A DNA stretch of 36,981 nt from a virus: IMG/VR virus record IMGVR_UViG_3300029813_000311, positions 1-36,981 of that record. One strand, 5' to 3'. The notes under the pieces were generated by a model. That model was given only the letters and a program-made list of their open reading frames with translations, searched no databases and was not told the DNA's origin. Both the position numbers and the translations under genes were made by a program. This document shows, piece after piece, positions 1 through 36,981 of the stretch; within the stretch, counting starts at the first letter, position 1; every line of letters begins with the position of its first letter.

Positions 1-528
1 GAGGACCCGCCGCAAGTGCGGGTGCTCGATGACAAAGAATACCAGAAGGTCCTCACTGTCTGCGAACCAAAGGAGCGGGACGTAATCCTCGTTCTGGCCC
101 ACACAGGCCTGAGAAGCAGCGAATTCCAGCATCTGACCTGGTCCAACATCTCCCATGACCGTCAATTCATAAAGATAGTCGGCAAGGGCCGCCGACAGCG
201 CTTGATACCACTCAACAAAACCTGCCAAACAATTCTAAATAATGATTCCCGGAAACCTGATTCTACCGATATTCACTTTACAAAGAGCTATAAAAAAAGA
301 AACAGCTTATACTGCTTGTGTAAAAAACTTGCCAGGCACGCCGGGATACCGCGATTCGGACCGCATGCGCTTCGGCACTATTTCGCTACAAATCTGTACA
401 GGAAAGGTGTACCCCTTCAATTTATCAGCACCATCCTTGGCCATGCAGATACCAGGACGACAGAAAAAATTTATATCCATATCTGGCCGCCCAGGGACCT
501 GCTCGGTGTCACCGATATCCTGGATTAA
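1..528 (+). CDS. Tyrosine recombinase (phage integrase family), catalytic domain, 5' end outside window
   Basis: Site-specific DNA strand exchange enzyme. The frame is open from base 1 with no stop, so the GTG at 16 is probably internal and the N-terminal DNA-binding domain lies outside the window. Counting from that GTG, the family's catalytic set is complete: Arg33 in TGLRSSE, Lys57 in the beta-hairpin GKGRR, His117-x-x-Arg120 in HALRH, His143 in LGHAD and the nucleophile Tyr153. It is on the opposite strand to the phage structural genes and adjoins a set of inverted repeats. It is probably the prophage integrase or a neighbouring mobile element's recombinase. The family is clear; which element it serves is inference. 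Confidence 0.88.
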   Translation, partial: EDPPQVRVLDDKEYQKVLTVCEPKERDVILVLAHTGLRSSEFQHLTWSNISHDRQFIKIVGKGRRQRLIPLNKTCQTILNNDSRKPDSTDIHFTKSYKKRNSLYCLCKKLARHAGIPRFGPHALRHYFATNLYRKGVPLQFISTILGHADTRTTEKIYIHIWPPRDLLGVTDILD

Positions 529-534
529 AAAGGA

Positions 535-626
535 TAGGGCGAGTTGGTTCGCATACTTCCCGTAGAACACGGACAGATAATGCCTCGCCCTATTAAGATG
601 TCGTGAAATTGTCGTATGCGAACCAA
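535..626. repeat. Two crossing inverted repeats just after the recombinase gene
   Basis: TAGGGCGAG at 535-543 is the perfect inverse of CTCGCCCTA at 584-592. TTGGTTCGCATAC at 544-556 is the perfect inverse of GTATGCGAACCAA at 614-626. The arms run A-B-A'-B', so they cross rather than nest. A small CCGT/ACGG hairpin (560-563/569-572) sits between. The position, 7 bp after the recombinase stop, fits either a recombination site or a structured 3' RNA; the sequence does not decide. The rest of 627-814 is AT-rich and I see no gene there. Confidence 0.6.
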
Positions 627-814
627 ACATCATGAACTCCTTTATTTCAAACCAACTTTATTATCGGCAAATTTACCCTAAAACATTAACACGTCAAGGA
701 TTATTTTCAAAAAATCTTCGAAATTATCGAAAATTCTGCAAAATAGCCCTTTTTAAGCCCCGAACTCACACCCCACAGCTTCCACCAGGAACACCCCAGG
801 ATGCCCTGTGTTCG

Positions 815-861
815 ATTTTATAGGCCTCCTGCCACCAATAACACCCATTTTTAGTTTTGAG
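815..861. repeat. 47-bp direct repeat, copy 1
   Basis: It starts ATTTTATAGGCC and ends TTTTTAGTTTTGAG. The same 47 bases recur at 1816-1862 with a single T/C difference at the 12th base. The two copies are 1001 bp apart and bracket the XRE repressor and two small genes. Confidence 0.85.
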
Positions 862-914
862 ATGAGTCTTTTGTGTTTTCATTGCACTACCCTTTCACAT
901 TTCCTTCGGCTAAT

Positions 915-1106
915 TCAGCTTAATTTTTTAAATCCCAGTATCTCAAGGATTGTTTCAAGGTTAGCGGTGGTCATTTCGCTTTTGCCCGCCAAGAAATTAT
1001 ATAGGGTTTGTACATTGAGCTCGGCTTTCCTGGCCAATTCCGGCGTATTGATTTTATTTGCCTTCATCTGCTTTTTTATCACTTTGCGAAAATCAATCCT
1101 TAGCAT
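915..1106 (-). CDS. XRE/Cro-C1-type helix-turn-helix regulator
   Basis: A 63-aa protein that is essentially one lambda-repressor-like DNA-binding domain. Helices 2-3 of the HTH are visible around residues 20-43 (TPELARKAELNVQTLYNFLAGK), followed by the usual capping helix with ETILEILGF. The ATG is preceded by GGGGAG about 10 bases upstream. There is no dimerisation or cleavage domain, so it resembles Cro or a small C.-type or antitoxin-type regulator rather than a full CI repressor. It follows two small unknown genes on the same strand and may govern lysogeny, but its operator is not identified. Confidence 0.8.
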   Translation of the reverse strand: MLRIDFRKVIKKQMKANKINTPELARKAELNVQTLYNFLAGKSEMTTANLETILEILGFKKLS

Positions 1107-1214
1107 TTCTATTTATCTCCCCTGCCAAGACAGCCATTCTCAAATCTCAAATCTCAAATTGCAAATATCTGACCAGGCCCCCGGGCCTGCTGCCCAGAGG
1201 CCGGGTCGAAAAAA

Positions 1215-1427
1215 CTAATCTAATTGATCAATAAAACCTTTTAAATCCCTCAATGTTCTACATACGTAACATTCACATGAATCTTGCAGTGGATGTCCTT
1301 GAGCAAATAAATGATTATTTCTCAACAGCCCCCAAATAAGGAGCATACAAGGTTTGAGAGCTATCTCATGCTCATGTATTTTCTTTTTTGATGATTTCCC
1401 TTTATTTTTCATCTTCATTATCCTCAA
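1215..1427 (-). CDS. Small hypothetical protein, Cys-containing, TTG start
   Basis: A reading frame of 70 aa whose first codon is TTG; an ATG four codons in is an alternative start. It overlaps the end of the upstream 61-aa gene by 26 bases, which suggests translational coupling. The N-terminus is very basic (KMKNKGKSSKKK), and the C-terminal half carries a CECYVC cluster that could bind a metal. I do not recognise the family. Its placement between another small gene and the XRE regulator suggests a prophage regulatory or immunity function, which is inference only. Confidence 0.5.
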   Translation of the reverse strand: MRIMKMKNKGKSSKKKIHEHEIALKPCMLLIWGLLRNNHLFAQGHPLQDSCECYVCRTLRDLKGFIDQLD

Positions 1428-1587
1428 TCATTTGGTTCAAAGAATCAATTTGTGGTTCAGCTAATTCTCTGATAAGAAAATATACCCGATGATGCGGGTT
1501 CAATGTTTCTTCCGCCCAAAGCCACAGCTCCCAAATTTTCTCATTCAACTCATCTTCCTTTGTTTTTTTTACTTGTTCCCATGCCAT
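1402..1587 (-). CDS. Small hypothetical acidic protein
   Basis: A 61-aa protein rich in Glu, Asp and Trp (KIWELWLWAEETL), predicted mainly helical. The ATG follows an AAAGGG ribosome-binding site by about 7 bases. A promoter-like pair lies about 55 bases upstream (1642-1669). It is the first gene of the short minus-strand set ending in the XRE regulator. No family recognised. Confidence 0.6.
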   Translation of the reverse strand: MAWEQVKKTKEDELNEKIWELWLWAEETLNPHHRVYFLIRELAEPQIDSLNQMIEDNEDEK

Positions 1588-1641
1588 TTTTCGACCCTTT
1601 CAATATTTAATGTTTACTATTTAATTATCAATTCTACTTTA

Positions 1642-1669
1642 ATTATACTATATTATTCGTATAAGTTAA
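1642..1669 (-). promoter_or_regulatory. Predicted sigma70-type promoter for the 61-aa gene
   Basis: On the minus strand, TTAACT (1669-1664, 4 of 6 matches to TTGACA) is followed after 16 bases by a perfect TATAAT (1647-1642). It lies about 55 bases before the ATG at 1587. The surrounding DNA is very AT-rich, so a chance match is possible. Confidence 0.45.
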
Positions 1670-1815
1670 GTAGTATCTTTGGGATTTTATAAATTTTTTT
1701 CTTTGTATGGTATTCTGAGCTAAAAATGAGAATTTACTGTTATTTTCGGACATTTAGTTATTTGGAAAACTGTCTAAATATCAAGATTGGTATATCTCTT
1801 TTGAGGTGTTTGTCA

Positions 1816-1862
1816 ATTTTATAGGCCCCCTGCCACCAATAACACCCATTTTTAGTTTTGAG
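1816..1862. repeat. 47-bp direct repeat, copy 2
   Basis: Second copy of the element at 815-861, with one mismatch. It runs straight into the TTTAG/CTCAAAAC repeat cluster at 1850-1935. Confidence 0.85.
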
Positions 1863-1935
1863 TCTTTAGTTTTTAGTTTTTAGTTAGCTCAAAATTCAAC
1901 ACTCAAAACTCAACACTCAAAACTCACAACTCCTT
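1850..1935. repeat. Intergenic TTTAGTTTTTAG / ACTCAAAACTC repeat cluster
   Basis: A run of TTTAG-type words on the left half and CTCAAAACTCAACA-type words on the right, giving an imperfect inverted and tandem structure. Related clusters occur at 17366-17440 and 36807-36881. The 20 bases at 1916-1935 are identical to 36862-36881. It is probably a dispersed host intergenic repeat; function unknown. Confidence 0.65.
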
Positions 1936-2017
1936 CTCTGCCGCGATTTCGGCTATATTCTCGATAAATTTATTTTTTCTCTTGAAATTTCCAGGCTGCT
2001 CGTATATAATGATATCA

Positions 2018-2100
2018 GTTATGAACAAAGACCCAAAGATATCTTTTGCCCACCGTTCATTTTTCAGCGCTTGGTCTGCGTTCATAACTTGGACGGTGGG
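2018..2100 (+). promoter_or_regulatory. Structured leader with crossing stems before the membrane protein/lipoprotein pair
   Basis: GTTATGAAC at 2018-2026 pairs perfectly with GTTCATAAC at 2080-2088. CCCACCGT at 2049-2056 pairs perfectly with ACGGTGGG at 2093-2100 and is followed by TTTTATTT. The two stems cross, as in an H-type pseudoknot. The second stem plus U-rich run resembles an intrinsic terminator placed just ahead of the ribosome-binding site GAGGAG of the next gene. A competing ATGAAC/GTTCAT pairing (2021-2026 with 2055-2060) also exists. This layout is compatible with transcription attenuation. No known riboswitch class recognised. Confidence 0.5.
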
Positions 2101-2120
2101 TTTTATTTGAGGAGCGTGAA

Positions 2121-2330
2121 ATGATTACTTTATGTACAATACAACCAGAGGAGATTGAAGCTATAATACATCTAATCGCATGGTTAATATTCCTTCTTTT
2201 TCTATTAGGCATTTTTATCGCCATTGTCATAGCATTGTTCCGCTGGCTTTTTCGTATCAACGAACGAATAGAACTCTTAACCCAAATACGCGATGAGTTA
2301 AAAAAATTCAACGAAAGGACAGAACCATGA
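2121..2330 (+). CDS. Small single-span membrane protein (holin- or spanin-like candidate)
   Basis: A 69-aa protein with a good ribosome-binding site (TTGAGGAG, 6 bases before ATG). Residues about 16-43 form a long hydrophobic segment (AIIHLIAWLIFLLFLLGIF and on), followed by RWLFR and a charged helix that may coil. Its stop overlaps the ATG of a lipoprotein gene. In phages an inner-membrane protein overlapping a tiny lipoprotein is the layout of Rz/Rz1 spanins. However, positive charges right after the membrane span favour a cytoplasmic C-terminus, which does not fit an i-spanin. A holin or unrelated membrane protein is equally possible. Confidence 0.6.
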   Translation: MITLCTIQPEEIEAIIHLIAWLIFLLFLLGIFIAIVIALFRWLFRINERIELLTQIRDELKKFNERTEP

Positions 2331-2455
2331 AAAAAATAGTGTGTATAATTTGTTTGGTGGCAATCCTGTTGATTGCCGGATGTACTGGGTCTGCAGACAA
2401 AAAGATATCTGTCGAACCAAGACCAGAACCAGTCAAGGGTCTCTATTATCACTAA
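2327..2455 (+). CDS. Tiny lipoprotein (42 aa), Rz1-like candidate
   Basis: The start ATG overlaps the preceding stop (ATGA). The protein begins MKKIVCIICLVAILLIAGC, a complete lipoprotein signal peptide with lipobox LIAG|C at Cys19. The mature part is only 24 residues and includes a Pro-containing stretch (VEPRPEPVKG). Size, prolines and overlap with a membrane-protein gene recall phage outer-membrane spanins. The lipobox is seen directly; the lysis role is inference. Confidence 0.6.
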   Translation: MKKIVCIICLVAILLIAGCTGSADKKISVEPRPEPVKGLYYH

Positions 2456-2467
2456 CAAAATAAATGC

Positions 2468-2797
2468 TTAATCTGCTTTAATCGAGCGAGTATCTAATTT
2501 GTCAAGTCTGTCCAAAACACTTTGCCATTGCTCGTTTGTAATTTGAGCAGGCCGTTCCCCTTCCAGTATCGTAATAGGCTTTGGTCTGCGTCTATCAAAG
2601 GACTTTTTGGTAAGTTTTGGATTAACAGCTATTTTTCCATCATTTATTTCATCACAAACTATAGCATTATATTTATAGTCTGCACGGATTAACGCAATAG
2701 CATTTAATCGTCTTGGTATTGGTATGTGCTGAGATTGACATTCACCACGACGAATAATCCGACCAGTTTCAATATCAAACTCTACGTAGTGTTTCAT
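2468..2797 (-). CDS. Hypothetical protein downstream of the tail-tip gene
   Basis: A 109-aa protein beginning MKHYVEFDIETGRIIRRGEC. The ATG overlaps the stop of the J-like gene by one base (TAATG), so it is probably translated with it. The N-terminus reads like a small beta-sheet domain and the C-terminus (ITNEQWQSVLDRLDKLD) is helical. The position matches that of tail-fibre assembly or fibre-associated proteins in lambda-like phages. No family recognised with confidence. It is the last gene of the long minus-strand late operon. Confidence 0.6.
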   Translation of the reverse strand: MKHYVEFDIETGRIIRRGECQSQHIPIPRRLNAIALIRADYKYNAIVCDEINDGKIAVNPKLTKKSFDRRRPKPITILEGERPAQITNEQWQSVLDRLDKLDTRSIKAD

Positions 2798-5700
2798 TAT
2801 TTTTTAACCTCCGATGCAATTATCGTAGAGCCTTCATTGACATATGCATACTGTGAGCTATTACGATTACGTATTGCTCCAATATATTGATATGATTTAC
2901 CTGCGTCCAAAAAAGGGTCAAATACAGATACATGAGCGGGTATATCGTGAGCAGGATATGTAAATCCATATCGTATTCCCCACGAATTAACGTGTATTGC
3001 TTTACCACCGGACGTATATGCTGTGAACCAATCGCTGCGAGTAAGCTGTAGAGTAAACTCTGTAGTATTGACCACAGTGATTTTACAAATAGCATTATTC
3101 AATTCAATAGTTCCAACGATGTCCCAAAACCATACGAAGTCATCCGTATCAAGACCATGCGCAGCCGTCGTTGTAATTTTTACTAAATTTGCCCCGACTA
3201 ATGTGATTGTGCTAATCAAAAGTTCAGGATAAGTATCCTCAGTACGAAAAATTACATGCATTGCTTTCGAGACAAAAGTCACATCAACTCCATCTACAGA
3301 GGTATCGAAAACGACATGACAAGGAAACCCTGTTGAAGTAAATGAAGATGTCCATACTGCTGCTCGATACAGACCATAACCAGCCTGACTAAGAGGGCTG
3401 GGGTCTAAATAGTACCAATCGTCATCTTGTGTCGCTGTCAAGATCGTAACAGCCTCATTTTTTATATGTAAAGTGTCAACTACTAAATTATCTATTTGAG
3501 CACCACCCACGACGTTCAATACCGCCAAAGCTCCCTGACTGGCTATGGTAGCTGCCTCGTGGGTGCCGGTTACATCCGCCCCCGCCTCCGCCGGAGCATT
3601 TAATAATCCTAAAGCATTGATACCACCGATAATTATCTGGTCGGCGAGAATCTGTGCTGCTTGTATTAACCCAACGTGTAAAATTTGCATTGGAGTGGCG
3701 GATAGTGGAACACCATCCTGGTTATCACACATACTCCATCCACCGGCCAAAATCGAGGCAAGCATCTTAGCTCTATCATCCGTTTTCAAGAAGACATTCG
3801 GATTACTTGGGTCCCAGTAAATGTATTCCAAAGTGGTACTATCAGGGGTTATCTCGTAAGTTGCTCCACGATATCTAACGACAATAGGCTCATCTTCGTC
3901 GCACTTCTCCCAGTTTACAGTATCGACATCGTTACCAAGCCACGAACAATTGCCCGTCCACGGGATATCGGTATTGATTGCAGGCGGGAGCATCCGCGAT
4001 ATTATGTCAACGACCTCTTCCCTCGTTATCGGTTTGACCAGAGCTGCCGGTGGCTGCGACCATATATAACCGGGAGCGGGAAGGTTGGGATTGGCATCGT
4101 CACTTGCAAAAAGATTCGCATCGTAAGTTTCCAATTCCACGTCAAAGTAATTATCCATCGTATGACGTATTTTTATTATACGGCGTTCTTTAATCTTACC
4201 ATCCACACCCACTGCGAAAATGTTATTCTTAACAGGTGTGACATCCCAGGTGGTTGTAATGGTTACGACCTTGCCTGCGACGGAGGCTACGGTGTACGAA
4301 TCCACAACTACTTTTTCGTTGGCCTCATCATAGCTTCTAACGAATATGATGTCGTCGGCATCTGCTGTGCACGTTCTGTCCAACTCCACGGTGTTGTTGG
4401 CTTCACTCTTGATGACCCTATAACCCACGCCCCAGTCAGGGACCTTGTTTTGCATACGGACCACCCGGCCTAAGCGATAACGCAGTGCATCTTTGAACAT
4501 TCGCACGGAGTTACGATTCTTTATTAGCTCACTGCGTTTCAAAGCGTGGTTGCCTACCCTGGTCGCAAGCGCGCATCCCGTAACGCCGATACCTTCAACG
4601 GATACTATACGAGTATATAACCCGGCGTTCTCGTTATGTACCGGGCGTTCTTTCCTTTCGTAGCCAAGAAGCTTGTCCCTGTAAAAAACATTTACTTTGC
4701 CCGCCATCTCTCCGTGACCCGACCAGTTGCTCTTCCAGGAACGCAGCATCGTATTGTCCATAGTAATCAAATCAATCGGGTCATCAGTTACTTCCTTATC
4801 AATCCAGCCCGTGAGAGTATTTCCCTGCCAATATAGATACGTTCTTCCCACCTGTGAAATTTCATAAGCCAAGCTCCAAACATCCGTCTCGTAATCAATA
4901 CGCATATCGCAGGGCATCCGGTCTTCCTCATGGTCTGGTTCCGGCAGACCGGATGTTACCTGGGCGGCACACCACTGGGCCCACTCGTAAAAGAAAGCGA
5001 GGTCAATCCTGGATGGGTCGAGACCTTCGTAGCCCTCGATAACCCACGGATGCTCTTCACTGCCATCTCCGCTGATTACCGGCTGCGTAAGCTCATCGAG
5101 GGTAATGAAAGCCCTGTTATGGGTATGCTCCACCTCCCACGTTGAGCCATCGTAAACCTGAACGAGCTTATCATCGGCCACGAACTTAACATTGATGTGG
5201 CCGCTCAAACGAGATGTAGCAAGTGCGCGAATACCCAGCAACGCCCTGCCCGGATGAGTGAAAGCCGTGTCCACCACTTCACGCGTACTCCTCAGCCACA
5301 TCTCCCCACCGTAGCTGCCGCTGCCGGGTGTGGGCGTTGTTTTTTGCAGACGCAAGGTATAATACTTACCTCTAACAACCTTGCCTGGCACCTGAGTATT
5401 AACTTTGTAAGCCTTGTAAAGAGGATGCTGCTGACTGCCGCTGATGGTCGTATCCAAGAGTGTAGTCCAATCATCTTCGCCGTACTCTGAAATCTCCACC
5501 TTCACGCCAATGTCAAAGTTCGCAATGTTACCGCTGCTTTGGTAAGAAAAAATACCTCTTGGAAAGCCGAGTGTGTATTCGATGTCATCAACGAAATTAT
5601 TCTTTGTTGACCACAGCACAGGATCTTCATCGTAAACCATCTCTGCAGCAGGCCTGTATTCTAGCTTGTTCTGCTCAAAGCCCTGCATGCATGTTTGATT

Positions 5701-6822
5701 CAGATGACCTAATCTCTCTTGTATATTGACGCTTGAATGATGACTTGCAGGCTGGTCGTTAAAAAATACTTCGCCTGTTTTACCTTTAACGGGGCCACCG
5801 CCGTAGTCCAAAAGCATGAACAAAACTTCATCATTGTCCAAACCATAACTGCCATCGTTTATATTGGCAGCCGTAGTTTCCCAGGAGACATTCTGCTCTC
5901 CCGGAAGGGCGTTGAAAGTTGGCGTTCCACCTATACATGCGTTTGTCTGTGCCGAAGTCATGGCTCGAAGCTGGTAAAGATAGTGGTTAAGATATATCTT
6001 AGGCCGGCGAGGGAGAGGATACGTGGTGTCATTATGTATAAATGCCTCGAGCTTGACCTTTGTAACATCGTTCCAGGGACCACCCGCTGTGATTGTTATC
6101 GTATCAGTGCTTCCACCTTTATAGTTATAGTCCTTTGTACTTATAAGATTCCACGCATCTCCGTAATACAAATAAACTTTCTCGTAACCGTAAGCATCCT
6201 TGCCGCCCGAGTTCAACCATTCACGGTCGTAACCGACACTTTCTATTACCGCCTCGGATTCGGCAAACTCGACGATTGCCTCGTACTTGCCTTGTGTATC
6301 GTTTGCCTTGTTATGGCCGGTAAAACCGACTCTTGTAAGATTGCCTACGTCCGTCCAGCGGGCCACGACATTGCCATAGTGCATGTTCCGCCCGTAACAT
6401 ACCGGACGCACTCCACCTTCGCGGTGTGTAGTCTGTGGGTCCCAACTGAATGCCTGACCACCCTCCGCCTCTTTGTGTTCCGGCATATCGGGTCCGAAAA
6501 GCTGACCGCCCAAATATGAAAGTCCTACACTCACCGCTACATACGCACCAACTGCCCACCAACCTGTAAGTTGAAGAAACGTAAAAGTCCCTACGTCCGC
6601 AGCAGCAGGAAGGAAAACGACCTTGCTCCCGGGCTTCACACAATGTGAATCAATCTCGACTTGTTTATTATTGAGACCCGCCAGCACATCCTGTCCAGGC
6701 ACAAATTGCTCCTTCAACATGGACAGGGTCTGGCGCCGATAGGGTACTTCCGTTACGGTCACGTTACGAGACTCGACCGGATGATGAATAACGTGAACAA
6801 GTATCGATTGTTTATGCGGCAT
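2797..6822 (-). CDS. J: Tail-tip / host-specificity protein, lambda J-like
   Basis: At 1341 aa this is the largest gene and sits at the end of the tail operon. The N-terminal ~90 residues include a compact beta domain ending PGSKVVFLP, then a hydrophobic stretch (WWAVGAYVAVSVGLSYLGG). Next is the segment typical of J proteins, with QTTHREGGVRPVCYGR and then beta-rich tail-hub domains. Residues ~640-960 match the hub/threading region seen in J proteins, for example GRVVRMQNKVPDWGVGYRV. The last ~350 residues are probably the receptor-binding part. There is no separate I-like gene; its function may be merged into the N-terminus here. It overlaps the NlpC/P60-like gene by 11 bases. It probably sets adsorption specificity. 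Confidence 0.85.
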   Translation of the reverse strand: MPHKQSILVHVIHHPVESRNVTVTEVPYRRQTLSMLKEQFVPGQDVLAGLNNKQVEIDSHCVKPGSKVVFLPAAADVGTFTFLQLTGWWAVGAYVAVSVGLSYLGGQLFGPDMPEHKEAEGGQAFSWDPQTTHREGGVRPVCYGRNMHYGNVVARWTDVGNLTRVGFTGHNKANDTQGKYEAIVEFAESEAVIESVGYDREWLNSGGKDAYGYEKVYLYYGDAWNLISTKDYNYKGGSTDTITITAGGPWNDVTKVKLEAFIHNDTTYPLPRRPKIYLNHYLYQLRAMTSAQTNACIGGTPTFNALPGEQNVSWETTAANINDGSYGLDNDEVLFMLLDYGGGPVKGKTGEVFFNDQPASHHSSVNIQERLGHLNQTCMQGFEQNKLEYRPAAEMVYDEDPVLWSTKNNFVDDIEYTLGFPRGIFSYQSSGNIANFDIGVKVEISEYGEDDWTTLLDTTISGSQQHPLYKAYKVNTQVPGKVVRGKYYTLRLQKTTPTPGSGSYGGEMWLRSTREVVDTAFTHPGRALLGIRALATSRLSGHINVKFVADDKLVQVYDGSTWEVEHTHNRAFITLDELTQPVISGDGSEEHPWVIEGYEGLDPSRIDLAFFYEWAQWCAAQVTSGLPEPDHEEDRMPCDMRIDYETDVWSLAYEISQVGRTYLYWQGNTLTGWIDKEVTDDPIDLITMDNTMLRSWKSNWSGHGEMAGKVNVFYRDKLLGYERKERPVHNENAGLYTRIVSVEGIGVTGCALATRVGNHALKRSELIKNRNSVRMFKDALRYRLGRVVRMQNKVPDWGVGYRVIKSEANNTVELDRTCTADADDIIFVRSYDEANEKVVVDSYTVASVAGKVVTITTTWDVTPVKNNIFAVGVDGKIKERRIIKIRHTMDNYFDVELETYDANLFASDDANPNLPAPGYIWSQPPAALVKPITREEVVDIISRMLPPAINTDIPWTGNCSWLGNDVDTVNWEKCDEDEPIVVRYRGATYEITPDSTTLEYIYWDPSNPNVFLKTDDRAKMLASILAGGWSMCDNQDGVPLSATPMQILHVGLIQAAQILADQIIIGGINALGLLNAPAEAGADVTGTHEAATIASQGALAVLNVVGGAQIDNLVVDTLHIKNEAVTILTATQDDDWYYLDPSPLSQAGYGLYRAAVWTSSFTSTGFPCHVVFDTSVDGVDVTFVSKAMHVIFRTEDTYPELLISTITLVGANLVKITTTAAHGLDTDDFVWFWDIVGTIELNNAICKITVVNTTEFTLQLTRSDWFTAYTSGGKAIHVNSWGIRYGFTYPAHDIPAHVSVFDPFLDAGKSYQYIGAIRNRNSSQYAYVNEGSTIIASEVKK

Positions 6823-7168
6823 AGTAGCCTTCGATTAGTAAATTATAAGGCCAGATTGTCAAACGGTCTTTACGCACGATGTATTCCTGCGGATTTGGGT
6901 CGAAGATGTTTTCCGTGCTCGCATGAATAAAATGTAACCCATCCGGATATACCACCCCGCTGTGCCACTTGTCGGCTGCGTGGAATAATACGATACAGGG
7001 AACAATTGCCGCTCTGATACGATGAAGCTGGTCATGATGTTGTGGTATTTGCAATCCAAGCAATTCATAGACATCACGACAGAATTTCCAACAGACAAAT
7101 CTCTTGCTCTGACCTTGCAGGCCAATCCCATACGGTTTGTTAAGCATTTTTTGTATTTCGTCTATCAT
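6812..7168 (-). CDS. K: NlpC/P60-family tail protein, lambda K-like
   Basis: A 118-aa protein of the papain-like NlpC/P60 fold. The presumptive nucleophile is a Cys in FVCWKFCRDVYELLG, in the place where the family has DCxGxVxxVY. The catalytic His is in WHSGVVYPDGLHFIHAS. Lambda-like phages carry such a protein between L and J, where it is thought to trim peptidoglycan or act in tail-tip assembly. Order here is L-like, this gene, J-like. It starts in an ATGA overlap with the L-like gene. The usual Asp before the first Cys is absent and there are two nearby Cys residues, so activity is uncertain. Confidence 0.8.
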   Translation of the reverse strand: MIDEIQKMLNKPYGIGLQGQSKRFVCWKFCRDVYELLGLQIPQHHDQLHRIRAAIVPCIVLFHAADKWHSGVVYPDGLHFIHASTENIFDPNPQEYIVRKDRLTIWPYNLLIEGYYAA

Positions 7169-7872
7169 ACTCTCACCACATTTGGGTCAAGCCCAAGCTC
7201 ACCACCCCAGTGCTCAGCGTTATCCATAACGTCACGACAATGCATATAAGTACCGATGCAAGTTATTTCCTCACCTGCATACTGACACGCTGGTCCTTTG
7301 AAAAGCGAGGGCGTTGCAAACGGACACATGGAAGAAGAAAAATCCTCTAACGGAAAACGCTGCGTCAACGGGTTTGGAATACCCAAAGTAAACGTAACCC
7401 ACTCACTATCACTTTCACTGGCAAGGTTGTCATAATCAAATTCGAGTGCGTTAACAGGGACATCAAGAAAATTCTCATTGACCCGAATCAGCTTTACCAT
7501 TGCTCCGAGTGCACCTTCTGTCTCGTTGACCATGTCCTCGATCCTGCGATTCACATCCTGGAACACCTTGAGGGTGACCCGTGGAATGGAGCCATCTCCG
7601 GAAAACATTTGCTCACCTACCTGGAAATTGAATTTGTCATGAACTTTTCCACCATAAGCCGTATCTTCGGTATTGCGTGCAATTCTCTGAGTTGCATATC
7701 CAGGTACGAGGATTTGACAGAGCCACAACCATGCCCCCCCGCTGTAAGGGTCGATCAAGTCCTTATGTATGACAGGCGGAATATCAACGTAGTACGCAAG
7801 GTGATTCTTCCAAACGACATCAGTGTCATGCGTTACTATATCACTGTCTTTCCAAACGAGGTCAATCGCCAT
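7165..7872 (-). CDS. L: Minor tail protein, lambda L-like
   Basis: A 235-aa protein just upstream of the NlpC/P60-like and J-like genes, as in lambda. The N-terminal ~150 residues are beta-rich. The C-terminal region has four cysteines spaced through residues ~184-215 (SSMCPF, GPACQY, EITCIG, MHCRD), the hallmark of the L family, whose C-terminal domain binds an iron-sulfur cluster in lambda. It probably forms part of the distal tail that bridges the tube and J. The start at 7872 overlaps the upstream stop by one base. Confidence 0.82.
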   Translation of the reverse strand: MAIDLVWKDSDIVTHDTDVVWKNHLAYYVDIPPVIHKDLIDPYSGGAWLWLCQILVPGYATQRIARNTEDTAYGGKVHDKFNFQVGEQMFSGDGSIPRVTLKVFQDVNRRIEDMVNETEGALGAMVKLIRVNENFLDVPVNALEFDYDNLASESDSEWVTFTLGIPNPLTQRFPLEDFSSSMCPFATPSLFKGPACQYAGEEITCIGTYMHCRDVMDNAEHWGGELGLDPNVVRV

Positions 7873-8099
7873 TAGTTTCCTCTGGTTTTTTTTTCTGAGA
7901 GTAACTGCGTGGTAACTTCAATATTCTTTTTTGACTCTTCTGGCTCTGATTTTGATTTTGATTTTGGGTCAGAAATAACGACCAGGTTATCAATTATAAG
8001 ATTCACTTGTTTTCGATTGTGCATGCCGCCAACCTTCAATGCAAGGTCACAAAATTGCTCAATCGCATTCTTGCCCTTTTTGTCAACTTGAATAATCAT
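7872..8099 (-). CDS. Small hypothetical protein
   Basis: A 75-aa protein beginning MIIQVDKKGKNAIEQFCDLALKVGG, with AAAGGAG well placed before the ATG. The first half looks like a small folded domain (helix then IIDNLVVI strand). The second half is charged and probably disordered (SKSKSEPEESKK). It sits between a fibre-like gene and the L-like gene. No family recognised. It could be a chaperone or accessory of the neighbouring virion proteins. Confidence 0.6.
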   Translation of the reverse strand: MIIQVDKKGKNAIEQFCDLALKVGGMHNRKQVNLIIDNLVVISDPKSKSKSEPEESKKNIEVTTQLLSEKKTRGN

Positions 8100-8110
8100 T
8101 TGCTCTCCTT

Positions 8111-8854
8111 TTAAGGTGCTGATGCTGCTATCAGACCGTGATTTATCATTGCATCACGCAAAGCATCGATGACTCCGTCAGTCGTAGCGTCACCACTATC
8201 TATCGCATCGTCACATCGAGCATCTATTACTCTGTTGCCAACAACTTGGGTATCGTCAACCTCCAAAGCACCTGTTAAATTTAGATTGCCTGAAGTCTTA
8301 AACTCTGCTAAAACATTCCACGAAATTGCAGCACCAAGTGCAACTCCAGTATCCACCCGTATATCAAGTGAATGTGCGGCTTTTACTAATCTAAAATTAG
8401 AGTCTACGGATGAACTTTTCCATCCTGAATCATAATATGTGTCAAATAATATATTAGCGGCATTTACACCTTGACAGGCTAAATTGATATTACCGCCTTC
8501 GGTTGCTGCTACGCCTATTTGATTACGTGGGTCGTCCCAGGCGGAGACTACTTGTATCCATTCTCGTGGTGTGGGTGTACCTATGCCAGCTTTACCGTAT
8601 AAAGTCAACCCTGCAAAGACGCCGCTCGACAAAATCCATCTCTTATCACCGGCGTCCTCGTTTGGTTCGATAACCAACGGGTCATTTTCAACCTCTCCAG
8701 AATCGGCATCTAAATGATAAGGGCGAAATTCAGTTCCAATAAAAGCAAGTATGGCTTCCTTGTCCTGGAGAGGTGCACCCTTCAGTTTATCGACAGCTCC
8801 CGTACCGCCACCGATTGAGTCAATACAAAGATAAAAACCTGGTTCCGCTGACAT
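8111..8854 (-). CDS. Fibre- or appendage-like virion protein
   Basis: A 247-aa protein with many Gly, Asn and Asp residues and short repeated beta motifs (GNINLACQG, SGNLNLTGALEVDDTQVVG), as seen in trimeric phage fibres and baseplate appendages. The N-terminus includes GFYLCIDSIGGGTGAVDKL and a segment ending DAGDKRWILSSG, similar to surface-lectin or fibre heads. The C-terminus is a small helical domain. It lies in a block of adhesin-like genes between the glycan cassette and the L-like gene. The exact family is not recognised; a structural or adhesive role is inferred. Confidence 0.6.
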   Translation of the reverse strand: MSAEPGFYLCIDSIGGGTGAVDKLKGAPLQDKEAILAFIGTEFRPYHLDADSGEVENDPLVIEPNEDAGDKRWILSSGVFAGLTLYGKAGIGTPTPREWIQVVSAWDDPRNQIGVAATEGGNINLACQGVNAANILFDTYYDSGWKSSSVDSNFRLVKAAHSLDIRVDTGVALGAAISWNVLAEFKTSGNLNLTGALEVDDTQVVGNRVIDARCDDAIDSGDATTDGVIDALRDAMINHGLIAASAP

Positions 8855-8880
8855 ATTTTATCCCTTTCTCTTTGAAAAAA

Positions 8881-10488
8881 TTATTGAGCACGTACGTGCA
8901 ATATGGCTTTATCCTGTTCAACTATTTGAATAATACGGACTTCTTTATTTGTCAGGCCGTAACGTAAAGGAACATCCAGCTCATCTCCTCCGATATCGAC
9001 CTCGGCCGATGAGATACCTTTGATTGATTTATTTTCAACAAAGACATCCATTATGGGTCTGCTGCCGCCGGCCACGCCATCTATGGCCTCGGGGCCCGGG
9101 TATTCGATTATGGCTTCGATATTTCGGCTCAAACCAATACGCGGCCGATAAGTTATCGACTTGGCGCCTAATCCATCCATTGTGGGGCCTACGGCAAGCT
9201 GTAATGCCCGATCGGCGGCGTTGGGGCTTAGCATCCAGGATGAGGAGCTGGAGGACGACTGGCTGCTTTCTGATGACGATGAAGATTCGGATGAGCTTGA
9301 AGATTCGCTCGAAGATTCCGATGACGAAGATTCGGACGAAGATGAAGATTCCGAGGACGAAGATTCGGACGAAGATGAAGATTCCGATGACGAAGATTCG
9401 GACGAAGATGAAGATTCGGAAGATGAAGATTCGGACGAAGATGAAGATTCCGAAGATGAAGATTCGGATGAAGATGAAGATTCCGAAGACGAAGATTCGG
9501 ACGAAGATGAAGATTCCGAGGACGAAGATTCGGATGAAGATGAAGATTCCGATGACGAAGATTCGGACGAAGATGAAGATTCCGAAGATGAAGATTCGGA
9601 CGAAGATGAAGATTCCGAAGATGAAGATTCGGACGAAGATGAAGATTCGGAAGATGATGATTCGGACGAAGATGAGCTCGAGGACGACAGCGAGGAGCTG
9701 CTACTGAACGCAATGAAGAAATAAACCGGAGCAGCCTTTTTTTGAACCATACAAAACGGCTCTCGGCAGAGTAAAGCTCTTTCAGAAGCAGATAAGACAC
9801 GATTGTAAATTGTTGATATGTTGATTTGGCCATTGAAAGGGAGACTTGGGGAGATATCTGACATATACCCAAAACGTAATGTATCATTAGCTATAGTAGT
9901 CGAATTAAACCAAGCAGTTAAATCTGTTGATGTTAATGTTGGTACATCTGACATAACCTGCTGGACAGCATTTATATAACATTTATAGCCTGATCCATCC
10001 TGTGTTACTGCAACGTGAATAGTCTGCCCTGCTGAATATACTACATTGTCGGACTCCTGGATTATAAGCCAAATATTTGAAGATTTTCTCACTGAGACAC
10101 GAACTTTACCAGTATCTACAAGCCAGATAAATAATCCCCAATCATCGTGATTACCATTGTAAGCAAGTGAAAAAAGTGTTCCTTCATGTACTGATGTAGG
10201 TGTGACAGATATAACAACAGTGCCTCTTTCCAAAGGGTCTAATATTTCAGTTACTCCAGCAGTCGTCTCCATATAATCCGTATCTCCAGAGACAAATTGC
10301 AAGGCAGAACCGTATTTTCCAGCAACCCAAACTGGGGTGTTTACAGCATTAAGATTTAGCTCATTCCCCGATAAATCACGGACTTGACCGCCTGAGCCTT
10401 CATTGAATAGCCAGAGACCGACAAGACCTCTACTGAAAGGATGGCTTCTATTTAAGCGAATTCCTCTTGTGGGTTTAAGTTGTGGCAC
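8881..10488 (-). CDS. LamG-domain protein with long (SSSSSESSSSE)n linker and a head/neck-type C-terminal domain
   Basis: A 535-aa protein in three parts. Residues ~15-250 are a LamG / concanavalin-like jelly roll, with the family motifs GLVGLWLFNEGSGG near the start and FNGQINISTIYNRVLSASE near the end; such domains bind glycans or proteins. Residues ~260-425 are a Ser/Glu linker of 11-residue units encoded by a 33-bp repeat. Residues ~426-535 closely resemble the product of 21533-21880, sharing YPGPE/RPGPE, AGG/SGG, a VxVxNxSxxGIxSxEVDxGGD core and the final strand. This suggests a virion-attached lectin-like fibre. The start overlaps the upstream gene by 14 bases. Confidence 0.78.
   Translation of the reverse strand: MPQLKPTRGIRLNRSHPFSRGLVGLWLFNEGSGGQVRDLSGNELNLNAVNTPVWVAGKYGSALQFVSGDTDYMETTAGVTEILDPLERGTVVISVTPTSVHEGTLFSLAYNGNHDDWGLFIWLVDTGKVRVSVRKSSNIWLIIQESDNVVYSAGQTIHVAVTQDGSGYKCYINAVQQVMSDVPTLTSTDLTAWFNSTTIANDTLRFGYMSDISPSLPFNGQINISTIYNRVLSASERALLCREPFCMVQKKAAPVYFFIAFSSSSSLSSSSSSSSESSSSESSSSSESSSSESSSSSESSSSESSSSSESSSSESSSSSESSSSESSSSSESSSSESSSSSESSSSESSSSSESSSSESSSSSESSSSESSSSSESSSSESSSSSESSSSESSSESSSSSESSSSSESSQSSSSSSSWMLSPNAADRALQLAVGPTMDGLGAKSITYRPRIGLSRNIEAIIEYPGPEAIDGVAGGSRPIMDVFVENKSIKGISSAEVDIGGDELDVPLRYGLTNKEVRIIQIVEQDKAILHVRAQ
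9270..9690. repeat. 33-bp-period coding tandem repeat (Ser/Glu linker)
   Basis: About a dozen units of roughly 33 bp, each encoding SSSSSESSSSE on the minus strand. Serine codons vary freely among TCT, TCC, TCG and TCA and are nearly all TCN in the repeats. Synonymous drift between units indicates that the amino-acid pattern, not the DNA, is conserved. The other strand reads as an acidic Asp/Glu frame that is not a gene. Confidence 0.9.
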
Positions 10489-10807
10489 TTAGTGTAACTC
10501 CGTAAAATTTATGCTCGAAGTTATAGCGACTGTTGTAATCCTCTTTGACATTTTGCCAGTCGGCTCTGACCGCGGTGACAATTACGGCTTGTGTCTGGCT
10601 TTTCTCTACTGCCATGTCTTTTGTGATTTCAACCAGGGTGCCGGCGGCAAGGGCATCAACTTCGGTTTGCTCAAGTCCCGTTAATGAGCTTTCAGGAGTT
10701 GGTACAATCCCCGCCTTTGGCGTATCTATCGGGATATGATAGATAAGCTGTGCCTTGCCCTTACCGGATTCTGTCTGGCTAATCTTACCAATATGAATAT
10801 CTGCCAT
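10475..10807 (-). CDS. Hypothetical virion-module protein
   Basis: A 110-aa protein starting MADIHIGKISQTESGKGKAQLIYHIP. I chose the ATG at 10807 because AAAAGGAGAACCC precedes it. It is predicted to be mixed alpha/beta; the centre has TEVDALAAGTLVEITKD and the end is aromatic (YNSRYNFEHKFYGVTL). It sits between a beta-sandwich protein and the LamG protein, overlapping the latter by 14 bases, so it is probably co-translated. It could be an adaptor or chaperone for the LamG appendage. No family recognised. Confidence 0.62.
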   Translation of the reverse strand: MADIHIGKISQTESGKGKAQLIYHIPIDTPKAGIVPTPESSLTGLEQTEVDALAAGTLVEITKDMAVEKSQTQAVIVTAVRADWQNVKEDYNSRYNFEHKFYGVTLSATT

Positions 10808-10854
10808 GGGTTCTCCTTTTATCAATTCAGAAACTCTTAATTCTAAATTCTTGT

Positions 10855-11247
10855 TTATGCCGATTGATAGTTCCAACACTGGGTGTATGCCCTTACATCG
10901 TGGCTGTTTGTCGAACCTGTCTGTTGGACGCCAATTCTGAAGTGTGCAAGGTCTTTGATAATGAAGCTCAACTGCTGTGGGTCAACGCTCTTATCTCCCT
11001 GCATCTCCCAGATGGGCGTATCATCGTAGTTGGTGCCATCGAGAGAGCCGTATAGCTTAATCTTGACCTCATCGGTCGGAGTAGCATCGTAGTCAATCTC
11101 GATAATGACATGCGCCCCCTCGTAGCCGTTTGTTTCCAGGTCAATATCGGAAGAAAAACTCTCCGTAGTCCCGGACAGTGTTACGTAGCTATCACCGCTA
11201 CCTATTACTTGAGTTTGTGCCGCCCAATTTTTGCTTATAGTTGCCAT
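10855..11247 (-). CDS. Hypothetical beta-sandwich virion-type protein
   Basis: A 130-aa protein, MATISKNWAAQTQVIGSGDSYVTL..., rich in Thr, Asp and Gly and patterned as alternating beta strands (HVIIEIDYDATPTDEVKIKLYGSLDG). The ATG at 11247 is supported by GAGGA eight bases upstream; a TTG at 11253 is an alternative start. Proteins with such N-termini occur among tail and baseplate components of siphophages, but I cannot name the family. It directly follows the GT9-GT4 gene, within six bases of its stop. Confidence 0.6.
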   Translation of the reverse strand: MATISKNWAAQTQVIGSGDSYVTLSGTTESFSSDIDLETNGYEGAHVIIEIDYDATPTDEVKIKLYGSLDGTNYDDTPIWEMQGDKSVDPQQLSFIIKDLAHFRIGVQQTGSTNSHDVRAYTQCWNYQSA

Positions 11248-11249
11248 TT

Positions 11250-13094
11250 TCAATCCTCAATAATATTCTTAAACCATAATTCAGCCCTAAATTCTTCGAC
11301 CGCCCGCCTGCGGGCGGCCTGACCTTTAGCCTGTAATTGTTCGCTGTCGAGCGAATGCAATAAATCAATCACCTCATCGTGACTATCAATCAGCCAGCCG
11401 GTCTCCGGTGTCAACCTGTCCCTGGGACCATCCCGGTTTTCCGCTATTACGGATAAACCCGACGCCATGGCCTCTACAATCACCCGCGGCCCCTGCTCGG
11501 AATAAAACTCGGGCAAGAGATACCAGAAGCAATTGCCCCTTGCCAAGAACCCGGCCACTTTGGCCGGATTTTTGTCGTAAGGACATTTGATAATATTATC
11601 GGCATCAGCCGGCCAAGGCGGGCCCGGCATAAAGAGGAATTGGGCCGATTTCACTTGACGGCAGATTTCCTCCAGGTCAAGACTGAATTTCTGAGAGCCT
11701 TGGCTCGAATGCCTGACCAAACGAAGCTGCCCGTTATAATCCGGCTGTACCGTTAAGAATGGTTTCATATCAATCGGCGGGGCTAAGATGGTTGTCCTGG
11801 CATTCGGTAATCTCTTTAGAAACAGGTCCCGCAAGGTCGAGGACAAGAATAAATACTTGTCCCAGCCCCGCGTCCAGGGGACCTCGCCGGCCTTACCGCG
11901 TTTGTAGGTCAGGGCCATTACTTTACGCCCGGCCCTGATTCGGCTGAATATCTCGAATTGACCCTTATCGAAACTATAGACCATGTCAGAGGCATAAAGT
12001 AAAAAACAATCACAGCCCCTGGTAATATGGTTACTGATGATAACCCCTTCCGGGACGGCCTCTTTGAAATTAGTGCTCATTGCCCCCGCCGGCGAAAGCT
12101 CCACCCGCCAGTTATTGTCGCAGAATTGTTTGGCGATTTGCAAGGCCGAGCGTTCGGCACCGCCGAGGCATTTGGCATTGGTAACTATGCGAATAACCGG
12201 CCTTTTGCGGGCAATCTCAATCCGTCCTGCCGGCCTGGTCAATACACCGCCTTCGTAATATGATTTAACTGCATCGGCCACCTGGTCAACCCGTATCATG
12301 TCCATACAACGGGCGATATCTTTTACCCGGTTCTCGCAGGCGCCGATAGAATTGTGCCAGCAGGCCTTCTTCGAGCAGCAGGGCAGGCATCCCACCATGT
12401 CGATATAACGATGATTTGCATAATGCTCGAAGGTATTAGGCTCGCGGCCGCCGGCCAATACCACGCAGGGCTTGTCGAAAGCGGCCGCCACGTGCATCAA
12501 TGAGCTAATCAAGCTGATACAACCCTCGGAGTTATATACCAGGCTGAACAGCTCCCTGAGCTTGGTCTGATCTATTAAGTCGATAACGTTAGGCCCTCGC
12601 AGCCGGTTTTGATTGTCTTTTTTTAATCCGATCTGGACGAATGTAATATCTGGTAATTGCTCGACCAGATTTTGAAACCGCTCAGGCCACCACCGCTTGG
12701 CGCTGAACGGTCCGCAGTCGATATTTATTACCCAGTATTTGCCATCTATCAATCTCAGTTTCTTTTCATCTTCCGAGAGAAATATCTCCGGCTTGAATGG
12801 CCCCTGTTGGATTGGCTCTCCCAAGTGCTCCTCTAATGAGCAGCGAAAGGCGGCCGTAATATGCAGGCCGTTGGTCTTGGAGCCGCGGGTGACCTTGCCC
12901 GGCCCGATATGGAAGATCTTGACCGGACTGGTCATATTGCGAACGATATGCGGATTGTTCTCCCAAATCTCCGGGCCAATGGAATCGACTCCGATCTCCC
13001 AGTCCGGATGCGACTTTTTCAGGTCCCTGACCACCGGCGTAAACATCAATCTATCGCCCAGCAAAGGCTGTAAATTGGACAACAAAACCTTCAT
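11250..13094 (-). CDS. Bifunctional glycosyltransferase: GT9-like N-terminus fused to GT4-like C-terminus
   Basis: A 614-aa fusion. Residues 1-~270 follow the GT9 (ADP-heptose:LPS heptosyltransferase) pattern: start MKVLLSNLQPLLGDRLMFTPVVRDLK, a GPFSAKRWW strand-turn, and the acceptor-side motif EGCISLISSLMHVAAAFDKPCVVLAGG. A Cys-rich segment (GCLPCCSKKACW...GACENR) follows at ~235-265. Residues ~298-614 look like GT4: KCLGGAERSALQIAKQF early, and LPEFYSEQGPRVIVEAMASGLSVIAE with GWLIDS late, where E-x7-E donor-binding residues are expected. The product should act on cytoplasmic nucleotide-sugar donors to build a surface or virion glycan. It is the most distal gene of the six-gene cassette. 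Confidence 0.82.
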   Translation of the reverse strand: MKVLLSNLQPLLGDRLMFTPVVRDLKKSHPDWEIGVDSIGPEIWENNPHIVRNMTSPVKIFHIGPGKVTRGSKTNGLHITAAFRCSLEEHLGEPIQQGPFKPEIFLSEDEKKLRLIDGKYWVINIDCGPFSAKRWWPERFQNLVEQLPDITFVQIGLKKDNQNRLRGPNVIDLIDQTKLRELFSLVYNSEGCISLISSLMHVAAAFDKPCVVLAGGREPNTFEHYANHRYIDMVGCLPCCSKKACWHNSIGACENRVKDIARCMDMIRVDQVADAVKSYYEGGVLTRPAGRIEIARKRPVIRIVTNAKCLGGAERSALQIAKQFCDNNWRVELSPAGAMSTNFKEAVPEGVIISNHITRGCDCFLLYASDMVYSFDKGQFEIFSRIRAGRKVMALTYKRGKAGEVPWTRGWDKYLFLSSTLRDLFLKRLPNARTTILAPPIDMKPFLTVQPDYNGQLRLVRHSSQGSQKFSLDLEEICRQVKSAQFLFMPGPPWPADADNIIKCPYDKNPAKVAGFLARGNCFWYLLPEFYSEQGPRVIVEAMASGLSVIAENRDGPRDRLTPETGWLIDSHDEVIDLLHSLDSEQLQAKGQAARRRAVEEFRAELWFKNIIED

Positions 13095-13131
13095 CCTCGA
13101 TGTTTATTCCCTTATAAACCCTTATATATTA

Positions 13132-13860
13132 TTATCTTACAATTTCGCAAATCTTCTTTATGACCTCATCCGGCTCTGGCTGCCAGTCATCGGCCGTGAG
13201 CCAGCCGACCCTTACATTGAAAGGGTTCCAGGTCTCCTTATAACGCCGCTCCAAGGTCTGAGAGAAGTACGTCCGGCTATCTCCCCAAACTATTAAGTCG
13301 GTCCCGCAGGCCGCCGCCAAGTGCATAATGCCGCTGGAAACACCTATCACTAATTTGGCCCGCGCGAGCCTGTCCATCAGCCTTTGCAATTCGATGCCCC
13401 TGAAATCAGGATGACCCTGTACAAGCTGGTCGTTCTTTGTCCCGATAAAGGCCGAAGTCAATGCCAGGCCGGTTATCCGCTCAGCCAGCTCAGGCCATTG
13501 CCGATAATTGATTGAACTCTTTCGGCCTATCCCGCGGGCGTGGAGCAATATATCCTGGTCAATCGCAGCCTTTCCAGGCCTGCCGTATTTATAATATATC
13601 CCATCCGGCCGATACATTTTGGGATAATCCAATCCCCTGTTCGTTTTATCGTGCGGCCGAAACTCCGTGACGAAGTCGGTATATAAAGGCGCCATTCCCT
13701 TAAAGCTGCTGGCTAAAACCTGGTCATAGCTCAACGCCTTCTTGCGGCAGAACGGCACCCAGCTCATTATCTCCCAGCCCAATTCGCCGTACCAGGGTAT
13801 GAACTCAATCGCACGGCAGCCCGGCTTTATGTCAAAATCATATAGCTTTGCATCATTCAT
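13132..13860 (-). CDS. GT9-like glycosyltransferase-family protein
   Basis: A 242-aa protein whose C-terminal half carries the GT9 signature LVIGVSSGIMHLAAACGTDLIVWGD, preceded by a canonical helix (IELQRLMDRLARAK). The N-terminus (AIEFIPWYGELGWEIMSWVPFCRKKAL) resembles the GELGDxL loop of heptosyltransferase-like enzymes. It is shorter than a typical GT9 (about 320-350 aa), so the N-terminal Rossmann domain is reduced. It starts inside the end of the radical SAM gene (8-base overlap). The sugar and acceptor cannot be read from sequence. Confidence 0.75.
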   Translation of the reverse strand: MNDAKLYDFDIKPGCRAIEFIPWYGELGWEIMSWVPFCRKKALSYDQVLASSFKGMAPLYTDFVTEFRPHDKTNRGLDYPKMYRPDGIYYKYGRPGKAAIDQDILLHARGIGRKSSINYRQWPELAERITGLALTSAFIGTKNDQLVQGHPDFRGIELQRLMDRLARAKLVIGVSSGIMHLAAACGTDLIVWGDSRTYFSQTLERRYKETWNPFNVRVGWLTADDWQPEPDEVIKKICEIVR

Positions 13861-14602
13861 TCTGCCAGACTTTTCCCTCTATAAGGTTATCGCAGCCGGC
13901 ACAGCTCCCGAACAAATCGCATCGTGTCACTATCTCATCTCTCTCATCTTCATCTTTGATATGGCTGATTTTGTCTCGTCCCATACCCATTTTTGTTATA
14001 CAGGGATAGCGCCAGCCATCGGGACCATATACGTAATAGTAAGTGCTGCACCAAACAGGCCCGGGGTTCGGTTTAGTGGATTTATCATAGCCTCTCTGAT
14101 CGTCACAGCAAGTGACCTTAAACCCTTTGGCCTTAAGAAAATCCGCCCGCTCCGGCCAGTTGCCCTTTTTGACCACGTGAAATCGCACGGAGTGACCGGC
14201 ATCCATTAACCGGACTACCTGCTCGAACCATATATCATAATCCTTTACCGCCGGGTGCAGGCTTATCAGCCATCGCAGACCCCGGCCGCTGGCCAGGACC
14301 GCGGAGACATCGGGCATCAGGTTACTATAAATCTCTATCGCTATATCCCCTGATATTAAGCTCAATAGCTCCTTCATCTGCGGATAGAGCAACGGCTCTC
14401 CTCCTCCGAGCAAGATTTTACGACGGCGCCTGTTCAGGCCTTCGGCCCATTGAGAAGCGGGTATCCAGATTTCTTTCCTCTCCGCCGTCAATTTTGGAAT
14501 ATCGGCCGAGCAGTAACTACAATTAGCCGTACAGTCCAGGCTCAGATAGCACCGCATGACCCGGTCCCGTACCCTTTTGATTCGCTCATAAAAAATCTTC
14601 AT
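13853..14602 (-). CDS. Radical SAM protein
   Basis: A 249-aa protein. Cys24, Cys28 and Cys31 in DCTANCSYC form the CX3CX2C motif that binds the 4Fe-4S cluster used to cleave SAM. GGGEPLLYP at ~67-75 is the conserved GGEP element. A C-terminal set of cysteines (WCSTYYY, YPCITK, RCDLFGSCAGCDN) suggests an auxiliary cluster as in SPASM/twitch proteins. I chose the ATG at 14602, in an ATGA overlap with the upstream gene; an extension to 14689 would run into that gene. It lies between glycosyltransferases, so it may modify a sugar or a carrier, but the substrate is unknown. Confidence 0.83.
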   Translation of the reverse strand: MKIFYERIKRVRDRVMRCYLSLDCTANCSYCSADIPKLTAERKEIWIPASQWAEGLNRRRRKILLGGGEPLLYPQMKELLSLISGDIAIEIYSNLMPDVSAVLASGRGLRWLISLHPAVKDYDIWFEQVVRLMDAGHSVRFHVVKKGNWPERADFLKAKGFKVTCCDDQRGYDKSTKPNPGPVWCSTYYYVYGPDGWRYPCITKMGMGRDKISHIKDEDERDEIVTRCDLFGSCAGCDNLIEGKVWQNE

Positions 14603-15273
14603 TTTCCTAAAATCCTTTTTATTGCATTCGTATAAGGCAATTTTTGCTCTTTGCTCGGACCGGCAGCGGCATGGATTAAAACATGCCAATCATAAATTAA
14701 CTGTGCTTTACATAATCCGTTAAAACGAGGTGGTAATAAGGGCAAATCAAAGAAATGTCGAGCAAACATCAAGGGAACCTCATCTCCGCACCAAAAATCT
14801 TTCTCGCAATATTTATCAATTATCTCCTGCCATTTATGCCAGCAGTTCATAAAATTTATCCGCATATCGGCAGGCAGCACAACAACTCCCGAATTGCACC
14901 AAACCGGATAATCGAATTTTATCCACAAATCATAAACATAACTAAATGATTTCAATGGTCGGAGAAATCCCATCGTATGCTTATTCCGTTGTTCCGGGCA
15001 AAAATAAAATACATCCATAACTCCCCGGCAATCCTCACTCTCCCAATCTCCCGGCCCAGTCATCACTGTATCGCTGTCGAGATAGATATATTTATCTGCT
15101 TGCGGAAGCCCGGACTCCGCCAATAATCTTTTCTTATATTGATGCCATTTCTGGCCCTTCGGTATATCAAATAAGTGAATCTCCCTGCCAAAATATTTGC
15201 CGGAAGCAATAAGAATATCCTCAGCTTCGGCCTTTCGATTCTCATCGGCAATCGTAAAGAAAAAAAGTTTCAT
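14599..15273 (-). CDS. GT8-like glycosyltransferase
   Basis: A 224-aa protein with a GT-A fold pattern. The metal-binding DxD is at residues 66-68 within KYIYLDSDTVMTG. NSGVVVLPADM at ~127 and a late HAAAG element (~205, in the place of the family's second metal ligand) match GT8-type retaining transferases. It is short, without membrane anchor, and so probably cytoplasmic. ATGA overlaps on both sides (with the epimerase upstream and the radical SAM gene downstream) tie it to one translation unit. Donor sugar unknown. Confidence 0.75.
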   Translation of the reverse strand: MKLFFFTIADENRKAEAEDILIASGKYFGREIHLFDIPKGQKWHQYKKRLLAESGLPQADKYIYLDSDTVMTGPGDWESEDCRGVMDVFYFCPEQRNKHTMGFLRPLKSFSYVYDLWIKFDYPVWCNSGVVVLPADMRINFMNCWHKWQEIIDKYCEKDFWCGDEVPLMFARHFFDLPLLPPRFNGLCKAQLIYDWHVLIHAAAGPSKEQKLPYTNAIKRILGK

Positions 15274-16151
15274 TTATATTCCTCTAAATGCTCGCGATAA
15301 TAATCGATCGTCCGGAGCAATCCCCTTTCCAGACCGATCATATTATTTGATTCATAATCAAGTGGCGCCAAAGTTTTTATATCCGCAATCACAAAACTAT
15401 CATCCATTTCGCCCGACCGCATCGGCAGATGATTGATAATTGATTTGGAATTCGATAACTCAATAATGGATTCGGCGATATGATTAATATCTGTTTCTCG
15501 CCCGCTTCCTGCCTCTATAACATTATGATAAACTCTGTGCTCGTTAAGCAGCGCCCGGCAGAGAATCTCAGCTAAGTCATCGACATAGATAAAATCCATT
15601 ATCTGTCTGCCCGAACCATAAATCGTAATCGGTTTATTTCGCAATGCCCACAGAACAAAATTAGGAATGACCTTTCTTACCGGCTTATGCTTTTGATAAG
15701 GCCCGTAAGCGTTAAGCCCGCGAACCACCGCTATCCGCGTACCGTGCTCTCGATTATACATCAATGCAAACCGCTCCGCGCACGTCTTGGTAATGGCGTA
15801 TGTATTGAGCATAAAATAATTACCCACGGCGATATAGCAAGCGGTCTTATCGAATCTTCGGCATGCCTCGAATAAATCAAGCGAGCTGATGATATTGACC
15901 TTGGCCGGTCCGACCGGCTCATCGACGGTCTCGGCCGTCCCCAATAATCCCGCTAAGTGCATAACAGCATCAGCCTGCTCAATACAGTCCCAGAGCTTTT
16001 TTTTATCCAACATATCACCGTAACAATAATTCGCTCCCTCGAATGCCGGTGAATTAATATCATAAACAACGATGCTATGACCTTTATCGAGCAGCTTTTT
16101 CACCATATATCTGCCGATGAATCCTGAACCGCCTGTAATTAAAATCTTCAT
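15270..16151 (-). CDS. NAD(P)-dependent sugar-nucleotide epimerase/dehydratase (extended SDR)
   Basis: A 293-aa protein. Residues 7-13 (GGSGFIG) form the Rossmann dinucleotide-binding loop, Tyr118 and Lys122 (YAITK) form the catalytic YxxxK, and GLNAYGPYQ plus DFIYVDDLAE are characteristic of NDP-sugar epimerases. The family interconverts or dehydrates NDP-hexoses, so it would supply the donor for the neighbouring transferases. The Thr/Ser expected upstream of YxxxK is not obvious: the text reads IAVGNYFMLNTYAITK. The exact reaction is therefore uncertain. It is coupled to both neighbours by ATGA overlaps. Confidence 0.87.
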   Translation of the reverse strand: MKILITGGSGFIGRYMVKKLLDKGHSIVVYDINSPAFEGANYCYGDMLDKKKLWDCIEQADAVMHLAGLLGTAETVDEPVGPAKVNIISSLDLFEACRRFDKTACYIAVGNYFMLNTYAITKTCAERFALMYNREHGTRIAVVRGLNAYGPYQKHKPVRKVIPNFVLWALRNKPITIYGSGRQIMDFIYVDDLAEILCRALLNEHRVYHNVIEAGSGRETDINHIAESIIELSNSKSIINHLPMRSGEMDDSFVIADIKTLAPLDYESNNMIGLERGLLRTIDYYREHLEEYK

Positions 16152-16726
16152 TTTTTTACCTTTCTAAATATAATTGTTCCACATATCCGGCTTACAGGAC
16201 ATCTTCCCTGTTCTTGCAGGCAATCCGAGCCATCAGACAATATCATTTCAATCGCCTTATTCACCTTAGGTGAAGGAGGTCCGTAAATATCATGGAAGCC
16301 GATAAGACCTCCGACCCTCACAAAATGGCTCCAATAATAATAATCCCGCAATACCGACCGCGTTTGATGGTCCCCGTCGATAAAAAGAAAATCGATAAGG
16401 TCGGGCAAATCGAGATGCACCGCCGGCGACCAGCCTGCAACCATGGTCACAATTTTGTCCAAACCCATCTTCCGGATATTATCAAACCATTCCCGCCGCG
16501 GCCTGGTCTCAACCGACCATAGATGCCCACCGGTATTTTGCGCCGCCAGACCCAATACCATGCTCGAGGTCCCTCGAAAGGCCCCGATTTCAACGAGGCA
16601 TTTTGCCTCGATTGCCAATGCCGATTGCCAGAGCAGCTTACAATCGTCAATCGATAACTTAGGGTCATTGGCCCGTGGGCTGCCCATCCGGATTATCTTT
16701 TGCCAATCAGGTTGTTTAATGTCCAT
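16148..16726 (-). CDS. Class I SAM-dependent methyltransferase
   Basis: A 192-aa protein. Motif I is CLVEIGAFRGTSSMVLG at ~43-59. The acidic motif after strand 4 is DFLFIDGDHQ at ~111-120, and VRVGGLIGFHDIYGPP follows, a pattern typical of the Methyltransf_24 / cephalosporin-hydroxylase-like sugar methyltransferases. It is first in the glycan cassette. GGAGG embedded in the end of the upstream gene serves as its ribosome-binding site. It probably methylates a sugar residue, for instance to cap a glycan; substrate inferred from context only. Confidence 0.82.
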   Translation of the reverse strand: MDIKQPDWQKIIRMGSPRANDPKLSIDDCKLLWQSALAIEAKCLVEIGAFRGTSSMVLGLAAQNTGGHLWSVETRPRREWFDNIRKMGLDKIVTMVAGWSPAVHLDLPDLIDFLFIDGDHQTRSVLRDYYYWSHFVRVGGLIGFHDIYGPPSPKVNKAIEMILSDGSDCLQEQGRCPVSRICGTIIFRKVKK

Positions 16727-16727
16727 T

Positions 16728-17024
16728 TCATGTCCCTCCTTTATAAATCAGCATCATCCACACCAGGACCGCTACTATGGCGGCGGCAAGGACAGTCCTC
16801 AATATCCACATCCAGAAATCCCTCCACTTCGATATATGCCGCTTGCAGTTCATCAGCGTTTGCATCTGCGATTTGAGACCCGGATTATCAAAAAGGGCCG
16901 CTCGAACCTCGGTAACGTCCCGATGGATACCTTTATGCTCTTCTCTATGGACCGCCTTCCAGGTCAGCAGCTCATCCAGCTTGGTGTCCATTTCATTCAG
17001 CTTTTCAAGTATTTCATCATTCAT
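16728..17024 (-). CDS. Coiled-coil protein with C-terminal membrane span (XhlA/holin-accessory-like)
   Basis: A 98-aa protein. Residues 1-65 are predicted coiled coil (ILEKLNEMDTKLDELL, HKGIHRDVTEV). A membrane helix (~70-93, WILRTVLAAAIVAVLVWMMLIY) follows and then a short KGGT tail. I chose the ATG at 17024 because it forms an ATGA overlap with the M-like gene; the longer frame would intrude into that gene. Layout and size resemble hemolysin XhlA-type proteins found next to holins, and also generic phage membrane proteins. A role in lysis is a guess; no endolysin is recognised nearby. Confidence 0.6.
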   Translation of the reverse strand: MNDEILEKLNEMDTKLDELLTWKAVHREEHKGIHRDVTEVRAALFDNPGLKSQMQTLMNCKRHISKWRDFWMWILRTVLAAAIVAVLVWMMLIYKGGT

Positions 17025-17368
17025 GGCGAGCTTTGTCGTAAGCTTAGCATGATTCTCCAACGGTCTTTACGACGATGAAGCTTACACCCGGGCTTACGGA
17101 TAAACACCATTTCATGCTGCGTTTGAGCCTGTTTGTTGAGCCAGTAAAAAGGCACATCCTTATTGTTCTCATAAAATTCCATTATCTCCAGCTTGTCCGC
17201 CTCGGACACGGCTAATAACTCGAAGTTAAACATCCTCGGGTCAAAGGTAAACAATTTGTTGAGCAGCGGATAGCCACTCGCCATATCAGCAATCAGGACC
17301 GCTTTATCCGATGGCTCATCGCTAAAATTAAGATTCGGCGAACGTACATTGACAGGGAACGTGTTCAT
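17021..17368 (-). CDS. M: Minor tail protein, lambda M-like
   Basis: A 115-aa beta-rich protein immediately after the tape measure gene, which is the lambda M position. It reads as an M-type domain: NVRSPNLNFSDEPSDKAVLIADMASGYPLLNKLFTFDPRMFNFELLAVSEADKLEIMEFYE, followed by a packing segment (VPFYWLNKQ) and a final strand. It is thought to link the tail tube end to the L/K/J tip complex. In lambda L follows directly; here a ~9-kb block of other genes intervenes. It ends in an ATGA overlap with the next gene. Confidence 0.7.
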   Translation of the reverse strand: MNTFPVNVRSPNLNFSDEPSDKAVLIADMASGYPLLNKLFTFDPRMFNFELLAVSEADKLEIMEFYENNKDVPFYWLNKQAQTQHEMVFIRKPGCKLHRRKDRWRIMLSLRQSSP

Positions 17369-17440
17369 TATTAGTTTTTAGTTTTGAGTTTTGAATTTTG
17401 AGTTATAACTAAGAACTAAGAACTCAACACTCAAAATTTA
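17366..17440. repeat. Intergenic TTAGTTTTTAG / ACTCAACACTCAAAA repeat cluster
   Basis: Between the tape measure and M-like genes lie words TTAGTTTTTAGTTTTGAG and AACTAAGAACTCAACACTCAAAA. They are of the same degenerate family as 1850-1935 and 36807-36881. The left half is T/G-rich and the right half A/C-rich, so a long imperfect hairpin can form. It could separate transcripts but has no clean terminator signature. Confidence 0.6.
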
Positions 17441-19153
17441 CCTTGCCGCTTGTTTAATACACCTTCGTAACTCTCCATCTGTCTTCGCTTTTTGCATGAA
17501 AATGTTAAGAAATCTCTGGCCTGAAACAATCTCCTCTTCCACGCGAGTAACCTCTCTCCGTTCACCTTCCTCAGTATATTCGTTATGGATACGGATTTCG
17601 GTTGTACCCATACCTCCACCCTGTACACCCGAGAATATTTCGCCTCTATGCACCTTAGCCAAACCCGTTTCTAAAACCGTACCGCCATATTGTAAGCTAC
17701 CAGCAGGCCAATATGGTGTACCACTGGGTGCGATTGACTGCCCAGTCATTGCTGCTGTAGGCACGGCTGCAATAGTGCCAGGTAATGGCAAACCCATAAT
17801 GCCGTAAGCAAGCGGCTCAGCCATCTTTTTGTACATGATTATCTTAAATATTTCACGTTGCAGACTCCGAGCCATATCTTCCATTGCATCCCAAAACTTT
17901 TTACCTTCATACATCATCTGGTCTATCGCATTTGTCCACGAGCTTGCCATAGACATAGCAATATCTTCGGAAATTCTCTTATGTCTATCGGCCGCTGCTT
18001 TTGCTATTTCCAATGACTTATTTCTTGCTTTGAGCTCTTCGGATTCTCTAAGTGCCTCTGTAAATCTTTCCACAGCCAATTGAGCACCCGCTACATCAGC
18101 ACCATAACGTACTTTTGCTAAAGCGCTAAATTGCGTAAGTTTCTGCTCTCTTGCCAATTCATCACTAAGGCCTCTGGCTTTCATGCTCATTGCATACATC
18201 GATGCAGCAGCTTTCTCTTGTGCTTCTGTCATCACATTAAGAGCAAGTGTATTTTTCAACCATTCCGGCTCTTCAAAACGAACAATTTCAGGAATATATT
18301 TCTGATGGGCCTTTATCTTACGCTCCCCTTCAATATCCGGCATGGGGATACGCGGAAAACCCATAGGTCTGAGTCCAAATTTTTCCCTTGCTTCTCTTGC
18401 TTTTACCGCAGCTTCTTGATATTTTTTTAATGCCTTTGTTGCCTCCTGAATAATAATTGTCAAAGCCGCAGTATTTTTAGTCATCGGCTCCATAATTGGC
18501 TCTATCATCACTTCCGCCAAGTCACCAACCGCATTCCCCATTTGCTTAAAAGTACCGGATGTCGTTTCTGCTTGTGCCTCAGCTATTGCCCAACCTCTCG
18601 TAAGAGCCTCTTGTAATATGATCATTTTTTCTTGATGAGTAGTTACTGCTCGCATATCAACAACATATGTTTCTAATGAACTTGTAACACCTTTCAGCGC
18701 TTGGGCATAATATCGCATAGCCATTTCAGGACGCATCCGTCCACCAAAAGCAGCACCAAGAGACAATGCTGCTTTAGTTGCCTCTTCTAATTTATCTTTG
18801 GAAATTCCAAGCGTAGAACCCATACGCATCAAAGCCAAAACTTCTTCATCTCCATATATGGTTGCTTTTTGTATAGAAGCAGCAAATGCTTCAAATCCTT
18901 CCATCGTCTCAGCGGTATATTCTTCGGTAACTTTTAGCGCTGCTTCTAATTGAAACAAAGCATCCTCTTGCTTCATGGCCGCCTTGATAATGTAATCAAA
19001 TCCCCTCTTGACGGCATACAATCCACCGCCGACTCCGGCGAGCTGCAGCATCTGCCGGCCCATCCTCTTAATGCTACTATTGAATGAATTGATCTGGGCA
19101 TTCGCCCGGTTGCGGGCGATAAATTCCAGGCCGACTTTTGTCATTAAAGCCAT
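17438..19153 (-). CDS. H: Tail tape measure protein
   Basis: A 571-aa helix-rich protein placed after the G/T chaperone pair, as in lambda and most siphophages. The N-terminus (LEFIARNRANAQINSFNSSIKRMGRQMLQLAGVGGGLYAVKRGF) matches the tape-measure start seen in many prophages. Ala-rich coiled-coil segments follow, with one hydrophobic segment (~455-480). The start overlaps the stop of T by one base (TAATG). Using about 0.15 nm per residue for the family, the tail would be roughly 85 nm, shorter than lambda's. It is AT-richer than the head genes, consistent with mosaic origin. Confidence 0.85.
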   Translation of the reverse strand: MALMTKVGLEFIARNRANAQINSFNSSIKRMGRQMLQLAGVGGGLYAVKRGFDYIIKAAMKQEDALFQLEAALKVTEEYTAETMEGFEAFAASIQKATIYGDEEVLALMRMGSTLGISKDKLEEATKAALSLGAAFGGRMRPEMAMRYYAQALKGVTSSLETYVVDMRAVTTHQEKMIILQEALTRGWAIAEAQAETTSGTFKQMGNAVGDLAEVMIEPIMEPMTKNTAALTIIIQEATKALKKYQEAAVKAREAREKFGLRPMGFPRIPMPDIEGERKIKAHQKYIPEIVRFEEPEWLKNTLALNVMTEAQEKAAASMYAMSMKARGLSDELAREQKLTQFSALAKVRYGADVAGAQLAVERFTEALRESEELKARNKSLEIAKAAADRHKRISEDIAMSMASSWTNAIDQMMYEGKKFWDAMEDMARSLQREIFKIIMYKKMAEPLAYGIMGLPLPGTIAAVPTAAMTGQSIAPSGTPYWPAGSLQYGGTVLETGLAKVHRGEIFSGVQGGGMGTTEIRIHNEYTEEGERREVTRVEEEIVSGQRFLNIFMQKAKTDGELRRCIKQAAR

Positions 19154-19425
19154 TATTTACCTTTTACTATTGTTCTGAATAGCTGGGCGATTTCTTCGTC
19201 CGTCTGTTCTTCCGCCATTTCAAAATCGAATAACTTTAGAATCTTTTTGAACGATGGCTTGCGCTTGCCGCTGAAACAACAAGCCGTGACATACGCTATT
19301 ACGGCCGCCTGGTAATCGGCACGCTTCGGTCCCCAGGGGTCGACCTGCTCCAAAATCTTCTTCTCGGTCAGCTCATAAGCGCTCATCCGCTCATTAAGCT
19401 CAGGCACCGTCCAGCCCATGCTCAT
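19153..19425 (-). CDS. T: Tail assembly chaperone T-like part (made as G-T by -1 frameshift)
   Basis: A 90-residue frame lying between the G-like gene and the tape measure. It is in the -1 frame relative to G. From the slippery site at 19476-19482 this frame is open for 17 codons through the stop of G and into the annotated ATG. It is therefore most likely expressed mainly as the C-terminal part of a G-T fusion of about 224 aa. ATG codons at 19425 and 19419 offer weak independent starts. The sequence is helical (SAYELTEKKILEQVDPWGPKRADYQAAVIAYVTACCF). In lambda, gpGT recruits the tape measure and tail tube protein. Confidence 0.75.
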   Translation of the reverse strand: MSMGWTVPELNERMSAYELTEKKILEQVDPWGPKRADYQAAVIAYVTACCFSGKRKPSFKKILKLFDFEMAEEQTDEEIAQLFRTIVKGK

Positions 19426-19427
19426 CG

Positions 19428-19826
19428 CTAATCGATGCTTGAATCTTCGTTCTCGGGCTTCTGGCCCATCTGTGAGTTTTTTACCAGGCCCTCAATCTCC
19501 TTGTCGTCCATACCACTTAATCGGCGGGAAACATTCAGAATCGGGTCGACTATGGAAGCTGGTATCTGGCAAATACGGCCGATATCGTTATCACCGAATA
19601 AGCGCTTGCCTTGTTGATTGTGGACTGTCAGCATTAAAAGCTGTGCCCTGGCATTGGCCAAATGAAACCGGCTGCTCCCTTTGGAAAAACGAAATACGCT
19701 GTTTTCATATTCATCCTTCTGGCCTGATGTCAGGCCGTAAATCCAGATGTCACCGATACCGGGTACCTCAATTTTTTCACGAGGCACCTTTGCTTTGAAA
19801 AAAACTTCTTTTTTAGCCCATTCCAT
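19428..19826 (-). CDS. G: Tail assembly chaperone, lambda G-like
   Basis: A 132-aa protein, MEWAKKEVFFKAKVPREKIEVPGIGDIWIYGLTSGQKDEYENSVFR..., between the tail tube gene and the T frame. It matches the size and position of gpG-type chaperones, and the beta N-terminus plus helical C-terminus fits the family. A slippery heptamer lies 16 codons before its stop (GTA AAA AAC in frame), so a fraction of ribosomes should continue into T. The stop TAG is at 19430-19428. Confidence 0.78.
   Translation of the reverse strand: MEWAKKEVFFKAKVPREKIEVPGIGDIWIYGLTSGQKDEYENSVFRFSKGSSRFHLANARAQLLMLTVHNQQGKRLFGDNDIGRICQIPASIVDPILNVSRRLSGMDDKEIEGLVKNSQMGQKPENEDSSID
19476..19482 (-). promoter_or_regulatory. Programmed -1 ribosomal frameshift site (A_AAA_AAC)
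   Basis: On the minus strand the seven bases read AAAAAAC and are phased as GTA AAA AAC in the G frame, the canonical X_XXY_YYZ heptamer. After slipping back one base, codons CTC ACA GAT GGG and on remain open to the T frame. The position matches the G/T frameshift known from lambda and conserved in siphophage tail chaperones. Confidence 0.8.
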
Positions 19827-19829
19827 AAT

Positions 19830-20279
<450 letters not shown>

Positions 20280-20290
20280 ATTTCTATCTC

Positions 20291-20515
20291 CTAAACAATT
20301 TCTGCTATTTCTGAACTTCCACAGACGTCGCAATTAAACTTTACTTTGGCTGGCGTAAATACCCCACCCCCATCAACAAAATGAGAAAATCCATTTTTGT
20401 CCGTATTACCTTCTTCGCACTTTTGGTTAGGGCAAACCCAATCAACATACATCTTTTCTGGTACGCCAGTACAAGGATTATTCTCTGGATTTTGATTTTC
20501 TTCTAATATCTCCAT
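20291..20515 (-). CDS. Small zinc-ribbon-like protein
   Basis: A 74-aa protein with two cysteine pairs, CPNQKC (spacing CX4C) and CDVC (CX2C), about 30 residues apart, suggesting a zinc ribbon. The N-terminus is acidic (MEILEENQNPENNPC). It sits in the tail operon between the U-like and V-like genes, only three bases after the previous stop. Small zinc-binding proteins occur in some phage operons, but I do not recognise this one. It might bind nucleic acid or be an assembly factor. Confidence 0.65.
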   Translation of the reverse strand: MEILEENQNPENNPCTGVPEKMYVDWVCPNQKCEEGNTDKNGFSHFVDGGGVFTPAKVKFNCDVCGSSEIAEIV

Positions 20516-20517
20516 AT

Positions 20518-20985
20518 TTAAGCCTGTGTATATGGGTCATCATATTCGGTCGTATATTGCACGTCGATATTGACCGCAATGCCTGATACTTGTGGGTCTG
20601 CGATGAACTTTTCCGGCGCCTTTAGTAGTATCCCTTCGGCCAGGCCGCCGCATTCCCGATAAGCTGCGCTGGTAAGCTGCTTCTCGATATCGGCCCTGAT
20701 TTTATTGAGCCTCGTATCGATGGCATCCGTCTCGGTATCACTGTCGATTACCAGGGCCTGCAGTGTAAAGGGCTGCCGCCATGTAATAGTGTCCCCGGTC
20801 TGCTGCTCCTTGACCGCCGATTCCTGCTCGATGATCACCGTCCTGTCGGTATTGATGTCACCCTCTAAGTGTATCCGCTTGGGCCGGACCGCCGTTAAGT
20901 CATAATTAAAGCCCGCCGCAACGGTAATGGCATTGACGGCCTCTACTAATTTGACCGCGATTTGTTCGACTAAGGGTAAACTCAT
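20518..20985 (-). CDS. U: Tail terminator / minor tail protein, lambda U-like
   Basis: A 155-aa alpha/beta protein beginning MSLPLVEQIAVKLVEAVNAI, with WRQPFTLQALVIDSDTETDAIDTRLNKIRADIEKQL in the middle and VSGIAVNIDVQYTTEYDDPYTQA at the end. This strand-helix pattern, with paired strands around a long helix, is that of tail terminators (gpU family) that cap the tube and join it to the head. Gene order Z-U-V supports it. The start overlaps the Z-like stop (ATGA). Confidence 0.75.
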   Translation of the reverse strand: MSLPLVEQIAVKLVEAVNAITVAAGFNYDLTAVRPKRIHLEGDINTDRTVIIEQESAVKEQQTGDTITWRQPFTLQALVIDSDTETDAIDTRLNKIRADIEKQLTSAAYRECGGLAEGILLKAPEKFIADPQVSGIAVNIDVQYTTEYDDPYTQA

Positions 20986-21536
20986 GCCGGCAATTTCCTT
21001 TTCAATATCAGATTGACCTGGTCATGGATGTTCTTTTCGAGCCTGGCCAGGGATTCGGCCTGTATTCGATTGAACTCATTCCGGGCTCCTGTAAAAACCT
21101 GGGCCAAAGATGGTCCTCGCAATTCTGCAATAGGCAGTCGCGGTCCTGCTTTGCGTTTGAAAACTCCCCGGTGTCCACCGGGCATCGTAGCGATAAAGGC
21201 ATGTCGAATAAGAATCCTGCTGCGTCCTTTTCGATAAGTTATTCCCTTCCGGGTTTGACGGGCGGCAAACTTAATGAGACCAAACCGTTTACCACTAATT
21301 CCCACCATCGACCGCCAATTGGAATATGTGGCCCTGGTCAATGTCAATCGAGACCGCACATCTTTAATTTTAACTCCGATGCGACTGGCGAAACTACGGG
21401 ATATCTGGGTGCGGGCCGATTTAGCTGTTCGGTTAAGCCCCCGGCTCATTACTTTCGGAAGGGCCCTGGGAAAATTTCTTAATTCCCGCTCCACCTTCTT
21501 GATCTTGTCATCATCAAACCGGATTTCCAACATCAA
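20982..21536 (-). CDS. Z: Minor tail / neck protein, lambda Z-like (GPZ family)
   Basis: A 184-aa basic protein. ELRNFPRALPKVMSRGLNRTAKSARTQISRSFASRIGVKIKDVRSRL is typical of prophage minor tail protein Z. PRLPIAELRGPSLAQVF followed by a helical C-terminus fits too. In lambda, Z acts at the head-tail joint and lies between FII and U; the same order is seen here. The start overlaps the preceding stop (ATGA). Confidence 0.8.
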   Translation of the reverse strand: MMLEIRFDDDKIKKVERELRNFPRALPKVMSRGLNRTAKSARTQISRSFASRIGVKIKDVRSRLTLTRATYSNWRSMVGISGKRFGLIKFAARQTRKGITYRKGRSRILIRHAFIATMPGGHRGVFKRKAGPRLPIAELRGPSLAQVFTGARNEFNRIQAESLARLEKNIHDQVNLILKRKLPA

Positions 21537-21880
21537 TACACCTTCAATCTCATCATGCCGGCGTCCTGGCTTAAGATTTCTACAATTCTTGCCATTACGG
21601 GCCTGGTGCCATCTCTAATTCCAACCTGCATCTTATCGCCCCCGGTATCGACCTCAGTCGATGCAATGCCGTCCACGCTGTTATTCTTGACTAAGACCTC
21701 ATTTACTTCGCGCTGCCCGCCGGACAAATCATCCATCTGCTCGGGACCCGGGCGATTGATTACCGCCAGTATCCTCCGCGAGCCGCCCGCTCCCGGAAAG
21801 TATGTCACGTACTCGGTCCCGGGCAGCAGAAAGAAACTGTCAGCCGACAGCTCCAGGGTCTTATCGAACTGGTCACTCAT
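21533..21880 (-). CDS. Head-tail joining protein in the lambda FII position; paralogue of the LamG protein's C-terminus
   Basis: A 115-aa beta-rich protein between the major capsid and Z-like genes, the place of the head-completion protein FII in lambda. The last ~80 residues share a clear pattern with residues ~450-535 of the LamG protein: PGPE, GG, VxVxNxSxxGIxSxEVDxGGDxxxV and RIxxIxxQD. It is thus one member of an in-genome domain family. The neck function is inferred from gene order; I cannot confirm the fold. Confidence 0.68.
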   Translation of the reverse strand: MSDQFDKTLELSADSFFLLPGTEYVTYFPGAGGSRRILAVINRPGPEQMDDLSGGQREVNEVLVKNNSVDGIASTEVDTGGDKMQVGIRDGTRPVMARIVEILSQDAGMMRLKVY

Positions 21881-21903
21881 AATACGGGCCCCGCAATCGC
21901 GGG

Positions 21904-22851
21904 TTAGGCATCAATCTTCATCAGGTGTGCGAAATAGGCGTCGAATATCCACTCGAACGAGAAATCACGCACGAGGAAGATGTCCGATTCGGTCTGCTCT
22001 TCTCGATACTCCTTGACCTGCCCCAGGCCACCGCTAACGCCGCTCCATTCCACGTTTCTGCCCAGCCCCGGTGTTGCCCGTCCGCCTGTATGCCTCTTGT
22101 ATATAAGCGCATAATCGTCCGACCAGCATTCGGCGCCGACGAAACTCAGACCCTCATCGGCGCTGTCATAGGCCGCCTTGCCCACGATTAGCTCTGTCAG
22201 ACCGAATATGGAGCCAAGGGCCTGCTGAATCATCGCCAGGGTAATCAGATTGGCACCCGGGAACTGTGCCCTGATCTGGGTATTGAGCAGAAGGTTCTCC
22301 AGACTGGTCTGCCCGATGAGCATGGTATCGGGCTCGACCCCGCAATTCAGACGGACCCTTCTCTTGGCCGCTATGACCTGAGCGATAATGGTCGTCGCGA
22401 TATTGTCCCAGGGTGAGCCGGAATTATCGGTATAAAGGGCCCCACCTGTCCAGGTTGTGGTATTAAACATTGCCGCCGCCACCCGGATTTCCCGCTCGAT
22501 ATACATCTTCCTGGTGACCGACTGGACCGTTTCATATTCGGCGTCGTAATCCGTCTCATAAGTCGCTCTATCCTCATCGGTGAGCTGGCCCTCAAGGCCG
22601 TGGTCCTTGCAGGCATAGCTCTTGTCTTCCGAGGCCAGCACTATCCGGCCAAAGACCGCACCGTTGGCGTGGTCTGAATTTTCACGCTTTAGGTTCTCCC
22701 GGGTTATGACCCCCATAGTTGCCGCCTTTTTCCCCACTCTTACAGGGGGCAGGGCGCTATCGGCTATAAAGCCTTCAACCGATGGGTCGAATTCGTGAAA
22801 TGCCACACCGAGGTCCTCTCTCGGCGTGCCTCTGGTAGCTTGCTGAATCAT
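21904..22851 (-). CDS. Major capsid protein
   Basis: A 315-aa protein between the decoration and neck genes. The sequence reads as an HK97-fold shell protein: early TRENLKRENSDHANGAVFG, central AKRRVRLNCGVEPDTMLIGQTSLENLLLNTQIRAQF, then LTELIVGKAAYDSADEG and a C-terminal strand set ending FEWIFDAYFAHLMKIDA. The position matches E of lambda, although overall sequence identity cannot be judged here. It forms the icosahedral head together with the Ser-tailed decoration protein. Confidence 0.83.
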   Translation of the reverse strand: MIQQATRGTPREDLGVAFHEFDPSVEGFIADSALPPVRVGKKAATMGVITRENLKRENSDHANGAVFGRIVLASEDKSYACKDHGLEGQLTDEDRATYETDYDAEYETVQSVTRKMYIEREIRVAAAMFNTTTWTGGALYTDNSGSPWDNIATTIIAQVIAAKRRVRLNCGVEPDTMLIGQTSLENLLLNTQIRAQFPGANLITLAMIQQALGSIFGLTELIVGKAAYDSADEGLSFVGAECWSDDYALIYKRHTGGRATPGLGRNVEWSGVSGGLGQVKEYREEQTESDIFLVRDFSFEWIFDAYFAHLMKIDA

Positions 22852-22937
22852 TTATCTATCTCCTAATAATACTGTCTTTTTTCATTGCCCCGTAACGAAA
22901 CTATGGTCCGGGAATCGAATTTCAAATCAAAAACTTC

Positions 22938-23360
22938 TTAAGTACTCGAAGAGCTTGAGCTCGAAGAGCTCGACGAAGAACTTGAGGAGCTCGACGATGA
23001 GCTAAATTGCACGTATGCAATATGCGGCAATACCTCGATTATCGAGCCATTTCCGCTGGCCGTGTCCAAAGCAGTACCAATCAGTATCGTACCACTAGCG
23101 GCAATCTTGCCTCCGGCAGATGCGTATGCCTTTTGACCTGCACTGATTGCACCGGAAGCCATTATTTTATGCGAGCCACCATGCTCCCAAAGCCGAACGG
23201 CCACCGTATTACCATTTGTCACTATCACCTGGGTCACACCAACACCATACTCGGTGCTCGATGCCTTCATAACGGTCCTGCCGTGGGCCTCGACCCTTAG
23301 AAAAGCCGCTATGTCCTCGCCCGCGGTAAGAGTTATTGGTGAATCCGATTGATTTGCCAT
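22938..23360 (-). CDS. Head decoration protein (DUF2190-like) with poly-Ser C-terminal tail
   Basis: A 140-aa protein. The body is a small beta-tulip domain as in capsid decoration proteins: SPITLTAGEDIAAFLRVEAHGRTVMKASSTEYGVGV and ISAGQKAYASAGGKI. In lambda the comparable D gene also lies between protease/scaffold and the capsid gene. The last ~21 residues are serines and a final Thr, in mixed AGC, AGT, TCA, TCG, TCC and TCT codons, so the run is kept at protein level. The tail would be exposed on the head surface or threaded at threefold axes. One of three Ser-tailed virion proteins in the window. Confidence 0.8.
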   Translation of the reverse strand: MANQSDSPITLTAGEDIAAFLRVEAHGRTVMKASSTEYGVGVTQVIVTNGNTVAVRLWEHGGSHKIMASGAISAGQKAYASAGGKIAASGTILIGTALDTASGNGSIIEVLPHIAYVQFSSSSSSSSSSSSSSSSSSSST

Positions 23361-23472
23361 AATATTTCTCCTTGATTTTTTAATTCGTTAATTCATCTTG
23401 TAAATATTCATCAATCTACCACTTTACCTCCTTCGTCCCTGTCATTAGTCGATGGTCTGGGACCAGGATGAC

Positions 23473-23973
23473 TTATTTCTCTAAACGAACCAATCCCAGC
23501 CTTGCCACATGTGCCTGGTACAGCTCCGGCTGCTCTTTGGCCACCCGCTTGTAAGCGGCTCCCAGCTTTATTTTCTCCGTCTTGGCCAGCTCTTTTGCAG
23601 TTGCAATGAAATCATCCGAGGTCTCCTCATCGGTGGCCCCGCCGGCAATGGCCGCAGCGCCGGTGACCTTTCCCTTTGCCTCTGTGGAAGTCTTTTCTTT
23701 CAGCCGTTTTTCGAGCACCTCGCAGTATTCGGCCTTTGCCTCCTGAACGTTCTTGCCATCCTCGTAGGCCTTGAGAGCAAACTCCAAATCATCCGGAAAG
23801 GCCGCCTTGAGCCTACTCAATCGCTCCCGTTCATCCAGCTTCACCCCTTCAACGGCAAGTTTATTCATCTTCTCTTCCTGGGCCTTGGTCTTTTCCTCGG
23901 CCGCCTTTTCCTGCTCGACCTTGGCCCGGACCTCTGTCTCGGTCTGCTCATTGGTTCCTATCTGCTCATCCAT
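23473..23973 (-). CDS. Nested scaffold protein from an internal start, lambda Nu3-like
   Basis: Within the protease gene, in the same frame, ATG at 23973 (residue 275, MDEQIGTNEQTE) is preceded by AAAGGAGA (23988-23981) with a 7-base spacer. The resulting 166-aa protein is coiled-coil rich (EVRAKVEQEKAAEEKTKAQEEKMNKL) and ends with a conserved-looking helical segment. Lambda makes its scaffold Nu3 from an in-frame start within C in the same manner. The start signal is seen directly; its use is inferred. Confidence 0.75.
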   Translation of the reverse strand: MDEQIGTNEQTETEVRAKVEQEKAAEEKTKAQEEKMNKLAVEGVKLDERERLSRLKAAFPDDLEFALKAYEDGKNVQEAKAEYCEVLEKRLKEKTSTEAKGKVTGAAAIAGGATDEETSDDFIATAKELAKTEKIKLGAAYKRVAKEQPELYQAHVARLGLVRLEK

Positions 23974-24795
23974 ACTCTGTTCTCCTTTAATATTTTGATT
24001 AACATTATTAACTGTCACTTTATCGATAAGGCCCATCTCCAAGGCCGTTTTCGCTATCCATAATCTTCCCGTGGCCCACTCCCTGACCTGGCTTTTCTTT
24101 TTGCCCCGTCCCGCGGCCACCGCCGAGATAAAGCTGTCCGCTATCTGGTCCACTATCTCTTGCACCGCCTCTATCTGGACATCAGTAATCTCGGCCCCAG
24201 GGACACCCATCCCTTTGTGCTCGCCCGATTTGATTACTATCACCTTTATCCCCATCTCCTCGGCCCTTTTGGTCATATCCGCATAGACGGTATATACCCC
24301 TATACTGCCCACCTCCGTTGTCCGGCCAGCCTCTATAATTTCAGCCTGGCTGCTCAGCCAGTAGGCGGCACTGGCACCCAGGTCCTCGATAGTAGCGGTC
24401 ACCTGCTTTTGCTCCCTGGCTGCTAATATGGCATCCGCGGTATCAGCCAGACCATCTACCACACCGCCCGGCGAGCTTACCTGAAGATGAATCCCGGTGA
24501 CCTCCTCATTGCCCATGGCCGATCGGAGTTGGTCGTTGATCTCATCGTATCCGGTGGCCTCTATCCCCCAATCTCTCACCCAGTCCGGCACACTTTTTAA
24601 AAGCACCCCGCTTATCTTGATTAACGCAATCCCATTCTTTATCTGAATGATCTTTTGCTTATCGACCACCGCCGCCGAGGTGTTGCCCGCATCCGACCTC
24701 CAGTGGGTCATCTGCTCAAAGAAGGCCTTAAGAGCAAATTCCTCCATTGCCCATTTATGACTGATTAACTCGGCGATTAAGGGATTAGGTGTCAT
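23473..24795 (-). CDS. C: Prohead protease (S49 / SppA-like) with C-terminal scaffold region, lambda C-like
   Basis: A 440-aa protein. Residues ~50-260 are an S49 peptidase: VSSPGG at ~107-111, the nucleophile Ser142 in DLGASAAYWLSSQ, and a presumptive general-base Lys194 in SGEHKGMG. It should cleave the scaffold and head proteins during maturation. The C-terminal ~165 residues are helical, charged and Ala/Glu-rich, like scaffold protein. A strong internal ribosome-binding site lies at that boundary. It overlaps the portal gene by 11 bases. Confidence 0.87.
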   Translation of the reverse strand: MTPNPLIAELISHKWAMEEFALKAFFEQMTHWRSDAGNTSAAVVDKQKIIQIKNGIALIKISGVLLKSVPDWVRDWGIEATGYDEINDQLRSAMGNEEVTGIHLQVSSPGGVVDGLADTADAILAAREQKQVTATIEDLGASAAYWLSSQAEIIEAGRTTEVGSIGVYTVYADMTKRAEEMGIKVIVIKSGEHKGMGVPGAEITDVQIEAVQEIVDQIADSFISAVAAGRGKKKSQVREWATGRLWIAKTALEMGLIDKVTVNNVNQNIKGEQSMDEQIGTNEQTETEVRAKVEQEKAAEEKTKAQEEKMNKLAVEGVKLDERERLSRLKAAFPDDLEFALKAYEDGKNVQEAKAEYCEVLEKRLKEKTSTEAKGKVTGAAAIAGGATDEETSDDFIATAKELAKTEKIKLGAAYKRVAKEQPELYQAHVARLGLVRLEK

Positions 24796-26281
24796 CTTTG
24801 CCCTCCTCTTTTACCTCATCATCTTTATCGTCCGCAGGCTCCGCCAATTGGGCCTTGTCCGGCGTTTCCTTCAAGCCGGCGAATATCTTCCACGACACCT
24901 TCACGCCGGTTTCTTTCTCGATTTTCTTTGCCCTGTCGATGGCATCCCGCACCTCGCGTTCTCGCTGCTCTATCACTTCTGCCCGGTCGGTATTAAGAGA
25001 CTTGCATACCTGCCCGTGGGTAATAAAGCCCCGCTCGACCTGGGTGGCATAGGCTTGGGCCTCCTTGACCTGGTCTATCCAGGGGAAGGTATGCTTTATC
25101 CAGTCATGCTTAATTTTGCGCTTACCGATTAACCCTTGTTCCTGCCATGCGCTCAATCGCCACTCGAACAACGGGTCATAAAAGAAGCTCACCATTTTTA
25201 ACTGCCAGAATAGGAACATCTGAAATGCCTGCTGCAGCACCGCACGTGACTGGCTGTAGTTGCTCTTTGTCCAGTCTAAAAGTATGCACTCTAACGGCAT
25301 CCCTAACGGCAGCCCCAGCAGCCGCAGGAACATCCGAAGCGATTCGCTAAAATTCTTACCGGGGATATTCCGCTCGATACCCTTGACCCCCTCGCCCGGC
25401 TTGCCGTGAAATAGCAGGGCATAATCCAATTCGGTCAATCTCGTCGCTAAATCACCTTTTAATTCATCAGTGGTCTTGTTGGGGTCCTCGCGGCTCTCAA
25501 TATAGGCCTCCTCGGTTGCATTCTCACGGGTAACGGAAACCGCTATCCTTGCCAGAAGCTGCCAGGCAATAGCCTCAGAGTCACAAATATCGTTAATCCT
25601 GTGCAGCATTGCAAAAGCCCCCTGCGCCGCCGGCACCCCCCTGACCTGAGACGGCCTCTGCGGATTGGCTATGTAAAGGATGTTCTCGGCCTTTACTTTG
25701 ACGGCCTTATTTCTATCGACACCGTGACTCTTCCAGGGGGCGAGATTAAATATAATCGGCCTTCCGTATTTGTCTTTTTCAATACCGTTATTTTTAAGTG
25801 TCTTCCCGGCAATCTGCTCGGCTTCGAACAGTTGTATAAGGGCCTTGTCGGTCAGGAGCACCGCCGTGTCACCGACCACCATTACCTCCCTGCATACCAT
25901 TCGGCCCGTCTCGCTGCCCGAGAGTATATTGCGTATCTCCGGCCGCTTGAGCCATGCCCGCCAAAGACCCTCTATCTTCTTGTCCGTATTGGTCGAGCCG
26001 CTGTTGACCTGCAGCTCGAAGCCGTTGCCTATGATATAACTTATCGCCCTGTCTATCATCCCCTGATAGATGGCGTTGTTGCGCATGAAGTCACGCGACT
26101 GTGCGATGAGACTCTTGCGGTCCCGCTCATCGTGAATGTACCCGGGGTACGAGTTATAGCTCCTGCCCTCGCGGGTGGCCATCTTGGCCGAGCGATAGCC
26201 GACAGAGGTATAGAAACCATGTCGCCGTTCCTCGATAATCATCGGCCTGTGAGCAGCCCCGGTCTTTGGTTTTCTAATCAT
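24785..26281 (-). CDS. B: Portal protein, lambda B-like family
   Basis: A 498-aa protein. The N-terminus has YRSAKMATREGRSYNSYPGYIHDERDRKSLIAQSRDFMRNN, then AIYQGMIDRAISYIIGNGFELQ, the canonical start of the lambda-type portal family. Clip and stem regions follow (VMVVGDTAVLL; EAEQI; GVPAAQGAFAMLHRINDI), then the long wing/crown helix (SYSQSRAVLQQAF-type, here NYSQSRAVLQQAFQMF). It forms the dodecameric DNA gate at the head vertex. It directly precedes the protease gene, as in lambda. Confidence 0.87.
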   Translation of the reverse strand: MIRKPKTGAAHRPMIIEERRHGFYTSVGYRSAKMATREGRSYNSYPGYIHDERDRKSLIAQSRDFMRNNAIYQGMIDRAISYIIGNGFELQVNSGSTNTDKKIEGLWRAWLKRPEIRNILSGSETGRMVCREVMVVGDTAVLLTDKALIQLFEAEQIAGKTLKNNGIEKDKYGRPIIFNLAPWKSHGVDRNKAVKVKAENILYIANPQRPSQVRGVPAAQGAFAMLHRINDICDSEAIAWQLLARIAVSVTRENATEEAYIESREDPNKTTDELKGDLATRLTELDYALLFHGKPGEGVKGIERNIPGKNFSESLRMFLRLLGLPLGMPLECILLDWTKSNYSQSRAVLQQAFQMFLFWQLKMVSFFYDPLFEWRLSAWQEQGLIGKRKIKHDWIKHTFPWIDQVKEAQAYATQVERGFITHGQVCKSLNTDRAEVIEQREREVRDAIDRAKKIEKETGVKVSWKIFAGLKETPDKAQLAEPADDKDDEVKEEGKDDT

Positions 26282-26319
26282 CTTTTAATTATTCCAGCCC
26301 CCACAGCGCCTCGGCGGGT

Positions 26320-26589
26320 TTAAGTCAGCATTCTTCCCCGCGTAAATCTGCTGCGATTGACGTTACTTGAGAATTTACTCACGACCGCCTCCAGCTTTTC
26401 CTTCTCGCCAAGTAGGCTGTCGAAGTTGATGTTCCTCTCACTGGAGGCAATCATCTTGGGCCGGTTGGCCAAGATATAGCGGACCGCCTCCAATGCGTTT
26501 GTGGCCTTGGTAAGATTCCCCTCCCAGGAGAGATTGTCATTGTACTGGTTGAGGGCATCCTCAATTGTGCTGTTGCTTGTTAATGCCAT
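26320..26589 (-). CDS. Small protein in lambda W position (head-completion candidate)
   Basis: An 89-aa helical protein, MALTSNSTIEDALNQYNDNLSW..., between the terminase region and the portal gene. Lambda encodes the 68-aa head-tail connector W at this place. The pattern of an N-terminal helix with LEAVRYIL and a C-terminal basic tail (RFTRGRML) is compatible, but sequence identity is not evident. The ATG at 26589 follows directly on a run of seven T and has no good ribosome-binding site; a TTG at 26643 is an alternative. The leader just upstream may control it. Confidence 0.55.
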   Translation of the reverse strand: MALTSNSTIEDALNQYNDNLSWEGNLTKATNALEAVRYILANRPKMIASSERNINFDSLLGEKEKLEAVVSKFSSNVNRSRFTRGRMLT

Positions 26590-26678
26590 AAAAAAAGCCG
26601 CCGATTTAGTTACCTGCCTAAAGACAGCCGGCGGCGGATGCAAAGCTGTCGGCAGTCCATCCGCCGCCGACAGCTTTG
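26590..26678 (-). promoter_or_regulatory. Attenuator-like leader with mutually exclusive stems
   Basis: On the minus strand, CAAAGCTGTCGGC (26678-26666) pairs perfectly with GCCGACAGCTTTG (26653-26641). CGGCGGCGGATG (26669-26658) instead pairs with CATCCGCCGCCG (26640-26629), overlapping the first stem by four bases. A third element, GCCGCC (26635-26630), can pair with GGCGGC (26602-26597), which runs directly into seven T (26596-26590) and then the ATG. Competing stems ending in a U-run resemble an attenuator upstream of the head genes. Confidence 0.5.
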
Positions 26679-26751
26679 TAAACTATTAACTTTATACAGT
26701 TATATTCGACCTAAAAGATTTGACCCGTTCAAGGGTTTTTTAGTGAAATGA

Positions 26752-26784
26752 GAAGATTTTTACCAATTATTGGTAAAAATCTTC
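26752..26784. repeat. Perfect 16-bp palindrome with one-base centre
   Basis: GAAGATTTTTACCAAT on the left and ATTGGTAAAAATCTTC on the right around a central T (26768). It lies in the 227-bp gap between the unknown protein at 26871-27278 and the W-position gene. It could be an operator for a dimeric regulator, or a bidirectional terminator through the internal T5/A5. Aside from this and the leader, I see no gene in 26679-26870. Confidence 0.75.
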
Positions 26785-26870
26785 ACTCAGACACCGCGAA
26801 GGCTAAAAAAAGTGCCTAAAATGCGCCAAAACTCCGGATACTTCTGTCTCCTGTCTCCTGTCTTCCGGTA

Positions 26871-27278
26871 TCAATGCCACCCATTCTTGTCCGGCATTTC
26901 GGCGGTCGGATTCTCTTTGCCTATAAAATTGGATGCCAATTTTTTCAAGCTCGGCACTACATCATTGACCATAAAGTTCTTCCTGATATAGAAATGGTGC
27001 AGGTCATGCTCATCGTCCGGCTTGTATTTCTTCTGAAACGTCACGGTAATAAAGAACCGCCCGGTCTCCAAGGCCTCGGAAATCTTTTTCTCCAATTCCG
27101 GGGGGAAGAGCAATAACGACTCCTTTTTTAATTCATCGACTTTGACTTTTAACTCATCGACTTTGACCGAATCAGGACTCTGACCATTTTCATTTGTTAA
27201 CAAAATTGTACCATGTTCTTGCTCAGGTAAATTTTCTTCCGGATTTGGTCCACAATTTTGTTTTTTCTTCTTTGCCAT
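26871..27278 (-). CDS. Hypothetical protein with short internal repeat
   Basis: A 135-aa protein. The N-terminus is basic (MAKKKKQNCGPNPEENL). A duplicated 7-residue unit (VKVDELK VKVDELK) sits at ~39-52. The C-terminal half looks folded (RFFITVTFQKKYKPDDEHDLHHFYIRKNF). It lies between the zinc-ribbon protein and the head genes, on the same strand. No family recognised. The C-terminal part has the look of a small alpha/beta domain. Confidence 0.65.
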   Translation of the reverse strand: MAKKKKQNCGPNPEENLPEQEHGTILLTNENGQSPDSVKVDELKVKVDELKKESLLLFPPELEKKISEALETGRFFITVTFQKKYKPDDEHDLHHFYIRKNFMVNDVVPSLKKLASNFIGKENPTAEMPDKNGWH

Positions 27279-27334
27279 TAGTAGGCTCCTTTCTCGAAAA
27301 TATTTTAACCACGGATTGCACGGATTGCATGGAT

Positions 27335-27715
27335 TTATTTTTCTTTTAGCCCGATTATACTATACCGCCACCGGCAATGCCCTCGCCGGCATCTTCTATA
27401 CTGGACCTTGCCGTCAGTTCGATAAGCTATGGTATCATGGCTCCGGCACCGCGGACATTGCGATGCGTTGGGAAAAACGTACTTAACTTTCCGCTCCGGC
27501 TCGGTGGTCTCCGTCTCTTGTCGCTCATCGCTCGTCGCCCGCTCTTCCGATTCTTCATCGACAGTCTCATCGATTTTCTCATCGAGCGGCTTTGTTACCT
27601 CCTGTGACTGTGTAACTTTAGAGGCCTTTTCGTCTTTTTTGTCAACAGTAGTACCTTCTCGCTCAGTTTTGTCAACAGTGTCCTCTTTCTGCTTCTCGGT
27701 TTTTTGTTTGTTCAT
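27335..27715 (-). CDS. Charged protein with C-terminal zinc ribbon
   Basis: A 126-aa protein; start at 27715 (MNKQKTEKQKED) chosen since AAAGGA precedes it. Residues 1-75 are highly charged and probably disordered (Glu, Lys, Thr-rich). The C-terminal ~45 residues contain CPRC...RRCRRGHC, a four-Cys zinc ribbon as in nucleic-acid-binding proteins such as transposase or transcription-factor ribbons. It lies directly downstream of the large terminase gene. It might bind DNA or be a packaging or transcription factor. Confidence 0.7.
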   Translation of the reverse strand: MNKQKTEKQKEDTVDKTEREGTTVDKKDEKASKVTQSQEVTKPLDEKIDETVDEESEERATSDERQETETTEPERKVKYVFPNASQCPRCRSHDTIAYRTDGKVQYRRCRRGHCRWRYSIIGLKEK

Positions 27716-27726
27716 TACGAATCCTT

Positions 27727-29622
27727 TCAATATTTCGTTCTGATTTTACTATATTTTACAGGTTTTCCTATTATTTTAAGAGGTTTGGCCGGTCTCTGCT
27801 CGCTGCCGGCCAGAAGCCTGGCCCCTGCCAGCTCGGCCGCGAAAGTTGCATAGACCGATGCATCCCAGATATGGTTGGGCTTGCCGGAATCCTTTAACAC
27901 CCATCTTAGCTCCTGGCGGTACCGGCCGCGGACTACCCGTTTTTCTTCTGAAGTAAAATGACCCAAGATCTCTTCGGTCACATCACACGGTAGATGAAAA
28001 TAACCCGGACCCGGCGTTGTCGACTCGAACAATAACCGGTAGAGCCTGTCTTTTAAGATCGTGACATTCAAATCATAACGGACAGATTTACCGTCCGGCA
28101 GTTTGAAGGCGTGATATACCCGGGTCTTTACCTTGTCATCACCGCGCACGGCAATCAGATTGGATTCGGTACATTGCCGGCAGAAATCAATGACCGTATC
28201 GGTATGATAACCACAATCCACCGCTGTAGCAGCTGTCCGCATCACAATTTTTTCATCCCTGGCAAGCGGCCATTTGTATGCCGCAAAGGTACGGACCAAA
28301 CCATAATTGGCCAAATCCCTCGTATCGCCGGTTTCAATCCGGCCCGCATAAATCAGCCGGCATTCCGATAGATAACCCCATCCTAATATAACCACCCATA
28401 CATGGTCGGCCTGAACGTCCACACCTCCAGTCAAAAGCTGCACACCTTCCGGCACGATGCCCGACTCGAGATCGCCGATGTGAGGTCTTATTACATCTAT
28501 ATCAGTTTTCTGCTCTGCCTCCTTCCAGGGTTCGGCCAATTGAGAATTGATATAATCTTGCAGCGGTTTGACATTACCCGTTTTCTTTGCAAATATCGCA
28601 GCCGCCCAATCGCCGGCCAGGTCATCCATGGTCTGAAATGCCGGATGAAGCATGAGCGCCGTTATCCTGCAGGAATGGTGACTGGTAATAGGTATGTTAC
28701 CTACAATCCTCCTGGACGGGTCCACCGAGCAGTCTGCAGGTGCATACCGGCCGCTGCTTATCGCATCCCATCTTTGATATTCATCCCATGGCTTTTTACA
28801 TGCCGGGCAAACATATCTCGCGTGACCTCCGGCTCGGTAGATTTCCGCATCGAGCCAATTACCCGCCTTGTCTTTGTCTATCTTCAAATTTACTTGTTTC
28901 ATAATGTGATAGATACCGCAGCACGGACACCTCGCAAACCATTCGTTCTTGTCACCCTTCTGGAACTCCGCATCGAATAAGTCACCTTCGCCCACGGGTG
29001 AAGACATGATCAGCAGCTTCGAACGGGTGCGAAATGTCCGCTGCCTTTTCTTTGTCAAGCTGTACGGGTCCGCCTCTCTACCGGTGGACGGCGGAAACTT
29101 GGCCGCCTCATCGAGGATCACGATACATACCGGGTTGTCAGACATGGCAGCCGGGCTGTTAGACCAGGCAAGATACAAAATCATATTATCGAGAATCGTT
29201 TCCTTGCCTATGTTTAGCTTGTCGAGCTTACCGCCTAAGTGATGTAAGAGGGACGGTTGCGACTTGAACATCGGCCGAATCCGCGTAGCAAGCCTTCGAT
29301 TGACATCATCTTCGCGGGGCATTACAATCATGGTCGGTGCCGGATTTACATCGATGGTCCGGCCGATTAAGATATTACTCAGCTCAGTTTTTCCCGATTG
29401 GGTACATGCACATATCGTCACCTGTCGTGTTACCATATCCGAAAGCCATTGCATCGGGTCCATGAGATATGGGACATAATCATTGGACCAGGGCCCCGCA
29501 AGTTCGGCGGTTTCCTTGGGCAGGATGTAACGGTCCTCCGCCCAATCAGCTAACGATAGGATATCGTGACTAATCCACGCATCGAGCACTTCCGGCTGTG
29601 TAGGCAATGGTCTAAGAATCAT
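27727..29622 (-). CDS. A: Terminase large subunit, GpA family
   Basis: A 631-aa packaging motor. The ATPase domain has Walker A CTQSGKTE at ~73-80 and Walker B VCIVILDEA at ~165-173. A zinc-binding insert is suggested by CPCC (~240) and CPAC (~275). The nuclease domain begins GGVDVQADHVWVVILGWG at ~395. The N-terminal SLADWAEDRYILPKETAELAGPWSNDYVPYL is the classic GpA-family opening. Such terminases work with a Nu1-type small subunit and often cut at cos sites. It follows the Nu1-like gene by 39 bases. Confidence 0.93.
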   Translation of the reverse strand: MILRPLPTQPEVLDAWISHDILSLADWAEDRYILPKETAELAGPWSNDYVPYLMDPMQWLSDMVTRQVTICACTQSGKTELSNILIGRTIDVNPAPTMIVMPREDDVNRRLATRIRPMFKSQPSLLHHLGGKLDKLNIGKETILDNMILYLAWSNSPAAMSDNPVCIVILDEAAKFPPSTGREADPYSLTKKRQRTFRTRSKLLIMSSPVGEGDLFDAEFQKGDKNEWFARCPCCGIYHIMKQVNLKIDKDKAGNWLDAEIYRAGGHARYVCPACKKPWDEYQRWDAISSGRYAPADCSVDPSRRIVGNIPITSHHSCRITALMLHPAFQTMDDLAGDWAAAIFAKKTGNVKPLQDYINSQLAEPWKEAEQKTDIDVIRPHIGDLESGIVPEGVQLLTGGVDVQADHVWVVILGWGYLSECRLIYAGRIETGDTRDLANYGLVRTFAAYKWPLARDEKIVMRTAATAVDCGYHTDTVIDFCRQCTESNLIAVRGDDKVKTRVYHAFKLPDGKSVRYDLNVTILKDRLYRLLFESTTPGPGYFHLPCDVTEEILGHFTSEEKRVVRGRYRQELRWVLKDSGKPNHIWDASVYATFAAELAGARLLAGSEQRPAKPLKIIGKPVKYSKIRTKY

Positions 29623-29661
29623 TTACGACCCCACTTTATCCAACCTTCTATGGCCAGAATA

Positions 29662-30900
29662 TTATCTGGTATCATGTGTTTTTATCCTTTGCAAAAACTC
29701 GATTAACTCCCGTTCCTTCGCCGCCGGCAGGCGCAATTCTTTCGGGACTTTTGCCGCTTCGGTATGCAGGTCCCTAAAAAATCCTTGGGCGAGCTCCGCA
29801 ATCTTCTGGCGAGGCTGGTTGCTGCAAAGCCTCGAGAACTCCTCGATACCGCGTTCGCAGAACATAACGATATTCTGGACCCATGCCACCTGTCCGATGA
29901 CCACCTCGCTTCTTTCGAGCAATTCGTTTCTATGCCTGGCCAGTTCCACCTTCAGCTTCTCCGCCTTCATTTGTTTCAACGGGTCCAGCTCAGCTGCCGT
30001 TTCCTTACCTTCCGATGCCTTCTTAAGCAAAAACTCCTCTCGCCAGGCCCAGACAATGCCCAGGTCAAAAGTCTTATCTGCATTCCGCGGTAGTCCGAAC
30101 TTATCAAGCCAGGTGGTAATTGTTCGTTTTGTTTTACCCGTTATCTCGACAAGCTGAAGTTTTGTTACATGCGAAGGGTCGAAACTCCCGATGCCTCGGG
30201 ATTCTTTTTCGTCCAGCAGAAAGCTCTCCACCATCCGAACTGCATCCGCCCTGCCTTCCTTGGCGGCCTCAACGATAGCTGTTTTGATCTCGATATAAAC
30301 CTCGAGCCGGGTCTGGTCCCACAAGTCACCAACTTCCCTGTCCTCATCTATCATCGCTCGCAGGAGACGGCCGTTCGCAAGCCCCAATTTCTTTGCCGCC
30401 TGCGGAACACTTGCCCCCGTCCGGGCCAGGCCCCTGAGATTCCGCAAGAATCGACCACGCTTCCAGGCCTGCCTGAGCTGCGGATGTTTCTTGAATATCT
30501 CCTTCAAAGACTTGCGTTTCTTGATCGCAGCATCCGCCTCGGTCAGGTTCTCACATTCGATCCCTAATCTTCGTATCTCCGCTTCCTCGACGGGCAATCG
30601 CACTCGTTTCGCTACTCCCGGCGCACCGGGACTCTTTTTGCTCTTTTTCGATTGTTTAGTCGACCGCCTGGTCGATGGCTTGGTCGACCGCCTGGTCGAT
30701 GGTTTAGTCGATGGCCTGGTCGATGGCTTATTCGACCGCTTCCTCAAATTTCCTAAAATAACCTTGTCGACCATTTTTCGCTCGTACCTGCTCAATTCGT
30801 CCAGCTCGACCTTTGAAAGAGTCTTGTTTTTTTTGACCTTTTGCAGCAGAAATAGATACCTCTGCTTTTTGGCTATCTCAACGGCCGAAATTCCTGTCAA
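29662..30900 (-). CDS. Terminase small subunit, Nu1-like C-terminus, with long basic N-terminal extension
   Basis: A 412-aa protein, more than twice the usual Nu1 length. Residues ~240-410 resemble Nu1: a winged-HTH segment LVEITGKTKRTITTWLDKFGLPRNADKTFDLGIVWAWREEF, then DPLKQMKAEKLKVELARHRNELLERSEVV, which is the typical dimer helix. Residues ~60-85 are a 4-residue repeat (PSTK/RSTR) encoded by 12-bp units. The middle part (~120-230) has another possible HTH (ASVPQAAKKLGLANGRLLRAM). It would recognise the packaging site and dock the large terminase. Confidence 0.8.
   Translation of the reverse strand: MTGISAVEIAKKQRYLFLLQKVKKNKTLSKVELDELSRYERKMVDKVILGNLRKRSNKPSTRPSTKPSTRRSTKPSTRRSTKQSKKSKKSPGAPGVAKRVRLPVEEAEIRRLGIECENLTEADAAIKKRKSLKEIFKKHPQLRQAWKRGRFLRNLRGLARTGASVPQAAKKLGLANGRLLRAMIDEDREVGDLWDQTRLEVYIEIKTAIVEAAKEGRADAVRMVESFLLDEKESRGIGSFDPSHVTKLQLVEITGKTKRTITTWLDKFGLPRNADKTFDLGIVWAWREEFLLKKASEGKETAAELDPLKQMKAEKLKVELARHRNELLERSEVVIGQVAWVQNIVMFCERGIEEFSRLCSNQPRQKIAELAQGFFRDLHTEAAKVPKELRLPAAKERELIEFLQRIKTHDTR
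30660..30743. repeat. 12-bp tandem repeat inside the small terminase gene
   Basis: Seven units of 12 bp such as TCGACCGCCTGG and TCGATGGCTTGG, encoding alternating PSTK, PSTR and RSTK on the minus strand. The unit count may vary between relatives. Confidence 0.85.
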
Positions 30901-30966
30901 GTATCATCTCTCTTTCCCCGATACTATTATTCACAATTTATAATTAAGCCGGCGTGTTAAAATCAT

Positions 30967-31014
30967 CTGCAGATTGCATCTGCAGCTGAGGCGGTCAGTC
31001 CGATACTAACCGCC
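30967..31014. promoter_or_regulatory. Paired hairpins between methyltransferase and small terminase genes
   Basis: CTGCAGAT-TGC-ATCTGCAG (30967-30985) forms an 8-bp stem with a 3-base loop. GGCGGT (30990-30995) pairs with ACCGCC (31009-31014). Neither is followed by a clear T-run. The 133-bp gap just before a Nu1-like gene is where a packaging initiation (cos) site could lie; this is inferred from location only. Confidence 0.5.
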
Positions 31015-31033
31015 CGCGTCGGCACTATTTTTA

Positions 31034-32398
31034 TTATAATTTTCTTTCCAGCTTCGCTTTTTGGCCGGTCCATTGTTCCCAGCGTTCGACCGCCACATCC
31101 ACAAAGACCGGCTCCTTCTCCATGGCAAAACATCGCCTGTCCAGTTTCTCGGCAGCTATAATCTGTGAGCCGGAACCACAGAACGGCTCATAGCAGATAT
31201 CCCCTGTCTTAGTGTGGACCCGCATAGGTATGGCAAAGATTTCGACCGGCTTAACAGTCGGATGCTGGATGCCGGCCGGCCTTTTCTTGCCGTCATAATC
31301 CAACGGCCAGACATCCGTATAATATTCCGGTTTGGTCGGATCTCCGGACCTGATAAATCCTATCGGCCAAACGGTCCCAATCGTTTTGCCATCGATTTTA
31401 TATGATCTCCATATCGGTTTGTTTCCTTTAACCCACATTAACAAGCAAGGTTCATGCTGCCACATGAAAACAGAATAATTCTGCATGACACACGGCTTGA
31501 CCCATATAATTGGCTGGTGTATCCAAATCCCAAGTTCATTACAAACATCATCGATAATTTTCCGTCGTGTGTCTGCATGCCAAAAATATAAAGCCGTCTT
31601 TTCCTTTATTTGTTTTAGGCCAATTGAAAGAAACTCTTTTATAAACTGCCTTGCTTTGGTTACATCAATATCATGATACGTACTTGACCAATCCCTACCT
31701 GCCTTCGGTCGATCATCACCGGTATAATTAACAAAATACGGCGGGTCCGTAGCAAACAGCGACGCCTTCTGACCGTTCATAAGCCGATTGACATCAGCTT
31801 CCTTCGTGCTGTCACCGCACAAAAGCCTGTGCTTACCGAGAATCCATAATTCACCAGGCCGCGTCTTTGCTTTCTTTTGAACCTTAGGGAAATCATCATC
31901 GGGAATCAGACCCTTTTTACCCTGCCCGAGGTCCATCTGCAGCTCAGCGATCCTCAGATTCAGAAAATCGGTGTCATCCGGCATCTCCAGTCTTAGCTTC
32001 TCGATATACTCCACGATATTTTTAACAAACTGTCCTTGGATCTGTGGATTGTTCAAAGTCAGATTCAAAAGCTTTTCATCGGCCTTGCTGCAGTTGACGG
32101 TCACACACAGACATTCCGCGACCCCCAGACTTTGAAGTGCCTTAAATCTCTGATTGCCGCCAATAATAACATTCCCCCGGCCGCGGGTATTAACTACGAT
32201 CGGCTCAACACAGCCGAACTTGCTCAGCGAATTGGTCAGCCCTTCCAACGCCTCAGGGATTATCTCCCGCGGGTTGTAACCGGCCGGCTTCAACTGCTCC
32301 AGCCGGAACATACCTACCCCGGGGACACCTATCTTGCGGGCCACAATTTGGCTGGCCGATTTCCGCCGGGCCTTCTTAACTGTTTTTTTTGCTTTCAT
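31034..32398 (-). CDS. ParB-domain / DNA adenine- or cytosine-N4 methyltransferase fusion
   Basis: A 454-aa protein. Residues ~30-130 are a ParB/Srx-type nuclease-like domain: LKPAGYNPREI, FGCVEPIVVN and IGGNQRFKALQSLGV. From ~180 on is an N-type DNA methyltransferase with DPPY at 218-221, HPTVKP at 379-384 and the SAM-binding loop EPFCGSGS at 404-411; this order matches the beta class. Such fusions are common in phages of many hosts and may protect the phage genome from host restriction. Recognition sequence unknown. Confidence 0.87.
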   Translation of the reverse strand: MKAKKTVKKARRKSASQIVARKIGVPGVGMFRLEQLKPAGYNPREIIPEALEGLTNSLSKFGCVEPIVVNTRGRGNVIIGGNQRFKALQSLGVAECLCVTVNCSKADEKLLNLTLNNPQIQGQFVKNIVEYIEKLRLEMPDDTDFLNLRIAELQMDLGQGKKGLIPDDDFPKVQKKAKTRPGELWILGKHRLLCGDSTKEADVNRLMNGQKASLFATDPPYFVNYTGDDRPKAGRDWSSTYHDIDVTKARQFIKEFLSIGLKQIKEKTALYFWHADTRRKIIDDVCNELGIWIHQPIIWVKPCVMQNYSVFMWQHEPCLLMWVKGNKPIWRSYKIDGKTIGTVWPIGFIRSGDPTKPEYYTDVWPLDYDGKKRPAGIQHPTVKPVEIFAIPMRVHTKTGDICYEPFCGSGSQIIAAEKLDRRCFAMEKEPVFVDVAVERWEQWTGQKAKLERKL

Positions 32399-32736
32399 TT
32401 TTGTCCTTTTTGTAATTTTCTATATATCAGTAATTTACGAAGGGGAAGGAAGTCAATTTAAAAAAATATATAAGCACGCCCTTTCTGGCATGCTTTGATT
32501 CGCAAAGGACTTATAGCCCAGGAAGGACCCATCTGTTATTAAAAAATGACCGATAAACATGACCGGAAACGCCTTAAGTTACGCCTGACATGTCATTTAC
32601 AAATGGGAAGTCGCCCGGCGGCCGGCCTGAAATCTCGGGGTTCTGTCAAATCCCACGATAAAAGAACCGGCCGCTATGTTTACGCTTACGCTGTGCTGTG
32701 CGCCAGGCCTCGCCGTGCATCGCCTTACTATGATTT
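32399..32736. other. 338-bp gap with structured sequence; no clear gene
   Basis: It holds a terminator-like hairpin at 32459-32494 and a GC-rich inverted repeat: GCGGCCGG (32618-32625) with CCGGCCGC (32667-32674), with GGTTCT (32639-32644) able to pair with AGAACC (32663-32668). On the minus strand a 24-aa basic frame (MHGEAWRTAQRKRKHSGRF...) starts just after the upstream gene with AAGG ahead, and a 35-aa frame follows. Neither is convincing. A small structured RNA is possible. Confidence 0.45.
32459..32494 (-). terminator. Intrinsic terminator candidate
   Basis: On the minus strand AGCATGCC (32494-32487), a 6-base loop, GGCGTGCT (32480-32473) with one G-U pair, then TATATATTTTTTT. It would end the early transcript before the ParB-methyltransferase gene, which starts 60 bases downstream. 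Confidence 0.68.
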
Positions 32737-33195
32737 TTATTTTTTGTTATTCTTATCGAACTGTAGCTCCTCAGTTCTAACTCTTTTCTTCATTTCCGGT
32801 TGGTCCGATTTACCTTTCTTGGTTTTCTTCTCGAACGGTATCTTCATCTGCTGTTCATCATTGGTCATGTCCCGTTCTTCTACGATCTCATTCTTGTCCA
32901 GCCGGATAATAATGGCTCTTCCCTTGGTACGGTTTAGCTGCAGCTCGCAGACGACCGAACGCATCGCAACCCCCTCTTTGATCATTAGCGAATCAACGTG
33001 AATCTGCTCTTCAAGTTTTTCCTTTCGCTGTTTGAACTCGGTCATTGCCGCTTTCTTCTCGATTGCCAGCGATTCCATGGCCTGGTGTGTATTCGCAAGC
33101 TCCATCGCGGCCTCGGCTTTCTCCTCGTTAGTCAATACACACTTTACCCTGTGCGGTTCCTGGGTCTTTTGAATTACATCATTGGTCTTTGCCAT
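32737..33195 (-). CDS. Coiled-coil phage protein of unknown function
   Basis: A 152-aa protein; start MAKTNDVIQK at 33195 chosen for AAAAGGAAACCACT ahead of the ATG. Residues ~25-65 form a coiled coil (KAEAAMELANTHQAMESLAIEKKAAMTEFKQRKEKLEEQI). The middle part (VCELQLNRTKGRAIIIRLDKNEIVEERDMTNDEQQ) reads as a small beta domain, and the end is basic. Proteins of this layout sit in phage early operons; the function is not known to me. Confidence 0.7.
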   Translation of the reverse strand: MAKTNDVIQKTQEPHRVKCVLTNEEKAEAAMELANTHQAMESLAIEKKAAMTEFKQRKEKLEEQIHVDSLMIKEGVAMRSVVCELQLNRTKGRAIIIRLDKNEIVEERDMTNDEQQMKIPFEKKTKKGKSDQPEMKKRVRTEELQFDKNNKK

Positions 33196-33208
33196 AGTGG
33201 TTTCCTTT

Positions 33209-33463
33209 TCACAAAAGTGGGAGCCGGGCAAATTCTACATGCCTGCTTACAAACGCACCGATACAACAGCGGTGAGCAACAGGGGAGCAAGAACATCCCG
33301 AGAGAGGAATGTTTTTAGAAGTGATAAGCCGGCGGATGTAGAGAAGTGTCGCACCAGCTCCCAGGGTTAAGAAGATTGGAGATTTAACTTGCTTCAACAT
33401 AATCATCTCATCAAAACCGATATTTAAGGTCATTTCATACCCGTTTTTTCTTTGTATTCTCAT
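33209..33463 (-). CDS. Possible small membrane protein
   Basis: A frame of 84 aa filling the gap between the ParB-like and coiled-coil genes. A membrane-type segment (SPIFLTLGAGATLLYIRRLI) at ~29-48 follows an amphipathic start. No convincing ribosome-binding site precedes ATG 33463, which is eight bases after the ParB-like stop; an internal ATG at codon 12 is an alternative. The Cys-rich C-terminus looks less protein-like. It may be real, or only the first ~55 residues matter. Confidence 0.4.
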   Translation of the reverse strand: MRIQRKNGYEMTLNIGFDEMIMLKQVKSPIFLTLGAGATLLYIRRLITSKNIPLSGCSCSPVAHRCCIGAFVSRHVEFARLPLL

Positions 33464-33471
33464 GTTGCACT

Positions 33472-35169
33472 TTAAGCTGTTTTCTTTTTCTTTTTGTTTT
33501 TCTTCACGGTCTCCCCTTTTGCTTTCGCAGCCGGCTTAGTTTTCTTCACGGCCTTCGGAGTGCCATCCGCATTAAGGGCCTTCCAGGATTTCGGTATGGT
33601 GAAGCCTTTTTGTTTCGACACTTCCGCGAACATTTTATCGATATCGACCTGGATCAGTTTGGCGACCCATCTGGCACTATCGATGCAAGAGCCTGATGTT
33701 TGTGAAGCCGGACCGATATAACACAAAAGATTTTTGAGCGTCGGCTTTACACTGGACCATAGAAATTCCAGGGCCTTCTCGCGTCCTGCATCTATATCAC
33801 AGCCTTTGGCTCCTTTGACCAAATCATCAATTTGTTTCTGAATAAGCTTATCTGATAATCTCAGTTTCTGAGCTCTTAACATAGCCTCTAATGAGTAAAA
33901 CGGTGTATTGCCGTAAAACGCAGCCAGGGCAACGATGCCTGTTATCTTATCTTTGTAAACGACTTGTTCCACGCCGGCCGAATCAACTTTTTTACGCAGC
34001 TCGATGAGCACCTGTGACCAGCGCTTTGCATCCAGCATTTCACGTCGCTGCTTTAACGGGGTCGGCTTGCCGGCCGCAGACCGCCTGCCACTTCCGGGGC
34101 CGGCAAACTTTTTCTCCTTAACGTAAATAATCGTGCCCGTCCCCTTGCCGCTTACCACCATGGCCGGGATAGCATCCTTGGCACCCTTGGTCGATTTCTG
34201 AACATCATAGGGCTCATAAACCCGGCCGAACTGTTTCGACAGCTCTTCTTTTACATCGCCGGTTAGATGTTCGGTGGCAATGTAAGCAAGATTCGAGTGT
34301 TTTACCGATAGTTCCCTGGCCCGATGCTGCAAATATATCCGCATCTTGTTATTCCAGCACAAAGGGTCCAGACAACGGTCCTTCGTATCAATTTGGTCCT
34401 CCAGCGCACCAAACCATAAAACCGGCTCGGCCCCGCTTCGCTTGTTACAATCCGAACATGCCCCGGCCTTCGGAAGTAACGTTTCATCGTCCAGATTCCA
34501 TTTTGCCTTGACAAGCAGCTGCAAGCCCTCACTGATACGCCGGTCTAAATCCGTTACGGAAACGTTCTCCCATTCCCAATAAAACTCTCTTATGTTTGCC
34601 AGGAGCTCCTTCTGGCTGCCGGCCGGCAGCCGGGCAATCAAAGTGAGATGCCCGATCGACCATTTCTTAAAAAACGGATGCCAGTCATCATCCTCAAACG
34701 CACTGCGCCACTCCTGCCCCAGGTTCCTGTGAATGTTCGCCCTCAGCCTGACCCACTGCTCTGTTTGACCGATCAAACCCGCTATGAGCTTCGCATCGGA
34801 GTTGAGATGGTCCATGAAGCGGGATATCTCCTCCACTTCCTCAAGGGGTGTAAGTTTCTCATGGAATTTGTTCTCGATGACCGTCAAAAGCATAGCAGCT
34901 TGAATACTAATATCACGGTGAACGATTGCCGGGATAGTTTTATGTCTCAGATTTTTGCATGCCCACCACCGGCGCTCACCGCAACGAATCTCGTATTTGT
35001 CTTTTCTTTTCGGATGGGGCCAGACGTGGATAGGTTCCTGGACCCCACTGGCCTTGATACTTTCTACAAGCTCCAGGAAGCTCTGAGACTTCTGGTCGAT
35101 ATGCCGGGCATTGTCCTTACTCGGAACGATGCTGTCGACCGCCATTGTTTGTAAAGTGTGACTGCTCAT
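33472..35169 (-). CDS. Large ParB/RepB-like protein
   Basis: A 565-aa protein. The ParB N-terminal domain is clear: VDSIVPSKDNARH, SIKASGVQEPIHVWP and CGERRWWACKNL (GERR at 64-67, the family's nucleotide/phosphate box). An ENKFHEKLTPLEEVEEI helix region at ~98-114 links to the HTH. A Cys-rich segment (CSDCNKRSG...DRCLDPLCW) at ~230-280 is probably a zinc site. The C-terminus is very Lys-rich (KAKGETVKKNKKKKKTA). Phage ParB-like proteins are linked to replication, partition or early regulation. No ParA is seen, so simple plasmid-type partition is unlikely. Confidence 0.85.
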   Translation of the reverse strand: MSSHTLQTMAVDSIVPSKDNARHIDQKSQSFLELVESIKASGVQEPIHVWPHPKRKDKYEIRCGERRWWACKNLRHKTIPAIVHRDISIQAAMLLTVIENKFHEKLTPLEEVEEISRFMDHLNSDAKLIAGLIGQTEQWVRLRANIHRNLGQEWRSAFEDDDWHPFFKKWSIGHLTLIARLPAGSQKELLANIREFYWEWENVSVTDLDRRISEGLQLLVKAKWNLDDETLLPKAGACSDCNKRSGAEPVLWFGALEDQIDTKDRCLDPLCWNNKMRIYLQHRARELSVKHSNLAYIATEHLTGDVKEELSKQFGRVYEPYDVQKSTKGAKDAIPAMVVSGKGTGTIIYVKEKKFAGPGSGRRSAAGKPTPLKQRREMLDAKRWSQVLIELRKKVDSAGVEQVVYKDKITGIVALAAFYGNTPFYSLEAMLRAQKLRLSDKLIQKQIDDLVKGAKGCDIDAGREKALEFLWSSVKPTLKNLLCYIGPASQTSGSCIDSARWVAKLIQVDIDKMFAEVSKQKGFTIPKSWKALNADGTPKAVKKTKPAAKAKGETVKKNKKKKKTA

Positions 35170-35265
35170 TTTAGGTCTCCTTTAAGATTAAGTTCATTGA
35201 TTTTTCTATACAGAGATGACGAAGCCTTTTTGTTTTGAAACTTCACATATATCAGTCACCGCCTT

Positions 35266-35613
35266 TCAGAGCTTGCCTGTAAAATTCCCACCTCTCATCA
35301 ATACTTTAAGGACAGCTGCCGCCCTTAAATCTCCTATCTGTTCTTTTAAATTCTCATTCTCAGCCTCAAGCTCTTTGATTCGTTTATCCTGTCTGTTAAG
35401 TTCATTTCCGATAGCTAACATACCATCTACTTTGAAATTTGCTGCCTCTAACGGCCTCCGCAATACCTTATTCTCAACCTCAAGCTCTTTGATTCGCTTT
35501 TGGTTATCAATATTGCCGTGCCGTTTTCTGCCCTTGGCAATCACCATCAAGGCACAAGTGAAGTAGCCCACAGGAGCGCCTATAAAAATTACAATTAAAA
35601 AACACAACATCAT
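35266..35613 (-). CDS. Membrane-anchored coiled-coil protein
   Basis: A 115-aa protein starting one base after the stop of the replication-like gene. Residues 1-26 are a membrane segment (MMLCFLIVIFIGAPVGYFTCALMVIA), followed by GRKRH, consistent with a cytoplasmic C-terminus. Residues ~37-95 form a coiled coil with two related heptad blocks (KRIKELEVENKVLRRPLEAANF and KRIKELEAENENLKEQI). Family not recognised. It may be an early membrane-associated factor. Confidence 0.65.
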   Translation of the reverse strand: MMLCFLIVIFIGAPVGYFTCALMVIAKGRKRHGNIDNQKRIKELEVENKVLRRPLEAANFKVDGMLAIGNELNRQDKRIKELEAENENLKEQIGDLRAAAVLKVLMRGGNFTGKL

Positions 35614-36732
35614 TCACCGACTTTCACGGGAAAACTTCCCAGGGATAACACTTCTCTTTATTGGATCATAAGAAAAAGGGGGCTTCTTCATTGCCGCGAC
35701 AAACATCGCAATCTGGTTTTTAGCACGCCAGCATTGACGGGCCGTATTGAGTGAGTGTTCAAATAATGGATATGTGGTGTCACCTCTGATAAGACGATCT
35801 GCGAACTGCTCATAAATATCACAGATAGTCGTGGTGTCCGATTTTTTATTCAGATTGACTTTGAGAATTCGCATAACTTTTTTTTCCGACTCGTTACGTT
35901 CCACGTATATATTCAATCTTTCCATTCCGGACAAAGGCCTCGGCTCACCAGCCCCAGGCCCAGCCCGCTGCCCAGGCTGAGAAACCGGAACCGGAACCGT
36001 GACCGAATCCGAACCCGAAACCGTGGGCTTTTCCGAAGCCGAAGCCGTGACCGAGTCCGTGTCCGAATCCGAAACCGAAGCCTGGGCAGCGGGCTGGGCC
36101 TGGGGCTGGGCGTTTTTTTCCCCACCCCCCTGGTCATCCACCTCTCGATCCCAATTATTCCCAAATTCCCCCTCTTCGGATTCGCTTCGAATCCGTTTAA
36201 ATTTATCTTTAGAGAAGCGCTTCGCTTCGACTTCGTGTAAAGCGGATCCCTTTTTTTCCCAAATTTTCCCAGATTTCTTAATTTGGGATCCGCCTGATAA
36301 ATCACTGCTATCCAAAGACTTACATAGATGCTCGGGAAGGTCCAAAAATTCGACCCATTTTACCTCTTCATCGGTCAAAATTTCAAATAATCGGCTTGTT
36401 ATTTCTTCCGATAAGCATAAAAGCTCCGCCACCTCCCGTGGGTTCAGAGGCCTTTGGCGGTCATCGAGAATCCAGCCGCGGTATTCCCTCACCTGATTAC
36501 CCGCCAGTCCAACCAGCATTTTATAGACCCCATCACAAGCCGCCGCCATTTCCGGCCCCGCCTTCTTGACCATCCTCCGATAGTCCGCACTCAAATTATG
36601 CCCATGAACGGGAAACCTGACGTAGAGAAAACGTTTTATTCTTAGTGATACCATCTTGCTTTTTGCCGTGGCTAATTTGCCATTTTTTAATAATTCAAAT
36701 TTCCACCAATTCGTGATACGATACGCCTTCAT
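35614..36732 (-). CDS. Candidate phage replication / replisome-organiser protein
   Basis: A 372-aa protein. The N-terminal ~135 residues resemble a winged-helix replisome-organiser domain: MVKKAGPEMAAACDGVYKMLVGLAGN, REVAELLCLSEEITSRLFEILTDEEVKWVEF. A long low-complexity linker (~185-265) is rich in Ser, Asp, Val and Thr (SVSDSDTDSVTASASEKP) and coded by imperfect hexamers. The C-terminal ~90 residues are helical (ICDIYEQFADRLIRGDTTYPLFEHSLNTARQCW). It heads the visible early operon, as expected for an initiator. The function is inferred from pattern and position. Confidence 0.6.
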   Translation of the reverse strand: MKAYRITNWWKFELLKNGKLATAKSKMVSLRIKRFLYVRFPVHGHNLSADYRRMVKKAGPEMAAACDGVYKMLVGLAGNQVREYRGWILDDRQRPLNPREVAELLCLSEEITSRLFEILTDEEVKWVEFLDLPEHLCKSLDSSDLSGGSQIKKSGKIWEKKGSALHEVEAKRFSKDKFKRIRSESEEGEFGNNWDREVDDQGGGEKNAQPQAQPAAQASVSDSDTDSVTASASEKPTVSGSDSVTVPVPVSQPGQRAGPGAGEPRPLSGMERLNIYVERNESEKKVMRILKVNLNKKSDTTTICDIYEQFADRLIRGDTTYPLFEHSLNTARQCWRAKNQIAMFVAAMKKPPFSYDPIKRSVIPGKFSRESR

Positions 36733-36772
36733 TTTGTTACTCCATTAACAGAATGTTATATCACTTTGTCCC

Positions 36773-36803
36773 GGCCCCGCCCGTCCACGCAGCGGGCGGG
36801 GCC
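36773..36803. repeat. GC-rich 11-bp inverted repeat upstream of the replication-like gene
   Basis: GGCCCCGCCCG (36773-36783) and CGGGCGGGGCC (36793-36803) around a 9-base loop, about 40 bases before the ATG at 36732. No T-run on either strand. It may be an operator, an untranslated-leader hairpin or part of an origin. Confidence 0.7.
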
Positions 36804-36806
36804 ATC

Positions 36807-36881
36807 ACCCGCACTCAAATAGTTTTGAGTGTTTAGTTTTTAGTTAGTTCAAAACTCACAACTCAAAACTCACAACTCCTT
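36807..36881. repeat. Intergenic TTTAG / ACTCAAAACTC repeat cluster, right copy
   Basis: Same family as 1850-1935 and 17366-17440. GTTTAGTTTTTAGTTAG and the 20 bases at 36862-36881 are shared with the left cluster (1916-1935). The right and left clusters lie 34.9 kb apart and bracket all the phage structural and early genes apart from the partial frame at the right edge. Confidence 0.65.
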
Positions 36882-36892
36882 AGCTGTCGAGC

Positions 36893-36981
36893 CTACCCTA
36901 CTATCTTTTGCCGAAAATCAAGCTGCCAATATTTCTCAGCAGGGTCCCCAAGCAATCGATGAAACTCTTTTGCCCTTGTGC
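36893..36981 (-). CDS. Partial hypothetical reading frame, C-terminal end
   Basis: The last 28 codons of a frame that enters from the right edge and ends in TAG at 36895-36893. The residues TRAKEFHRLLGDPAEKYW and on look protein-like with no stop. A second frame on the same strand is also open to 36.9 kb, so this is tentative. It may be the gene preceding the replication-like gene. No family can be named. Confidence 0.35.
   Translation of the reverse strand, partial: TRAKEFHRLLGDPAEKYWQLDFRQKIVG

Follow-up and report, generated by a model that had tools for sequence, protein, structure and literature searches.

A predicted lambda/HK97-type G/GT -1 frameshift in a virus of a probable planctomycete phage lineage

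Lambda and many other phages make two versions of a tail-helper protein by a -1 slip, and the slippery heptamer of lambda is G_GGA_AAG. Based on the sequence, we consider it very probable that the virus described here uses a programmed -1 frameshift of the same lambda/HK97 type between its genes G and T. The mechanism itself is already well known, and the locus is a further, otherwise ordinary case of it. The window (the whole stretch of DNA analyzed) is a viral contig 36,981 bases long. As in lambda G/GT, the proposed -1 frameshift lies near the 3' end of G and would fuse T to it; the T domain belongs to the same Phage_tail_T (gpT) family, and the pair occupies the same place between the major tail protein and tape measure genes, the latter being assigned in the window by position. 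The window differs from lambda in its heptamer, A_AAA_AAC, and has a dual-coding stretch of 15 codons past the site. The predicted fold of the window's G also matches the HK97 tail assembly chaperone (gp13/gp14), at ~12% sequence identity.

The best annotated homolog of the predicted fusion is gp13/gp14 of Streptomyces phage Dubu (MK937595; 32.8% identity, 79% covered), in which gp14 is annotated as a tail assembly chaperone joined from two pieces, as in our model of the window. In Dubu, the shorter gene, gp13, ends in GGGAAAC directly before its stop, whereas AAAAAAC of the window lies 15 codons before the stop. From 58 records with a match, 11 named phages were examined, and 10 of these contain a canonical heptamer: GGGAAAC in Dubu, Rooney and Yara; AAAAAAC in Mcat6, Mcat32 and Psymv2; AAAAAAG in Mcat14 and two E. 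coli phages; and GGGAAAG in Salmonella SP-016. Thermobifida P1312 has no heptamer. By published description, the g-t genes of the haloarchaeal viruses HCTV-1, -2 and -5, which have archaeal hosts, are similar, with A_AAA_AAC in HCTV-2, as in the window, and G_GGA_AAC in HCTV-1 (PMC5009743). A literature search for frameshifting in planctomycete tail assembly chaperones returned the GeneTack survey (PMC3711429) as its sole match.

The features of the locus are collected in Table 1. The G codons GTA AAA AAC end at 19476 on the minus strand, which places A_AAA_AAC at 19482-19476 in phase with G; the coordinates and phase given for it in an earlier note on this DNA are borne out by the sequence. 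The note had also described a -1 frame free of stops for 17 codons and then entering T. This frame is indeed open from 19476 to 19153 and reads LTDGPEARERRFKHRLA-MSMGW..., with 17 codons preceding the first ATG of T at 19425; a second ATG follows at 19419, both just past the G stop. Translation confirmed the length of the predicted G-T fusion, put at ~224 aa before, as 224 aa, and the junction peptide foreseen for it (K/N then LTDGPEAR) agrees with the sequence. For annotation, this provides a corrected gene model with a joined 224-aa product.

Table 1. Features of the G/T locus and its neighbors in the window
Feature	Position	Strand	Basis
G, 132 aa without frameshift	19428..19826	-	ATG 19826 to TAG 19428
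Slippery heptamer A_AAA_AAC, in phase with G	19476..19482	-	Sequence; kept in relatives; synonymous codons frozen
Dual-coding overlap: last 15 codons of G and stop; -1 frame gives Arg-rich T linker	19428..19475	-	
T domain, -1 frame, 107 codons and stop; predicted entry from G by frameshift	19153..19476	-	PF06223, phrog_337
Major tail protein, upstream of G	19830..20279	-	PF16461, phrog_158; 21-Ser C-terminal tail
571-aa ORF past T, probable tape measure protein	17438..19153	-	Gene order (next after T) and length
GGAG and GAGG ahead of heptamer, possibly a weak Shine-Dalgarno-like stimulator	19485..19500	-	Anti-SD energy
Small 4-bp hairpin, 8 nt past heptamer; function doubtful	19455..19467	-	Folding against shuffles

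In the proposed mechanism, most ribosomes would stop at the end of G (19428) and yield the 132-aa chaperone G, while a minority would slip by -1 on A_AAA_AAC, with tRNA-Lys and tRNA-Asn re-pairing on AAA AAA. The slipped ribosomes would then read 17 Arg-rich codons, enter T and produce the 224-aa G-T fusion. If assembly proceeds as in lambda, the tape measure protein would be coated by many copies of G and a few of G-T, with the T domain recruiting the major tail protein. We infer the slippage itself, its efficiency and this role in assembly. The window's own T ATG may provide a second entry to T besides the frameshift. One point against the mechanism is that A_AAA_AAC is described as weaker than A_AAA_AAG in E. 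coli (PMC5009743).

The identities of G and T that had been assumed from the letters were recovered by profile searches. G matched the PHROG tail assembly chaperone family phrog_344 (E 1.9e-15) and had no match in Pfam, whereas the T frame matched Pfam PF06223 Phage_tail_T (E 9e-9, above the cut-off) and phrog_337 in the PHROG search (E 2.5e-12). A structural model of the 117 residues of G up to the heptamer, built from a 16-sequence alignment, had a pLDDT of 86.9 and a pTM of 0.80. Foldseek matched the model to the HK97 tail assembly chaperone 2OB9 (E 2.1e-3, probability 1.00), which was also its best match in VIA, with a Z of 10.7 and an rmsd of 4.2 over 100 residues; the next best Z was 7.8. 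By sequence profile and predicted fold, G is thus identified as a tail assembly chaperone. When the profiles of G and T were searched against PDB sequences, only chance matches were returned, and an NCBIfam search returned no meaningful match. The gene order in the window is major tail protein, G, T and a long ORF. The protein upstream of G was identified as the major tail protein by PF16461 (E 1.5e-6, above the cut-off) and phrog_158 (E 8.2e-9). The 571-aa ORF downstream of T had no match in Pfam and PHROG searches and is probably the tape measure protein, judged from gene order and length alone.

The host is likely, though not proven, to belong to Planctomycetota (Phycisphaerae). In a scan of genomes, the only cellular match was a contig of a Phycisphaerae MAG. 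This contig is phage throughout, with 27 of 40 window queries matched (the T query was off frame, and its miss is uninformative), and therefore provides a binning link only. In a second genome of Phycisphaerae, a terminase ~50% identical to that of the window lies inside a 4.25-Mb contig, where only two other window proteins matched near it (the off-frame T query was used here as well). The MAG contig and the related terminase support the earlier description of a planctomycete-type phage, which nevertheless stays unproven.

To characterize the conservation of the site, relatives were collected in three scans of viral contigs and one scan of genome contigs. With the window counted, we obtained 28 distinct pairs of homologous G and T genes; duplicates (same contig or sequence) count once, and L020, L027 and L043, in which one partner is missing, are left out. 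T lies in the -1 frame relative to G in all 28 pairs. Relatives lacking the in-phase heptamer, which would speak against the conserved recoding that had been claimed, were looked for, and 27 of the 28 pairs keep a canonical in-phase X_XXY_YYZ heptamer within the overlap. These comprise 22 AAAAAAC, one AAAAAAT and four GGGAAAC; all 27 heptamers have AAC or AAT as their second slippery codon, and none ends in AAG. At 60% identity the 27 heptamer-bearing sequences form 10 clusters. The G/GT recoding thus appears to be kept in this lineage, which is poorly annotated and probably consists of planctomycete phages. One pair, L041, has two slippery heptamers in tandem at 2151-2160, with GGGAAAA overlapping AAAAAAC in phase. 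The sole pair without a canonical heptamer, L042, is a distant high-GC relative; its G/T overlap (2962-3046) has an ATG overlapping the G stop, and it possibly makes T by another route. Because it offers no heptamer as an anchor, L042 does not enter the tests of start codons, alignment and structure.

The synonymous codons at the slippery site are frozen. All 22 V-K-N sites use GTA AAA, a choice with P ~10^-26.5 under each locus's own codon usage when sequences are treated as independent, and P ~10^-11 (summed by hand) with one representative for each of eight clusters. The window itself contains 68 in-phase X_XXY_YYZ heptamers, 16 of them A6N, in 10,891 codons of 38 provisional minus-strand genes, so that an overlap of 20 codons is expected to hold 0.12 canonical heptamers and 0.03 A6N. 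Taken alone, the heptamer of the window is therefore suggestive only, and we accept the frameshift signal as real because the relatives keep both the heptamer and the -1 frame.

The lack of heptamers ending in AAG raises the question as to whether the recoded site, with its AAC-type second codon, is adapted to hosts where a separate tRNA-Lys(CUU) exists and slippage on A_AAA_AAG would be poor; we regard this as a tentative and rather unlikely refinement. The Phycisphaerae MAG has tRNA-Lys UUU and CUU together with tRNA-Asn GUU, a set consistent with a host reason for AAC and not a proof of it, and a review argues, for Thermus dnaX, that tight pairing with AAG is to be expected of a second tRNA-Lys (PMC5009743). 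However, this rests on the tRNAs of one host, AAC occurs also in Moraxella and Psychrobacter phages, and the 27 pairs are related, so that AAC may reflect simple descent. Of 45 Phycisphaerae prophage matches to the T domain listed, 18 loci were examined, and these carried six AAAAAAC, one AAAAAAG, two AAAAAAA, one CCCAAAA and one CCCAAAC, with none in seven. The single AAG exception and the two AAAAAAA sites count against the adaptation, and AAC exclusivity, which we had considered, is broken by these loci. Among the stronger matches, AAAAAAC accounts for six of 11, and several of the weaker loci are probably not G/T pairs. If the adaptation were true, slippery codons of tail chaperones might predict the tRNA-Lys content of the host; the AAC bias lends itself to an inexpensive comparison of phage slippery sites with host tRNA-Lys content.

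An independent start of T at its ATG at 19425 or 19419, coupled to the termination of G, with the heptamer being incidental, is very improbable as a replacement for the frameshift. The window's ATG codons do sit just past the G stop, and ATG or TTG occurs there in five of the 26 other pairs of the T alignment. Nevertheless, in the interval from the heptamer to the conserved T core, only six of 27 pairs have a start codon, the window among them; the other 21 have no ATG, GTG or TTG there, and therefore the fusion is their only evident route to T. The T-frame linker RRxRxRxA is conserved over the 27 aligned pairs, ahead of the window's ATG and upstream of any start codon in most, and neither the retained heptamer nor its frozen synonymous codons fit an incidental site. 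Across the dual-coding stretch of the 27 pairs, the free G tail is acidic (mean charge -2.7) and the fusion linker basic (mean +3.6), a contrast that probably just follows from reading Arg codons in the alternative frame.

Slightly less probable still is a change of frame during transcription, with the polymerase slipping on the A6 run. The site does consist of six consecutive A, but this length is short for polymerase slippage. GGGAAAC, found in four of the 27 pairs and three of the 11 named phages, keeps the X_XXY_YYZ pattern and breaks the homopolymer, which argues against polymerase slippage. We practically dismiss the possibility that a single gene was divided into G and T by mutation or by an error in sequencing or assembly, to which a homopolymer would be prone, as the -1 arrangement recurs in 28 of 28 distinct pairs from different contigs.

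Sites of programmed G/GT frameshifting are frequently, not universally, accompanied by a stimulatory RNA structure or an SD-like element. In the window, the fold of the 80 nt past the heptamer had a z of -1.61, and 11 of 200 shuffles were equally good. Over the 27 pairs, downstream windows of 40, 60 and 80 nt compared with dinucleotide shuffles gave mean z values of -0.28, -0.61 and -0.92, similar to control windows elsewhere (z down to -0.88); thus, no excess of conserved downstream structure over control windows was observed at these three lengths. A mean z of -1.17 against neighboring windows was attributed mostly to composition. The upstream GGAG/GAGG stretch resembles the dnaX arrangement. 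Its anti-SD energy in the window is -6.4 kcal/mol (rank 0.05 within G/T), and against neighboring windows the SD-like stretch had a mean z of -1.14. Compared with synonymous recoding, the mean z was -0.73 with a median P of 0.31 over the 27 pairs, and for the six codons in the window P was 0.29. A separate SD-like stimulator is therefore not supported, as the stretch does not exceed the synonymous expectation and is largely explained by the encoded residues.

Beside the frameshift locus, the serine tails of the major tail protein look less ordinary than the frameshift itself. The ORF upstream of G has 12-21 Ser in its last 30 residues in 20 of 27 pairs, including the window, where 21 consecutive serines close the protein; such a tail was absent or not found in the other seven (L006, L023, L034, L035, L038, L039 and L041). 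Mixed TCN and AGY serine codons in the window suggest selection for serine itself. In a literature search for polyserine with phage tails, the term was not found among the best 10 of 114 matches. Further serine runs occur in two other predicted proteins of the window, as a C-terminal poly-Ser tail (22938-23360) and as long SSSSE-type repeats (8881-10488, minus strand). Between the putative tape measure and the tail-tip genes, sugar-related genes are located (11250-16726, minus strand), encoding two GT9-like glycosyltransferases, an NAD-dependent epimerase, a radical-SAM-like protein (below the cut-off) and a Methyltransf_24 protein. As an idea only, the products of these sugar-related genes might modify the serine tails.
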